Assembly: GCF_018873765.1 (NCBI RefSeq)
Contig: NC_057919.1
Coordinates: forward strand, 21,554,698 to 21,618,697
Source of the DNA: Telopea speciosissima
Lineage: Eukaryota; Streptophyta; Magnoliopsida; Proteales; Proteaceae
Reading direction: 5' to 3'
Length of the DNA: 64,000 nt
Shown: in pieces, positions 1-64,000 of the stretch
Numbering within the stretch: position 1 is the first letter of the stretch
How the letters are laid out: each line of letters begins with the position of its first letter
The notes under the pieces: generated by a model
What the model was told of the DNA's origin: nothing
What the model saw: only the letters and a program-made list of their open reading frames with translations
The model's database searches: none
Program-made: the position numbers and the translations under genes

Positions 1-2100
1 TTTTTGGTGGAGGGGAGGGTAAGTAGTTCTTCATATATATGGTTGCAACTGATTAATGAGTTTTGAGGCTGTTGGCATTTAACATTGTAACAATTTTATT
101 GATTTTTATTTCTTCTATTATTGTAGGGCAGGAGCGTTCTCTGTGGGAGAGCACAAGGGCCAAGCGCTCGTGGCAACCAATGAGAGCGCATGTTGGCATC
201 TTGGGGATAGACTTTCCGCCTTTCATGGGGGCGGAACGGCCATTTCGGCCCCCACTGTGTTTGGGCGTGGCCTGCGCCCCCACCCCCTAGAGAACATTTT
301 TTCATTATTGTATATCTACATTCACTTAAAACTATAGTTGGAAAACCAGGTTTTGACAGGGCGATTTGCCCAAGTCGAGTCAAAATTTTAGAAAACCTGA
401 TCAAGAGACATGTAGACTAGGCCAGGGTAAAAGATGACGAGACTAGGTCATAAATCGTTCGAGTCAAATAAGACTCGGTATTTTTACCCGAGTCATGACA
501 AGCTTGGAGAGTTTAGTCGTTTTAAAAAAAATCATAAAGCCGATTCACTTAGAATATGAGTTGAGTAAAATAGTAAATCCATATTCTAAAATAGTAAAAA
601 CTCTCAACTCCTAAGTTATCTCCTTTTGTTCAACGGTATAAACTCAAAATGCATTGATATGTGGTTTTTTGGGGTTTTTTTTTTTTTTTTTTTTTTTTGT
701 TGGTTTTTCAATATTCTCTGTATTTTTTTATTTTTTAAACTAATTTATACATATTTATTTTATTAAAAAAATTAAAAGGCGTGACTCACCTTGACCGGGT
801 TTGATAAGGCCGAGTCACAAGGTTTTTTTGAAAGACAAGTCTAGTAAAAAAAATATGATTTTCCAACTATGATTAAAACTGGATTTGTAGATTGAATGAG
901 AAAATGCGTCATTAATGATAATGAGAGTTCAAGCGTCCTTAAATAAATGTATTTTCACATGGATGTTCATTTGGGAATGCTAATTTCAAAACATACCTTA
1001 AAATAATCCTAACTTATGAGAATGGTGGTGTTCCTACTTATTTAATTAAAATACAAAACAAGAGGTAATATAAACTAGTTTTGTGATTTGAAAAAAAAAA
1101 AGAACCATATCTCATGTGTTTGAAGTTAGTGTTTTATTATAATATTATTAAATATATGTATCATATGTTAGGGGATTTTAAAAAAAAAAATTTGGACTGC
1201 TTGGAACTGTTTAGGAACCAGAACTGGCCCACCTATTAGTTAATGGTCCTGGATCTAAAGTGTGGAACCAATTAGCTTATTGATCCGGTTCTGGTCTTGA
1301 CTCCTTAAGACTGGAACCATTAAGAAACCGGACTGATAGACCAGAATCGGACCAATTGACACCCCTGTGATCCCCCATTGAAATGATTAAACCCCTATTC
1401 TCGTAGCGTCGATGCTCCTCCCCTCCTGTGCATGGGTTTCTTGTACAAAGCAAGATGGGCTAATAGGAATTTTGTACAATAGAATGTTTGTTTTTGTGAA
1501 AATGAACAATATTTTGCCTTGTAAATATTTAGAAGCATAAGCTAGGGGGCTTTTGAAAGATTTACAATGGGGTTTGAATTTTGGATGGACTAATTCTATT
1601 TATATTTTGGAACAATTAAAATCTTTTTGTCATCATATTTTCTCTTTCTATAATTTGTTGGAATGAGGATATAATTTTCTTTTCCTATCAAAATAAAAAA
1701 AAAAAATAAAAAAAAAATAAAAATCCAATTATGGATGACAAAGCATATTCATGGCTTCTCTTCCTCGTCCTTCAGGAACCTCCCCTCTCCTTTCTTAGAT
1801 TGCTTTTTAACTTTAATAATGGGAAACGTTCACAGTTCTCACTAACTATGCCCACATGCCATTATTCAGGTTATGGCATAAAAAGGTAGTTATGGAAAAA
1901 GTAGAGGGGTATAATTGAGAAATAAGATGATACTAGCATGATTATTCTCCAGTGAAGAAGATTCTATCGGATTCCAATTCTACCCTCCACCCCTATGAAC
2001 GGGGTGGACTGATCAGAGCCCTCAGAGATCATTACTTCCGTGACATAATTAACTCATTGATTTATTTTATATTTTATTATAGAAATAATTTCTCTCCCAA
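1..2100. other. repeat-rich intergenic DNA
   Basis: No gene is recognised here. The stretch is AT-rich with several homopolymer A and T runs (for example a long T run near 670-700). Positions 1190-1365 contain wording typical of hAT-like non-autonomous elements (repeated AACCGG/CCGGTT phrases) and end in ATTGACACCCCT, the characteristic terminus of that family, but no matching start is visible. A possible family-D hairpin element lies at 138-299. Confidence 0.5.
138..299. repeat. possible MITE, GTTCTCTGTG...AGAGAAC family
   Basis: The stretch begins GTTCTCTGTG and ends CTAGAGAACAT, so its ends are inverted. The interior has the GC-rich words (TGTTTGGGCG, GGCCTGCGCCC) that recur in related elements at about 19948-20103 and 59506-59645. 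The arms are only weakly complementary, so this copy is old or partial. Confidence 0.4.
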
Positions 2101-2128
2101 ACAGGGGTAGTATCGTCATTTCAATATC

Positions 2129-2136
2129 TATATAAT
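2129..2136 (+). promoter_or_regulatory. TATA-like box upstream of the SAC51-type gene
   Basis: TATATAAT lies just upstream of a leader-like stretch that runs into a consensus donor (GTAAGT at 2355). It suits a transcription start near 2160. This is inference from motif and spacing only. Confidence 0.35.
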
Positions 2137-2354
2137 GTTAAGATGCCCCATTCTTGTGCTCTGTCAATTGCTTTTGACTCTAGTGGGTGTGTATTTCTCA
2201 GAGTTCTTGCTAAGCTTCTTATCCGTAATCCGTTTTCGTTTCTCCTTTCCCTTCCCTGTCTGGGATCTCTGATTTCGCCTTTTAAGTTTCTCCATCGAAC
2301 TGAGCAGTTGAGATCTGAAGCTTTTATCTGGGTTTCAACTTGTTTATTCTCTCT

Positions 2355-3186
2355 GTAAGTTCTTTGGTGTTTGATACTTTTGGTTCTAATGCTTCTTGTT
2401 GTTTCCTGTTTCGGTGTTTCTTCCTTTCTGTTATATTTTTGAGTAAAAGGAACGATTTTTCTCACTGTTGTACGGAGAAAATCGGTAGAAAGAAAAAACC
2501 CATTTAGATTCTAACAAGTTTAATGAAGGATATGTTTATTCCAAAGATTTTGAGTAGTTTCTGAAAAATTCTCCCTTTTAACAGTATGTTTCGGCATACA
2601 AATCGCAAGATCTGAACATCCTTACTTACCTATTGGGATTTCAAGCTCCCTCTTTATTAACTTTTTTTTTTTCCTCCAGCTTTTTTTAGAAAAAAAAAGA
2701 GGATGAAAAATAGATGCTTGATGGGTTGTTGCAAATGAATTTGGTCTAACTACCATGCCTAGCTCAAGATCTAACTCTCGTTTGAAACTATTGCAGAGAG
2801 GAGTTGAGTAGTAGCAGAAGAAATCGTCGTGGCTACTGTTGTTTGCAAAGAGAGAGTACAGCATGCGGTGGTTGAGTTTATCTGTTGATGTGTACCGGAG
2901 AGTTGTGTCTTTAAACTTGTATTGTCGAGTTATTCTGTAACTCTTCCTCTTGGATTGAACCCTGTTTCCTGACATCTTATTTTTTTGCTATCTGTCCATG
3001 GGATCCAACCTCTTCGTCGTTGTTCCTTGCTACGTCCTTAGGATTAGCTGAAATCAAGACAAGTAATACAAACCCTTTCGTTACTAGTTAATCTCGTCTG
3101 TTCTAAATCTAATCTGGGCTTGTACTTGAAGTTTAGCCTTCTTTCCGGTTTGGTCTTTTATTCGTCTGTTAGCCTCTTTCTTTCAG
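2355..3186 (+). other. proposed first leader intron of the SAC51-type gene
   Basis: GTAAGT at 2355 and a pyrimidine-rich tract ending TTTCAG at 3186 bound a leader intron of about 830 bp before the exon carrying the conserved uORF. An alternative acceptor (GGGTAG) lies about 20 bp downstream. No coding role is proposed. Confidence 0.4.
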
Positions 3187-3241
3187 TTGTCATCTGGTTT
3201 CTGGGTAGATTGTGGGGTGTTTAAAAGGGTCAAAAGAAGTT

Positions 3242-3571
3242 ATGGTAAGCCAAGCAGCGAGCCAAACAAGATTCCGGGCTTTGAAACATGAGAATGGGAT
3301 TGCTGGGAGCGCGACCATTATAGTTAGAGTAATAGCATGCTTTCAACCGTTGCAGGATTGTCAGGTGAGTAAAGGAAAATTAATCTTGTTCTGTATCTGT
3401 TTCTATAATGGGATCTGTAATCGTTTCTGAGCTAGAGAGAGGTTGATTATGCAAATAGTCTCTGCAGTCTTAATTTCTCTTTTTGTTATGGAGACTTGTA
3501 ATAATAAAAACTGTTCTTTCCTGTGATGCCAGGCTGAATACTTTCGTCATTTACTCAAGCCCGTTACGTAG
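3242..3571 (+). CDS. conserved peptide uORF of the SAC51 family, split by an intron
   Basis: A 53-codon upstream ORF starts at ATG 3242 and is interrupted by an intron at 3365-3532 (GTGAGT...GCCAG). Exon 1 gives 41 codons and exon 2 (3533-3571) gives 12 plus TAG. The peptide starts MVSQAASQTRFRALKHENG, has IACFQPLQDCQ at the splice junction and ends LLKPVT. This is the hallmark peptide of the SAC51/SACL uORF. In Arabidopsis this uORF represses translation of the main ORF, and thermospermine relieves the repression. The recognition rests on the peptide, which stays in frame and free of stops only when the intron is removed. It ends 217 bp before the main ATG in genomic distance, with another probable leader intron between them. 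Confidence 0.93.
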
Positions 3572-3674
3572 ATATACTTTGTGATTTGCATCTTTGAATT
3601 AAGCTGGAGGTTGTAGTTATTTTCGTTAATCCTGAGAGAGGCAGCAAACAAGCCATTTGTAACCATTACTTCTG

Positions 3675-3771
3675 GTAAGGTTCCAAGACCTTGATGCTAG
3701 AAATGGATGTAACTTGTTTTCGATTCTTAGATCAACCAGTTGTAATATCTTTGTGTTTTTCTGCGTCTCAG
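3675..3771 (+). other. proposed leader intron between uORF and main ORF
   Basis: GTAAGG at 3675 and TCTCAG ending at 3771 bound a 97-bp candidate intron. Removing it would place the main ATG (3789) much closer to the uORF stop. It is not confirmed by any transcript. Confidence 0.45.
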
Positions 3772-3788
3772 GTGATTGTGTTAGTTGA

Positions 3789-5039
3789 ATGGGAAAGAAC
3801 TGTGATTCTTGGATTCATCAGCAGCATTCTGCCTTGCAATCACCCTTTCAAAACTGCATGAGCCCTCCTCTGAGTTTGGGGCTTGAAAATACATTCCCTG
3901 CTTATGCAAACCCCCAGACTGGCATGGCTTCTGCTAATGACACTATGCCATTGCCAGGGTTTGCATTTCCTGAATTGGGCAACTTGAAAACGGCCCAACC
4001 AGTTGAACAGCAAGGGTGGTTCTATTGCTTACCACGCCATCGGCATGCTGCCTTTGCTCCCCCTGATTGCATTGCCAAAGACAAATTTTCTGCACTTCCA
4101 CATGGATGTTTTAGCCAGGCGACAGCCGCTCCCAATGCAGAACCAGCTTCTGTTCAGAAGCAATTCCATTGGCAGGCAGCCTTTGCTTCATCGGATTGCA
4201 TTGCTAAAGACAAGTTTTCTGCATTTCCTAATGGATATTTTGGTCAGGTGGCAGCCACACCCAATGCAGAAGCAGGTTCTGTTCAGAAGCGATTCCTTGT
4301 TTTCGATCACTCTGGGAATCAAACAAGCTTCTTTATCAGTTCTGTGATTGCACCTACAATTCCATTCCAACACCAGAGTTGTAAGATTCCTAGCCAGTTT
4401 GATGCTAAAGGAATACATGAAGAACTGGCAGCTAATAGGGATCCAATCTATCAATCTGGGCCTGTTATTGTTTCAGATGGATTGAATGAAAATCACGAGA
4501 GTGATGGTGGGAGTGAAATGCGTGAAGACACAGAAGAACTCAATGCTCTATTGTACTCGGATGATGAATATGAAGATACTGGCTGTAGTGAAGAAGATGA
4601 TGAGGTAGCTAGCACTGGTCATTCCCCTAGTGAAATGACAGGCCACGAGAAGCAAGAAGAAGAAGAAGAAGAAGTTGCTAGTTCAGGTGGCCCAAATAAG
4701 AAGAGGAAACTTCTTGATGGAGAACATGAAGCAACATGTTCAGTCATGGACACTGCAAATTCAGCAAAACCCAATGGTTTGTTGTTGGAGTACGAGGACG
4801 ATGCAGAATCAAGCTGCATTAGAGGCAGGGCCCAGGGAGGAAAGATGGGTGCATTGCCGCTGGGTCAGAAGCGGTTAAGGAAGGAAAGGATAAGGGAAAC
4901 TGTGAGCATTCTGCAGAACATAATTCCTGGTGGGAAGGGCAAGGATGCAGCAATGGTCCTTGACGAAGCAATCCAGTACTTGAGATCTCTGAAGGTTAAA
5001 GCCAAAGCTCTTGGGACCTCTACTACTATTCTCAATTAG
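3789..5039 (+). CDS. SAC51: SAC51-type atypical bHLH protein (bHLH143/145 group)
   Basis: This 416-residue intronless main ORF encodes a nuclear bHLH regulator of the SAC51/SACL group. In Arabidopsis SAC51 counteracts loss of the thermospermine synthase ACL5 and limits excess xylem differentiation. Residues 359-408 hold the bHLH (GQKRLRKERIRETV...LDEAIQYLRSLK). The basic part lacks the usual H-E-R DNA-contact residues, as in other members, so it probably works through dimers and not by direct E-box binding. The family motif FLVFDHSGNQTSFF follows residue 172, and residues about 225-300 are very acidic, with an EEEEEE run. Residues 87-129 and 130-172 form a 43-residue tandem repeat. The start is supported by family N-terminal similarity and by the uORF upstream. 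Translation is expected to be controlled by the conserved uORF (3242-3571). NPH3 is the next gene, in convergent orientation. Confidence 0.9.
   Translation: MGKNCDSWIHQQHSALQSPFQNCMSPPLSLGLENTFPAYANPQTGMASANDTMPLPGFAFPELGNLKTAQPVEQQGWFYCLPRHRHAAFAPPDCIAKDKFSALPHGCFSQATAAPNAEPASVQKQFHWQAAFASSDCIAKDKFSAFPNGYFGQVAATPNAEAGSVQKRFLVFDHSGNQTSFFISSVIAPTIPFQHQSCKIPSQFDAKGIHEELAANRDPIYQSGPVIVSDGLNENHESDGGSEMREDTEELNALLYSDDEYEDTGCSEEDDEVASTGHSPSEMTGHEKQEEEEEEVASSGGPNKKRKLLDGEHEATCSVMDTANSAKPNGLLLEYEDDAESSCIRGRAQGGKMGALPLGQKRLRKERIRETVSILQNIIPGGKGKDAAMVLDEAIQYLRSLKVKAKALGTSTTILN
4047..4304 (+). repeat. 129-bp in-frame tandem duplication inside the SAC51-type ORF
   Basis: Two 129-bp units (4047-4175 and 4176-4304) encode 43-residue repeats that share DCIAKDKFSA, PNAE and SVQK, with substitutions between them. 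The period is an exact multiple of three, so the frame is kept. Confidence 0.85.
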
Positions 5040-6338
5040 AGAGATCTTCCCTGTACCAGTAGACCAGTAGTTAGTCATGGTTGTGTTGTATGACTTTAGA
5101 TGCAGTATTAGACTATTAGTATCGTAGTAGCCTTATGGTGGATTTGCTCTTCAGGATAACGAGTATCTATAGTCTCAAATCCAAAGCCCAGATGAAAGAA
5201 AAGGGTGGTGAGTGAGAGAAACTGAGAAAGCTCTAAGCTGATCAGTCTTCTACTATTCCTGACTTGAAATGATTATAGTTGGGAATCAGTAGTTTCTGCA
5301 ATTGGGGCGGCCTGGTTCTTCCCGTGGGAATACTGGATGATGCCCTAATTAAGAGTTTTGAGGAAGGGGAAGTGTTCATCATAAGTTCATGTGAATGATG
5401 ATTCAGTTGGAAGGGAAAATGGTGTTTTTGTCTGATTGACCCAGAAAATGATTAATTGGTGTGTAAATTTTCTAGGGCTGTGAGAAAGCTACCCAAGGTT
5501 GGAATTGATGAACTGATGTGGGGGAACTGTGGATATGATGAGCCGATGATCCTGTTGAAGGGGTGGTGGTGGTGGGTCATAGGATAAGAAGCGTGCATGC
5601 GCGTTCGGTGGAATTGGGTCCCATTATTCAAGCCCTTCTCTCTCCCTTCCCTTTCTTTTTGTTCTCTTTTGAATCATGTTTTACTGTTTGTGAACTTTTA
5701 AGAGTTGGATATGGTTTGTCTAAAATTACGCTGTTGTAAAGTCATAGAAAGCATGAAGGAAGGAAGGAAGGAAGGAAGGAAGGAAAGAAAGGGAGGGCTT
5801 TGGTGATTAATGGGGACAAACTCGAGAAGGGGTTGGGGAAGAGTCTCCATCATGTCTCTTTGTTGTGGGTCCTATTGGGGGCCCCATTACCAACCCATTA
5901 TTATACTGAGTAGAAGTATATTTTATGTAACTTTTCTTTTGTATTCCACTGGGTTAATTATGATAATGATATTTCTCCTTGATGTCTCACTCTCTTCTTA
6001 TGGTTCTTATGATAATGATCATCATCATCATAATGTTTTCTTTCTTTCTTTCTTTTTGTAACAAATAAATAAGGATTTCTTTCTTTCATGGGTATCTTTT
6101 TAAGGGTATGTTATGAGAAATGAGTAATGAGTTAGGGTTGATTTAAAAGTATGTGATGTGCTGTTCACCTGGTTGGTTGTCTTTATGCAAATGTAATTAC
6201 ATTGCTGCATGCACGCTTATAGAATGAGAAAGCGATGTGGGGATTCTTGGTCTGCTCTGGTGGCCAAAGTCTAATGTTGTGAGGCTTCATTTCACACTTG
6301 ATGGTATATTAGGTGACCAAGTTGCAAAAGCAAAAGAC
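5040..6338. other. 3' UTR and intergenic DNA
   Basis: The sequence after the SAC51-type stop presumably includes its 3' UTR, but no clear polyadenylation site stands out. A (GGAA)n microsatellite lies at about 5756-5785. Nothing else is recognised. Confidence 0.4.
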
Positions 6339-6695
6339 TAGGGGTGTCAATTGGCCTGGCCGGGCCAGGCCAGTTTCGGTCGAGCCAAATCGGACGTCCC
6401 TACTTTAGGAACTTGCACCTTGACCACTGACCACTGACCAGCCCGTTCAAGTAATTGGGCCTCGTAGTATGCTGGGCATGGTTCCATTTATAAATGGTTG
6501 GTCGGGTAACGGTTCTTAAGTAGGCTAAATGGGCTTTAAATGTGTCGGACTGAGCAAAATGGACTATAAATGGGTCATAAATGGACCCTTGCACCGAGAA
6601 CGACCGACTGTTATTCGGGCTGGGCTCAAGCCCGACACGTTTACTAAATGGGCAGGGCCGGTCTCTGGCGTGTGGGCCTGAAATTGACACCCCTG
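6339..6695. mobile_element. hAT-like non-autonomous element
   Basis: The ends are inverted: TAGGGGTGTCAATT at the left and AATTGACACCCCTG at the right. They are flanked by AAAAGAC at 6332-6338 and 6696-6702, consistent with the roughly 8-bp target duplication of hAT elements. The interior is GC-rich and full of GGCC/CCGG words, with no coding potential. A relative lies at about 40091-40528. Confidence 0.7.
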
Positions 6696-6730
6696 AAAAG
6701 ACCTATGAAAAGAAAAGTTGCAAATTTTCT

Positions 6731-6900
6731 CCTCTCAGGTTCCCTGCCCAGTCAGGTTCGTAGGTTCCTCTCATAGGGAGGGCAGAAATGACGACCTCAC
6801 CCCACCCGGGCAGTGTGTTCGGGCCTGGGGTGAGGTCGTCATTTCTGATCCCCTATGAGAGGAACCTACGAACCTGACCGGGCAGGGAACTTGAGAAGAG
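6731..6900. mobile_element. hairpin MITE, family A copy 1
   Basis: This is a nearly complete inverted repeat: CTCAGGTTCCCTGCC and CAGGTTCGTAGGTTCCTCTC on the left are matched in reverse complement on the right. The short loop contains GGGCAGTGTGTTCGGGC. A second copy with the same arms lies at 41167-41334. Confidence 0.85.
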
Positions 6901-9900
6901 CTAGATTCGGAAAGTTGCAACTGATCAATGCAGCCAATGGCAATCGTTAACATGGCATGCCCAGTTGGCATGGAAGAATGAGTCTCTCTCTCTCTCTCTG
7001 GTGTTAGAAATTAGGGAACGAAATGCAGCTAAAGAAAGGTTGGGAGTGGCAGAGAGTAGGTTTGGTGTTTTGGATTGAATGGTCTAAAGCTGTCTGTCTC
7101 TATTGTTATTCAGGCACTCTTCTAAGGCATGCTATACAGAGATTTGGAGAATGATTGGTTGGCCAGTAAGCCAGTGTCTTATACGTTCCTTTATTGCATA
7201 TATGACTATATGAGTGTGGCTCTTGGAAGCCACTGCCATTGGGCATTAGTGGGTGCGCTCTATTCAAAATTAAAAAAAAGAGTTATAATGCATGAGCGCA
7301 CTGAGTTAGTTCGAGTTTAAAGACTAGTTGAGTTGATCAATTGTTGTTTACATATGTACCTCTTAAATTAAATATATAAAATTTGTTTCTCTCTGTCTCT
7401 CTCTCTCCCTCTCTCCAAAACAATGGGTGGTGCTTCTAGCTCAATGTTTTGACTTCAATCGCCATCAATCAGGACTGGTTCAAAGCTTAAATCATGGAAC
7501 ATATGAGGAAGACTATCTTTCCTATAATTGCATGACATTAAGGTATTTTGGAGCTTCGCTGCTAGGAGTTGATATTTTATTTAATGGGTTTTTAATAAAA
7601 GAGTTTCCAAAATATCGTATCTCCCTATTGAAATTGTGCTTTTCGTTCTGTATGGTTTTGTCCGTACTGTTGTTTTCTTGTGTTTTGTTTTTTTAGGTAA
7701 TGCATTTTTGTATGAGATGTATAGTCCCACATTGAAAGTCGATGAGTTAAAAAAGAGACATATACATAGTTATTGGAATTATAAAGACAGTGTTTTGAAA
7801 GAAAGTGTTTATCTTCGCAGGAGGAAGGACACTAGCTTCACTTCAAAACACATACTCTTTTAATTCTTAGAGGCCTTAAATGATTAATGTGTGAGACAAT
7901 CCCATTCGTATAAATATGTCTATGTGCATAACTGCATTCCTATCCATTGGAACCAATGGACACACTCATTCCATGGGATACCTCAAAGGGGTGTATACTC
8001 TTCTATAAATAGAGGGAGTGCGTGCCTTCAAATGCTAATGCACAAATTCGTGTTCTCTCTCTTTCTCTTATTACATACTTTAATGCTGCCCGTTTTCTTG
8101 TAAAACCATTATATGGTGTCTTGACGATTGTATTGCATCCAAATTTGGCTTGAGCACAACTCTGACATACTCAAAAGGGCGCATCAAATGAGTGCACTTG
8201 CTGCTGAAAGCCAAAGAATGTACCATATTGGAGACAGTTTTACATTCAAATTCGGTTGCACAAAAAATGACAAATACTGACTTTAGGAGAGTGGCAAGTG
8301 GCACGTCTTAGCCTTCCATCTTCATCTTAAACAAGGACTCAAGTTTGTCACACTCTTCTACAGGATTCTTACAACAGATAAGTGATTCTCATATAAAATC
8401 TATACCTATTTCACAACAATTAATGATGAGACTCACTATTCCAGAATCCAATTATAGAGTCAATTCACTACCATGAATGAAAAGATTTCTCTCTTCACCC
8501 TGGATGATGGATGACTAAAAACTTTCCAAGTTGAATATTGAACAAAATTTGTAAAACTCTTTATCTTCACATGGGAAATAAGATTTTGGCAGAGGATTGC
8601 TTTAAGTAAGCGAGCGGTCTTGCCCCAATGAGAGGGGTGGGATAGGAGGGGCAAGTGATCCTTTCCCATGGGGGGGGGGGGGGGGGAGGGAGATAGATAG
8701 ATGTACGTAGGGTGGGCACCCCCACGGCGTGTCCAACCTTTTCCCTAAGATTTATTGCTGAAGAGATATATGATTATGTGGATGAATTATACAATTAGTA
8801 TTGCAGTCCCAAGACACACCATTTAGAACATATATGGAGAAAGACTAAACTTGTAACCAGTTTAAGCTCCATCTTAAGTGTGGACCTTGCTTATGGAAGA
8901 GGAGCAGAAGAGTGAAAGACTAAACTTGTAACCACAAGAGCTAAGAAACCCATTGGGCCGGACCACCCATTTGAAAACTTATAACTAACAGATTTGGTTC
9001 CTCAAACCGGCTCAAACTGCCAATGGAACCAAAAGTTCCACATTGGGTTCCGCAAGTCAGCTATGACTACAATGTTGAAATTAAATTAGTGCTTTAATTT
9101 AGTGGATAAATTGTGCCAGGGTTCTTTACACGGCCCATATAGGAAGCCTTTTTTTGTGGTCCATAATAGGGGTGTGAAGGTGTCAATCGGTTGGTTCAGT
9201 CCGATTTTGATCGGGTTGAATCAGTTTCGGGATGAAAATGGATGAAACCAATAAGAGAAGGTTTAGTTTCAGTTTGGGTTTGATTTATTTTGGGTTTTCT
9301 TTTGTCGAGTTGCTATCAATTTAATATCAGGTTTGGTCCGGTTTAAATTCAGTTTAACATATATATACATAATGATGGAGAAAAAAAAACACATTCGTTT
9401 TTATGGTTTTCGGATTGATATCGGTTTGGTTTTGGTATCGGTTCGATTTTCCATATTTGATGTGGTTTTCGTTCGTTCCGGTGCTGTCCAGTTTGCAGCT
9501 GATTGTATAATATCTCAAACTGAAGCCGGTCCATTAAGAAATCAGTTCGGTTAGGTTTGATTTTTCCGTCGATTTGACCAAAAAAAAACAAATTCCCCTC
9601 CTCACCTTCCAAAACTTTCCTGTTTCAATGGAGGCTGATTCTGATATCGACATTTATACAACAAAACACGGATCAAACAAAGAGGTAAGATAAAAAAAGA
9701 CTTTTTGGTTGCGAGCGCATGGAGTTTAGTTGTGGGTTAACATTAGAATATTACTTGGTTCGAGCTAGCTACTGGTTTTACTTTACTACCTATATCCGAT
9801 AATTATTACTAATTTTGTTTTTTTTTTGTTTTTTTTTTTTTGGTGTCTTTCATGCTGAGACTTTAGCTGCAAATCTAGAAATTCTGCTGTTGTTAATTCT

Positions 9901-11458
9901 GTTATTGTGGGAGTAATATACCTGAAGAAACTAAGGTTTGTAGGATCTTGAATCTGCCCTGAATCAGAGGTTCTAAATGGTCAATAGAGAAATGGGGAAA
10001 GATATGTTTGTGGGTATCTATTTTGGAGACAACCTTTGGTGATGTCTCTTCTTCTCTTATAAACAGAGAAGAGGTTCAGCCATTTGTCTCACTATTACTA
10101 ATAATTTCTGAGATAATCCCAACTTTTATTTTTTTAAGGTTTTTTTTTTCTCAGTATTTTCAAGTTCGTGATTTTGTGTACGATTTTTAAGTTCAGATAA
10201 GTTTTTATAACTCTTATCTATATTTCAGATTGTTTCTATCAGGCCATCTCTAAAGCTGAATTTCAAGGAGAGATCATGTTAGTTGGGGTATTTGTTGTAA
10301 GATATTTCCAAAGTTATATTGGGCTACCCTAGCTATTGGTGTGGGTCCATGGGCATAAAACCCGGCTTGAGACCACTTTGAGGTTGATGGAGGTATACTA
10401 GTCATTTCCATTGTGGGGGGTGGACAAGAATTAAGGTTTTGTATTATAAGTATAAGATTGGGGTCCATGCAATCAATTGATCTCATTCTTTGTTCTTCTT
10501 ACCAAGAATTTGAGAAGTGCATGTGAGACAAGAAGACTGGAGAAGATCCTAACCAAGATTTTCGTTCGTGTTCATTGTGGGGAACTTTACCAAATCTTCT
10601 TCAACATACGTGGGTGCAAGATACACACTGTTTCTCCTGTTTTCTTTATTCAATCATGTTCTAATTCACTGTATGGATTTGATTTAGGATTTCACAAGAC
10701 CCAAGAAATTTCTAATACTTGTTTGTTTTTCTCCCATTCATATCTGGTCTCATGCTTTCCTAACTTTTTGAGGAGTGATGCGACTCTTAAGAAAGTGCAG
10801 AAAGATGATGGTCATAGAATATAAGCAGGTTGATGAACAGAAAAGTTCAAACAACTGGCTATATCCAAGTTTAGATTCTATGCATGGATTTTCAGTCATC
10901 ACTAAAGACTGCTTGACAACATGAATAATTCATCCAATGTTCTTGTCTTTTAATTTCTCCTCTTTATTCATCCCCCAAAGAACCAAAGTTCTCTGTTTTT
11001 CAATGCTAAATTTATGCTTCATTCAAACTATTCCAGTGTTAAATTATTTCCCCTTTTGAAATGAAATACTAAACAGAAGAATTATAAGAAAACTCAAAGG
11101 TGACACAAACAAAGATGCAACTCACAGACTTCTCAACTAGTAATCATTTAAACTCAAAGAAGCATCTCTCTCAGCTCTTGGGGTCAGCTCTATGAATTTT
11201 ATTCTGCCATTCCACTTAAAGCCATTGAAGCTGCATACTTCTTGATGCTCATTTGCCTTCTCACCACTTCAACCCATGCCATTTTCAGTCTTCCCTTTTC
11301 CTTTGCCATCTCCTGTTTGCCAGATCACAGTTGAAGTAATGGCTATTAAAAGAGAATTTTCCAAGAAGAAGAAAAAAAACAGAAGAACCAAGAAACGCAA
11401 AGAATTGAACTGTCTAGTATCACTCCCTGTAACCTTAAAACCCTGTCTACCTCATTGT
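6901..11458. other. intergenic DNA, no gene recognised
   Basis: There are no convincing coding exons. Notable items are a CT microsatellite near 6983, a 17-base G run at 8670-8686 and an hAT-like fragment starting near 9170 (GGGGTGTGAAGGTGTCAATCGG). Two stretches have the look of solo LTRs (near 7700-8100, with AGTCCCACATTG and TATAAATAGAGGG, and near 10275-10650), but no matching ends were found. The last few hundred bases probably include the NPH3 3' UTR. Confidence 0.45.
8670..8686 (+). repeat. 17-base poly(G) run
   Basis: This is an uninterrupted G tract in intergenic DNA, followed by GATA repeats. Confidence 0.7.
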
Positions 11459-12041
11459 TCAGGAAATAGAATTCCTCCACCTTCTGGTAGGCTTTCTTGT
11501 CTGTCCTGCTGCAGTTGGCATCTGTGACCCAATGTCCTGGGTCTCCAAAGCAGTCATTTTAGTGAATTTACTCAGCTTCTTCCACCCAGTGGTCCATGCT
11601 GATGACTGCTTTTGCTTTGGCATCTTATCAAACTGTCTCTGCATGTTTTCCATGTCATGCTGAAGCTCAAGGTACTTTGTCTTGATGCTCTCAAGTTCGA
11701 ACTTAAGTGTGTTAATGTCCTTTTTTGCTGTTGCCCATCCCTCTTGGAAGGATTGTGGAGTCCCTTCAAGCAAGGCCTTGCGAGCAGATATTATTGGCTG
11801 GTAATGAGATTCTCCAGTTTCGTTCAGGGAGTTATTTGCTATGGCATTGCTTATCTTTACTTGTTCAGAGAATAGGACCTGCATCACTACTCTCAGTGGA
11901 AGCCTTTCATTTTGTGCAGCATGCATACAAGCATCCATGGACAGTTTCTGACAGTCCATCACACGACAGAGCCTCTTTCTCTCATGTTCAGAGAGTGTTG
12001 GATGAGCCTGTGAGTTTATAAAAAGAAATAAAAATCCAATC

Positions 12042-12074
<33 letters not shown>

Positions 12075-14360
12075 TTCTTGCAATTGCAGCTGATACGAAT
12101 TGAGGCTTTCTTCTTCAATTTACATATCTTGGAAAACTTCTTGTTGTTAGTGAATGGATATAGCCCTTTTTTGTGAGCCCAAGCTCTATAAATGAACTTA
12201 TCTGCCTATATATGTATGGTCATATGACTACCAGTTCTTCACATGACTATGTATTTGCTACCAAGAGCCCTATTCAATGTTAAATAATACTGATAAGAGT
12301 ACTAAAAGTTTTGATTTCTGTTCTATCCAAATTATGGCATTGGTTTTGTATCATGTCAGTTTGTTTGTTTTGCAATTCTTCTGTTGTATACAAATCATTG
12401 CATCTGTTTTCTATCATGTTAATTTGTTTCTTATGTCAGTGATATCAGATATTGATGGATTCATGTTTATCATGGGTTAAGTCAGGAGCAAAACGCAAAC
12501 TGTGCAGAGAAATCATAAACCTTCTTCATGAGATTAGGGACTTCAAAGTTCAAACTTGAATTACCTTTATAAACGAATCTACTGCACGGTAAAGTCCGTC
12601 ATCACAAGTTCTCGCTGATTCGGGCAAGGCCTCTGCTAAGACCTGGAACTTTGTCAAGGAAAGGTTTCTGTCTCTGGCTACTTCTGTAAGGTAACTATCG
12701 ACGAGCCTTGCCACTCTCATCTTTGCATTAGGTGGATTACTTCTGGGATTCCCTTCATATGTTTGCTTCTCGGAGAAAGACTGCCCACTTGGACTCAAAG
12801 GTTCTGCCTGTTCCTGAACCAAAAAATGTTCCAAAAGCCTATGAACAAGATCCACATCATATAAGGTCTCACTCTTGTTATATGAAGGAATAAGCAGGTC
12901 AGGCAAAGTAGCCTGTTCAAACTGCATTCCCACACGTTTCTCCAATTCAGTTACCAGAGCAGGTGCAACCTTCAACATGTTTGCCATTCTCAAAAGCCGA
13001 AGAAGGAAACTGCATGTAACACTATCCTTCTGTGGGGGGATTATGCTAATGAGACTCTCAATGATCATCCTTTGTTCTCTGATCGGAACACCTGGTGGAT
13101 CATCTTTGTTTCCTGCAACAATCATGTGAAGCCCATCTCTCCAACTATCATTATTATCTCTGCTGTTACTTGCTTCCTCTGCCATACCTGCTTTTATCAA
13201 TCCTGGGAGCCATTTGGATGCATAATGCATAATTGCAGCTCCAATTAACTCAAATCTCATTCCCTTCACCTTGATTGCTGTAATAACCCTGACAAAGTGA
13301 TCAATCCTGAGAATTGAAACATCTTCAAACCACCAATCTGGAGGAACCTGTTGATTCCTATTAGGACTTGATTCTTTCATCTCAATCCAGCTTGGACTAG
13401 AGACCTTTGTGGGTCTTCCTGTATAAGCCCACCTGATACCTCTTGGATTGGCACAGGCCTTCCAAGCAATGGACTCGCTGCACCTACGTACAATCTGGAG
13501 GTTTTCTGCCCATGGAGAGAGTGGCTCACAACTCTTCAACACTAGAATTGAGTCTCTCCATGAAGACAATACCACATAACTCAGAAAGGCTTCAGTTTTG
13601 AATATGAGGTTTCCTTCTTCTAAATCCTCTGTCATCTCAAGATACTCTGCAGCACATCTAAGGCCTGAGATATTTGCAACTGTGAGATCAACTGCAATCC
13701 CATAGCAGAATTTTGCTGCAAGCACAAATGCATCAGCTCCACCTGGAAGGTCGTCCACTATTATCTTCTTCAGCTCTGCATCCCTTGACTCGTATATGAG
13801 TCTGTTCATCCTTCCACTCCGAGAAAGCAAGGGATACTTACAATGCACAAACAAGAAGGAAAAATAATTAAAACTTAAAAAAATTACAAACCCAAAAAGG
13901 AATCCATATATTTTCCCAATTTCAAATTATAAAAACCCCAGATCAATTCATCTCCAATTTCAAATTTCAAATTTCAAATTTCAAACATCCCCCCCCCCCT
14001 ATCAGTTAATCTATGATCTCAATTTTAGAAGCTTGGATAAGTGTCCGGAAAGTAGAGAACCAACAATTAAAACTTCTGTACAGAGAAGAAACTACCTTGT
14101 GTAAGTGGAAACTAACATCTCCAACTTGTAATAGAACATCACTTGGAATATCTGAAGCAACGTACCTATTTACAGGACAACACCACCTTGCTTTAGGAGG
14201 CTGAGATTTTCACAGAAATGATGAAAGAATTTATCTAGTTAAATTACCATGATTGATCCTTTCGCTCGAACCCATTAGTCTCAACTCCATGCTGACTTGA
14301 ACTGAGGACTCCATCTCCATACTCTCTTCCCCCAACTGACTCGTTCTCTGATTTCCACAT
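11459..14360 (-). CDS. NPH3: NPH3, phototropin-signalling BTB/NPH3-domain protein (4 exons)
   Basis: The complete gene is on the minus strand. Exon 1 is 14248-14360, exon 2 14096-14165, exon 3 12565-13836 and exon 4 11459-12007. All introns are GT-AG, and the product is 667 residues. NPH3 is a plasma-membrane adaptor for phototropins and a CUL3 substrate adaptor in phototropism. The N-terminus ([21 protein letters not shown]) closely matches Arabidopsis NPH3. The BTB region covers about residues 38-140 ([20 protein letters not shown], then [19 protein letters not shown]), followed by the NPH3 domain ([17 protein letters not shown], then [19 protein letters not shown]) and a C-terminal coiled coil near residues 565-615. 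The last residues are RRWRNSIS. The antepenultimate Ser (665) matches the phot1-dependent 14-3-3 site known as S744 in Arabidopsis. The protein is shorter than the 746-residue Arabidopsis form because the glycine-rich linkers are reduced. Confidence 0.95.
13951..13985. repeat. AAATTTC microsatellite in an NPH3 intron
   Basis: About four copies of a CAAATTT unit lie in the intron between exons 2 and 3, next to a C run. Confidence 0.7.
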
Positions 14361-14506
14361 GATTAGAAAATTCCAGAAAGAGATAAAGAACAAAGAACTC
14401 AACAGAAGAACAGAGCAGGAATAGATATAACAGGACGGATAAAGAGAAGCTTTGGTGAAGAAGAAGAGGAAGAAGTCATAGAACACATGGGCTTCTTGGG
14501 ATTATC

Positions 14507-14513
14507 TTAAATA
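14507..14513 (-). promoter_or_regulatory. TATA-like element of NPH3
   Basis: TATTTAA on the minus strand lies about 147 bp upstream of the NPH3 ATG. That would give a leader of roughly 120 bases. This is inference from position only. Confidence 0.3.
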
Positions 14514-14519
14514 GAGCGG

Positions 14520-16372
14520 TTCTTCTAGATTTTCTAATAGTCTTACAGGCTGTGGAGTGATGGGCTTGACACAGTTTTTGGTTTTATCATCGCTTTTACT
14601 CTGGCTTTCTGATACTGTCTCCTACATAAAGAATGGAGATTTTGATCCTCTGTTTCCTTTTAGCTTCCTTTTCTCAATTTTTGTGCAATCCATCCCATTC
14701 TACACGATTTCTCTCTATTCTTTCTACTACTACTACTGCTGCTATTTTAATTGTTAGTTTTATGATCCCAACAAACATACCCCGTTTGGTGAGAAGAATA
14801 ACGTACTTTACATTAATTGCTGGGAGATTCAACTACAGAATTACGAATTGCTACTGTGGAGGAGTGTGGACCAATGACAGACAGGTAAACTAACTACTTT
14901 TTTTCTTTTTTCTTTTTCTTGGTGGTAACTAAGAACTAACTACTAGGGCACTGTTTGTGAACTGTTTGTGATTCGTTACATCTCCTGCAACTTCAAATGC
15001 CACACAAGGAACACATATTTCACTCCCCAAGGATTAAAATATAACATTTTCTGAATTTTATCAAATGGGTTTTCGTATTTCCATGTAATTATTTCAAGGG
15101 GAAACTAAGTGGGTAGTTCTAGATGGACCAGGAATCATTAAATGGCTTGCTGGGTTTATGTGAACTGTGAATGCATGTCAGGATTGAGCTTGGCCATGCA
15201 AAGGATCCTATGAAAATAATTTGTTGATCTAGGTTTGCCCCTACTCAATCTGGACCATCACTTTAGTTTTGTCACTACCCTAAAGTCCCTTTGTCTTCTG
15301 CTAAAGATGTAAATGGAAATCAGGAGCTCAAAAATCAATTTTCAGTGTCTCATCTTATGGTAAGAAAATTCTGTGGGTCCTACCCCATGGAATGGATGAG
15401 AAACCTAAAAATTGGATTCAAGATGAAAAATCTAAGATTTTCAAAATCTTTGATTTATTAGCCGATCCCATTTAGTTGAGATAAGATTGTGGTTGTTTTA
15501 TAGGTAAGTATTATTGATATTCTGTTTTTTTTATTGATTAAAACTAAAAGAAGAAAACAATTGACAAAAAAATGAAGATCAAACATGAATCATGGGCGAT
15601 TCAAAAGAGGGTTGCAGGAACCATCAGACATTGGAATCACTCTTGACCAATTCTCTTCAATTGGCAAAATTGATTGATTCAATTTTGATTCTTCAAACCA
15701 TGTTCTAGTAGAATCACCAGGAAAAAAATGAGTTCTCAATGAAGAAGAAATCTTTCTCATCATCAGACACCATTTTTCCTTCAACATCATTAAGTCTTTA
15801 ACTTGTCTCGTTTGTTTGACGGATAAAAAGGGGTGGAAAACTTGTGAGGATGGGTCTCACATGTTGTGGGTTGGGTTGACAAGAAAAGAAAAGAAAAGGA
15901 AATAATGGAATATGTATTTTGTAATGGGATGAGAGAGAGAAGAAATGGACATGGGTGGGACTCCATGGGAAAAAAAGGAAATACGAAGAGGATAGAGATA
16001 GATTCAAAAGTAACTTTTCCATGAATAATGTCAAAGTCCTATCATGCTCCGTTTGTTTAGAAAGGAGGTTGGGGGTGAGATTGTTAGGAAGATGGAACCC
16101 ACATGTTGGAAGAGTTTTGTTAGGGTGGAAATGTTGAGATAGACATGAGATAAAGTTACTTTTTCCATGAATAGCAACCAAAGTCAAATTGTTGGGACTT
16201 TGGATAATAGTAGTATTTTGAAGTACCACATTAGCAGACAAAGCAATTAATGATGTCCCCTGAGCTTTTGTAAGTTCTCCCTCCCCCCCAAATTAACCAA
16301 ACAATATTGGGGCGGAATTTTGAAGTGCCATATCAGTATTTTTCCATCCCAATTTTCCGAATTTTTATGTTC
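14520..16372. other. NPH3 upstream DNA and intergenic sequence
   Basis: This holds the likely NPH3 promoter and AT-rich intergenic DNA. Positions about 15800-16150 contain short repeated phrases (CGTTTGTTT, CCATGAATA, AAAGTAACTTTT) in both orientations, suggesting degraded MITE sequence. No gene is recognised. Confidence 0.4.
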
Positions 16373-16524
16373 TCAATTACACTGCTTGTACTTGACCGTC
16401 AAGTACATCTAATAGAGGGAGGTGGACCCCACCTTGGGCAGTGTGTTCGGGCAGGGGGTAAGATAGTCATTTCTGCCTCCTCTGTTAGATGTACTTGAGT
16501 CAAGTACGGGCAGTGTAATTGAGA
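16373..16524. mobile_element. hairpin MITE, family A-like
   Basis: The arms CTCAATTACACTGC and CAAGTACATCTAA are matched in reverse complement at the right end (GGCAGTGTAATTGAG). The loop carries GGGCAGTGTGTTCGGGCAG, the same loop wording as the hairpin at 6731-6900, although the arms are unrelated. Confidence 0.8.
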
Positions 16525-16823
16525 GGATAAAGATCTCAATTCTCCCACCCCAACTAAGTCCCCTCTAAATAAACAGGGCATGAAAGTGAATAGGGTGGGA
16601 AAAAGATGGATACCACCCCACGAGATAAGAATAAATGCATTTAATGAGCTTGTCTGAAAGTGTCTCACCCCATCTAACCAAACAGTCACATTTTATGGTA
16701 GTTTGTAGAAAACAAGTACAAGTTTCCCACATTTTTTTTTTTTTTCTCACTTTTCTCTGTTAAATAAATAGGGCCAGGGAACAGGACTCGTGTATCACAT
16801 GTACACCAAGTTAGTTAGAGAGG

Positions 16824-17319
16824 CAGGGCAGCCATCGGTGGGGTATGCAGGTCATCTAACGCTTCATTCATTTGCTGTTTTTTTTATGGGAATTGGTTAG
16901 AACTTTGCTCTAGTAGTAGAAGCTCTTGTTGTCTGATATGTGCTCTTGACTGCATCAAACATGAGCATTTTTTTTTTGGTTGAACATCAAACATGAGCAT
17001 TAAAAAGTTGATCATTGAGAGCGACAATTTGCTGGTCATTAACATCTCAGCAAAAATTGCCGATCCACCCCCTAGAGAATTGAATCAATCATTTCGGATT
17101 GCTGGGAACTTTCTCATAGATTTGATAAAGTCATCTTAATGCACACACTAAGAGAAGCCAACGCAGTTGCGGACTGTTTAGCATCTTTGAGAGCAAGATC
17201 TCTATGCCACAGTATTTGGCATGTTTCGCCGCCTCATTGTATTTTGCTTTTGTTGTACGCTGACTCTTCGGGAACATTGTTCCCTCGTTAAATAAATTTT
17301 CTTATAAAAAAAAAAAAGT
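16824..17319 (+). mobile_element. 5'-truncated LINE tail with poly(A) and 16-bp target duplication
   Basis: AAGTTAGTTAGAGAGG occurs at 16808-16823 and again at 17320-17335. The right copy directly follows AATAAATTTTCTTATAAAAAAAA, a LINE-style tail. The interior encodes the end of an RNase H-like domain: IESDNLLV, then HTLREANAVADCLASL, the usual plant LINE C-terminus. Only the last ~500 bp were inserted, which is typical of incomplete reverse transcription. Confidence 0.85.
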
Positions 17320-17335
17320 AAGTTAGTTAGAGAGG

Positions 17336-17964
17336 GGAGGGGGGTGGGGACCATGAATGAATTGGTCTGTGGTCTGCCTAGAAGCCATTATTAGCTTCAT
17401 TGAGTGATTCCTGACCATATATATGATCCGTAGGCTTTTTCCTCTGAAGGGTTTTTATAGATTAATTAATTTGATTGAATGAGAATGAGACTTTTATTTC
17501 TTTTGATTTCCAACCCTTTACACCTCATTGGATGAGAAACTCATTAAATGTTTTTTTGTCATTATCCATTGCTAGCCTCTAATGTCAAATATACAGTAGG
17601 GATCCTATGGATGCTTTCCTCATAAAAGAAACCGGGTATTTGTATTGGCACATATTCATATCTGCTTGGTCTCGTCCAGTACACTCAGACACATGGGTGG
17701 TAAAATGACCACCTTGCCCCCATATTAGATGCTTGGGTATGCGTTTCCATTAGTCTCTGCACTGGTGCAAGGGACACGCGACCAAATAGCATTATATATA
17801 TATAATGCTACCTGAGCTCGTGCAGTGTGTTACCCAGACACGAGTGCGGTCCCATGAAAAAGTGAAAATTTTCAGGGGTGCATCAATCATTTCACGTGTC
17901 TTTGTGTCTAGGCGCAGGGGCATCGCATCACACGATGCACGTGCTTAAATAGTATTCTTAGGAT
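17336..17964. other. intergenic DNA with MITE-like wording
   Basis: No gene is recognised. Phrases such as ACACATGGGTGGTAAAATGACC and GTGTCTAGGCGCAGGGGCA (17690-17930) belong to the same low-complexity vocabulary as the family-D elements, and an (AT)n stretch lies near 17792. Confidence 0.35.
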
Positions 17965-18113
17965 CGTCTCCAGGGAGTCCAACGCCCAGGGTGCTGCCAA
18001 GGGGCATTCAACGGCTGAGTTGTGTTGCACACATCTGGGCGCACGTTTAGGGATGTGTGCGGCACAGCCCAACGGCTGATAGCACCCTGGGCGTGCTGAG
18101 CTCCCTGGAGACG
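17965..18113. mobile_element. hairpin MITE
   Basis: The left arm CGTCTCCAGGGAG, followed by CAACGCCCAGGGTGCT, is mirrored by AGCACCCTGGGCGT and CTCCCTGGAGACG at the right. The loop contains ACATCTGGGCGCACGTT. The arms are specific to this copy within the window. Confidence 0.8.
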
Positions 18114-19730
18114 AACTAAATTTCTTTTCCTTATATATATACTATACATACCAATCAGCCAATGCCACCCAAGCTCAATCTGATTTTAGAAGTTTCATTC
18201 ATTTCCACATGTTCAACCCTAGAACTACACAAGTAGGGTTTGAAATCGGAAATTATTTCTTTCCCTTGGTGCTCTATTGTTGGAATAAGACATGTTCTTG
18301 GGGAAGTTCTCATACCACACCATTAGGGAAGAGAGAGTGTCATTGGAAAATCCACATGATCAAGATGTGAGAAGACATTAGACAGGGTGGAACATGAATT
18401 TAATAAGCCGTATGGATCCATTTCGACCTAGATTGACCCAAGATGAATACCCTTATTTTTCTTTAAAAATCATTTTTTTTTTTTTTACTTTTCTATTCTT
18501 GGTCCATACTATACATTGATATGGGATTGGCCAGGAAAGTCAATATTGATATGGATCGGCCAATTCAATACCGATTCCTCAATCCATGCGTAGAAACTGG
18601 GAAAGCCTCCCCACACAATTGTTTGCATTTCCTATCGCAATCGTGGAAGAAGATAGAAGAAGAAAAAGAGTGGGTGGGAGCAAAAATGTAAAAAAATGGT
18701 ATATAAATGAGCAATGAACACTATTTTGGATAGTTCTGTAAACCCAAACTCAAAATAGTGTATTTTTTATTAATTAAAACAAGAAGTGGTTAATTTTGTA
18801 AACACAAACCTTACAATGGTTAATCAAGTAATTTTTCCAACTTCAAACTAGTAAATTACTATTGTCTATCAGGGTGTCAAAGTCAAACGGAATGGTTATA
18901 AATAAATGAGACGTTTTCTTACCGATTCTGGTCTCAAGGGGGCCCATCCCAAAAGCATACCATTTACTAAATGTTCCCAAAATTAGGATCCGATCCCATT
19001 TTAATAATGGGAATGTGTCATTCCGATTTCTTAACAGTGCTAATCACTCAAAGTCTCAATCAATCTCTTACCCCAAAAAAAAAAAACTCAATCAATCAAA
19101 TATGTATAAAAATTTTCCAAGCAAACAAATAATTGAATATATTTTTGAAAATAAAATAATCAAATATCAATTCTGAATAATACAATTACTTAACTAAGCC
19201 CAAAATAATTGATAACCATTAGATTTTCTTTGTGATTTCAATATAACTCTTATATAAGTTATAACTATTAAGTATTAATTAATCCTAAATAAGGAATTTA
19301 GGCATGTTAAACAGATCCTAGCAGTTCCATTTCTAGTTAGTTCCTTATTGAGCCTTTTCGGTTTTGGACGTGTTGGGAAACTCGTCCTAGAATCGTCCTA
19401 TCCCATATCTAAGGGGCCGATTCTAGGATTTTTGGGACTAATTACGGCTTATTTTGATCCGATCTAGATTGGAATTCACATAGACCGATTTGACCTCTGA
19501 TTCTAAATTTAAAATACTTGAGAGGTAGACCTAGGGTTTGAATAATCAAATCCGATTAAGATCGACATAGGCTGATCCCGATTCCAGCCAATCCAGATCG
19601 GGCCAATCTTGTACGAAAACTAGAGTTTAGGGGGGGGGGGACAAAGTGCTTCATGCATATCTGAATCCAACTCTGGAGGGGGTGTGTACCACGTTTGGAG
19701 CATTACCATGAGATATTTATTATAAAAAAA
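18114..19730. other. AT-rich intergenic DNA
   Basis: No coding sequence is recognised. A hAT-like left end may begin near 18889 (CAGGGTGTCAAAGTCAAACGG), but no right end was found. GATCCGAT/GATTGG-rich text at 18520-18600 and 19420-19610 suggests fragments of a repeat family. Confidence 0.4.
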
Positions 19731-19920
19731 AATCCTCTCCAATTCCTTTGGAGTTGAGAGCTCGACATGTGGAAGATATCAAATCCAATGGTGCTAAACT
19801 CGAGGAAAAAAAAACTGGGTCAATTGAGCTCAGCACCATTGGATTTAGCACCTTCCACGTGTCGAGCTATCAGCCTTGAACTACACCGCACTGCACTATT
19901 AGGGAATTAGAGAGGATTTT
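19731..19920. mobile_element. hairpin MITE, family B
   Basis: It starts AATCCTCTCCAATTCC and ends GGAATTAGAGAGGATT, with the subterminal arms CTCGACATGTGGAAG and CTTCCACGTGTCGAG. The AATCCTCTCCAATTCC terminus is shared with copies near 30495-30628, 32921-33080 and 40651-40847. Confidence 0.75.
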
Positions 19921-19947
19921 AATCCTTTATTATTAGGCTAAATGTTT

Positions 19948-20103
19948 CTCTGTGCTGCGGGCACAGGCTACACCCAAACCCATGGGGTATGGGCAAAATG
20001 ACCGCCCCACCCTACCCCCCCGCCCCCCCGCCCCGCCCCTAGAATGGTAGAAATACCACCCCCATGTGTCTGGGCGCAGCTTGCACTGCGACGTAGAGAA
20101 CAT
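19948..20103. mobile_element. MITE, family D
   Basis: GTTTCTCTGTGCTGCGGGCACAGG at the left and GCACTGCGACGTAGAGAACAT at the right are inverted, and the centre has CATGTGTCTGGGCGCAGC. A relative lies at 59506-59645. Confidence 0.6.
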
Positions 20104-20695
20104 CGATGTTAACCGAATCTGAAAAATTCTTACTTTTGTGGATTTCAGGTCATTAAGGGACTATCCGCATAAAGAGGGGGTGTCGAGATAACACTAGAAT
20201 AGGGTGACAACTCAGAAAATAGGCTTAGAGGTAGGAAATTCGGATTCGGGTAAGCCCAAAATCTGTTTTATAATGCAAGTGCCCGTGGGGGGGGGGTCCT
20301 ATTTATAGACAAGATACGTGGAACCTCCATGTAATCTGTGGATCACTTTGAGTGGTCCATGGATCCCTTTGGGTCCTCGAATGAGTCTTGGTCCCGTTTT
20401 GGACGTCGATTCGTGTCCAGAGGCAGGATTTGTTTTGCATAATATACCGCTGGAATTATTTTTCTGAGCATTATCCAATGGTGCAGGTGTTGGTCCAAGT
20501 TTTGATAAAAAATATTTTTAATTTCAGAACAAAAACTAACCCTAATTTGGTGTTGGGGGGAGGGGAATTCCATGTAGTCTATCTAATCACTACTTTTGCA
20601 CCCTTGGCTAGCATCAAATATTTTGCACTTAAGACACTTGTGCAAACCTTATCAGGGTCATGGTAGGGTAGGTTAGATGGTTGAGTTATTCTTGA

Positions 20696-21145
20696 GAGAG
20701 ATACTTTGTCAATCTACTTCTGGTTGTCATCATTTTGGGAGTGACAAAACTTGAGGTCTACACTTGCCTTATGAGTCCATTTCTATTGGATGCCTGTGCA
20801 TGTGCTTCTATTGACTGATGACTACTGTGTTGGCGCAAGGGCCTAACGACATGGCAGCCTTCCTTTTTCCTTTTTTTTTTTTTCCTTCTTTTTGGGAGGG
20901 GCTTTTTTTTTGGGAGGTGAGAGAGATACTTTGTCAATCTACTTCTGGTTGTCATCATTTTTGGGGGTGACAAAACTCGAGGTCTACACTTGCCTTATGA
21001 GTCCATTTCTATTAGATGCCTGTGCATGTGTTCCCATTGACTGATGACTACTGTGTTGGCGCAAGGGCCTAATGACATGGCAACCTTCCTTTTTCCTTGT
21101 TTTTTTTTTTCCTTCTTTTTGGGAGGTGGGAGGGGGAGGGGGGGG
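20696..21145. repeat. tandem duplication, 225-bp unit
   Basis: The unit starting GAGAGATACTTTGTCAATC at 20696 recurs at 20921 with a few substitutions. Each unit ends in a T-rich and GGGAGG tract. No coding content is recognised. The near identity suggests a fairly recent duplication. Confidence 0.85.
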
Positions 21146-21534
21146 GGCGGAAAGGGAGTGGGGAAGAACGCTGCTAGGTTGTGTACGTAGCGTACATTAA
21201 AGCTTCCCTATGTCTATCTCTCCTTTCTCCTATGAAATAGCATTTCTACCCCCCATTGTGGGAGGAGAGATATAGATGACACATGGAGGTGCTTACATAC
21301 ACTACGCAGCCAGACATGGAATTTAATCTCTTTTTTTAGAGGAGAGTTTTCTGTCTGGAAGCATGATCATCCGTCAATACAAGATTAACGTACAAAAACA
21401 TCAATAGAGGCGAGATTTCTGCTTTTCATTAGGGAGGGGCACACATTTCATGGGACACTCCCCGGAGAAACTCCTTCCCCCCTTCTTTTTTAAGGATAAA
21501 AACCATAATATCAACATAGTGGTGGATTGTGGAT

Positions 21535-21559
21535 GGGGGGGGGGGGGGGGGGGGGGGGG
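21535..21559 (+). repeat. 25-base poly(G) run
   Basis: This is an uninterrupted run of 25 G on the plus strand. It may be a true slippage tract or may include assembly error, since such runs are hard to sequence. Confidence 0.7.
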
Positions 21560-21788
21560 AGACATTGTATTAAAAGAGTGGTGGTTCATTTTGGCACTGA
21601 GTGGTGATTGGCAGGAGGAGATTGAGGGAAAAGGAATATACTGACAAACAGCTATCCGTTTGACTCTATGATGTGTCGCTTATTATTCGCCCAACAACGA
21701 TGGAGATGATAACTATGGTCCCAACCAGATATATGTCCCCCCAAGTTTTTACTACCCCTTAATTGTAATGAAAAGAACAAAAAAATAA

Positions 21789-23049
21789 GGGTTTTTAACA
21801 AATGCTTTCCAGAAAATATCCATTTATTTAAATGCACCCCTACAATTTTTGTAATTACAAATTTTTTTTTATTTTCAAAACAGTGTAGTATTTTAGTTCA
21901 GTCCATTAATTTGAGACGTTAGACATTAGTTTCAGGGAATCTAATGACCAAAATACTCTTCTAATAAAAACCCATCAAAATTTAAAAATAAAATGATCAA
22001 ATTGTCCTCAACTTCCTTAAATCAAACTGAAATTTTTTTCCCCAAATCGTTTAGAGTTTGAACCCATCTGGAAAGCAATAGATTAGATTAAGGAATTAAT
22101 TGTCCATTTAAAATCAAACCTCCAAAACTGAAATCAAACTTCCAAAATTGAAATTGCAGTGAAGAAAATTTCCCATGAATCAAGACAAGGGATGAGGGAA
22201 TTTATTGTTGAGATCGTTAGCATCGGTCAATTTGTTGTTGTTTTGTATAATAGATTGAAATCTGCACAATTTGGGACTCTATTAACACGATTATAAGTGC
22301 ACATAATCCATTAACACGATTATAAACTTTTCAGATTATACTTATCAGCCCACAAATAATTCACTCCGGCTATTGGTATCATTAAAGAGTGGAACAGAGG
22401 AGGAAGAAACCATAAGATGAATTTTTTCCCCTCTTTGCAGAGAGAGAGGATTTGCAGGAAAGAGGTGAGGTTGTTGGGAGGGAACGAACCAGGAAGGAAG
22501 GTATTTATTATGGAAGAGAGTAAGACTGGGGATTGTGAAGGAATCGAATAGCAAGACACACACGGAGAGAGAATAGGGCACAAGCTATCTTCCAATTTCA
22601 ATTTCCCTTCACACTTCATTGACATTTGGTTCCACTTTCACGCATAAATTTGAGGGAGGTTGAAAGATTAAAGAAATGTGATCAACTAATGGGTTTGTAT
22701 TTACATGAGCATCGAAGACATCGAATGGTTTAGGATTCATCTTTCCATTTCAATTTGAAGGTTTGATTTTAGGGTTCATTTTTCTCAAATGATTTAGAAT
22801 TTGATTTTCAGTTTTAAATCTTAAACGATTTGGAGAAAATGAGGGTAATTTGATCATTTTATGTTTTAATTTAAGTGGATTTTTATCATAAGAGCATTTT
22901 GGTCATTAGATTTCTTTAAATTAACCTCTAACATTTCAAATTAATAGATTGGACTTGTTTTAAAAATAAAAAAAAAATTATAATTAAAAAAATTATAGAA
23001 ATGTATTTGGACAAATAGGCATTTTTAAAGAAGCTTTTATTAAAAACTT
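21789..23049. mobile_element. long-TIR (MULE-like) element with 9-bp target duplication
   Basis: The left arm (about 21789-22180) and right arm (about 22700-23049) are long imperfect inverted repeats. Shared pieces in reverse complement include AATCTAATGACCAAAAT, AAAATGATCAAATT and CCAAATCGTTTA. The outermost bases match as GGGTTTTTAA against AAGTTTTTAA. The 9-bp AAAAAATAA flanks both ends (21780-21788 and 23051-23059). Long TIRs and a 9-bp duplication are the Mutator-like signature. No transposase is visible, so it is non-autonomous. The roughly 500-bp centre has an open frame on the minus strand (22320-22625) of unknown origin. Confidence 0.7.
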
Positions 23050-23059
23050 AAAAAAATAA

Positions 23060-25590
23060 ACACACATGTGACACCCAACAAGTGGAGCTGTAGAGGGAGC
23101 TCTGGAAGTAATTTTTTTTTTCTTAATAGTACTTTAAAAAAGTGATCCCAAAGAAGAACCTTATTCTCTTCATGTCCGGTCAGGTCAGGTCAGGTCAGAT
23201 CAGGTCTCCAAGAGCTCATTGTCACGGTTTGCTCTATTTTGGGTTTATTATCTTATTGTTATGATCGAAGTCTGACAAAATACATATATTAAATCAAAAC
23301 GATAAGTTAGTAGTGGTGATGTGTGAAGCCACGTAGCCTCTCAGTAGTTCCACATGGATTGTTTCCGCTGGCTGCTAGGTTTGGTTTTAGTTTTTTAGAT
23401 GACACCAAGTTAGGATCGCTGATTTTCACCGTCCCTTCAAGTCACTGTGACGTCACGTCACGTCACGTCTTAAAACCTTACCAATGAACTACAGAAAATA
23501 CATCTTTTCGAAAATACCTGTAGTAACAAAGGATTTATATTACTTATCTATTTTACAGGCAATCAAGGTTCACGTTTTAAAATCACCTCACGAATGAATT
23601 GTCGAAAATAAATCATTCAAATTATATCATACATGAAAATGCATGTAACAATGGATTTAAATTATTTATTTATTTTGTAGATAATCAAGGTTAATGTTGG
23701 CAATTCAAATATTGAATATAACATCACGAATATGCAATTATGTTGAGAAACTTAATGGGTTGAGTTGCATCAATAGATATTGTCCTTATGACTATAGATG
23801 TCTCTTAAGATGTAAGTTGGGTTCTTACGAATCAGCCTTTAAGATAAAACAATCTTTAGCTTTTTCAGTAGTTGTTGCACTCGCTTACTAATTTCGTCGA
23901 AATACGTTTGGATTGTGCTCAGTTAATAACAAGAATAGAATAATAAGACCTTTCAAAACAATAAAAAAAACTATAAAGAAAACTTCAGAACTTGATAAAA
24001 GAGAGTGTGTAACAATATTTGTAATTCACTTATAAAAGTATCCAAAAATATCATCTATATACATAAGATGAAGGACCCTTTGGAGACATTCTTCCCAAGG
24101 GATGTGTCCCTTCAAAAGACACAATGGAAAAGGTCGACATTAGACTCCTTGGAGACACCCTTCCCAAGGGATGTGTCCCTTCAAGAAACACGCCAAAAAA
24201 AAAAAATCAACAAATCGATCAATGTTGATCAGAACTAAAAACACAGAGATATTTTAAAACTTCATTAAAATAAAAAATACAACATGAATAAATGGATGGA
24301 AGGACTAGTAACTAGTTAGAGTTTGAAATAAATCAAATATTGCTCGATGAGGCTGCTTGTTCTTCCTTTAGATTACATTCAACAGAAATGTTTGTCAATT
24401 TGTCATGTCAAAACTTCTTCTTCTTCTTTAATTACATCTGAAGTGAAACTATGGAAAGAAGTATCAAATCTTCATGAAATCCTTGGCGGGTCTATCTGGT
24501 TCATTGAAACTTGAAGTCATTTGCAGTTAAGTTGGTAATTGAGAGAAAAGTAGCTTTCCATGTATTGCTGCACCGACCAGCATGGTGATGATGATGATGG
24601 TGTAGGGCAAAAAAGAGTATTGGTAATCTTTTTTGTAAAATAGTTTTCGGGTTTTGGTGATGAACAAACACATGGGTATTCTATCGAGGATCAATTTATG
24701 TTTCTACCTGAATCCCAATTCAGATATTCAGGCCACCACGTTCACTTTACTTGCATGGGTTCTCTCATTCCCTCACTGTTATTAAGGAATTAAATATAAA
24801 GAGATACAGGCAACGCTAAAACGATTTAACAAATCTCTAGCTCTTTGCACTTTTCACAATATCTTTCACAATGATCGTTACATTGGGAATTGGGGACATG
24901 GAAAAAGATGTACAGACTCTAATGAAATAAAAACTCAATTAAATTATTTTTTCTTTTCTTATGATATGATAAAGGTTGTTGACTTATCTTTGAAAATAGA
25001 GAGTAGTTTGTCTTAAAAAAAATTTAAAATTAATAGTAATAATAATAATTTCTGAAATGCCCAACCAGCTCAAATTTAATTTAGTCGGTCTTCAAACTTG
25101 GGAAAATTTCTTCCATAATGTTTGATCTATTAATTCAATTTTGTGAATACCAGATTGAACTGCGAGGGGGAGGGTGAATCAGTTTCCTTAAATTTTGACG
25201 TTTTTTTCTCAAAGGTAAATTCCCAACTCTAAACGAATGCTATGAGATTTTTAATAAAACGAATCAAGCACTCGAATCCTTCACCAACAACCAAATCGAA
25301 GTTTTTAATCGATTTCCTTCACTCCTCTGCTCTCGAACCACGCCGGAATGATAGAAGACGACTTCTCCTCGATTTCCTTCTTCTCTAGGGCTCCAAAGAT
25401 GCGTTTTCGATCCTCCCAAGTAAATATATATATATTATTCCAATAGGTACCTTTCGGACCAATAAGAAAGAAGTAAGAAAACGCAAACCCAATCGGATAC
25501 AACCTGCTGACCACCTGAATACTGTCTTCACAACCACACCACTGCCAAATCCTTGTTGCGAATAATGACAACACTGCCAAGAGCACCAAC
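23060..25590. other. AT-rich intergenic DNA with small tandem repeats
   Basis: No gene is recognised. A GGTCA pentamer run lies at about 23178-23205 and a CGTCA run at about 23450-23470. Two similar blocks of about 50 bp, each with TTCCCAAGGGATGTGTCCCTTC, lie at 24075-24190. Confidence 0.4.
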
Positions 25591-25594
25591 AAAC

Positions 25595-25980
25595 CTATTG
25601 CGGGTGAAGCTTTAGTAATTCGATTGGCTTTACTCGAAATGATCTTTGAAGGATGTGAAAGAGTTCAGATTGAATCAGATAATCGAAGCATAATCTCCAA
25701 TTTACAACGGAGAATTCACTCTTCACCTTTGAATATTACGTCTATCTTGGGAGGATATCCAATTCTTATCTTCCAACTTTGTTGCTTGTAATTTCACTTT
25801 TATTCCAAGGGAGATTAACAGTTTCGTTGGTTACCTGACCTGGAGGGTTCGGTTGGTCACGTGTATGATTTTTTTGCCCAATTCGAATCCTTGGATTAGG
25901 GAGATGTGTTCGTTTTCTATCCATGTGTAATTCACATTGATCTTCAATAAGATTCAGCCTTCTAACCCCCTCCCCCCAAA
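25595..25980 (+). mobile_element. RNase H-like fragment of a plant LINE
   Basis: The plus strand encodes AGEALVIRLALLEMIFEGC and VQIESDNRSIISNLQ, the RVT_3-type RNase H signature found at the C-terminus of plant LINEs. The rest decays. No poly(A) tail or target duplication was found. Confidence 0.55.
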
Positions 25981-26773
25981 ACAAAAAGAATCATTTTCAT
26001 TGTATTGTCTCAATCATAGGGACTAATGATTTGACATGCTAATAATTTGAGAGATTCAAAACATAGAACATTTGTCAATTTTTGTGGCAAGTTATATCAA
26101 ACATATGATCGCATCCTTGCTCTTTCACTTTATTTTTCAATGGTTCTATACTCCTATGCAACAAAGATTAAGATCTCTTCTTAAACTTTTTAATATTTTG
26201 TTTCAATTCAAACCTTTATGAGACATGATGATATACAGATGAACCATAGATAGAGATAATAATGTGGACAACCCAGCTACCTTCAAAACTAACAATTGTA
26301 GAAGATCCTAAGCCTATTCATACACAACACAACTCCACTCAAAAGTAAGAAAGCGAAAATACTCCAATAGTCCAATGGGTGTTGGACCAACAGCAAGTGT
26401 TTGACCAACCATTCATGAATCAATATTTTAAGATACACAAGAAGGCAACGAGGAGGTTTCATGGCCATTAGACCATCTACCACCTGCTCTACGCAACCCA
26501 TGAATGGTAGACCAAGGAAATACCATTTAGCTTTAGCATATCCAACTACTAGGGTGGCACATAGCTATATATGTTTGGCCAAGTTGAAAGCAGCCCAACT
26601 AAGGCTTGTTGAAGGAATAGACTGAGCAAGGTCTACATAGGCCTAAACTCAGCCCATCTAGTAGCATGATTTGGGCGGCCAAAGTTGGGAAAACTTCAAT
26701 AATTCTCTGTTATTGTACACTTTGAAAATTTCTTTCCTATGAAATCCAACATATTTGGCAATTGTCTTAATTT

Positions 26774-27010
26774 TGGATTAAAATCCTCTACAGTGCGGGC
26801 ATCTGACGGTGCATTGCAGTGCGGCCCTGAGAACTTGACACGTGGAAAAAGCTTCATCCAACGGTGTGAGCTCGATGCAAGGCAATATTTTTTCTCTTTT
26901 CTTTCTTCTCGAGCTTGGTACTGTTGGATGTCGTATCTTCCATGTATTGAGTTTTCAGACCCGCACTGTAGTTCACCGCCAGATTAAGGCACTGCAGAGG
27001 ATTTTTTCCC
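26774..27010. mobile_element. hairpin MITE, family C
   Basis: GGATTAAAATCCTCTACAGTGCGGG at the left and GCACTGCAGAGGATTTTTTCCCC at the right are inverted. Inside, GAGAACTTGACACGTGGAA pairs loosely with CTTCCATGTATTGAGTTTTC. The outer element at 30431-30748 has the same ends. Confidence 0.65.
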
Positions 27011-27809
27011 CTTAGTTATAGTTTTCTTTATTTGGATTACCAAAATCTGGATCTGAACATGGTCAAGGGTAGACCCAATAGAGTAGGAGGGGCTTCTAGC
27101 TAGACACTATCATACTACTATACTTGGCCTTTTATATTTTTTGGGTTCTCTTCGAAGAAATAGGCATTGCGGAGCCATGTTCATTACACAACTTATTCCA
27201 TAGCTTCTAAGCTCTTTGCGATTGTAAGTGAGGCAAATTGAAAAGAAAAAAAAAAAAACTAAGGCCAAAGATTTCATACACAGCCGTGCAAGTATGCACC
27301 TGTCCCCTCTCACAAAAGGTTGGAAAAGTCATAAACCCCCCACCATATTTAATGCTTCGAAACTCCCATCCTCTCACATGCATGGCTTGTGAAAACTGTC
27401 CTCAAAAACTAATTTAAAAGTCTACTAAATTTTATAAGGGTCGGTGTTCTCTGTGGGAGAGTGTGAGCAGTTGAAAGAAATTTGAGAAAAAGCATAATCA
27501 ACATTTTTCTTCTCTCTCTCTCATCATGAGATGATTGGTGATGGACATTTTGTAGTGAAAGAAGGGGTACCATAACCTAGAAATGGGCAATGCATTGCCA
27601 TAACCTAGAAATGGGCAATGGCAATGCAACAAGGCTTAACCGAAAGCCAGAAAGGAGTATATTTGTTGTTTAAAAAATCACCTTCAAGTGACTTCAAGAT
27701 CCCATTAACTTGATCTGGAGCTCGTTAATTTTATTATCTTAAAAAGATGTACAAACAGATATTGTGTCAAGTGGAATTTCTTCTTCTAAACATGTCTTTC
27801 TTGTTTTAG
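27011..27809. other. intergenic DNA
   Basis: No gene is recognised. A family-D-like end (GTGTTCTCTGTGGGAGAG) occurs near 27446 without a partner. A 20-bp phrase, ATAACCTAGAAATGGGCAAT, is repeated near 27573 and 27600. Confidence 0.35.
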
Positions 27810-28051
27810 ATGTCTTCCTCTGTGGCCAACATTGATGAATGGAAATGGAAACTCAGCCTGCTCTTACACAGTGAAAAAGACCAAGAAATGATTTCTAGAG
27901 ATAAAGGAGATAGTAGAGACAATGAGCACAGATTTGTAACCTTGCAAGAAGCATTTGGATTGTCATCAAATGCTTTGCTTGATGGGTCACTGATGGAAAA
28001 GGTTCTTCAAGGAAGAGTTGGTGAATGTGTAAGGTGCAGAGAGCTTGGCAG
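27810..28051 (+). pseudogene. DExH1-like RNA helicase exon fragment
   Basis: The block is bounded by TTTTAG before 27810 and GTATGAG after 28051, like an exon. It encodes DEWKWKLSLLLHSEKDQE and ISRDKGDSRD, then LLDGSLMEKVLQ. Plant DExH1-type (DHX36-like) helicases carry the same landmarks (DEWKWKL...QEIVSRDRKDRRD and, much later, LDGSVMEKVLQRRS), but with more than a hundred residues between them. Those residues are absent here. After LMEKVLQ the expected RRSxRMR...QRAWQ continues only in another frame (QRAWQ is readable just before 28051). No helicase core follows. It is best read as a broken remnant of a host gene. Confidence 0.6.
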
Positions 28052-28369
28052 GTATGAGTTACATGCTTTTATTTGCTGTTGTGATTTGTCAATTTAGCTA
28101 TCAACTTGGAGTAGTACTTCTGATTATTGTAATAGCTTTCCTGTTTCTTTCCTTGTTCTTTCCCTCTTCGATTATCAATCTGTTTTGCATCCATTTGCTG
28201 CTGTTCTATTGTAATCTGTTTTATTAATTAAATTGCCCAATCCTCCTATGGATTGGTTGATCCAACATCAATTGGATTGGAATCAGCTGGGACTGATCTA
28301 TGATCTGATTTAGACTCCTTGCTTCTGAATTAGAGCATGCTTAGGGGCTGATTGGTAACAATTATGCCA

Positions 28370-29070
28370 AGGTTTGAAGTATTGGTATCAGGTATCGTAT
28401 CGAAAGGGTGATTTTAAGAGATGTATCGTATCGTATCGTATAGAAATGGTCAAGATACACATGGAAATACATTTCTGGAGAAAAAAACAATATACATAAG
28501 CAATATATAACATGTATCATGCATAAACACTAAAATGGAGAACAATGTATAACGAGATAAGAATCTTTCATTGATTTGAGTACAAATTCTTGCAAATGAT
28601 CAAGTTTGATGCATCAAATAACTTAGTTTTACTTATATATAATGATTTATAGCAAAAGATTGGATTAAAAACCATGATTTAAACACAAAGATCAAGTTTT
28701 TCTGAAACCTTCCTTCTTCTGTAAAATCTCATTTTTCTGTGAAATCTCCTTCAATTTCTGATCTCAAAGCCAAAATTATAGTTTGATAGTCATATGGGCC
28801 TTTAATGTTTGTATCAACGTGTATCGGTTGGTATCAACCGTATTAATATGTACCTATATCGAGCCATATCGGCCGATACATACCGATACTCTCATAGAAC
28901 CCTTTAAGCCTTTAAGGTACGTATTGTAAGTAACGGTATGAATCATATCATATCGGACTGTATCGAACAATACAATACGATACCGACCGAGACACGCTAT
29001 TTTCTTAAAAAAAAAAAAAGATACGTATCAATATGCATTCGTATCGGTACCAACCGAAACCATGATTCTA
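28370..29070. repeat. GTATCG/CGATAC-rich element
   Basis: The words GTATCG, CGATAC, TATCGTATCG and GGTATCAACCG recur in both orientations at the two ends, around an AT-rich centre without coding sequence. It starts near TATTGGTATCAGGTATCG and ends near TATCGGTACCAACCG, consistent with an inverted-repeat non-autonomous transposon. No clear target duplication was found. Confidence 0.5.
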
Positions 29071-30430
29071 CTCTCAATTCCTTCATTCTGGGTGGAATTA
29101 TTATTTTTTATTCCATGATTTTTTAGAGCAAAATCATAACTTGTTAAATTTTTCTGGAATTAATTTCGGATTACATTCAGAACAGAATCAGCGCTTGGTA
29201 TGGCCCTGATGGAATAATTTTAGTAACTATAGTAATAATTACAAAAATGCCATTTTAATAAGGCAAATGTCATTTTCAAGTTTTTAACCTTCGTACTATT
29301 TGCAAAAATGTTATTAACCATTAATCCAATTGTAATAACATCCTAAATAGCATCTTCCCATGGCCACACTAACACATAAGATGCTAAGTTTCAGTCATTT
29401 TCCTGCAATAATGTTATTAAGAGATAAGAATCATTTGTTGCTTTCATTGTGTACAATTATTAATTGCACTTACTTCTACATGATTACCTCAGCTGACATA
29501 GTTATGAACGGTTGAATAAAAAAGATCTTGATGAATTTAAACTACCATCCCCTTAGAACATGCTTGAGACATGGTCATAGCAAATTGGGATTCGACCACA
29601 ATCTCCAACCGACCTTGGAAATGAGAGTTTGGTTTTGAAGGAAGGGATACCGCAATCCAATGCTTATTTTCTGTTTTGAGCGGCAAAGCCTGGTCTAAGA
29701 GATCCAGTGGGTTTTGTGCATCCCCTCTTTTTGGCCCCAGAAGAAGTTAGAGATGGTCTTTCAGATCTGATTGTGATGGGCGTTTTGAATCTTAAAGTGA
29801 GAAGCTGCATAATTGGAGTTGGAATAAACAACAAATTTAACCAAGACTTTCTTACCCACACGGGATAGAAATTGATGACTCCACCCTTTTTTTTTTTGTA
29901 AGACTTTGTTCCCTAAGTCTTGAAGTAACTAAACTTTAGACACCCTAAAATAAGTAGGTGGTCCCAAATATTTGGTAGGGTCTTCACCATATGGAATGTT
30001 CAAGATTCTAGAAAACTATATATCATTTAATCTAAGGAGGAGTGTTGGGGTTGAAGTTGAGACTTGACTTCTTCAAATTAATAGCTATTCATGGATAATA
30101 TTTTCTATTGTAAATAACTGAACATGAGGTATTCATCTCATAAGGTGGTTCAACAAAATCGTGCCTAGGTTCACATGTGAGGTCGGGGTATTCAATTTAT
30201 AAGCTTATAAGTTTACGTGTAAGGTAGCCAATGTGTATAGATGGTGAAGTTAGGTAGTTATCTTTTTTAGATATCATTCCTAAGTAGGGCCTTAAAACAA
30301 GGAATCAGTATTCGAATTGGTTCTCTACGATTTCGATATTCCGATGGGTCGCCTACCAAATAGTCAAAATTAGAAAATTTTTAATAATTAATTGGGAAAA
30401 AATAATGCAGAATGTTTTATGAGAGAAAGA
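29071..30430. other. intergenic DNA, possible LTR-element remnant
   Basis: No gene is recognised. AAGGAGGAG directly followed by TGTTGGGGTTG near 30034-30050 looks like a polypurine tract meeting an LTR start, but no partner LTR was found. Confidence 0.35.
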
Positions 30431-30748
30431 AGGATTAAAATCCTTTCCAGTGCAGGCCTAAGAGCTCAACACGTGAAAGAAGTTTCAAGTAATTGTGTGG
30501 CAGTGTGACAGTGCTAGGTGGAGATGTCAACATCTGCCAGTTGCCGCATTCAATGGTCCAAGCTCAGGTGTCGACATCTCTACCTAACATTGTCGCACTA
30601 CTACAATTTAAGGAATTAGAGAGGATTATTTTTCAATGCAAGGCAGTTTTTTTTTCTTCTCAAACTCAGGACTGTATATCACAACTTCCACATGGTGAGC
30701 TCTAAGGAAAACACTGCAAGATTAGGATACTGTAGAAGATTTTTTCCC
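30431..30748. mobile_element. nested MITEs: family C element containing a family B element
   Basis: The outer ends (GGATTAAAATCCTTTCCAGTGC and TACTGTAGAAGATTTTTTCCCC) match the family C copy at 26774-27010. The inner block (about 30495-30628: GTGCTAGGTGGAGATGTC, then AATTAGAGAGGATTA) matches family B copies at 32921-33080 and 40651-40847. B therefore inserted into an existing C copy. Confidence 0.65.
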
Positions 30749-31115
30749 CAAAAAAAAATGTCACCTGGACATGCATATGCGATTCGCTGTCCCACATGGG
30801 CAGGCAAAATGACCACCAGTCTGTGTAAAAAGGCAGAATTTTTTGGGATAGGATAGTCAATTCACCCGCCCCTCTGTCATGGGGGTGCCATAACATCGCT
30901 GTCGAAATTATTGTCTTTAATTTCTGCAAGCGGTTATCGGGCCCTTTCAACTGAAAATGAAGTCTCACTATTCGGACTTCAGTTTTTTCTTTATTTTTGG
31001 GTAAAAGACTTCGTACAACAGAACACACAATAAGAGGCCCACTCACTCCCTTCACCTCTCTCTCTCTCGCTCTCTGAAAAACAAAGAAGCTCTGGTTCCG
31101 ATTACAGAGAAGGAG

Positions 31116-31752
31116 ATGAGCAAGACAGATGGAACGTCATCGAAAAATACCCTCGAGTGTTGCATGTGTGGAGACTTTGGGCTACCTAACGAGCTCTTCC
31201 GATGCAAGATTTGCCTCTTCAGGTTCCAACACAGGTAAGTAATTAACTGATTGAGACCACACAGAACCACAAGTTGTAGATATAATTGATGATGTATGTG
31301 ATTGCAGATACTGTAGCGATCTCTACCCGAAAGCCGACTCTTATCGAGTCTGTAATTGGTGTCTGAAAAGAAAGGGAAGGAAGATCATCGACGACGGAGC
31401 AAACAATTCCTCTTCTCTTACTTTTCCTAATAATAACAGCAATAACAGACTTGAAGCCAAAAAAGAAGAAGAAATCAAGAACAAGAGAAATGATGGGCTT
31501 GTAGGTGTGAAGGCTCAGAGAGGGAGTCTACAATTGCATCTACAGAATCCTATGAAGAAGCAGAGATCGCCGGAGGAGCAATCATCGACGGCGGCACACC
31601 CGAAGAGGATGATTGCAAATGGGTGCTCGAAGGAAAAACTTAGAAGGATTAAATCGGAGGAGATCCCTAAGACTGGTGGGAGTGGGATCATCAAACAGGT
31701 CTTCAGAGGTAAGGTTCGACGGTATAAGCTCTTGGATGAAGTCTCTAGCTAG
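31116..31752 (+). CDS. PHD-like zinc-finger protein, copy 1
   Basis: There are two exons, 31116-31234 and 31308-31752, joined across a GTAAGT...TTGCAG intron, giving 187 residues. The N-terminal half has a C4HC3-like pattern: C15/C16, C18, C30, C33, H39, C42, C55 and C58 (CCMCGDFGLPNELFRCKIC, then QHRYCS and YRVCNWC). This resembles a PHD-type zinc finger. The C-terminal half is basic and Ser/Asn-rich and ends KVRRYKLLDEVSS. I recognise it as a small plant-specific PHD-like family of unknown function, and nuclear localisation is only likely. Splicing puts the intron within the zinc finger, between H39 and Y41. A near-identical gene lies 7.5 kb downstream (38630-39278), and both are intact. 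Confidence 0.85.
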
Positions 31753-32920
31753 TTTTTTTGATGAAGTACTTGATTAGCATAAAAGCCAACCCTTAGCAGA
31801 GATTAAGAATTTGTTCTTAAATGTAATGAAATTGGAAGAAGAAGAAGATAGAGAGAAAGATAGGATATCTTTGGTTTGAGAGAATTTGGTTAATTCGAAC
31901 GATGATTACCCTGAATTTGTGGTTCCAGATTTACAGACTGTCGATCCTTTTGAGTTTTGAGAATTCAACTTCTTCAAAATGATGGTTTTAGGTTCAAACA
32001 TAGATTATTTTTCTACTTTCCCTCTTTTCCACATTTAGTACAATAAGAAGAAGAAGAAAAGATTTTAAGGCTAATGGAGCAAAAAGACTGCCACTAATAG
32101 GTTTTAGTTTTTTTCTTTCTGATGGAAGCGTGTGTTATGATTAGGGTTACTGTTAATGACGTATTAACGTACTTGAGTTTAATTATGTGGAAATTGAGGC
32201 TCTCAGAGAATACACCGTTGTTTAAGGCATAATTAAATGTAAAAAACAGAGACTTGATCACAAGGGTCTTTGTCGAATTTTTATGTGCTGCTCTAATTGG
32301 AGCGCTGCTGTGTGCATCGTGTGATGCAGCAGCGGCCATGTGTGCATAGTGGACCCATATTTCCCTGTCAAGCAAGAAGAAGTTTAGAAGAAAGCTAATG
32401 GCGGGGGGGGGTGTGGAAAGAAAAGGCACATTGGATTGATAACAGTTCTTAGAACCTGCTCATTTTTTTTTTGGAGAGCACAGAAAGAATAAAGATAAGG
32501 CAAATAGGGCATGAGATAGCTGTCTGGCCGCGTGACTTTTACATCAGTGTGGGCCCAACGAAATTGCGTCAACATGGATGGATTTTTTTATTTCATAAGG
32601 ATGGGTGGGGGTGGTATGGTAATTTAGCACGTTCTTGTTTCTGGGTGTAGTGGCAACCAGACAACATTCTTTTTTTCGAAAAATTATTGTTTGGTTACTC
32701 AAAAAGATATGTTTGAATTTATCAAATTATTCACCTAGTCTTTCGTTTAATCAAATCATCTAGAAGAAAGATATGTATTATTGAATTCTTTAAACAAAGT
32801 CTGGTATAGACCACCTCACCACATACTAATTTGACATTTAATTTTGACTCTGATTATCACAACAAAATGTCAAAAGGTTCTATTAATCTTATGCACCACA
32901 CCTGTTCTATAACTCGGAAA

Positions 32921-33080
32921 ATAATCCTCTTTAATTCCCTAAAGCTGTGCAGTGTGGCAATGCTAGGTGGAGATGTCGACATGTGGCAGTTCGGATATCC
33001 AATAGTCCGAGCTCAACATAAGTCAATGACCTAGCACTGCCGCACTACACAATTTTAGGAATTGGAGAGGATTAAAATCC
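32921..33080. mobile_element. hairpin MITE, family B (in duplication copy 1)
   Basis: ATAATCCTCTTTAATTCCC and GGAATTGGAGAGGATTAAAA are inverted ends, with GTGCTAGGTGGAGATGTCGAC inside. The equivalent site in duplication copy 2 (near 40560-40610) lacks it, so it inserted after the duplication. Confidence 0.75.
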
Positions 33081-33955
33081 TCTATAACTCCCTTATTCCA
33101 TTGGACTTGTTATGATTGTCTGCCACACCTGTGCTCACACAATTACTAATGCCTTTGCATATTTTTATTGCGATGATCGGAATCGGGGTGATTGTAGAAC
33201 AAGCATTCCTTATAGTGTTTTAATAATACATATCTTTTGTTTTAGATAATTTAATTAAAAAAGATTGGATGAGTAATTTGATAAATAGATCTAAACACAA
33301 TTTGTGAATAATTTGGTAATTTTTCCAAGAATAATTACGTACTTTTATCAACAAATAATTAATACCCGTAATGACCAAGGTATCCTCTCTAATACTTTCT
33401 TTCAATGGCACTCCCCTCCCCTGCATATTGACTAATGACACTTGTCTCCCCTATGATTTAAAGATTCTATCAACCATATCCAATCTATGAGAAGAACACT
33501 ATTAAGTGATGACCTCAGCCTTAAAATATTCATTTAAACCCCAAACTATCCTTATGTAGTGTGATATTCCTGATTGCCCTCCCTAATAATAAGAGAACTA
33601 AGTGAGATAAGGAAGATGTACTCTTCTTCTTCATTCGAACATTCTGGTGTGTAATTTTTTTCGTTCGAACACTCTCTGGTGGTTATCTTTTTCGTTGAAG
33701 CTCTCCGATCACCGAAGCTTTAACCGGAACTTGTAAATAGTCGTATACACCTTGTGAGCTTAACCGAAACCTGCGAAGAATGGAATGGTGTCATCAATCT
33801 CTTCCTAAGTTCTTCTTGGGTTGAAACTCATCAACCATCGGTAGTGTCACCGATCTTTTCACTGTCTAGTATCTGCGAAATCAAGTGGCTATGACGCGAA
33901 ACTGAGGGTAAGGTTTTCCCCTTGATTCTATTCTAAATGAGTCTATTTGTGATAT

Positions 33956-33972
33956 AGGGTTTAGGGTTTAGT
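33956..33972 (+). promoter_or_regulatory. telobox-like repeat
   Basis: AGGGTTTAGGGTTTAG is two units of the plant telomere repeat. Short runs of this kind are common in 5' regions of translation-related plant genes. Here it lies in the captured interior of a TIR element. Confidence 0.5.
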
Positions 33973-34289
33973 TGCTGTAGAACCTAAAGGAGGTTTCAGC
34001 TCCTAAAGACCCGCTTCCATTGATCATCCAAGAGGGTGATATAAGAGGAGGTGAGATCAAATATTCGTTATTTTTGGATAATTTGGTAATCAGAATTCTG
34101 AGATTCTGAGTTACTACTCATCAGATTGATTTCTACTCAATTAAGAAACAAAGGTTTGGTATCTCTTTTCCGATCTTAAATGCAAGTGTGCCCTCATTGA
34201 TTCCTCACTCACAGTGGATTTGAGCTTTAATTTTGGGAATTTCAATTGTGAACTAACTAGGAAATAATAATTTCTTGATCTACAAAAAG

Positions 34290-34975
34290 ATGTTAGAGAC
34301 ATGGATCAAGGTCACTCCCAAACCCATGGAAGATGGCTATTCCAGGCAAAAATACGGCCAGAAAGAGATCCTCAATGCCAAATACTCGAGATTTATATTT
34401 AATTTTCTCATTCATGTATTAGAGAGAGAGAGAGAATTTGCCACTTTGCCTTGGAATTTTTTCGGTTGATGTGCTTGACTTGATTTCCAAGAAAAATCTA
34501 ATAATTAAAAGACAAAAGCTAGTCAAAATCTTGTGATCTACAGGTTGCCTAGCAACCAAACAAATTCAAAAGACCGAAGATGTGAATCCTGCAATGTATC
34601 CCACCACTTACATAGGCCACAACACATGCCAAGATATGCTCATGAAGCGCCCCCCCCAATTTGTCATGGGTGGCAATCCTGGAGAGGGTTTTGCACTGAG
34701 CTTTGAATCAAACACTTCAACCAAACCATAGCTGCAGCTTCCCTCATGCTACTCATCCATCTCCTCTATCAAACCATAACACAAGGAGGAAGAAGAAGCC
34801 CTTATTATTGATCCAAATACCCATCATAACAACCAATCATCCTTGGAATATTTCCCATGGTCAGATCGACCATCGATTAATGAGTCACCTAGACCAACAT
34901 CATCAGTATTATTGCCTTCAACTTCAGGGTCAGAGGATTACGGAGATGTTTCAGGCGGGTATTCATGGGATTTGG
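34290..34975 (+). pseudogene. WRKY group III gene fragment (captured, decayed)
   Basis: The first block (about 34290-34390) encodes KVTPKPMEDGYS, then KYGQKEILNAKYSR. The diagnostic WRKYGQK is altered to SRQKYGQK, so W and R are lost. A second block (about 34535-34975) encodes CLATKQIQKTED, then TTYIGHNTC, the group III C-x7-C...H-x-C zinc finger end, followed by an acidic/Ser-rich tail with stops. The donor expected after YSR is not GT, and a base appears missing before CLATKQ. The intron-like gap between blocks suggests genomic DNA was captured and not cDNA. WRKY group III proteins are defence and senescence regulators, and this copy cannot make one. A hairpin MITE interrupts its downstream part. 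Confidence 0.75.
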
Positions 34976-34984
34976 GTCATCTGT

Positions 34985-35119
34985 AGCACGACACAGAGTG
35001 TAGCGCACCATCCAACCGCCCAGAGTGTTCGGGCATGCAGCTCAACACATAGGTGGGGTGTTGGGCTGCGTGCCCAAGAACTATGGGCCGTTGGATGTGC
35101 GCTACACTCTATGTCGCAC
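34985..35119. mobile_element. hairpin MITE inside the WRKY fragment
   Basis: AGCACGACACAGAGTGTAGCG and CACCATCCAAC at the left pair with GTTGGATGTG and CGCTACACTCTATGTCGCACT at the right. The loop includes CAGAGTGTTCGGGCATGCAG, echoing the loop wording of other hairpins in the window. Confidence 0.8.
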
Positions 35120-35294
35120 TACAAAGGAGCCCAACGTGGTATTCATGTACCATCACCAGCACGCAGCTCTCACAAATCGAAGAGTTGCCATGACAGTTTC
35201 AGCTCTTCTTTTCCACTGGAGAAGATATGACGTCCTGGGAGGTATCATCCCTTAAACTATTAAAGGTATCCAGAGATGAGGGTAATATTATCTT

Positions 35295-36689
35295 GGGATA
35301 AGTACGCGTACCCCCCTGTAATGCACCCAATATTCCTCGTACCCCTCTAAGCTTCTGATAAGTCCACGTAGCACCCCTGTTTTATCCCCCTAATGCCATT
35401 TAAGTCCACACCAGATATTAAATGCTATAAAATGACCAAACTACCATTTCTTTTATCTTTTCTAAAATTTGAAAAGACTTAGTTGCCCTGACCTATTTGC
35501 TAAAATTTGAAAAAATCAAAATGCCCTCATCTTCCCCAAATCATCATCTTCTTTTCCCCAAATCATCATCTTCTCAATCTCAATCTAGATGACGATAACA
35601 AGGTGGGTTTGGTCGCTGAGGGTGCCATTCAGCGTGTGGTTGGAGTTTTGCAGAGTGAGGGTGGGACACCTAACTGCAGGGCTCTTGCAGCCACCATGTT
35701 GACGAGTCTGGCCGTGGTGGAAGTTAACAAGGCCACCATTGGTTCCTACCCTTTTGCTATTAAAGCTCTGGTTTCGCTTCTTCGAGATGGCAGCAGCAGA
35801 GAAAAGAAACAAGCAGCCACCGCTCTTGATGCCCTTTGTTCATTCCCCGACAATAAGAAGAGAGTCGTCGAATGTGGGGCGGTGCAAATTTTGATCCAAA
35901 TGGCTGATTCTTGGGTCGACAGGGCTTTTGAAGTTCTGAGTCTCTTGGCTAAATGCAAGGAAGGCAGAGAAGAAATGGCGAGGTTTGATGGTTGTGTTCC
36001 AATTTTGGTTGGAGTGTTAAGGAACGGAACTTCACGGTCCGTACAGCACGCCCTATCCGCTTTGATTTCGATCTGTTCTTACAGTGAACAAGTGGGTTCG
36101 GAGGCTAGGAGGGAAGGGGTTGTAGATATTTGTTTGGGATTGTTGGATGATGAGAGTGAAAAGATTACGAGAAATGCTTCGAGTTTAATTCAAGGTCTGC
36201 GGAAGTACAAGCCCACGAGCTGATTCGCCCTTAAATTTTTACATTTATAGGGAAACTTTGTGAGCAACGAAGCGAAAGAGCTCGGCTTTGGGGAGGAGCA
36301 AGGACGCTTTTTCCTTCTTCTTCGTACTTCACTTGTGGAGGTGGGCTTCACGGTGGGATGGTGATGGTGTTAATGGTGGGCGGTGGTGGTGGCGGTGATG
36401 GTGGTGTAAAAGAAGATGATGATTTTGAGAAGATGAGGGCATTTTGATCTTTTCAAATTTTAGTAAATAGGTCTGGGTAATTAGGACTTTTCAAATTTTA
36501 GAAAAGATAGAAGAAATGGTAGTTTGACCATTTTATAGCATTTAATACTTGATGTGGACTTAAATGGCATTAGGGGGATAAAGTAGGGGTGGTACATGGA
36601 ATATTGAGGGGTGATACGTAAACTTATCAAAAGCTTAGGGGGGTACGAGGAATATTGGGTGCATGACAGGGGGTATGCATACTTATCCC
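35295..36689. mobile_element. Pack-MULE-like element with captured U-box/ARM gene fragment
   Basis: The element is 1395 bp with inverted arms of about 260 bp: GGGATAAGTACGCGTACCCC at the left, and the arm's reverse complement runs to CTTATCCC at the right. Exact 9-bp flanks TATTATCTT lie at 35286-35294 and 36690-36698. Other paired pieces are AATATTCCTCGTACCCC, ATTTAAGTCCACA, CAAACTACCATTTCTT and AAAATGCCCTCATCTTC. Long TIRs, a 9-bp duplication, no transposase and host coding sequence inside match the Pack-MULE definition. It sits inside the outer TIR element (33387-36830). Confidence 0.88.
35507..36223 (+). CDS. chimeric ORF: captured PUB8-like ARM-repeat fragment
   Basis: This is an open 238-codon frame. 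The first ~25 codons come from the TIR arm. From about residue 27 (LDDDNKVGLVAEGAIQRVV) it is armadillo-repeat sequence close to the C-terminal half of U-box protein 8 (PUB8-type E3 ligases): AATMLTSLAVVEVNKATIG, then VSLLRDGSSREKKQAATAL, AKCKEGREEMARF, and a terminal repeat ending LIQGLRKYKPTS. The U-box, which gives E3 activity, is absent, so it could at most bind partners. The fragment has no introns and no stops over about 640 bp, which suggests either recent capture or selection. Whether it is transcribed is unknown, and the start at 35507 is only the first ATG of the frame. Confidence 0.8.
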   Translation: MKKSKCPHLPQIIIFFSPNHHLLNLNLDDDNKVGLVAEGAIQRVVGVLQSEGGTPNCRALAATMLTSLAVVEVNKATIGSYPFAIKALVSLLRDGSSREKKQAATALDALCSFPDNKKRVVECGAVQILIQMADSWVDRAFEVLSLLAKCKEGREEMARFDGCVPILVGVLRNGTSRSVQHALSALISICSYSEQVGSEARREGVVDICLGLLDDESEKITRNASSLIQGLRKYKPTS

Positions 36690-37499
36690 TATTATCTTTT
36701 TCATTACATTTTTAACACCGTCAACAAATATACGTACGGTTGATACAATCTTTAAATCTAAGAGTAGACAGTTGTCATTAGTCAATATGCAGTGGATGGG
36801 ATTGCCATTGAAACAAAGTATAGGGAAGTGTACTTTTCTCAAAAATTTACTTTATATAGCATGTAAAATTCCATTAAAGAGAAAATTTTGTATTTTAATT
36901 TGATGGACGTTGGTGATGGATACCTCTCTTCGAATGGCTACAATGAATATGGAAGAAGTTGGATCAGGTGTGCAATTGGGTCAGATTTTTTAGAACTCCA
37001 ACCAAAATCAAGGTCCCCTTACCTCAACCCCAGCCCAGGCACAGCCGTACCATGCTCAACCCAACCTAATCCGGCTCTGATTGATTCTAACTGGGCTAGG
37101 TTGGCCCTGATTGACCCCGATAGCCCCAATTTTTGCCATTTCAAGGCTAAGCAAGGCCAAGCTAGGCATGTTTTCTGACTATATGTATGATTTTACTATG
37201 TATAATTGTATATTTCAATAATATCAGGAAATTTTGGAAACCAAATGAACGTAGACCAGAGCAAGCTTTACACAAGCTACTAAATTGTCCTAGTATGGCT
37301 GAAAAATCTAGTATAAAATAATGTATAATTTTCAAAGGGAGGGATCGCTGCTAAGCTGTGAGCACACTGGACATCCAACAAGGGTGAAATTTTCCATTTT
37401 ATAATGGAGGGGGGGGGGTCATTTCGCCCTTCCGATGTCTTATTTTCAACTCCTTATACTTGAGTATCACAATTAATTGACCAATGTAGAAGGACTTGG

Positions 37500-38260
37500 A
37501 TACGTGATATTCTTGAGGAGATATTTTTGCATATGATTCCGGATAAGGTTTGGAAGCTCATTTGGTCTTGCTGTACTTATCCTAAAATCCAATGTTTCTT
37601 ATGGTGTGCTTGTGGTGCTGCTAATGCTCTTAATAGGAGCAATATTCACGGGTTGATTCGGAGTGTGGAAGATGTGGTGTTCATGAGACTATATCGCATA
37701 TTTTATTTGGGTGTTCTTTCACCCATGCAGTGTGGTTAGGGGATCTTTATCACCTCCAGTTTGCTGACCGGCCCAGTTCCCCAGTTCCTCAAACAAAGGG
37801 GGGCTGAAATGACCTCTCTACCCATACCCAAACACCTTGCCCGGGTGGGATCCACCATCCCCCTATTAGAGGAACTACGGAACTGGGCCGGTCAACAAAC
37901 TGGAGGTGATAATTTTCCGTGGTTAGGAAGTGCCATTGGATGGATATCTTGACCCTCATGACTCTGAGCCTCCTCTTCATACTTGGATTATGAACTGGAC
38001 TGTTCTCTCACGTTTTGGGAAATTAATCGGTCGAGATCTCATATCACAGTGTGCCTTTACTTGCTAGTTTTTGTGGTTATCAAAGAATGAGTATATTTTT
38101 GGCAAACACTCTCGAAACTGGAGGAGGTGATCTATTCTTCATTTTGCGCATACAAAGAGTTCAAGGATGCAATCCATGTTCAAGTCCTCACGCTAATATT
38201 GAATAAAGCTTTGGTCTACACTCCTACCCAATATGTATATTGGAAAGAGAATGCCATTAA
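37500..38260 (+). mobile_element. LINE fragment (zf-RVT region), interrupted by a MITE
   Basis: The plus strand encodes KVWKLIWSCCTYPKIQCFLW, then in another frame CGVHETISHILFGC and HAVWLG. This is the zinc-binding region after plant LINE reverse transcriptase (zf-RVT). Sequence after the MITE is too decayed to place with certainty. Confidence 0.6.
37748..37912. mobile_element. hairpin MITE inserted in the LINE fragment
   Basis: TTATCACCTCCAGTTTG and ACCGGCCCAGTTCC at the left are mirrored by GGAACTGGGCCGGT and CAAACTGGAGGTGATAA at the right. The loop has GAAATGACC and CAAACACCTTGCCCGGG. The palindromic ends leave TA or TAA as the possible target duplication. Confidence 0.85.
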
Positions 38261-38629
38261 TGCAGCGCACGCTGCCCCTGTGCTCTGACACAGTGGTGCA
38301 CAAATGACTGTCACATCCTTGATCATTTATTATATACAGGGGTACAGGGGTACTACCCCTTCGATCATTCCATGCATCCCTGTGTCAAGGCAATGGGCGG
38401 CTTGCAGGCGTGACCGGGTGGCTTTTTTTTCTCCCTATGTATATATATTCTCTCTCCACTCTTGTCATAATTTCTTCAAGCAGTTAGAGGGCCCTTTCAA
38501 CTGAAAAGCCCACTCACTCCCATCCTCTGAAATGGTTAGGTTGTTCACTTTGTAGTGAACCTTCTTCCCCACCCCACCCAACTCTCTCTGGAAAAGAAAG
38601 AAGCTCTGGTACCGATTACGGAGCAGGAG

Positions 38630-39278
38630 ATGAGCAATCAGGGAACCGATGCAACATCATCGAACAATACCCTCGAGTGTTGCATGTGTGGAGACTATGG
38701 CTTACACAACGAGTTCTTCCGATGCAAGATTTGCCTCTTCAGGTTCCAACACAGGTAACTAATTAACTGATCGAGACCACACAGAACCACAAGTTGTAGA
38801 TATAATTGATGATGATGATGATGATTCATGCGATTGCAGATACTGTAGCGATCTCTACCCGAAAGCCGATTCTTATCGAGTCTGTAATTGGTGTCTGAAA
38901 AGAAAGGGAAGGAAGATCATCGACGACGGAGCAAACAATTCCTCTTCTCTTACTTCTCCTAATAATAACAGCAATAACAGACTTGAAGATAAAAAGGAAG
39001 AAGAAATCAAGAACAGGAGAAATGATGGGCTTGTGGGTGTGAAGGCCCAGAGAGGAAGTCTACAATTGCATCTACAGAATCCCATGAAGAAACAGAGATC
39101 GCCGGAGCAATCATCGATGGCAGCGCCAAAGAGGATCATTGCAAATGGGTGCTTGAAGGAAAAACTTGGAAGGAATAAATCGGAGGAAATCCCTAAGACT
39201 GGTGGGAGTGGGATCGTCAAACAGGTCTTCAGAGGTAAGGTTCGAAGGTATAAGCTCTTGGATGAAGTCTCTAGCTAG
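38630..39278 (+). CDS. PHD-like zinc-finger protein, copy 2
   Basis: There are two exons, 38630-38754 and 38840-39278, giving 187 residues. It keeps all putative zinc ligands of copy 1 (CCMCGDYGLHNEFFRCKIC, then QHRYCS and YRVCNWC) and the same C-terminus, VFRGKVRRYKLLDEVSS. Relative to copy 1 it gains residues near the N-terminus and loses two near the middle (PEQSSMAAPK), so the length stays the same. Indels are multiples of three and the splice sites are conserved, so both genes look functional. The intron is longer through a GAT microsatellite. Function is unknown, and a PHD-like finger suggests chromatin or protein binding. Confidence 0.85.
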
Positions 39279-40090
39279 TTTTTTTTTAATGAAGTACTTG
39301 ATTAGCATAAAAGCCATTATCAGAGAATTCAAAATTTGTTCTTAATTGTAATGAAATTGGAAGAAGAAGAAGAAGATAGAGAGAAAGATAGGATATCTTT
39401 GGTTTGAGAGGATTTGCTTAATTAGAACGATGATTATCCTGAATTTGTGGTTCCAGATTTACAGATTATCTATCCTTTTAAGTTTTGAGAATTCAACTTC
39501 TTCAAAATCGTAAGGTGTCCAACGTTGTTTTTTTTCTTTTTTCTTTACTGATGATGGTTTCAGGTTCAAACATAGATGATTTTTTTACTTTCCATGTTTT
39601 CCACATTTAATACTAAGCCTAGAAGAAGGAAGTAAAAATAATTAAGGCTAATGACGCAAAAAGACTGCTATTAATGGGTATTATTAATTTTTTAAAATTT
39701 TTTTATTTCTAATGGAAGCGTGTGTTATGATTACGGTTACTGTTAATGACGTATTAGCGTACTTGGGTTTAATTATGTGGAAATTGAGGTCTTAAATGTA
39801 GAAAACAGAGAGGTATCTCACGTGGGGTCTTTGTCTACCATATTTCCCCCTTTCAAGCAAGAAGAAAGCAATGCTGGGGGTAGAAAATGCACATTGGATT
39901 GAAACAGCTTAGAACCTGTTCTTTATTTTCTGGGAGAGTCTTGCACCAGTTTATGCTGTACGCATCTACGATTGCTGCATGGCTGCGTGACCTCTACATC
40001 AGTGCATGCCAAATGCGTCTGTCACAGCCTCATTGGGATTAACATGGATGAAATTTTTTTATTTCATAGGGGTTGGTGGTAGTCTGGTAG

Positions 40091-40528
40091 AGGTGTCAAA
40101 CTTGGGACCGAACTTAACCGAACTGAACCTAGGTCTTATTGGGTAGGTTTCGGCTTTGGGTTATTACGACTCTGAAACCAACCGAACCACCCCAAAAATC
40201 AAAAGTGCCCCACACCAAACCCAAACCAGCTCAAAACCCGGACCAAAACTGAATCCAAACCGATCTACCTCGATAAGAAATCGTTAACAACTCAAAACCC
40301 ATTAAAAATCATTTGTTTTCTCCTATAGTTTTATATAAATACTGATGTTAAACTAATCCCAAACCGGGTCTAAACCAAAGCTGACCCTATAACAAACTGA
40401 AACAAGAAACTGATGCAAACCCGAAACTAAATCAAATTGAAATCGAATTTTCCTTGTTGGTTTGGTTTCAGATTCACCATTCCCCACAACAAACTTGACT
40501 CAACCCAAATTGACCGATTGACACTCCT
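40091..40528. mobile_element. hAT-like non-autonomous element (copy 2 only)
   Basis: AGGTGTCAA at the left and TTGACACTCCT at the right are inverted ends. The interior is rich in AACCGAACC/GGTTTGG words with no coding sequence. In duplication copy 1 the flanks (TTTATTTCATAAGG...GGTGGTATGGTAATTT near 32590-32625) are joined without it, so this is an empty-site confirmation. Confidence 0.75.
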
Positions 40529-40650
40529 AGTGGGTGGACTAGTGTGGTAATTTTACACGCTCTTGGGCGACTATTGAGAACCAGAATTTGAAAATGCACA
40601 CAAATGAGAGGTGGCCGTAGAGCAAGCATTCTCTATAGTGTTTCAGTAAC

Positions 40651-40847
40651 AGGATTTTAATCTTCTCCAATTCCTAAAAGTGTGCAGTGCGGCAGTGCTA
40701 GGTGGAGATGTCGACACCTGGCAGATCGGGCATCCAACAGTCCATATCAATGAGCTCGGACCATTGAATGTCCGAACTGCCAAGTATCGACATCTCCACT
40801 AACACTGCTGCACTACACTCCTTTAGGAATTGGAGAGGATTATTTTC
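40651..40847. mobile_element. hairpin MITE, family B (in duplication copy 2)
   Basis: GATTTTAATCTTCTCCAATTCC and GGAATTGGAGAGGATTA are inverted ends. GTGCTAGGTGGAGATGTCGAC pairs with GTCGACATCTCCAC-like sequence at the right. It interrupts the paralogous TATAGTGTTT...AATAACACATC sequence that is continuous in copy 1 (33213-33235). Confidence 0.8.
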
Positions 40848-41166
40848 CTTCAATAACACACATCTTTATTTTAGATAATTTGATTAAAATGATTAGATGA
40901 GTAAATTGTTAAATAAATCCCAAACACAATTTTGAATAATTTGATAATATTTCCAAGAAATAAATAGGTACTTTATCAACAAATGATTAACACCAACCCA
41001 ATGTAATGATCAAGATATCCTCATTCCACTAACGTGAATGGTGGACCAGGAGCAGGACCTAGACCGAATTTGCTCCTCTCTTTCAGTCTACGTGCACTGC
41101 ACGGAAGAAAAGCTGGAAGTGATTCACCAATCACCACCACTTAACATTATTAACTAACGAATTTTT

Positions 41167-41334
41167 CTCCACTCAGGTTCTGCCTAGTCAGGTTCGTAGG
41201 TTCCTCTCATAGGGAGGGCAGAAATGACGACCTCACCCCACCCGGGTAGTGTGTTCGGGCGGGGGTGAGGTCGTCATTTCCGATCCCCTATGAGAGGAAC
41301 CTACGAACTTGACCGAACAGGAACCTGAGAGGAG
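41167..41334. mobile_element. hairpin MITE, family A copy 2
   Basis: The arms (CAGGTTCGTAGGTTCCTCTC and its reverse complement) and the loop are nearly identical to 6731-6900, about 34 kb away, showing a mobile family. Confidence 0.88.
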
Positions 41335-41725
41335 TTAAGTCCATTAACTAACAGGTTGATTTGATGTCCACTTATGAATGCTGAGTCAATTAGATTATAT
41401 AAGATGCAGATTTAGCATTCATGAGAAAATTTTGTATTTTAATTTTGATGGGCGGTGATGATGGATACCTTTATGGATAGGGGAGAAGTTGAATTACGGT
41501 TGTAACCAGCTAGGGCTGCTTCGGATTTTTTAAAACCCCAGCCCAACCTTAGGTCTCCTTAATTCAATCCAAGTTCAGGCCCAACCTTATTGGGTTCAAC
41601 CCAACCGAGCCCATCCCTGATTGATCCTGATTGGGTCGGATTGGCCTGATTGACCTTAACAGCCACTATTTTTGTTCTTCCAGGGATACGCAAGGCTGGG
41701 GTAATAATGTTTTTTACCGTATGTA

Positions 41726-42984
41726 TAGGGTCAGGCCGGGCCGGGCTCTATCCAAGACCTCAGCCCAGGCCAGGCAATGGCAGTCAATCCATCCATCACG
41801 AGCTCTCATGCAACATTTTCTTGTTCATTCGTCATATAAAATACAATCCAGTTAAGAAATAAGAGCGGACTTCTATATTCGTTATGGAATCGAGTTTCCC
41901 TCCACCAACGTTGAATAGGATCTCATTCACCGAGGGACGGGAGAGGGCGAGAATAGGAATCAGGAGGATATTTTGGAATATAATAAAACCCTAAGATGGT
42001 GGGTGAACCGCGTCCTCCATGTGTGGAAGAAAACTTTGTCCATTCGTTATTGTATTATGTTATCATCTAATTTGTTTGGGTCGGGGTTTACATTCTTGGG
42101 CAGGGGAAACTGCCATCTATCATCAGTTCACCACCACTCTGTCCAAAATAGTTAGGTTGAAAATCAAAATACATGCAAAAGGACTAAGAAATTTGTTGGG
42201 GGCAAAGGTGAGGATCTTGAGTTGTTTCAGCAGCTTGCAAAGGATATGGCCTCTGTGGTTTAATCACAAATTGCAATCAAAACTTTTGTGAAAATATTCC
42301 AATAGTTACTAAATTTTGCAATCAAATTCCTTGCATTTAAAAAGAAAAATAAAGATTTCATTTGAAAAGTATGATTACCATATTTAATAAGAGGTTATGG
42401 AAGTTTTGTATATGATTGCCAAATTTAATAAGAGTTTAAGGTATTTATGTATTCATGATTATAAAAATTTTCATTTTTTTAAACTGATTTCATTATTCTT
42501 CCTTTCCCTTTACCTGCAATCAGACAGAACTTGCAAAAAGCTACTGAACCATCCAAAATAATCCAAAAAAGGATAATGTTGTTCTGTCCAACTGTTACAT
42601 GTATGTTTTTAGCTTTAGTACTATGCGATGGATCCCTTCTTCCAATAGAAAATGATAATAAAAGGAAAATTGTTATAGCCTTACCTGTTAAGGGGAAAAA
42701 AAATAAAAACCCATTTGGCCTCTTCCTCTCGAGTCGTCTTCTTTGTGCTTTGGAGTCTTGTGATTATCCAAACAATGCACTTGCAGGCACCCACATACTT
42801 CCATTCTTGCAACTCTTTCTCTTCTCAGACATTGTCCATACTCTACATTCAATTTCTTTCTTCACATGAAAAATAAATAAATAAACCTAACTTAATATTT
42901 TGTTATCTACATTCCAATCCAATGCCTGATAATCATATATCCTCCCATGAGAAGGAATCTCTTTTACTCATATAAATTAAAATT
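41726..42984. other. intergenic DNA
   Basis: No gene, RNA or complete repeat is recognised. The open frames here are short and lack similarity I can name. Confidence 0.4.
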
Positions 42985-44480
42985 GGGTAATTTACACATA
43001 CCATCTTTGAGGTTTGATGAAAGGATGATTTTACCTTCTAGTTTTAGAAAATTCTGCGTACCCCCTCTAAGGTTTACAAAGGGTAACAAATAATTCCATT
43101 CCATCAGTTCATGGCTGACTGACTAACTGTGTTAAAATTTAGATTTGAACCGATGGAATTACCTTTGCAAAAAAAGACCTGCAACCCATCTTCCCCAATT
43201 ATGCAGAAACCGCTCCGACTTCCCTAAATTTTCTAACAACCTGTTTGCTCCATCTTCCTAACCCTCACCGTTTCTAAATTTGCAAGCTTGGGCCCTCGAC
43301 GGAGGTTGGAATCGAGGAATGAAAGAAGAGGAGAAGGGTTTCAGGCGGACAAAGTTAGGGTTTTGGAGAGATGGGTGTTTGGCAGAGAGGGTTCGAAGGA
43401 TCTGAAAAGAGAGTGATCGTAGGGTTCGATTTCTAATGACTTGGTTGGATCAAGCAGCCCTAGACTCTAACTCGATTTCTTCATCTCAGTCTGAACAATG
43501 GGACTTTAATTAGATGGGTATCCTTCTACCGAATTCACCATTGAAAGTGAATTAAATGGGAAGTTGCAGGTGGGGCTGGAAGGTTAACCTCCCTTTCCAT
43601 GGTTGTATATAGATGGCAACCCATTTTCGAATCCCAAACTTCTCATGCCCTAACTCCAATCTTTCTGTGATATACTTCCTTGAAACCAGAACTGTTTTGT
43701 AGCTATCACCCCCGTTGATTTCTGGAGATTACTTATAATGGGTTTTGGAGCTATGGTGGCATGGATTCATGAGATTCCTTGGTATTTCGGATGAGGGGGC
43801 TGCAACTTTCGAAAGAGAAATCACCTTCCCGTGCTCTGTTTCCATTGGGAGGTAGATGATGATCTATTTCAATATCTCACATGTACAATAATCCAAAAAA
43901 AATGGAGATGGCGGCAGGGGGAAAGATGGTTGCTGTGAGTAACTCAATTCAGTAGTAGAACAGAAACCTGAAATTAGGATTTGAAAACGGAATCTGAAAC
44001 TGGGTTTTTTGAAACCATACTTGCCATAGGACTCTAAGAAAACATTATCAAAATCAAATTTTGCAACCACAGAGATGTTCAGAACAGAAACCACGATGCT
44101 ATGTATGGAACCAGATTTGAAACCCAGTGGCTCGTAGGGGAACCCGAGGATTTGGAGAAGGAGGAATCAATAGGAGGTTCTGAGATCTCCGTCAGCAAAG
44201 AAAACGAAGGTACCCTCGATAACTCCTCTTAGCAATTAGTATTAGAGATTCAATTAGGAGCAGAGAGCAACTCATCTTCCCCAAATCGATTTGGGGAAGA
44301 TGAGTTGCAGGTTTTTTTTTTTGCAAGGGCAATTTTGCCATTTCACCCCATGTTTTTAACGGAGTTAGTCATACGGAATGGGTTTATTTGTTACCGTTTG
44401 CAAACAGAGGTACGCAGAATTTTCCAAAACGGGGGAGGAAAAATCATCCTTTTGTTAAACCTCGGGGGTGGTATGTATAA
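42985..44480. mobile_element. long-TIR (MULE-like) element
   Basis: The left arm (42985-43190: GGGTAATTTACACATACC, then AGGATGATTTTACC and TCTGCGTACC) is inverted at the right (about 44310-44480: GGTACGCAGA, GGAAAAATCATCCTTTTG, GGTATGTATA). The arms are about 170-200 bp. The interior starts and ends near CATCTTCCCC/GGGGAAGATG palindromic text and holds gene-like leader wording (TAGGGTTTTGG) plus an open minus-strand frame at 43864-44094. No transposase is visible. The outer right end is eroded and no target duplication was identified. Confidence 0.65.
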
Positions 44481-45654
44481 AAAAATAAAAAGCAAAAAAG
44501 AAAAAAAAACAAAAAGACAAATCACTAGGAGTAACCCCAATTGTTGTGTGTGTTTTGAATTCTAATATCGGTTTCAAAAATTAGTCCGCTCTGATATTTT
44601 TGGTGGTGACTCGAATGAGATTTTTTTTTCTTTTTTTTAACATATGTGATGGTAGCGAAGGGCTTGGCATGGTATGATCCAATCTGATGGATCGACCCAA
44701 CTTGAAAGGAGTATTTATATGCTTGCATATCTTGTTGTGTAAACAAGTGAAATTTGAGGATTTTCGAGTTAAGATTTTTGGGTGAGAGTTTTTGCTACCG
44801 TTTTGGTGTTCTTGAGAAATCTCTACTGTAATCTTTTTTCATTTCATAGTGACTCTATCTTTAGCTTTGCCCGTGAACGTAACACATCACATTAGTTTGT
44901 GAACCACCTTAAATCTATGTCATCTTGGTTCTGTTTTGATTTTTTGTTCGTGATTCTTTGATGTTTGTTTTAACACCAATTAAAACTGTCGGTACAATTG
45001 AAACTACCCAAACAAATAGCCACTTATGGCATGAGTTGTACCATTCAAATTCTCTTGCCTCTAAGCTCCAACCCCTAACCAACCAGACAAAATGTTATAT
45101 TCCCAATTTCCTATCCACCACAAACTTAACAAGTTTCAGGCCCAGCACAATTGAGACACACTGTCCCTCACCAAATCTAATGTCCTTGTCTTATCTTAAA
45201 TCACAATTCAATGGCCTTCTTCTCTCTTAAATTACAATTCAATTAATGGTTTCTATTTCAAATTCAACTTGAGAACCTCTGCATCCAAACAAAATAGTAG
45301 TATTAGTAGTAGTATAAGTTATGTACTTCCCCCATTTCTTCAGTCCCTGAAATATCTTGTTTTTCTTCCCCTTGTGCTTAATATAATGATAATAAAGATT
45401 TCCAATTTAGAATTTTCCGGCCACTAATGTTTTATTTGGTCCAGAGTCACAGACCTCACCACCGTTTCTCCCACTCTTACCTCAAAGAGTCTAAGTCCTT
45501 CCCCTGTTATTAAAATATTATTAGCAGACAAAGTCTGAAATTCTAGATGGAAGTTGAATCTCTCTCCTCACTAAAGTCCAACTCTTTAAGGTAGAAGCTG
45601 TAAAGGGCTAAAGGCAGTAACGAATAGAGACTCGGTTGGAGACTTTCACCAGTA
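44481..45654. other. upstream region of the kinase gene
   Basis: AT-rich DNA with no recognised gene. The last few hundred bases should include the kinase promoter, but no clear TATA box stands out. Confidence 0.4.
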
Positions 45655-45747
45655 ATGGCTCTCGATGCTCTGGATTCCCCCTCTTTGAATCTCTTCCTTT
45701 CCCTGTACTACCCCAGCATATTGTCGACGCTGAGCGAGTGCTTCTAG
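45655..45747 (+). CDS. 30-codon uORF abutting the kinase start codon
   Basis: ATG at 45655 opens a frame of 30 codons (starting MALDALDSPSLNLFLSLYYP) that ends with TAG at 45745-45747, directly next to the kinase ATG at 45748. If the transcript includes it, ribosomes would have to scan past it or reinitiate with zero spacing. Its conservation is unknown. It could also simply be non-transcribed upstream DNA. Confidence 0.45.
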   Translation: MALDALDSPSLNLFLSLYYPSILSTLSECF

Positions 45748-47172
45748 ATGGGTTATCGCTTATCTTGCAAAGCAGAGTCCGCCATTGCCGTCTGCGATCC
45801 CTACAACTGGGACCGAAAGAAGAAGAAGAAGCAGCAGCAGCGACACCGAAGTAATAATGTGAGAAAGTTTTCCTACGCTGAACTAGAGTCCGCCACCGGA
45901 GGCTTCTCTTCGTCAAGCTTCCTTGGTAAAGGCAGCCATGGCACTGTTTACAGAGCGGTCATCGACGGCGGAAACCTCATCGCCGCCGTCAAAAAGACAA
46001 GAACCGCCGCAACAGCTTTTGTTCAAGACGATAACGCCAACAACAGCCCAGCAGACAACGAGATCGAAATCCTCTCCAGAATCCGAAGCCACCGCTTTGT
46101 GAATCTCTTGGGTTACTGTCTCGATCCTAAAGAGAAGAAGAAACTACTGGTGGTGGAGCTCATGCCCAACGGGTCTCTCTACGATCTCCTTCATTCTACC
46201 AGCCTTCGACCGCCCGGTTGGTCGAAGCGAATCCGGTTGGCCTTACAGACCGCCAAGGCGGTCGAAACTCTGCACTCTTCGAACCCGCCGGTTATTCACA
46301 GAGACATAAAATCCTCCAATGTTCTCCTCGACGGCAATTGGAACGCTAGGTTGGGTGATTTCGGGTTGGCGCTGAGGGGACACGTGGAGGATGTAAGGAT
46401 AAGATGTACGCCCCCCGCGGGCACGTTAGGCTATCTGGACCCTGGCTACATTACGCCGGAGAACCTCAGTAGCAAGAGCGATGTCTTCAGTTTTGGGATT
46501 CTTCTGTTGGAGATCATCAGTGGCAGAAACGCCATTGATATGAACTATAGCCCTTCGTCGGTGGTCGATTGGGCTTTACCGTTGATTCGAAAAGGTAAGT
46601 TCACCTCGCTTTATGATCCTCGGATTGGGCCGCCGGAGGAACCGTCGGTGGTAATGGACCTGGCGTTGTTGGCCTCTCGCTGTGTTGCGTCGGATGTAGA
46701 GAAGAGGCCAGCCATGGCGGAGGTGGTGGGTTGCCTTAGATTAGCTTGCAAGAGAGTGAACTCGATTTCGCCAATTTGGAGGAATATTAGGCGGTTGATG
46801 GTGAAACCGTCGCTGTCGATGGGTGCCCAGGTGTTTGATGTGGAGGTTGAGCTTGATGATGTAGCCAAGAGCTCTAGACATGGTAGTCGAAATTCTTCAT
46901 TGATGAGGAGCAGAAGAGTGTCGAGTGTTCAGCCCAGTATGGATTTTGTGATTGAATTGAGTGGCCCAGTGAGAAAGCGTGCCTGCCGGTCCAAATCGAT
47001 TGGTTCTGCTACAGAGAGGAAAATGGGGTCTAATGGTAATTTCTCGGTCAACCAGCAGCTTGCACTAGTTCGGAGGCGATCTGGGTTTGTTCTTAGGATG
47101 CCTTATGTGAGATTGAACAAATCCAAGTCTATGCCCTATGGGGGTACTGCAAGCTCCATAAGGAGGGACTGA
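45748..47172 (+). CDS. receptor-like cytoplasmic kinase, At1g28390-like
   Basis: This is an intronless gene of 474 residues. MGYRLSC at the N-terminus fits N-myristoylation (Gly2, Ser6) with a neighbouring Cys7 for palmitoylation, so it probably sits at the plasma membrane. That signal also supports this start. Kinase motifs are the glycine loop GKGSHGTVY (60-68), VKK with Lys82, alpha-C Glu105, HRD at 184-186 in IHRDIKSSNVLLD, DFG at 204-206, GTLGYLDPGYITPE with PE at 237-238, and SDVFSFG. All catalytic residues are present, so it should be active Ser/Thr kinase of the RD type. There is no extracellular or transmembrane part. The C-terminal ~130 residues are basic and Ser-rich without a known domain. 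It resembles the Arabidopsis At1g28390 group, whose role is poorly known. Confidence 0.9.
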   Translation: MGYRLSCKAESAIAVCDPYNWDRKKKKKQQQRHRSNNVRKFSYAELESATGGFSSSSFLGKGSHGTVYRAVIDGGNLIAAVKKTRTAATAFVQDDNANNSPADNEIEILSRIRSHRFVNLLGYCLDPKEKKKLLVVELMPNGSLYDLLHSTSLRPPGWSKRIRLALQTAKAVETLHSSNPPVIHRDIKSSNVLLDGNWNARLGDFGLALRGHVEDVRIRCTPPAGTLGYLDPGYITPENLSSKSDVFSFGILLLEIISGRNAIDMNYSPSSVVDWALPLIRKGKFTSLYDPRIGPPEEPSVVMDLALLASRCVASDVEKRPAMAEVVGCLRLACKRVNSISPIWRNIRRLMVKPSLSMGAQVFDVEVELDDVAKSSRHGSRNSSLMRSRRVSSVQPSMDFVIELSGPVRKRACRSKSIGSATERKMGSNGNFSVNQQLALVRRRSGFVLRMPYVRLNKSKSMPYGGTASSIRRD

Positions 47173-48500
47173 TGAATGGTTTGCATGTATGTAAATGTGC
47201 AGTGATGGGCCATAAGTCATGGTAATATCTTGTATTTTACAGTTCTTGCTCTTGTAACTTAGATTTCTGGAGGCAATTCTAGCACTTGTTAATCTCTGTT
47301 TTCAGCTCTTAAGAAAGTTCAAAAAATTATTATCATTTTCCATTGTTTGGTTTAGTTTTCCCATGTTGGGGAGCCACACAATTTTCTGATATACTGTCAT
47401 ATATTTTGTCAGTACAGTCAATGTATTTGCTCTGTTTTTTGCCACTTTTTAACTTCTAATTTTTCTCCCTGATGAAATAACTTTTAGTCCTTAATTATCT
47501 GAACAGATAGTGTACAATGATCTGGTTCTTTTGGGCAAATTAAAAGAAGTGCAGGAGTCTCTCACAAATTCTCATGACCCGAGTTCAGTATACGTCCTTA
47601 TCTGCAGAATTGTAGTTAAAAGGCAAAACCAAGTGATATGTAACAGAAAAAACATAGGAATAACTCCAGCCAATTTTAGAACAAGTGACCTTCCTAACCT
47701 ATACTGATGTCACTCAGAGTTCATGGTCATATAGAAAACATTGAATCCTTCCGCGATGTTAGGAGAGTTATCCAATCCATCAGAAAGCTTCTCCCAGGTA
47801 TGATGGTACTTGTGCTTTTCATGTTCAACAGCTCATGAAAAATTGGCATATGGCATGTATATGATGTTGAGTCCATGATAGAGAAGGGTATACAAGCTCT
47901 TGGGAAAAAAAAAAGGCACAGAAACTCATAGTTTGTTTCATTGTGTTACTACAGACTGCAACTCTAAATGAGTCACTAGCAATGTGCAAATGGCAATATG
48001 CTGATTTAGCACTTTCTTTTTCTGGTTCTTGTTGTCATCCTCTGCAACTTGGCTCAAAATTTGACTATTGAGAACATGCTGATACTTCTGATGAATACAA
48101 AATATGTTTGAATAATTCATCTGAATAGTGTTTTGACTGAGGTAGTTCATTCATTTAGAAGAGTCAATGTAATTCATTCATTTAGAAAAGTCAATTAAGA
48201 ATAGTTAGAGGTCCCTCTTCAAAAGAAGTTCTGCTCTACCTTTTGTGATGACATTCTCTTTGATGTATGAGGATTGTTCATATTCTCACTGCAGTCAACG
48301 ACAGTGACAGCTGGCATTGGCAGTTGGAGATGTAGCAATCTGGAATGAAAGAAATCAAGCCAGCTTTCAGTGGCAACATGTTCATCGGATATCGGAGGTG
48401 AAAGCAATGGCAAGAACATCTGACATGGTCTGTGTGTTTTAGGAAGCAGTGTTTGTTAGTTTTAAGCTCAAACCTGTGCACCTAACTTGAGTTGAAGGTG
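47173..48500. other. 3' flank of the kinase gene
   Basis: The beginning presumably contains the kinase 3' UTR. No other gene or complete repeat is recognised. Confidence 0.4.
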
Positions 48501-50510
48501 AAAACATGAAAGTTATAGCCCTTTGAGCAAGCTTTTATATGGAAAAAGAATCAAGTCAATCTGAGTTCGGATGAGAGAGATATGGCCTGTTGAGTAAGTA
48601 GAGGTCAAGGAACCGGCTGATGGTACCTGAGAGCCACTGAGGCCAATCGGCTCAAGGAACCGGTTCATTGGTTATCGAACCGGTCGGCCAGTTGCGGAAA
48701 GGAAATTGTGAATGCGGGCTGTTTAAGTGGCATTCTCTTGGGGTCTTGTAAATAACATTTGGCTTGATGGAGGAGAGAATGAGAGAGGATTATTGAGCGA
48801 GAGAGAAGAAAAAAGAGAAGGAGAGGAAGCTCTAAAGAGGAAGAACCCTAGAGCACCCAATCTTCAATGTTCCATTGATGCTCTCAAGCATTCAAGTGAA
48901 GAGTTGGTGAAGCGTATTTGAAGAAGGCCTTCAAGGGTTGTGAGAAGACTCAAGAAAGAGGAGGAGAAGAAGAGGAAAACAAACCTAGGGCTTGTGAGAA
49001 GCTTCAAGGTCCAAGTGACAACTTGGTTGATGAAGCTCCAGTGGCGAAGAGACATTGGTGAATGTGAGCTGAAGAGGAAAAACAACATCGGTTAGAGGTA
49101 ACCTACTTTGTTTGTCTTTCCCACATTATTTACTAGTTTGTAGGCAAGTGTGATGAAATTCTTAGACTAGTTTAGCTTTAAATTGGGCTTGTTAATGTCC
49201 ATCTATTATAAGCATTAAAGCTAGCAAGTGGGTGCACCTTGGTAGTGGGTGCTACTTTGTAGTTTTAGCTACATAAACTAGGGGTTGTAGCTCCTTCGTG
49301 GTAGGTGTCATATAAATATTGTATTTTGCATTGTACAATGGTAGGATTTGGGTTGTAGTCCAAGTTACCATTTGCACCGTGGATGTGGGCACACTGTCGA
49401 ACCATATATACTCTAATTTGTGGTTTGTTTTGTTATATAAATGCATGTATATCTGCGAAGCACTCTGTAAGATGGAAAGCCTGTGAATATGGCCACATCG
49501 TTTTGAGTGCATGTGATTGCGAGGTATGTACAGTGTTAATGCAAACACCAAGAAACATGAAGAAACAAAATAGATTCAAGCAAAGAAGACACAAAAATTT
49601 AATTGTGGTTCATACACCAATGTGATGTGCTACATCCACGGGCGAAGTTGAAGACAATTCAATATGTAATGGAAGAAAAATACAGTGGAGATCTCTCAAG
49701 AACACCAAAAGTCGCGGCAAGAACTCTCTCCAGAAAACCCTAACTCTATAATCCTCGAATCTCGCTTCTCTCTCTTGCTTACACAACAAGACAATAAAAC
49801 AAAGGAATACTCCTCTAAGTCGGGTTCGAGCCTATCTGCCCAAGTCCTCTACTACTACCATCACAGACCTCACAAAATTTCCCCTTCGGGTTGTCACTAA
49901 AAATGTCGGAGCAAGGCAAACTTTGAAACTGGTACAAAAATTCGAGACAAACATAACAACATGTGAATGGGTGCTATGATGTGCCTATGTGCATGAGTGG
50001 TTGTGACGCCAATAAGTGAGTTAAAAGAATGAACAAGTTGAGATTAGTTTTGGACACCATTGATTCACCCTTAGTGGCCGTCTTAGTTCAACAATTGGTA
50101 TCAAAGTGTCATGTGCCAGTGAGGAGCTTAGCAGCTTTGGCTGATCCAGTGAACAGAGATGACTTTAGGTGAAGAATCTTCATATAGTAATGCTCCTATG
50201 TTTAACGCGTCCAACTACACAATCTTTCTCAAGGATGGAGTCATATTTCAATTCCTTGGGGTATAATGTTTAGATCATAGTTGTCTGTGGCTGCAAAGTT
50301 TTAAAGAAGAATCTCAAGTTAAAGGCTATATATGTGGGATTCTATTGCAGAGTCTTTATGAAAATGAGTCAAGCCTCAGAGTTGGGCAATTAGCAGAGAT
50401 GGACTTCACATCAAAGACATGTGTTAGTTCCTCAGATGAGTGCTCCATCAGTAGGTCAAAAAAGGAAAGAGATGACCTATTAAGTATGGTTTTCAATAAA
50501 GAAGATCAAT

Positions 50511-51723
50511 GTAACTGATGTGTCTGTCTACAATGCCTTTGATAATTCTGGCTCTCACACTTCATTTACAAATGAATAGCCAATTTGCTTTGCTTCAATT
50601 TGTGGTAATATTCAATTTGTCAATCGTACAGATGCTTGGTTATGCACTCTTACTAATTCACCTGTTTTTTCTACTAAAAAAAGTTGCACATGCTTTTCTC
50701 CACTCTACCCCTTCACAAACTCAATGGTGGAGGTGTTTTTGGAAAATTCCAATTCACCCTAAGTTCAGAATCTTCTTTAGGCGTGTGTTGAATAAAGGGT
50801 TACCTGTCAAAGCGATCCTCTCAAAGTGGACTCATATCGACCCAACTTGTGTCTTTTGTGGGACACGTGGAATCTATTTGGCATATTTTGGTCTCTTGTG
50901 AATGGACAAAACACTTATGGGCTACGGGACCTTTAAGGCTTAGAACTGAACACATATCCTTTCTATCTTTATTACACTTTTGTGAGTCCTACACTCTAAG
51001 CAATCTAAAAGATAAAGCCATGGCAAAATGATTTTTCTCTGTTTTCATCATCTTTTGCTATTTCATTTGGATTTACAGGAACAAAGATCTATTTTAGAAG
51101 GATAAGCTAGATCCATTATGGATCATAACTATGCCTAACAAATGGCTCTGTGAGCTTTCGATTAACCTACCTTGTTGTGATCCCATTGAATCTTCAACAT
51201 GCTACACGAATGGGCTCAATAGCTTGTCATCATCTTCCTGTCTTTAATTTCTCAATTTTGCTATGCGCAGGGGTTGTTGCCTCAGAACTAAACAAATCTG
51301 GTTGGGCCTTTACAGTTCTGCTACAAGGAGAACGTATATTTCTTTCTGCAGGTTTTTTGGATACTAACAATGTTCTGGAAACAGAATTGTTTGGCATTAC
51401 TCAGGGGATGGAGTTTGCTACCAGACAAGGATACGACATCAAGGAAGTGTGGTGCAACAACAAGGAGATTTTGGAGTTGGTCAATAATCCCTACAAATCA
51501 GTCCTCCAGCTACCGTTATTTATTTTAGTCTTACAGCCCACACTACCTCGAACTCTAGGCTTTTTGTATATCATTCTTCTTTTTACTTTGTGCTCTTGCT
51601 AAATATATGTATGTTCACAAAGAGTAGATACAATTATCAAACAATATTGTACAATCATTATTTTTTTATTATTTAATATATATATTTTTTTTCCCATAAA
51701 AAAAAAAAAAAAAAAAAAATAAA
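50511..51723 (+). mobile_element. 5'-truncated LINE with poly(A) and 16-bp target duplication
   Basis: AATAAAGAAGATCAAT occurs at 50495-50510 and 51724-51739. The right copy directly follows a poly(A) tail (51699-51723). Coding remnants are a zf-RVT zinc-binding region (WWRCFWKIPIHPKFRIFFRR, then CVFCGTRG) and an RNase H-like domain (ELNKSGWAFTVLLQGERIF, then ETELFGITQGMEFATRQGY) in separate frames with stops. Only the 3' 1.2 kb is present. Confidence 0.9.
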
Positions 51724-51977
51724 AATAAAGAAGATCAATAAGTGGTAGATAAACTTTACGATGAGTCTAATGACGAAGATGTGGAAGCAGAAGTTGATTG
51801 GGAAGGACCGCTACCTACATGGGTCTCAATCTCACTCAATTAAAGCTATCTATTCAAAGTAAGAGCTTACAACAACATCTAGAGATGTTATTGGGGTACT
51901 CACAGCTAATGTTTGTTGGACTGGCAGAATTCAAGGTTGATTTTTAGGTGATCGACGCCTCTACTTCATTCAATATG

Positions 51978-54900
51978 TGTTAGATAGATTGTAATAAGAT
52001 GAGAGATTAAATAAATATTTTGTTATTTGGGTAAAGTGCTTTAGTCCCACATCGGAAAACTACAAGAGTTATAAATGGTATTTATTATATTACCTTCTTT
52101 ACCTCTTGAGTTAAACCGGAAAAGGGAGACATTCTACGGTGTATATGCGAGGACGGCATAGCCGTCCGTACAAGCGCCCGCGCGGAGTGGGTAGTGGACT
52201 GTAGAGGCATTAGTGGCGTACGCAAGTACTTAGCACGCTTGCATCGCGTTGCAAACGATCTGATCTGGTACGTTGATTTTTTGAAATGATCAGATCCGTC
52301 GGATTAGAAGATCCTACGGTCACGTTTGATAGGATATGACTGTTGTGAACAGGTTCATCTCTGGTTTAATCTGGACCGTTAGATCGGATGACAATTGATC
52401 TAATGGTCTAAATACAAAATGAATAGATATGTCTATTCAGAAGAGGTGCTCGACTTCTACAAAATAGAAGTGCTGTGTTCAAACGAAATATCTCTCTCTC
52501 TTGCATTCCGTATTTCTAAAAGATGTTCTGTGTTTTATTTTTATTGCTTTGTTGAGTCCTGAAGGTGAATTTGTTGTGTGAGGCAAATATCTCCTTTAAG
52601 AAAGCGAGATCGCGTTCAAAGCAGTTTGAAGTTTCCTTCTCCAAACAGTTTTTCTAACAATTTAAAGGAGATATTTTGTTATCATGGAAGGAGGCAACGC
52701 TGCTTTGAAGATGATGATGTCCCCAAACTTCGTCAAACTCGAAAGTTTTGACAGTACCAACTACACCGTTGGCAAGATAAGATGGTGTTCCTGTTGAATC
52801 GTCTGAAGATCTTTTATTTGTTAAGTTCTGCGTTGCAAGTTTTGCTAGAACCGTCTGATAAGGACACTGATGCTGTGAAGAAAGAAAGAAGTAAGTGTGA
52901 AGAAGATGAGTTAATCTGCAGAGGATATATTCTAAATAGTCTCTCAGATCGTCTCTATGATTACTACAAGCCAATCAAGTCACCATATGAAATTTGGAAA
53001 CAGATTGAAGATAAATACAGAACTGAGAAAATAGGTATGAGCAAATTTCTCACCATGAAATATTTTGAATTCAATATGAGTGATGGTGTCAGTATTATGG
53101 ATCAATTTCATGATCTTCAAGTTTTAGTGGGAAAACTTCGGGGTCTTGAAACCATAGTTTTCGATTTACTCCAAGTGGGGGCGATTATATCAAAACTTTC
53201 CCCCAGTTGGAATGATTATAAAAAGAAACTTCTTCATATGACAGAAGATTTGTTTGTTGGACAACTCGAAAAGCATCTACGAATTGAGGAAGAGAATAGA
53301 ATTCGTGATGACTTGGTCATTGGTTCTAAAGTGAACACTGTTGAACAAAATGGAGTTAAGAAGTTTCATAAGAAACTAAAGATCAATAAGAAAGAAGTTT
53401 TCAAGAATAGCAGCAAAGACAAGAAAGACAGAGTATGTTTTCATTGTGGAAAAAAGGATCACTACATTCGTGATTGCAAGTATCGGAAGAATAGTAGTAT
53501 TCTAGACAAAGCAAATGTTGTTGAATCTGCACCACAAGATCTAGTCGCAATGATGGAAATTGGTATGATTACTGAATTGCAACGGTTCATGTGTGCAATG
53601 ACAAGATACAGTTCAAGACCTGTGAGGATATTGCAAGACGAAAAGTTCTAATGGAGAATCACAATTCTGTGTGAGGATATTGCAGGACGAAAAGTTCTAA
53701 TGGAGAATCACAATTCTGCTAAGGTCCTAGCAAAAGGAAGTATTGAACTGCAATTTACTTCTAGGAAGAAATTGAAGTTAATGAATGTGTTGTATGTTCC
53801 AGAAATTCGTAAGAATTTGGTTTCTGCTAATGTGCTATTTAAGAATGGTTTTAAAACCGTTCTTGAGTCTAATAATATGATATTGTCCAAAGGGGTGTCT
53901 TTGTGGGAAAAGGTTATTCTGTTGATGGGATGTTTAAGCTCAATATTAATAAGATGGCTTCTAGTTCTGCTTACTTGATTGATTGTTCTTCTGATTTATG
54001 ACATGCTCGTTTAGGACACTTGAATCTTAGATACATGAAAAATATGTCAAAACAAGGCTTAATTTCTTATAAGTATGAAAATAAAAATAAAGAGATATGG
54101 AATTTATAGAGAATAAATTCATAAAACCTGAAGATATGTTGAAAATTTAAAAGCATATAGACTTTTGGATCTGGATTCTAACATAATTGTTGAATCAAGA
54201 GATATGGAATTTATAGAGAATAAATTCATCAATGAATCAAAATCTGAAGAGGTACATATTCAGACACCATCTTCTATTTTGGAGTCTAGTGGTCACACTA
54301 ACATGGAAACTCAACCATCTCTTAGTTTGAAAAGATATTCGAGTGTGATTAGTGAACCCAATAGAAGTCAAAGAGTTAGAAAAGAAAAGGACTTAAGTCC
54401 AGATTTTATTTCCTCACAAGCTCTTGTTTTTCTTGTGGAAGGGAATAGGGAAGTTGTTCTAAATGAAATACCAATAGTATTCAGTTTAGAAGATGATCCT
54501 AAAACATATAGTGAGGCTATGTGTTCAAGGGATTCAGCTTTCTGGAGAGAGCCTATAAATGATGAGATGGATTCCATAATGTCTAATGGCACATGGGTGT
54601 TAGTTGATTTACTTCAAGGATCTAAATCCATAGGTTGCAAATGGGTATTTCGAAAGAAATTAAATACAGATGAATCTGTCAAAAAATTTAAGGCAAGGCT
54701 AATGGCTAAAGGTTTTAAACAAAAGGAAGGCATTGACTATTTTGATATATATGCACCTGTTGTTAGAATAACGTCCATTAGAGTATTATTTTTCTTAGTT
54801 TCATTATATGACTTATGGATGTTAAAACAATATTTTTAAATAGTGATTTAGATGAAGAAGTCTATATGGAACAACCCGAGGGTTTTGTTCTACCTGGAAA

Positions 54901-57265
54901 TAGTAAGAAAGTCTGTAAATTTGTTAAGTCACTATATGGCTTAAAACAAGCGCCAAAACAATGGTATGAAAATTTTGATCAAGTAATTTTGTCAAATGGT
55001 TTTATGCATAACAGTGCAGACAAATGCATATATTCTAAGTTTACAGACACATATGGTGTAATTATATGCCTCTGTGTCGATGATATGCTTATTTTTTGAA
55101 CTAATTTAGTTGGTGTACTTGAAACTAAAGAGTATTTTACTTCAAAATTTGAAATGAAAGATTTAAATGAAGTGGATACTATTTTAGGAATTAAAGTAAA
55201 GAAACATAGTGAAGGATTTTCTTTATGTCAGTCACATTATATTCAGAAAATGATAGAGAAATTTAAGTTTCTTGACATAAAAGAAGCAAATTCTCCTTAT
55301 GATTCTAGTTCTAAAACAAGCGAGCATTCAGGTAGGGCTGTGGCACAACTTGAGTATGCTAGTGCAATTGGAAGCCTAATGTACGCAATGCATTGTACAA
55401 GACTTGATATAGCTTTTGATGTTTGCAAACTTTCGAGATACAGTAGTAATCCTAGTGTGGATCACTGAAAAGCCATTGGTCGAGTTTTTGGATATCTTAA
55501 GAAGACTATGAATTTTGGTTTGTTTTATAGAAACTTTCCAGCAGTGTTAGAGGGATACTCGGATGCTAGTTGGATTACTAGTAGAGGTAATAATAAGTCC
55601 ACATCTGGATGGATTTTTACACTAGCTGGTGGAGCCTTATCTTGGGCTGTAAAGAAGTAAACTTGTATCTCACATTCAACCATGGAGTCTGAATTTATAG
55701 CTTTGGGAACAATAGTAAAAGAAGCAGAATGGCTTAGAAATATATTATTGGATATAAAGTTGCAGTCACAATCGATGCCAACTATTTTTTTGTACTGTGA
55801 TAGTAAAGCCACTATGTCTAATGCTTATAGTAAGATCTACAATGGAAAGTCTAGACATATAAGCTTAAGACATAAATATCTTAGACAATTGATTCAAGAT
55901 GGTATAGTTATCATTCTACATGTGAAGTCTAACAATAATTTAGCGGATCTTTTTACGAAAAATCTACTTAGGGAGCTTGTAAAAGGTACATCCAAAGGAA
56001 TGAGGCCGAAACCCTTATAGTCATCAGTAGTGGGAACCCAAGCCGACCTTATGAATAAGGTTTAATAGGTAATAACAAACTATTGCTAAATGATTGTAAA
56101 AAAACCATTGAAATTAATAACCCAAAAGGTGTCAATATTAACTGTTATGAGTTGAGGATAACTTCTATGAAGTTTTAATAAGATTTATATGAAGTAAGAG
56201 TATCTACAATAACAGAGATACTAAAGAAAAACCTACCTATATGAATATTGAAATGGTGCCGTTTCTAAGCAAGAATTTAGGGTTTATTCTTGTAAGTGTT
56301 CATGAATTCAGGATAGAGCACAGGACCGTAAGAGTGCTACTATGTTAAAGATTTTGACATAGAATCAATTATAGTTGTGTGTGTAGTATTTTTTATTTTA
56401 ATATTTGTAAGAATTGGTTTAATGCTAAATCGATCAACCACATTCTATATTACAACTTTGAAATACTTACACTAATTAAAAGTTTAATGTCAAGTCAACC
56501 TTTTCGTATGCATAACTATGTAGTTAGAGATATTAAGATGTTTATTACAATCTAGTGGGGGATTGTTAGATAGATTGTAATAAGATGAGAGATTAAATAA
56601 ATATTTTGTTATTTGGGTAAAGTGCTTTAGTTCCACATCGAAAAACTACAAGAGTTATAAATGGTATTTATTATATTACCTTCTTTACTTCTTGAGTTAA
56701 ACCGGAAAAGGGAGACATTCTACGGTGTATATGCGAGGACGGCGTAGCCGTTCGCACATGCACACTCACACACACAAGCGCACGCGTGGCGTGGGCAGTG
56801 GGTTGTAGAGACGTTAGTGGCGTATGCATGCACTTAGCACACTTGCATCGCGATGCAAGTGATCTGATCTGGTACGTTGATTTTTTGAAATGATCAGATC
56901 CGTCGGATTAGAAGATGCTACGGTCACGTTTGATAGCATATGACTATTGTGAATAGGTTCATCTCTGGTTTAATCTGGACCGTTAGATTGGATGGCAATC
57001 GATCTAATGGTCTAAATACAAGATGAATAGATATGTCTATTCAGAAGAGGTGCTCCACTTCTATAAAATAGAAGTGTTGTGTGCAAACAAAATATCTCTC
57101 TCTCTTGCATTCAATATCTCTAAAAGAAGTTCTGTGTTTTATTTTTATTGCTTTGTTGAGTCTTGAAAGTGAATTTGTCGTGTGGAGCAAATATCTCCTT
57201 TAAGATAGTGAGATCGCGTTCAAAGCAGTTTGAAGTTTCCTTCTCCAAACAGAGTTTCTCTAACA
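51978..57265 (+). mobile_element. Copia (Ty1-type) LTR retroelement fossil
   Basis: The 5' LTR is 51978-52659 and the 3' LTR 56564-57265. Both run TGTTAGA...CTAACA and are flanked by a 5-bp target duplication, ATATG (51973-51977 and 57266-57270). A polypurine tract precedes the 3' LTR. Recognisable parts are gag with a CCHC knuckle (CFHCGKKDHYIRDC), a pre-integrase edge, reverse transcriptase and RNase H, in the Copia order. It is broken in several places and not capable of moving by itself. The LTRs differ by substitutions and a short indel at a level that looks like a few percent (not counted), so the insertion is probably some millions of years old and younger than the surrounding Gypsy fossil. 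Confidence 0.93.
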
Positions 57266-58989
57266 ATATGCTATTAGGATGACCTTGGCTTCATCAGGTT
57301 GGAGCGGCGGCATCAAGTTTGCATCAGAAGTTGAAGTTCATTTTTGAAAGGAAAGTTGTAACCATTGTAGGAGATTCACATGTGATCAACACCTTGGCAA
57401 ATATTGTGGGGACAAATACCCAAGGGAAGCAGTAAGAGGTACGGCTGAGCGATTTTGAGATTAAAAATGTCTGCACCTTTCTCAGTCAGTTGTTATGTTA
57501 TGAAGGAGTATGGAATGGTGTTGTGTCTCAAACAATAAGAAAGATGGGGTTACTTTCCAAGTTTGGGTATAGGCAAAAACCAACGAGGTATTCCCAAATT
57601 CCCAGACTTCTTGGACAATAAAGGTACCTATGGGTTGGGGATTTTACCAGTAGACTAAAAAATGAAGAAATATAGCATTAAAGAACAGGTGGACATAAGG
57701 GGAGCTCAGAGAAAGAAAGGGTGGAAGGAATAGGTCGGGGAGAGACCAATAGACGAAGAGTTCAGGAAAAACAAAAGATGAAGAGATTAGCACAGAAGGT
57801 GATGAAATCAGGGGCAAGAATTTCACAGAACATGGAGGTAGCACCAACGATAGAAGAAGGCCTCACCGTGCTACAGAACATTTAGCGGATATTTCACTAG
57901 AGAAGGAGAGATTTTTCTATACTATGGGAATATTGAGCCATGGTTCTATGATATTGTGGGAAGATTGTTATCAGGGTTTGAAATCTTCTTCCAGGATGAT
58001 CGATGGAGAAGGAGCTCCTATGTTGACAGAATCAGAAGCCTATTTGACAGCGAAGTAGCAGTATTTTCGACATCGATGGAGAAGGAGCTCCTATGCTGCA
58101 TCTATTAATCCACCTAACTCTCGGACCTATCCCCAATTGGGCTTGCATTGGCCACATTTTCATGCACGATGAGTTTCAGGGTGTAGGCAATTCCAACTAC
58201 TTTTTCTTTGTCTTCTTTAAGCATTAATGAAAATTTCAATTCCAAGTATGTGTTTTCTTTTCCTTCGATGATTTCAATGATATACCTAATGAATATTACA
58301 AAATAATTAAACGATCAAAAGAAAGAAGATCCTAACCCATCCGTGAGGATTCAAGAGCCGTAAATCTAGGGATGGATTAATGCTCTCGAGAGGTGAAAAT
58401 TGGCACAATCCTCACCAAAGAAGAAACCCGTTAGTTGGTTGATCTTAAAAAGACTTTGGAATATAAATTTGTTAAAGATTTTGAAGCATATTTGATGGAT
58501 TGGGTCGAAGAAGGAGAGCCTTTGGGTTCAGTGGGTGAACCATAGATACCTTAATTAACAAACTCGTCTTTGGCTTGAACCGTTTAAGTTCATTGATCGA
58601 CTTTAGATATGTGGCTGATTCGGTAATTTCTCAAGGTGTGGGCTTCTCTTCCAGATTACAAGCCCTTGCAGTTTAGTCTATGTTTGTTAGCAAGGGGAAT
58701 TAAAAGGAAGGAAAGTGAAAAAATTTATACCTTAGAAAGAAACTTTTGTAATCATTACCCCATGTGATAGGATAAATTACTTCAATTTCATATCATATTT
58801 AGTAATGATACATTTTACATGTAATTTTTATTTTACTTTTTAAATCATAGAGAATTAAATGCAAAGTAAAGTGAAATTTAATAACCAAATATGGAATGAT
58901 TTGCAGTAAGTGATATAGTCACATGCGGTAATGATTACAATAGTTTCCTATTTAAGTTTAAAATTTTCACAGCCCTTCCTTTTAATTCT

Positions 58990-59493
58990 CTTTGCAACCA
59001 AACGGAGCCTTATGGAATCCAACAAAGTGATTTTGAATTCCTCTCAATCCGGACTCTTCTCCTCGAAATCAGCTTGGGATTCAGCCTGTTACATATCGCC
59101 CAATGTGGGTTAGGAAAATACAGTGTGGTTCCATGGCCACAATCTACGATATTCATTGACTTCTTGGAGGTGCATTGTTGATGCTTCCACCATAGCGATA
59201 TTATTGGCCCTTTGCTCCACTCCCAGCCATATATGGTGATCAGGGGCTGGGGGTTTGCATGTGGTGTGGCTCCCTTCTTCTTGAAGGCGTCTTTGCTCTG
59301 TTCCCCTGGGTATGCATGAGGTCTTGGAATGGGTTTTTTTGATGGGCGGGTGCTGGGTTTTGTCTCTTTGTTTGTCTGCTTTTTTTGAGGTGCCTATCGT
59401 GAGTTGTTTTTTGTGGTCTTAGTGCGATATATAGTCCTTCTCCCCTCTTTTGCCTTTTCTTAATAAAATTGATCAAATATATTCAAAAAAAAA
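58990..59493 (+). mobile_element. LINE 3' tail
   Basis: SGLFSSKSAWDSACY and WFHGHNLRYSLTSWR are zf-RVT-region wording. The block ends TTTCTTAATAAAATTGATC and an A run at 59483-59493, the usual plant LINE terminus. A target duplication was not identified. Confidence 0.6.
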
Positions 59494-59505
59494 AGTTTTT
59501 TGGCT

Positions 59506-59645
59506 GATGTTTTCTGTGCTATAGTGTAGGTTGCATCCAAACACATGGGATGAGTATTTCTGCCATTTAAAGGGCAGGACGATCATTTACCCCACTCCCA
59601 TGTGTCTGGGTAGGTGCAGCCTGCGCTCCCGACACAAAGAACATT
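59506..59645. mobile_element. MITE, family D
   Basis: It starts TGTTTTCTGTGCTATAGTGTAGG and ends GACACAAAGAACATT, inverted with the left end. The centre contains CCATGTGTCTGGGTAGGTGCAGCC, as in the copy at 19948-20103. Confidence 0.6.
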
Positions 59646-59696
59646 TGGCCAAAAAAGTATTCATAACGGTTTTTTTTTTCCACAAAAATTCCAGAC

Positions 59697-59806
59697 TCAG
59701 CTCAGGTTTCCGTAAGAGAACACTCGGTACGCCTGCAAGGCAACCAAACATCTGGATGCCTTGCGGGCGTACAAGAACATTCTTGTATGTAAACCTGAGC
59801 CGGCCT
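59697..59806. mobile_element. short hairpin MITE
   Basis: GCTCAGGTTT and GTACGCCTGCAAGGCA at the left pair with TGCCTTGCGGGCGTAC and AAACCTGAGC at the right, around a very short loop. Confidence 0.7.
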
Positions 59807-60786
59807 AAAAAATTCCTGCTTCTCTATAAAAATAGATTCAATAACTCTTGGAGTAACTAATAAATTCCATAGTTCCCATGCTTGCTAGTAATCAAGGAGG
59901 ATTGTACCACGTTGATCTAAGGTTAACTTCTGTGCCTTGGATGGTTTGGACCCTTCTTGGCCTTGGCAGTAGAGGACCAGTACTGTACTCCGGCCTCCAG
60001 TTATGTCAGTCAGGGATCAATATTACGTATTCCACCTTAAATAATTTATTGAAACAAAACCACTTTTGTTCTCCGAGAGCACGGCACTTGCTGTAAGTAT
60101 TGTGGGCCAATGGAAGAGCGTGTGGAAGTATCAACAGGGGTGACATTTTCACCTTTCATTTTGTGTCTAGGTGGTCATTTCGCCACCCCCCCCTCTATGT
60201 GCCTGGCGCAGGGCACACACTCTCGGACTGAGTTCTTTTTCCCAAAAGAAAATGTAAGCATCAAATGGCACCAAGCATCTGAGAGCACTATATCTGGTAT
60301 AAAGCATGCAAGAGAATATCCATTTAGAACAGCCTCAAGTGATGGGTCAAATGTCAACCTCTGCTGTGTGCCCTGTGCTCCACTTCTGTAGAACAGTAGA
60401 AGCGTGACTAGTGTACATCCCATTAGCCATCCTTGGGTAGGTAACCGAGGGCCCTGGGAAGGGTAGTAGGGATACCTCATACCTTCAAAGTTTAGACAAA
60501 TACTAGGGTTAGGTTGTCCATTGACCCACGTGATTACCCTATATTGATTGTGCTTTAAGGGCAACCCACAACTCTCTATTTCTTCCACGTAAAGTAGGCT
60601 TTTACTTTGAGCCATTTAGGTTCAAAATTTGAAATACTTTTCATATTACTTGGTGTTTCACGTAGAGAGTTTTGGCTTCTAAACTTGGATAACCCTACTA
60701 CAAACAAGGTTTGCCTATCACTTTCTCCTAAAAAATTCCCTTTTAATGTCTTCATCATTCTACGTGTGTGATAGGTCAGCTTGCCA
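59807..60786. other. intergenic or intronic DNA
   Basis: Apart from GC-rich family-D-like wording at 60130-60240 (GGTCATTTCGCCACCCCCC, GTGCCTGGCGCAGGGC), nothing is recognised. It may include the leader of the gene that follows. Confidence 0.35.
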
Positions 60787-61652
60787 ATGAGTCCAAGTCA
60801 ATCTACTTGGTATAAAAAAGCAGAGGAATCAACCAATACCAACTGTGAAACCCAACATGGAACAGAAGTGGAGCAACACAAGCTCAAGAATGGAATTAAA
60901 AGGTCCATTGGTTTGGTTATAGTATGAGTCCTTTTATAGTTTTATGTTTCTATTTTCCCAATCAAAGCTTTTAATGAGTAATAATAACAGATTCTTATTG
61001 TGGGTTTTGCAGATTTTTTCACTTCCAATCTCAATGACTGTGAAAATGCAACTCAAAGGAACCATAGTTGGCAGGGTGCACTGGTGAAATTTTCTACTTT
61101 CTTGCTTTTATTTTTGGTTACTAACTTTACTTCTTTGCATGTATTAATGATAGAAACTTGAAACAGATTAATGTCAATGAAGGTTACTTGGGGAACAATT
61201 TGGTAACCAATTGCAAAGTATCCATGTCGAATGAGGAATCTAAGATACGCGCAGAACTAGAGACTGATGTAGAAAAAGACTTGGAAGATGAGATTAAAGA
61301 TGGTATATGCCATCTTGCTCGTCGACTGCACAGGCTTTATCAACACCAGACTGACAAGAATGAGAGAGAATCATCAAAAAGTGATAGCAAAACTGGATCT
61401 ACATTTGACAATAAAACATTTTCGGAAGTGAAGATAACAATTAGGATGGAAGCAAGAGGATCTCAAATAGAAATACATGAGATCAAGAAAGCAGCTCGTG
61501 AAAATCCTCCTCAGCCTCGGAATTCCAGATCAGAAGGTAAGCAAGGAAAGGTATTCCCTGGTACCAAGAAATTCAACTGGGTAGATACTCTCCGATCGGG
61601 AAATAGTCCTGCTGCTATTATCAACAAGAAACATGAGCTGCCATGGTACTAA
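60787..61652 (+). CDS. unrecognised plant gene, tentative 3-exon model
   Basis: The last exon (61167-61652) is convincingly coding: 161 codons with a charged, probably coiled-coil segment (IRAELETDVEKDLEDEIKDG, then ICHLARRLHRLYQHQTDKNE), a beta-like stretch EVKITIRMEARGSQIEIHEI and a C-terminus FNWVDTLRSGNSPAAIINKK. A model joining ATG 60787-60921, 61013-61075 and 61167-61652 uses GT-AG sites, keeps frame throughout and gives 227 residues. The first two exons are tentative. I do not recognise the family, and it has no visible signal peptide, membrane span or enzyme motif. Its neighbours give no functional hint. It could also be a longer gene whose first exons I missed. Confidence 0.5.
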
Positions 61653-62018
61653 ACATCATGTGAAGGAAGGGAGAAATTGGAACTTACTTGAATTGGGATG
61701 GAGGAGTTAAGAAGGCTTAATGCCACTAAGATATTAGTACTACTGTGTGATAATAAATGGGCTTTCGAAGGCCTATATGTAACTTTTGAAGCTTATGACT
61801 TTGCTTAATTAGACAGGACTGTTGTCCTCTTGAAGGTTATGGATGTTGTAGCTTGCATTGGATTAAAGCCTTCTGAAAAGCTATGATCTGGACTGTAATA
61901 AAAAGAAAATTTCCGAGCTCAAGAGATGATAATAAATTTTCTTATTTATTCTTATATACTTCTGGGTATCAATAACTTAAATGGATTTGACTTCATCAAG
62001 GGGGCATTGGTGGAATTT
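61653..62018. other. 3' flank of the unrecognised gene
   Basis: Probably its 3' UTR and flank. AATAAA-like sequences occur (AATAAATGGGC near 61751, AATAAAAAG near 61897). Nothing else is recognised. Confidence 0.4.
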
Positions 62019-62165
62019 TTATCCTCTCCTGTTACAGCACGGTGTTGTACTGCATTGTGCGGTGGTTGCAGAGGCCATGTGCATCATGTGGGGCCCACTG
62101 TGCCACATGGCCTTTGCAGTGCCGCACGATGTAGTACAGCACCATGCTATAACATGAGAGGATAA
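62019..62165. mobile_element. hairpin MITE
   Basis: TTATCCTCTC, TGTTACAGCACGGTGTTGTAC and GGCCATGTG at the left pair with their reverse complements ending GAGAGGATAA at the right. The centre is GCATCATGTGGGGCCCAC. TA or TAA may be the target duplication. Confidence 0.8.
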
Positions 62166-63397
62166 CGGTTCGGCATTGGTGCGAGTGTCTTGTTGAGATT
62201 TTATATGGCAAAATAATTCTGATACCTAATATATAAAAAAGAGTTAATATCATCCCCCTCCCCTCTAAGTGTCCATATTATCAAACCCCTTCCCCAGATT
62301 TTGAATAATGATAATACCCTCCCCTATTTTTGAAAGATTCTATCAACTGTATCTTAATCGTTAAAAAAATCATTAAGTGATGACGTGGGCATTTACAAAT
62401 TTTCTAATCTCTTTTACGTCTTCTTCTCCCAAAAACCCCTCTACGTGTCTTCTTCTTCTTCTCTTCTGCTAGTTCAGTGTAGTAAGAACTGATAATACTT
62501 ACCGTTTATCTTCTGTGGGATGTGGGAATAAAAGGGATCCGAGGGTAATGTGCAAGTGAAATAAGATCGTGCAAGATAATCTGAAAATGAAAGAGAAATA
62601 ATAGGGATAAAAAGAGAAGAAGACAAAGATAAATTTGAGATAGAATTTTGCTTTACAGACGAAACAATGGCATCTGGCTTGTTGGGAGGTACCCGGCCTC
62701 TCTCAAGTTAAATTCAAGATTAGTTTTAATTTTCCAAAGTCTCTTTCATTTATCCAATACTTCTATATATAAGTACACAAATAGTTACGTAATTCCGCCA
62801 CGTCTCCTTATAACTTTTCCTTCCACTGTTATCCACCAATAATAACTTCCCCTAACTAATAAAATAACTACATCAATAACTACATAATAACTAACAACAA
62901 ATAACCACATAATAATATCTCTCATTACTACCCTTATCCAAACACGTAACAAGATCATTCCCTTGCACAAAAATGATTATTACAGAAATTTGAAACGTTG
63001 GGGCACCTTCTTGATGTTTAAGCTACTCACTGAAACATGTTAATTATCCATAATTTAAGTTTGTTCCTGCAAAAATGAAAATATTATAATAATTGTTAAT
63101 GAGCTGCATCTAGTTTGGGTATGGAGAAAACTCTCTCAAAGAACCCAATTTGGGACTAAACCCACACACATTAGAAGCAAAGTTTAGAAAATTTTACAAA
63201 ATTTTTTGAGATTGATAAAATTAAGGAAAGAAAGATTATATAATTCAGGCTCACTGAATTTCAAATATCTTCTCCATCTTTAATTAATTGAGTTTCTCAT
63301 TGAGATATACGTACAAATACCTTCTACCCCCTTTTTGTTTCTATGATTTTTTCTTTTCCGTAAAAAGTTTTTGACTTCCACTACATGTTTGTTTCAG
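62166..63397. other. AT-rich intergenic DNA with a single TIR-element end
   Basis: Positions 62241-62420 resemble the left arm of the outer TIR element at 33387 (GATTCTATCAACTGTATC, then ATTAAGTGATGACG), but no inverted partner was found, so it is a solo end. The rest is AT-rich and unassigned. Confidence 0.45.
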
Positions 63398-63878
63398 TCC
63401 ACAGGGTCCTTCTTCCACGACAAGAGCATGACACTTGGAAGCTCATTGGTGTGTCCAGCAATCTAGGGCTCTCAGGAAGATCAGGTGAAGGAAGAAGAAC
63501 AGAAGCCTTGAGAAGCAGGAAGAGTTACAAGTCCAAAACTTGGTTCTTCTCTCTATGCTCGAGAGGTGAAGATAACCCTGATGGACTGAACAACCCTCCT
63601 CCATCCCTGGACCATTTTCTTGAAGCAGAGAGGAGCTGCTAATGATTACAAGAGGAATCAGAGTCCGACTATCTATGAAGCCGACGAGTATGGCTGAGCA
63701 AAGAATGGCTCTGAACCAAATCCACTATTCGGTGATGGCCGCATAGCGCTTCCTCAGTCAATAAACTCATGGTTTAATTCAGAAGTCGGTGGGTCATCCC
63801 ACAACCACAAGAGCTTGGACCATGGAAATGGGCACCCTGTTCCAGTACTGTTTTCATGTGTGTGTGGACAACCCTAAG
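63398..63878 (+). pseudogene. At3g17950-like gene, decayed second exon
   Basis: After a TTTCAG acceptor, the first frame encodes STGSFFHDKSMTLG, the family motif (STGSFFHDRSTTLGTLMG). The match then continues one frame over as LIGVSSNLGLSGRSGEG, then SYKSKTWFFSLCSRGE and PPSLDHFLEAER. It shifts again to AANDYKRNQSPTIYEADEYG, an in-frame stop, and NGSEPNPLFGDGRIALP to HGNGHPVPVLFSCVCGQP followed by TAA at 63876. So there are two frame changes and one stop over about 160 codons, and no first exon (the usual short N-terminal exon) is visible upstream. The family is plant-specific and of unknown function. Sequencing error could explain one lesion but hardly three. Confidence 0.75.
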
Positions 63879-64000
63879 CAATTGAAGCATTATTTACACC
63901 ATCAGTCGCCAGAACCTCTTTATGGTTCTATCTCACTATTGGGATTTTGGAATAGGATTCCTTTTTTCTCTATTTTGTAGGTGTAGGATGCTTCAATGGC

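Follow-up and report, generated by a model that had tools for sequence, protein, structure and literature searches.

We found that positions 35295-36689 of the Telopea speciosissima stretch analyzed here (64,000 nucleotides, the window) form a 1,395-bp Pack-MULE-like element. With a probability of about 0.88, this is a non-autonomous Mutator-like element (Pack-MULE) that holds the C-terminal part of a U-box/armadillo (ARM) gene and was inserted by a MULE transposase acting from elsewhere. That such an element captured the ARM region from a plant U-box gene is supported by a target-site duplication (TSD), terminal inverted repeats (TIRs), a search of the element that found no transposase, and a match to the Pfam family ARM_PUB. 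The parts are as follows.

35286-35294, no strand: left TSD, TATTATCTT, read directly and the same as 36690-36698
35295-35555, + strand: left TIR, 261 bp, starting GGGATAAGTA, aligned to the right arm
35588-36223, + strand: captured piece coding for the C-terminal ARM repeats of a plant U-box protein (Pfam ARM_PUB, 4e-18), stop codon included
36224-36407, no strand: internal stretch from the ARM stop to the right TIR, GC 0.505, with a GGTGGT-rich tract
36408-36689, − strand: right TIR, 282 bp, including two 11-bp blocks that the left arm lacks
36690-36698, no strand: right TSD, TATTATCTT

At the base composition of the window, nine bases at a fixed place would all match by chance with a probability of about 6e-6. 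Alignment of one TIR arm to the other (E = 7e-85) showed identity at 237 of 260 aligned bases, which is 91% without gaps and 84% once the 23 gap columns (three gaps) are counted. The local alignment score was 350, whereas 500 single-base shuffles of one arm reached 34 at most. The differences comprise 18 transitions and 5 transversions (K2P distance 0.096), and the two larger gaps, 11 bp each, may represent one event. Because the TIRs differ at 9% of their aligned bases, the insertion is not fresh. Short repeats lie in the left and right arms (37- and 31-nt units, 38-bp spacing), and copies of a 21-nt unit straddle the inner boundary of the left arm.

The element contains 13 stop-to-stop frames of at least 40 aa, all of which were scanned with Pfam. 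A transposase was found in none of the 13, and the 12 frames besides the armadillo frame gave no match at E up to 0.1. We assigned the element to the MULE superfamily from the length of the TSD and the form of the TIRs, not from likeness to a named autonomous element. PMC4858842 describes a Pack-MULE by two repeats of the same family in opposite orientation and less than 20 kb apart, an adjacent TSD of 7-11 bp, and no transposase; it also asks for a TIR family with several members. Here, an exact 9-bp TSD adjoins the TIRs, the arms are long, related, oppositely oriented and less than 20 kb apart, and no frame of at least 40 aa has a Pfam transposase match. By the criteria in that paper on the TSD, the arrangement of the repeats and the transposase, the element qualifies. 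It is the only such element in the window, where blastn and tblastn found neither a parent gene nor a second copy. Of 11 pattern matches in viral contigs and 62 in prokaryote contigs, none could be confirmed as a relative, as expected because those collections are without plant genomes.

Inside the TIRs lies a fragment of a host gene for a non-transposon protein, recognized by its ARM_PUB match. The armadillo frame is open from 35504 to a stop codon ending at 36223. Its 214 codons at 35579-36220 matched ARM_PUB, the ARM region of plant U-box proteins, at E 4e-18 (66.3 bits, cut-off 33) and Pfam Arm at 1.3e-13; the whole 239-codon frame matched at 1.6e-18. The ARM_PUB match runs over 35588-36190 of the window and positions 79-285 of the 308 in the profile, so the captured piece covers approximately the C-terminal two thirds of the ARM region and lacks its first part. 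Its left edge, 35588, is approximate and marks where the match begins. Since the profile is nearly exhausted at the right, the stop codon is probably the parent's own. The captured piece has a GC content of 0.485 compared with 0.387 for the window, consistent with the report that rice Pack-MULEs capture GC-rich sequence (PMC4858842). The adjoining stretch at 36224-36407 is perhaps the parent's 3′ UTR, a second captured piece, or both; its open frames of at least 40 aa gave no Pfam match.

AlphaFold2, run on the captured piece without an alignment, predicted 13 helices with a mean pLDDT of 74 (61 to 74 over five models). Designed armadillo proteins lead the best 50 of 297 solved-structure matches at E ≤ 0.001, with yeast Vac8 and APC also among those 50, and a PDB sequence search was concordant. 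The predicted model and these matches show an armadillo fold; it is the ARM_PUB match by itself that places the piece in the PUB family. No U-box was present among the Pfam matches of the captured piece or of the 12 other element frames, and by the criterion of a U-box the piece falls outside the functional U-box E3 ligases. It has in common with plant U-box/ARM E3 ligases (an earlier note on this DNA called it "PUB8-like") the C-terminal ARM region defined by ARM_PUB, but lacks both a U-box match and the start of the ARM region. On the structure of the element our results agree with that note, which had described exact 9-bp target duplications (TATTATCTT at 35286-35294 and 36690-36698), TIRs of about 260 bp (261 and 282 bp, 91% identity without gaps), some 640 bp of uninterrupted ARM sequence (214 codons at 4e-18, ending in a stop) and a fragment without a U-box (no Pfam match in the element's frames).

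The start of the open frame proved to be a different matter. The same note had placed its ATG in the TIR, so that the transposon would supply the start. In our analysis, the armadillo frame has its first ATG at 35696, an internal Met of the captured piece located 141 bp beyond the inner end of the left TIR. Three short features define this region.

35521-35592, + strand: 23-codon open frame from a left TIR ATG, out of the armadillo frame
35589-35702, + strand: 37-codon upstream open reading frame (ORF) in the third frame, starting 34 bp inward of the TIR and overlapping ATG 35696
35696-36223, + strand: longest ATG-initiated ORF, 175 aa, entirely inside the captured piece

The left TIR carries armadillo-frame stops at 35348, 35369, 35480, 35489 and 35501, the last of which, a TAA, is the final one ahead of the captured piece, and there is no in-frame CTG between 35504 and 35696. 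Six ATGs of the element lie upstream of 35696: those at 35321, 35393, 35422, 35432 and 35521 in the left TIR and that at 35589. Of the TIR ATGs in the armadillo frame, 35321 is stopped at 35348, and 35393 and 35432 are both stopped at 35480; 35422 and 35521 are in another frame and reach a stop after 2 and 23 codons, respectively. With all five TIR ATGs out of frame or stopped earlier, the idea that the transposon supplies the start is refuted for any transcript that is not spliced. In view of these stops and frame differences, the most plausible reading is that the open frame comes from the C-terminal part of the parent gene and has an internal Met as its first ATG.

Splicing would be needed to join a TIR start to the ARM piece. 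No GT precedes the stop for ATG 35422 or ATG 35521, so a canonical intron cannot rescue the latter. A GT at 35339 is available to ATG 35321 and one at 35404 to ATG 35393 only, and a GT at 35482 overlaps the stop common to ATGs 35393 and 35432; the donor contexts of these three TIR GTs look poor. The ORF starting at 35589 contains 11 GTs. A spliced fusion of a TIR ATG to the ARM piece is possible in principle, though unlikely.

We propose that the C-terminal part of a U-box/ARM gene was copied into the interior of a Pack-MULE, probably after part of the TIR divergence had accumulated, and that a MULE transposase acting from elsewhere inserted the element, leaving the 9-bp duplication. A TSD together with the absence of a transposase points to transposition in trans. 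The U-box half is simply absent, as it would be in a truncated pseudogene, and the same interior could in principle be a resident, decaying copy of a U-box gene that was later flanked by unrelated inverted repeats, with no capture at all. However, the two TIRs end exactly where the 9-bp duplication begins on either side, which is most simply explained by insertion of the TIRs and the interior as one unit, and we consider a resident gene copy extremely improbable.

The Pack-MULE lies between the two copies of a direct-orientation duplication (31070-32199 and 38584-39789; 85.6% identity over 1,216 columns), and the duplicated gene has a weak plant PHD-finger match, below the Pfam cut-off. When the flanks of the element were compared with the rest of the window, no match spanned the insertion point. 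Similarity between copy 1 and copy 2 ends at 33387/41022 (81%) and restarts at 36852/41395 (68%), so the block with the Pack-MULE has no detected counterpart in copy 2. This gap is a hint of an empty site and nothing firmer; the second match may be a dispersed repeat, with copy 2 holding other sequence between. The Pack-MULE is also enclosed by 87-bp inverted repeats (33392-33478 and 36735-36821, 86% identity). They might mark the termini of an older, larger element, but support for this is lacking, as even the best pair of flanking words in the scanned stretch differed at 2 of 8 or 9 positions. A near-palindromic sequence of 163 bp (34972-35134), 78% identical to its own reverse complement and MITE- or foldback-like, lies 160 bp before the Pack-MULE, and a palindromic MITE-like sequence occurs in two copies with 91% identity (6722-6909 and 41158-41337). 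Elsewhere in the window, 51978-57267 is a Copia-type retrotransposon with LTR-like direct repeats (51978-52661 and 56564-57267, 90.6%), between which gag and reverse-transcriptase matches fall in separate open frames, and 20693-21126 contains two near-adjacent direct copies of about 209 bp that are 95% identical.

We considered whether the captured ARM piece could be a retained, translated small protein, either 175 aa from ATG 35696 or a spliced product, that competes with a full-length U-box E3. Its frame is intact, an ARM superhelix fold is predicted for it, and ATG 35696 lies in GCCACCATG, a context that looks favorable. As a stand-in for dN/dS, we simulated how often 214 codons stay open under neutral change; the outcome depends on the assumed residence time of the piece in the element, on 80% of indels being frameshifting, and on the TIR indel rate (3 gaps per 23 substitutions, or 2 if the two 11-bp gaps were one event) also applying to the piece. 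At half the TIR distance (0.048 per site), the frame stayed open in 1.9% (3 per 23) to 5.9% (2 per 23) of 10,000 runs, which favors retention. However, survival rose to 14-23% at a quarter of the TIR distance, corresponding to half the residence time, and to 43-54% at 0.01 per site (TIR indel rate, n = 10,000 for both). With indels ignored, the frame stayed open in 48%, 69% and 85% of cases at half the distance, a quarter of the distance and 0.01 per site, respectively; when the indel ratio was instead assumed to be 0.05, 0.1 or 0.2 at half the distance, 14%, 4% and 0.3% of 4,000 runs stayed open. The intact frame is thus suggestive only, as weak evidence for late capture or constraint; luck fits as well, and the data do not separate these. 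The observed/expected CpG ratio of the captured piece (0.70) exceeds those of the TIRs (0.52 and 0.29) and of the window (0.49), but three other genes in the window span 0.26 to 0.91, so we build nothing on the value of the piece. The start of the ARM region is missing, and six ATGs precede 35696, of which 35521 and 35589 are out of frame and close before it, the ORF of the latter overlapping it. Translation of the ARM piece would therefore be poor if it were transcribed from the left TIR. Taken together, a retained competitor protein is very doubtful, and a selected natural decoy for a U-box E3, that is, a Pack-MULE-borne ARM protein without a U-box that starts at the internal Met behind the TIR upstream ORFs or at a spliced TIR start, is highly improbable.

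Transcription from the TIRs could matter in another way. A pattern count identified a TATAAAA motif in each arm.

35426-35432, + strand: TATAAAA motif in the left TIR, possible promoter
From 36537, − strand: TATAAAA motif in the right TIR, possible promoter

Both motifs point inward. A transcript that started about 30 bp past the left motif would reach ATGs 35521 and 35589 ahead of 35696, which makes efficient translation of the ARM piece doubtful. TATAAAA occurs 32 times in the whole window, 18 times on the + strand and 14 times on the − strand with both TIR copies counted, and for this reason the TIR motifs are weak promoter evidence. Promoters within MULE TIRs reportedly drive Pack-MULE interiors (PMC3310237), and TIR promoters could transcribe the captured piece here in one or both directions. 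The inward-pointing pair (35426 on the + strand and 36537 on the − strand) would allow convergent transcription and, from it, small RNAs against the parent gene. Such an outcome has precedents: a 2026 review (PMC13317346) describes siRNAs from gene-carrying elements, including Pack-MULEs, that act on donor genes in maize, and 24-nt RNAs map to MULE interiors and TIRs in rice (PMC4858842). On the other side stand the 32 occurrences of the motif, the TIR pair included, and the fact that a hairpin of the arms alone would target the TIRs rather than the parent. We regard small RNAs against the parent gene as possible and, on balance, unlikely. The element is most likely a passive copy of a gene fragment today; any effect that it might have would more probably come about through small RNAs from convergent transcription.

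The element looks like an ordinary plant Pack-MULE of a known kind. It shares with the Pack-MULEs of rice, maize, tomato and Arabidopsis a 9-bp TSD, long TIRs, a GC-rich fragment of a host gene, and no transposase found. Its TIR identity of 91% is lower than in young Pack-MULEs, whose TIRs are often identical or very similar (PMC3310237), and its open frame belongs to the captured gene instead of starting in a TIR, unless by splicing. Tandem-TIR Pack-MULEs of tomato are gene-fragment MULEs of like size, with a minor maximum at 1300-1400 bp reported in PMC3310237; unlike them, the element has no second full TIR, only short repeats. A search of titles and abstract starts, with subscription papers mostly outside its reach, found no report of a Pack-MULE capturing a U-box, armadillo or ubiquitin ligase gene. 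Two sources give over 3,000 Pack-MULEs in rice (PMC13317346) and counts of 2,924 in rice and 276 in maize (PMC3903597). With some 3,000 such elements in rice alone, a single one changes little by itself. This element is a clean, structurally complete example of a Pack-MULE. It can help annotators of this genome to avoid listing the ARM piece as an ordinary gene, and it is useful for asking whether gene fragments carried by MULEs affect U-box ligases.
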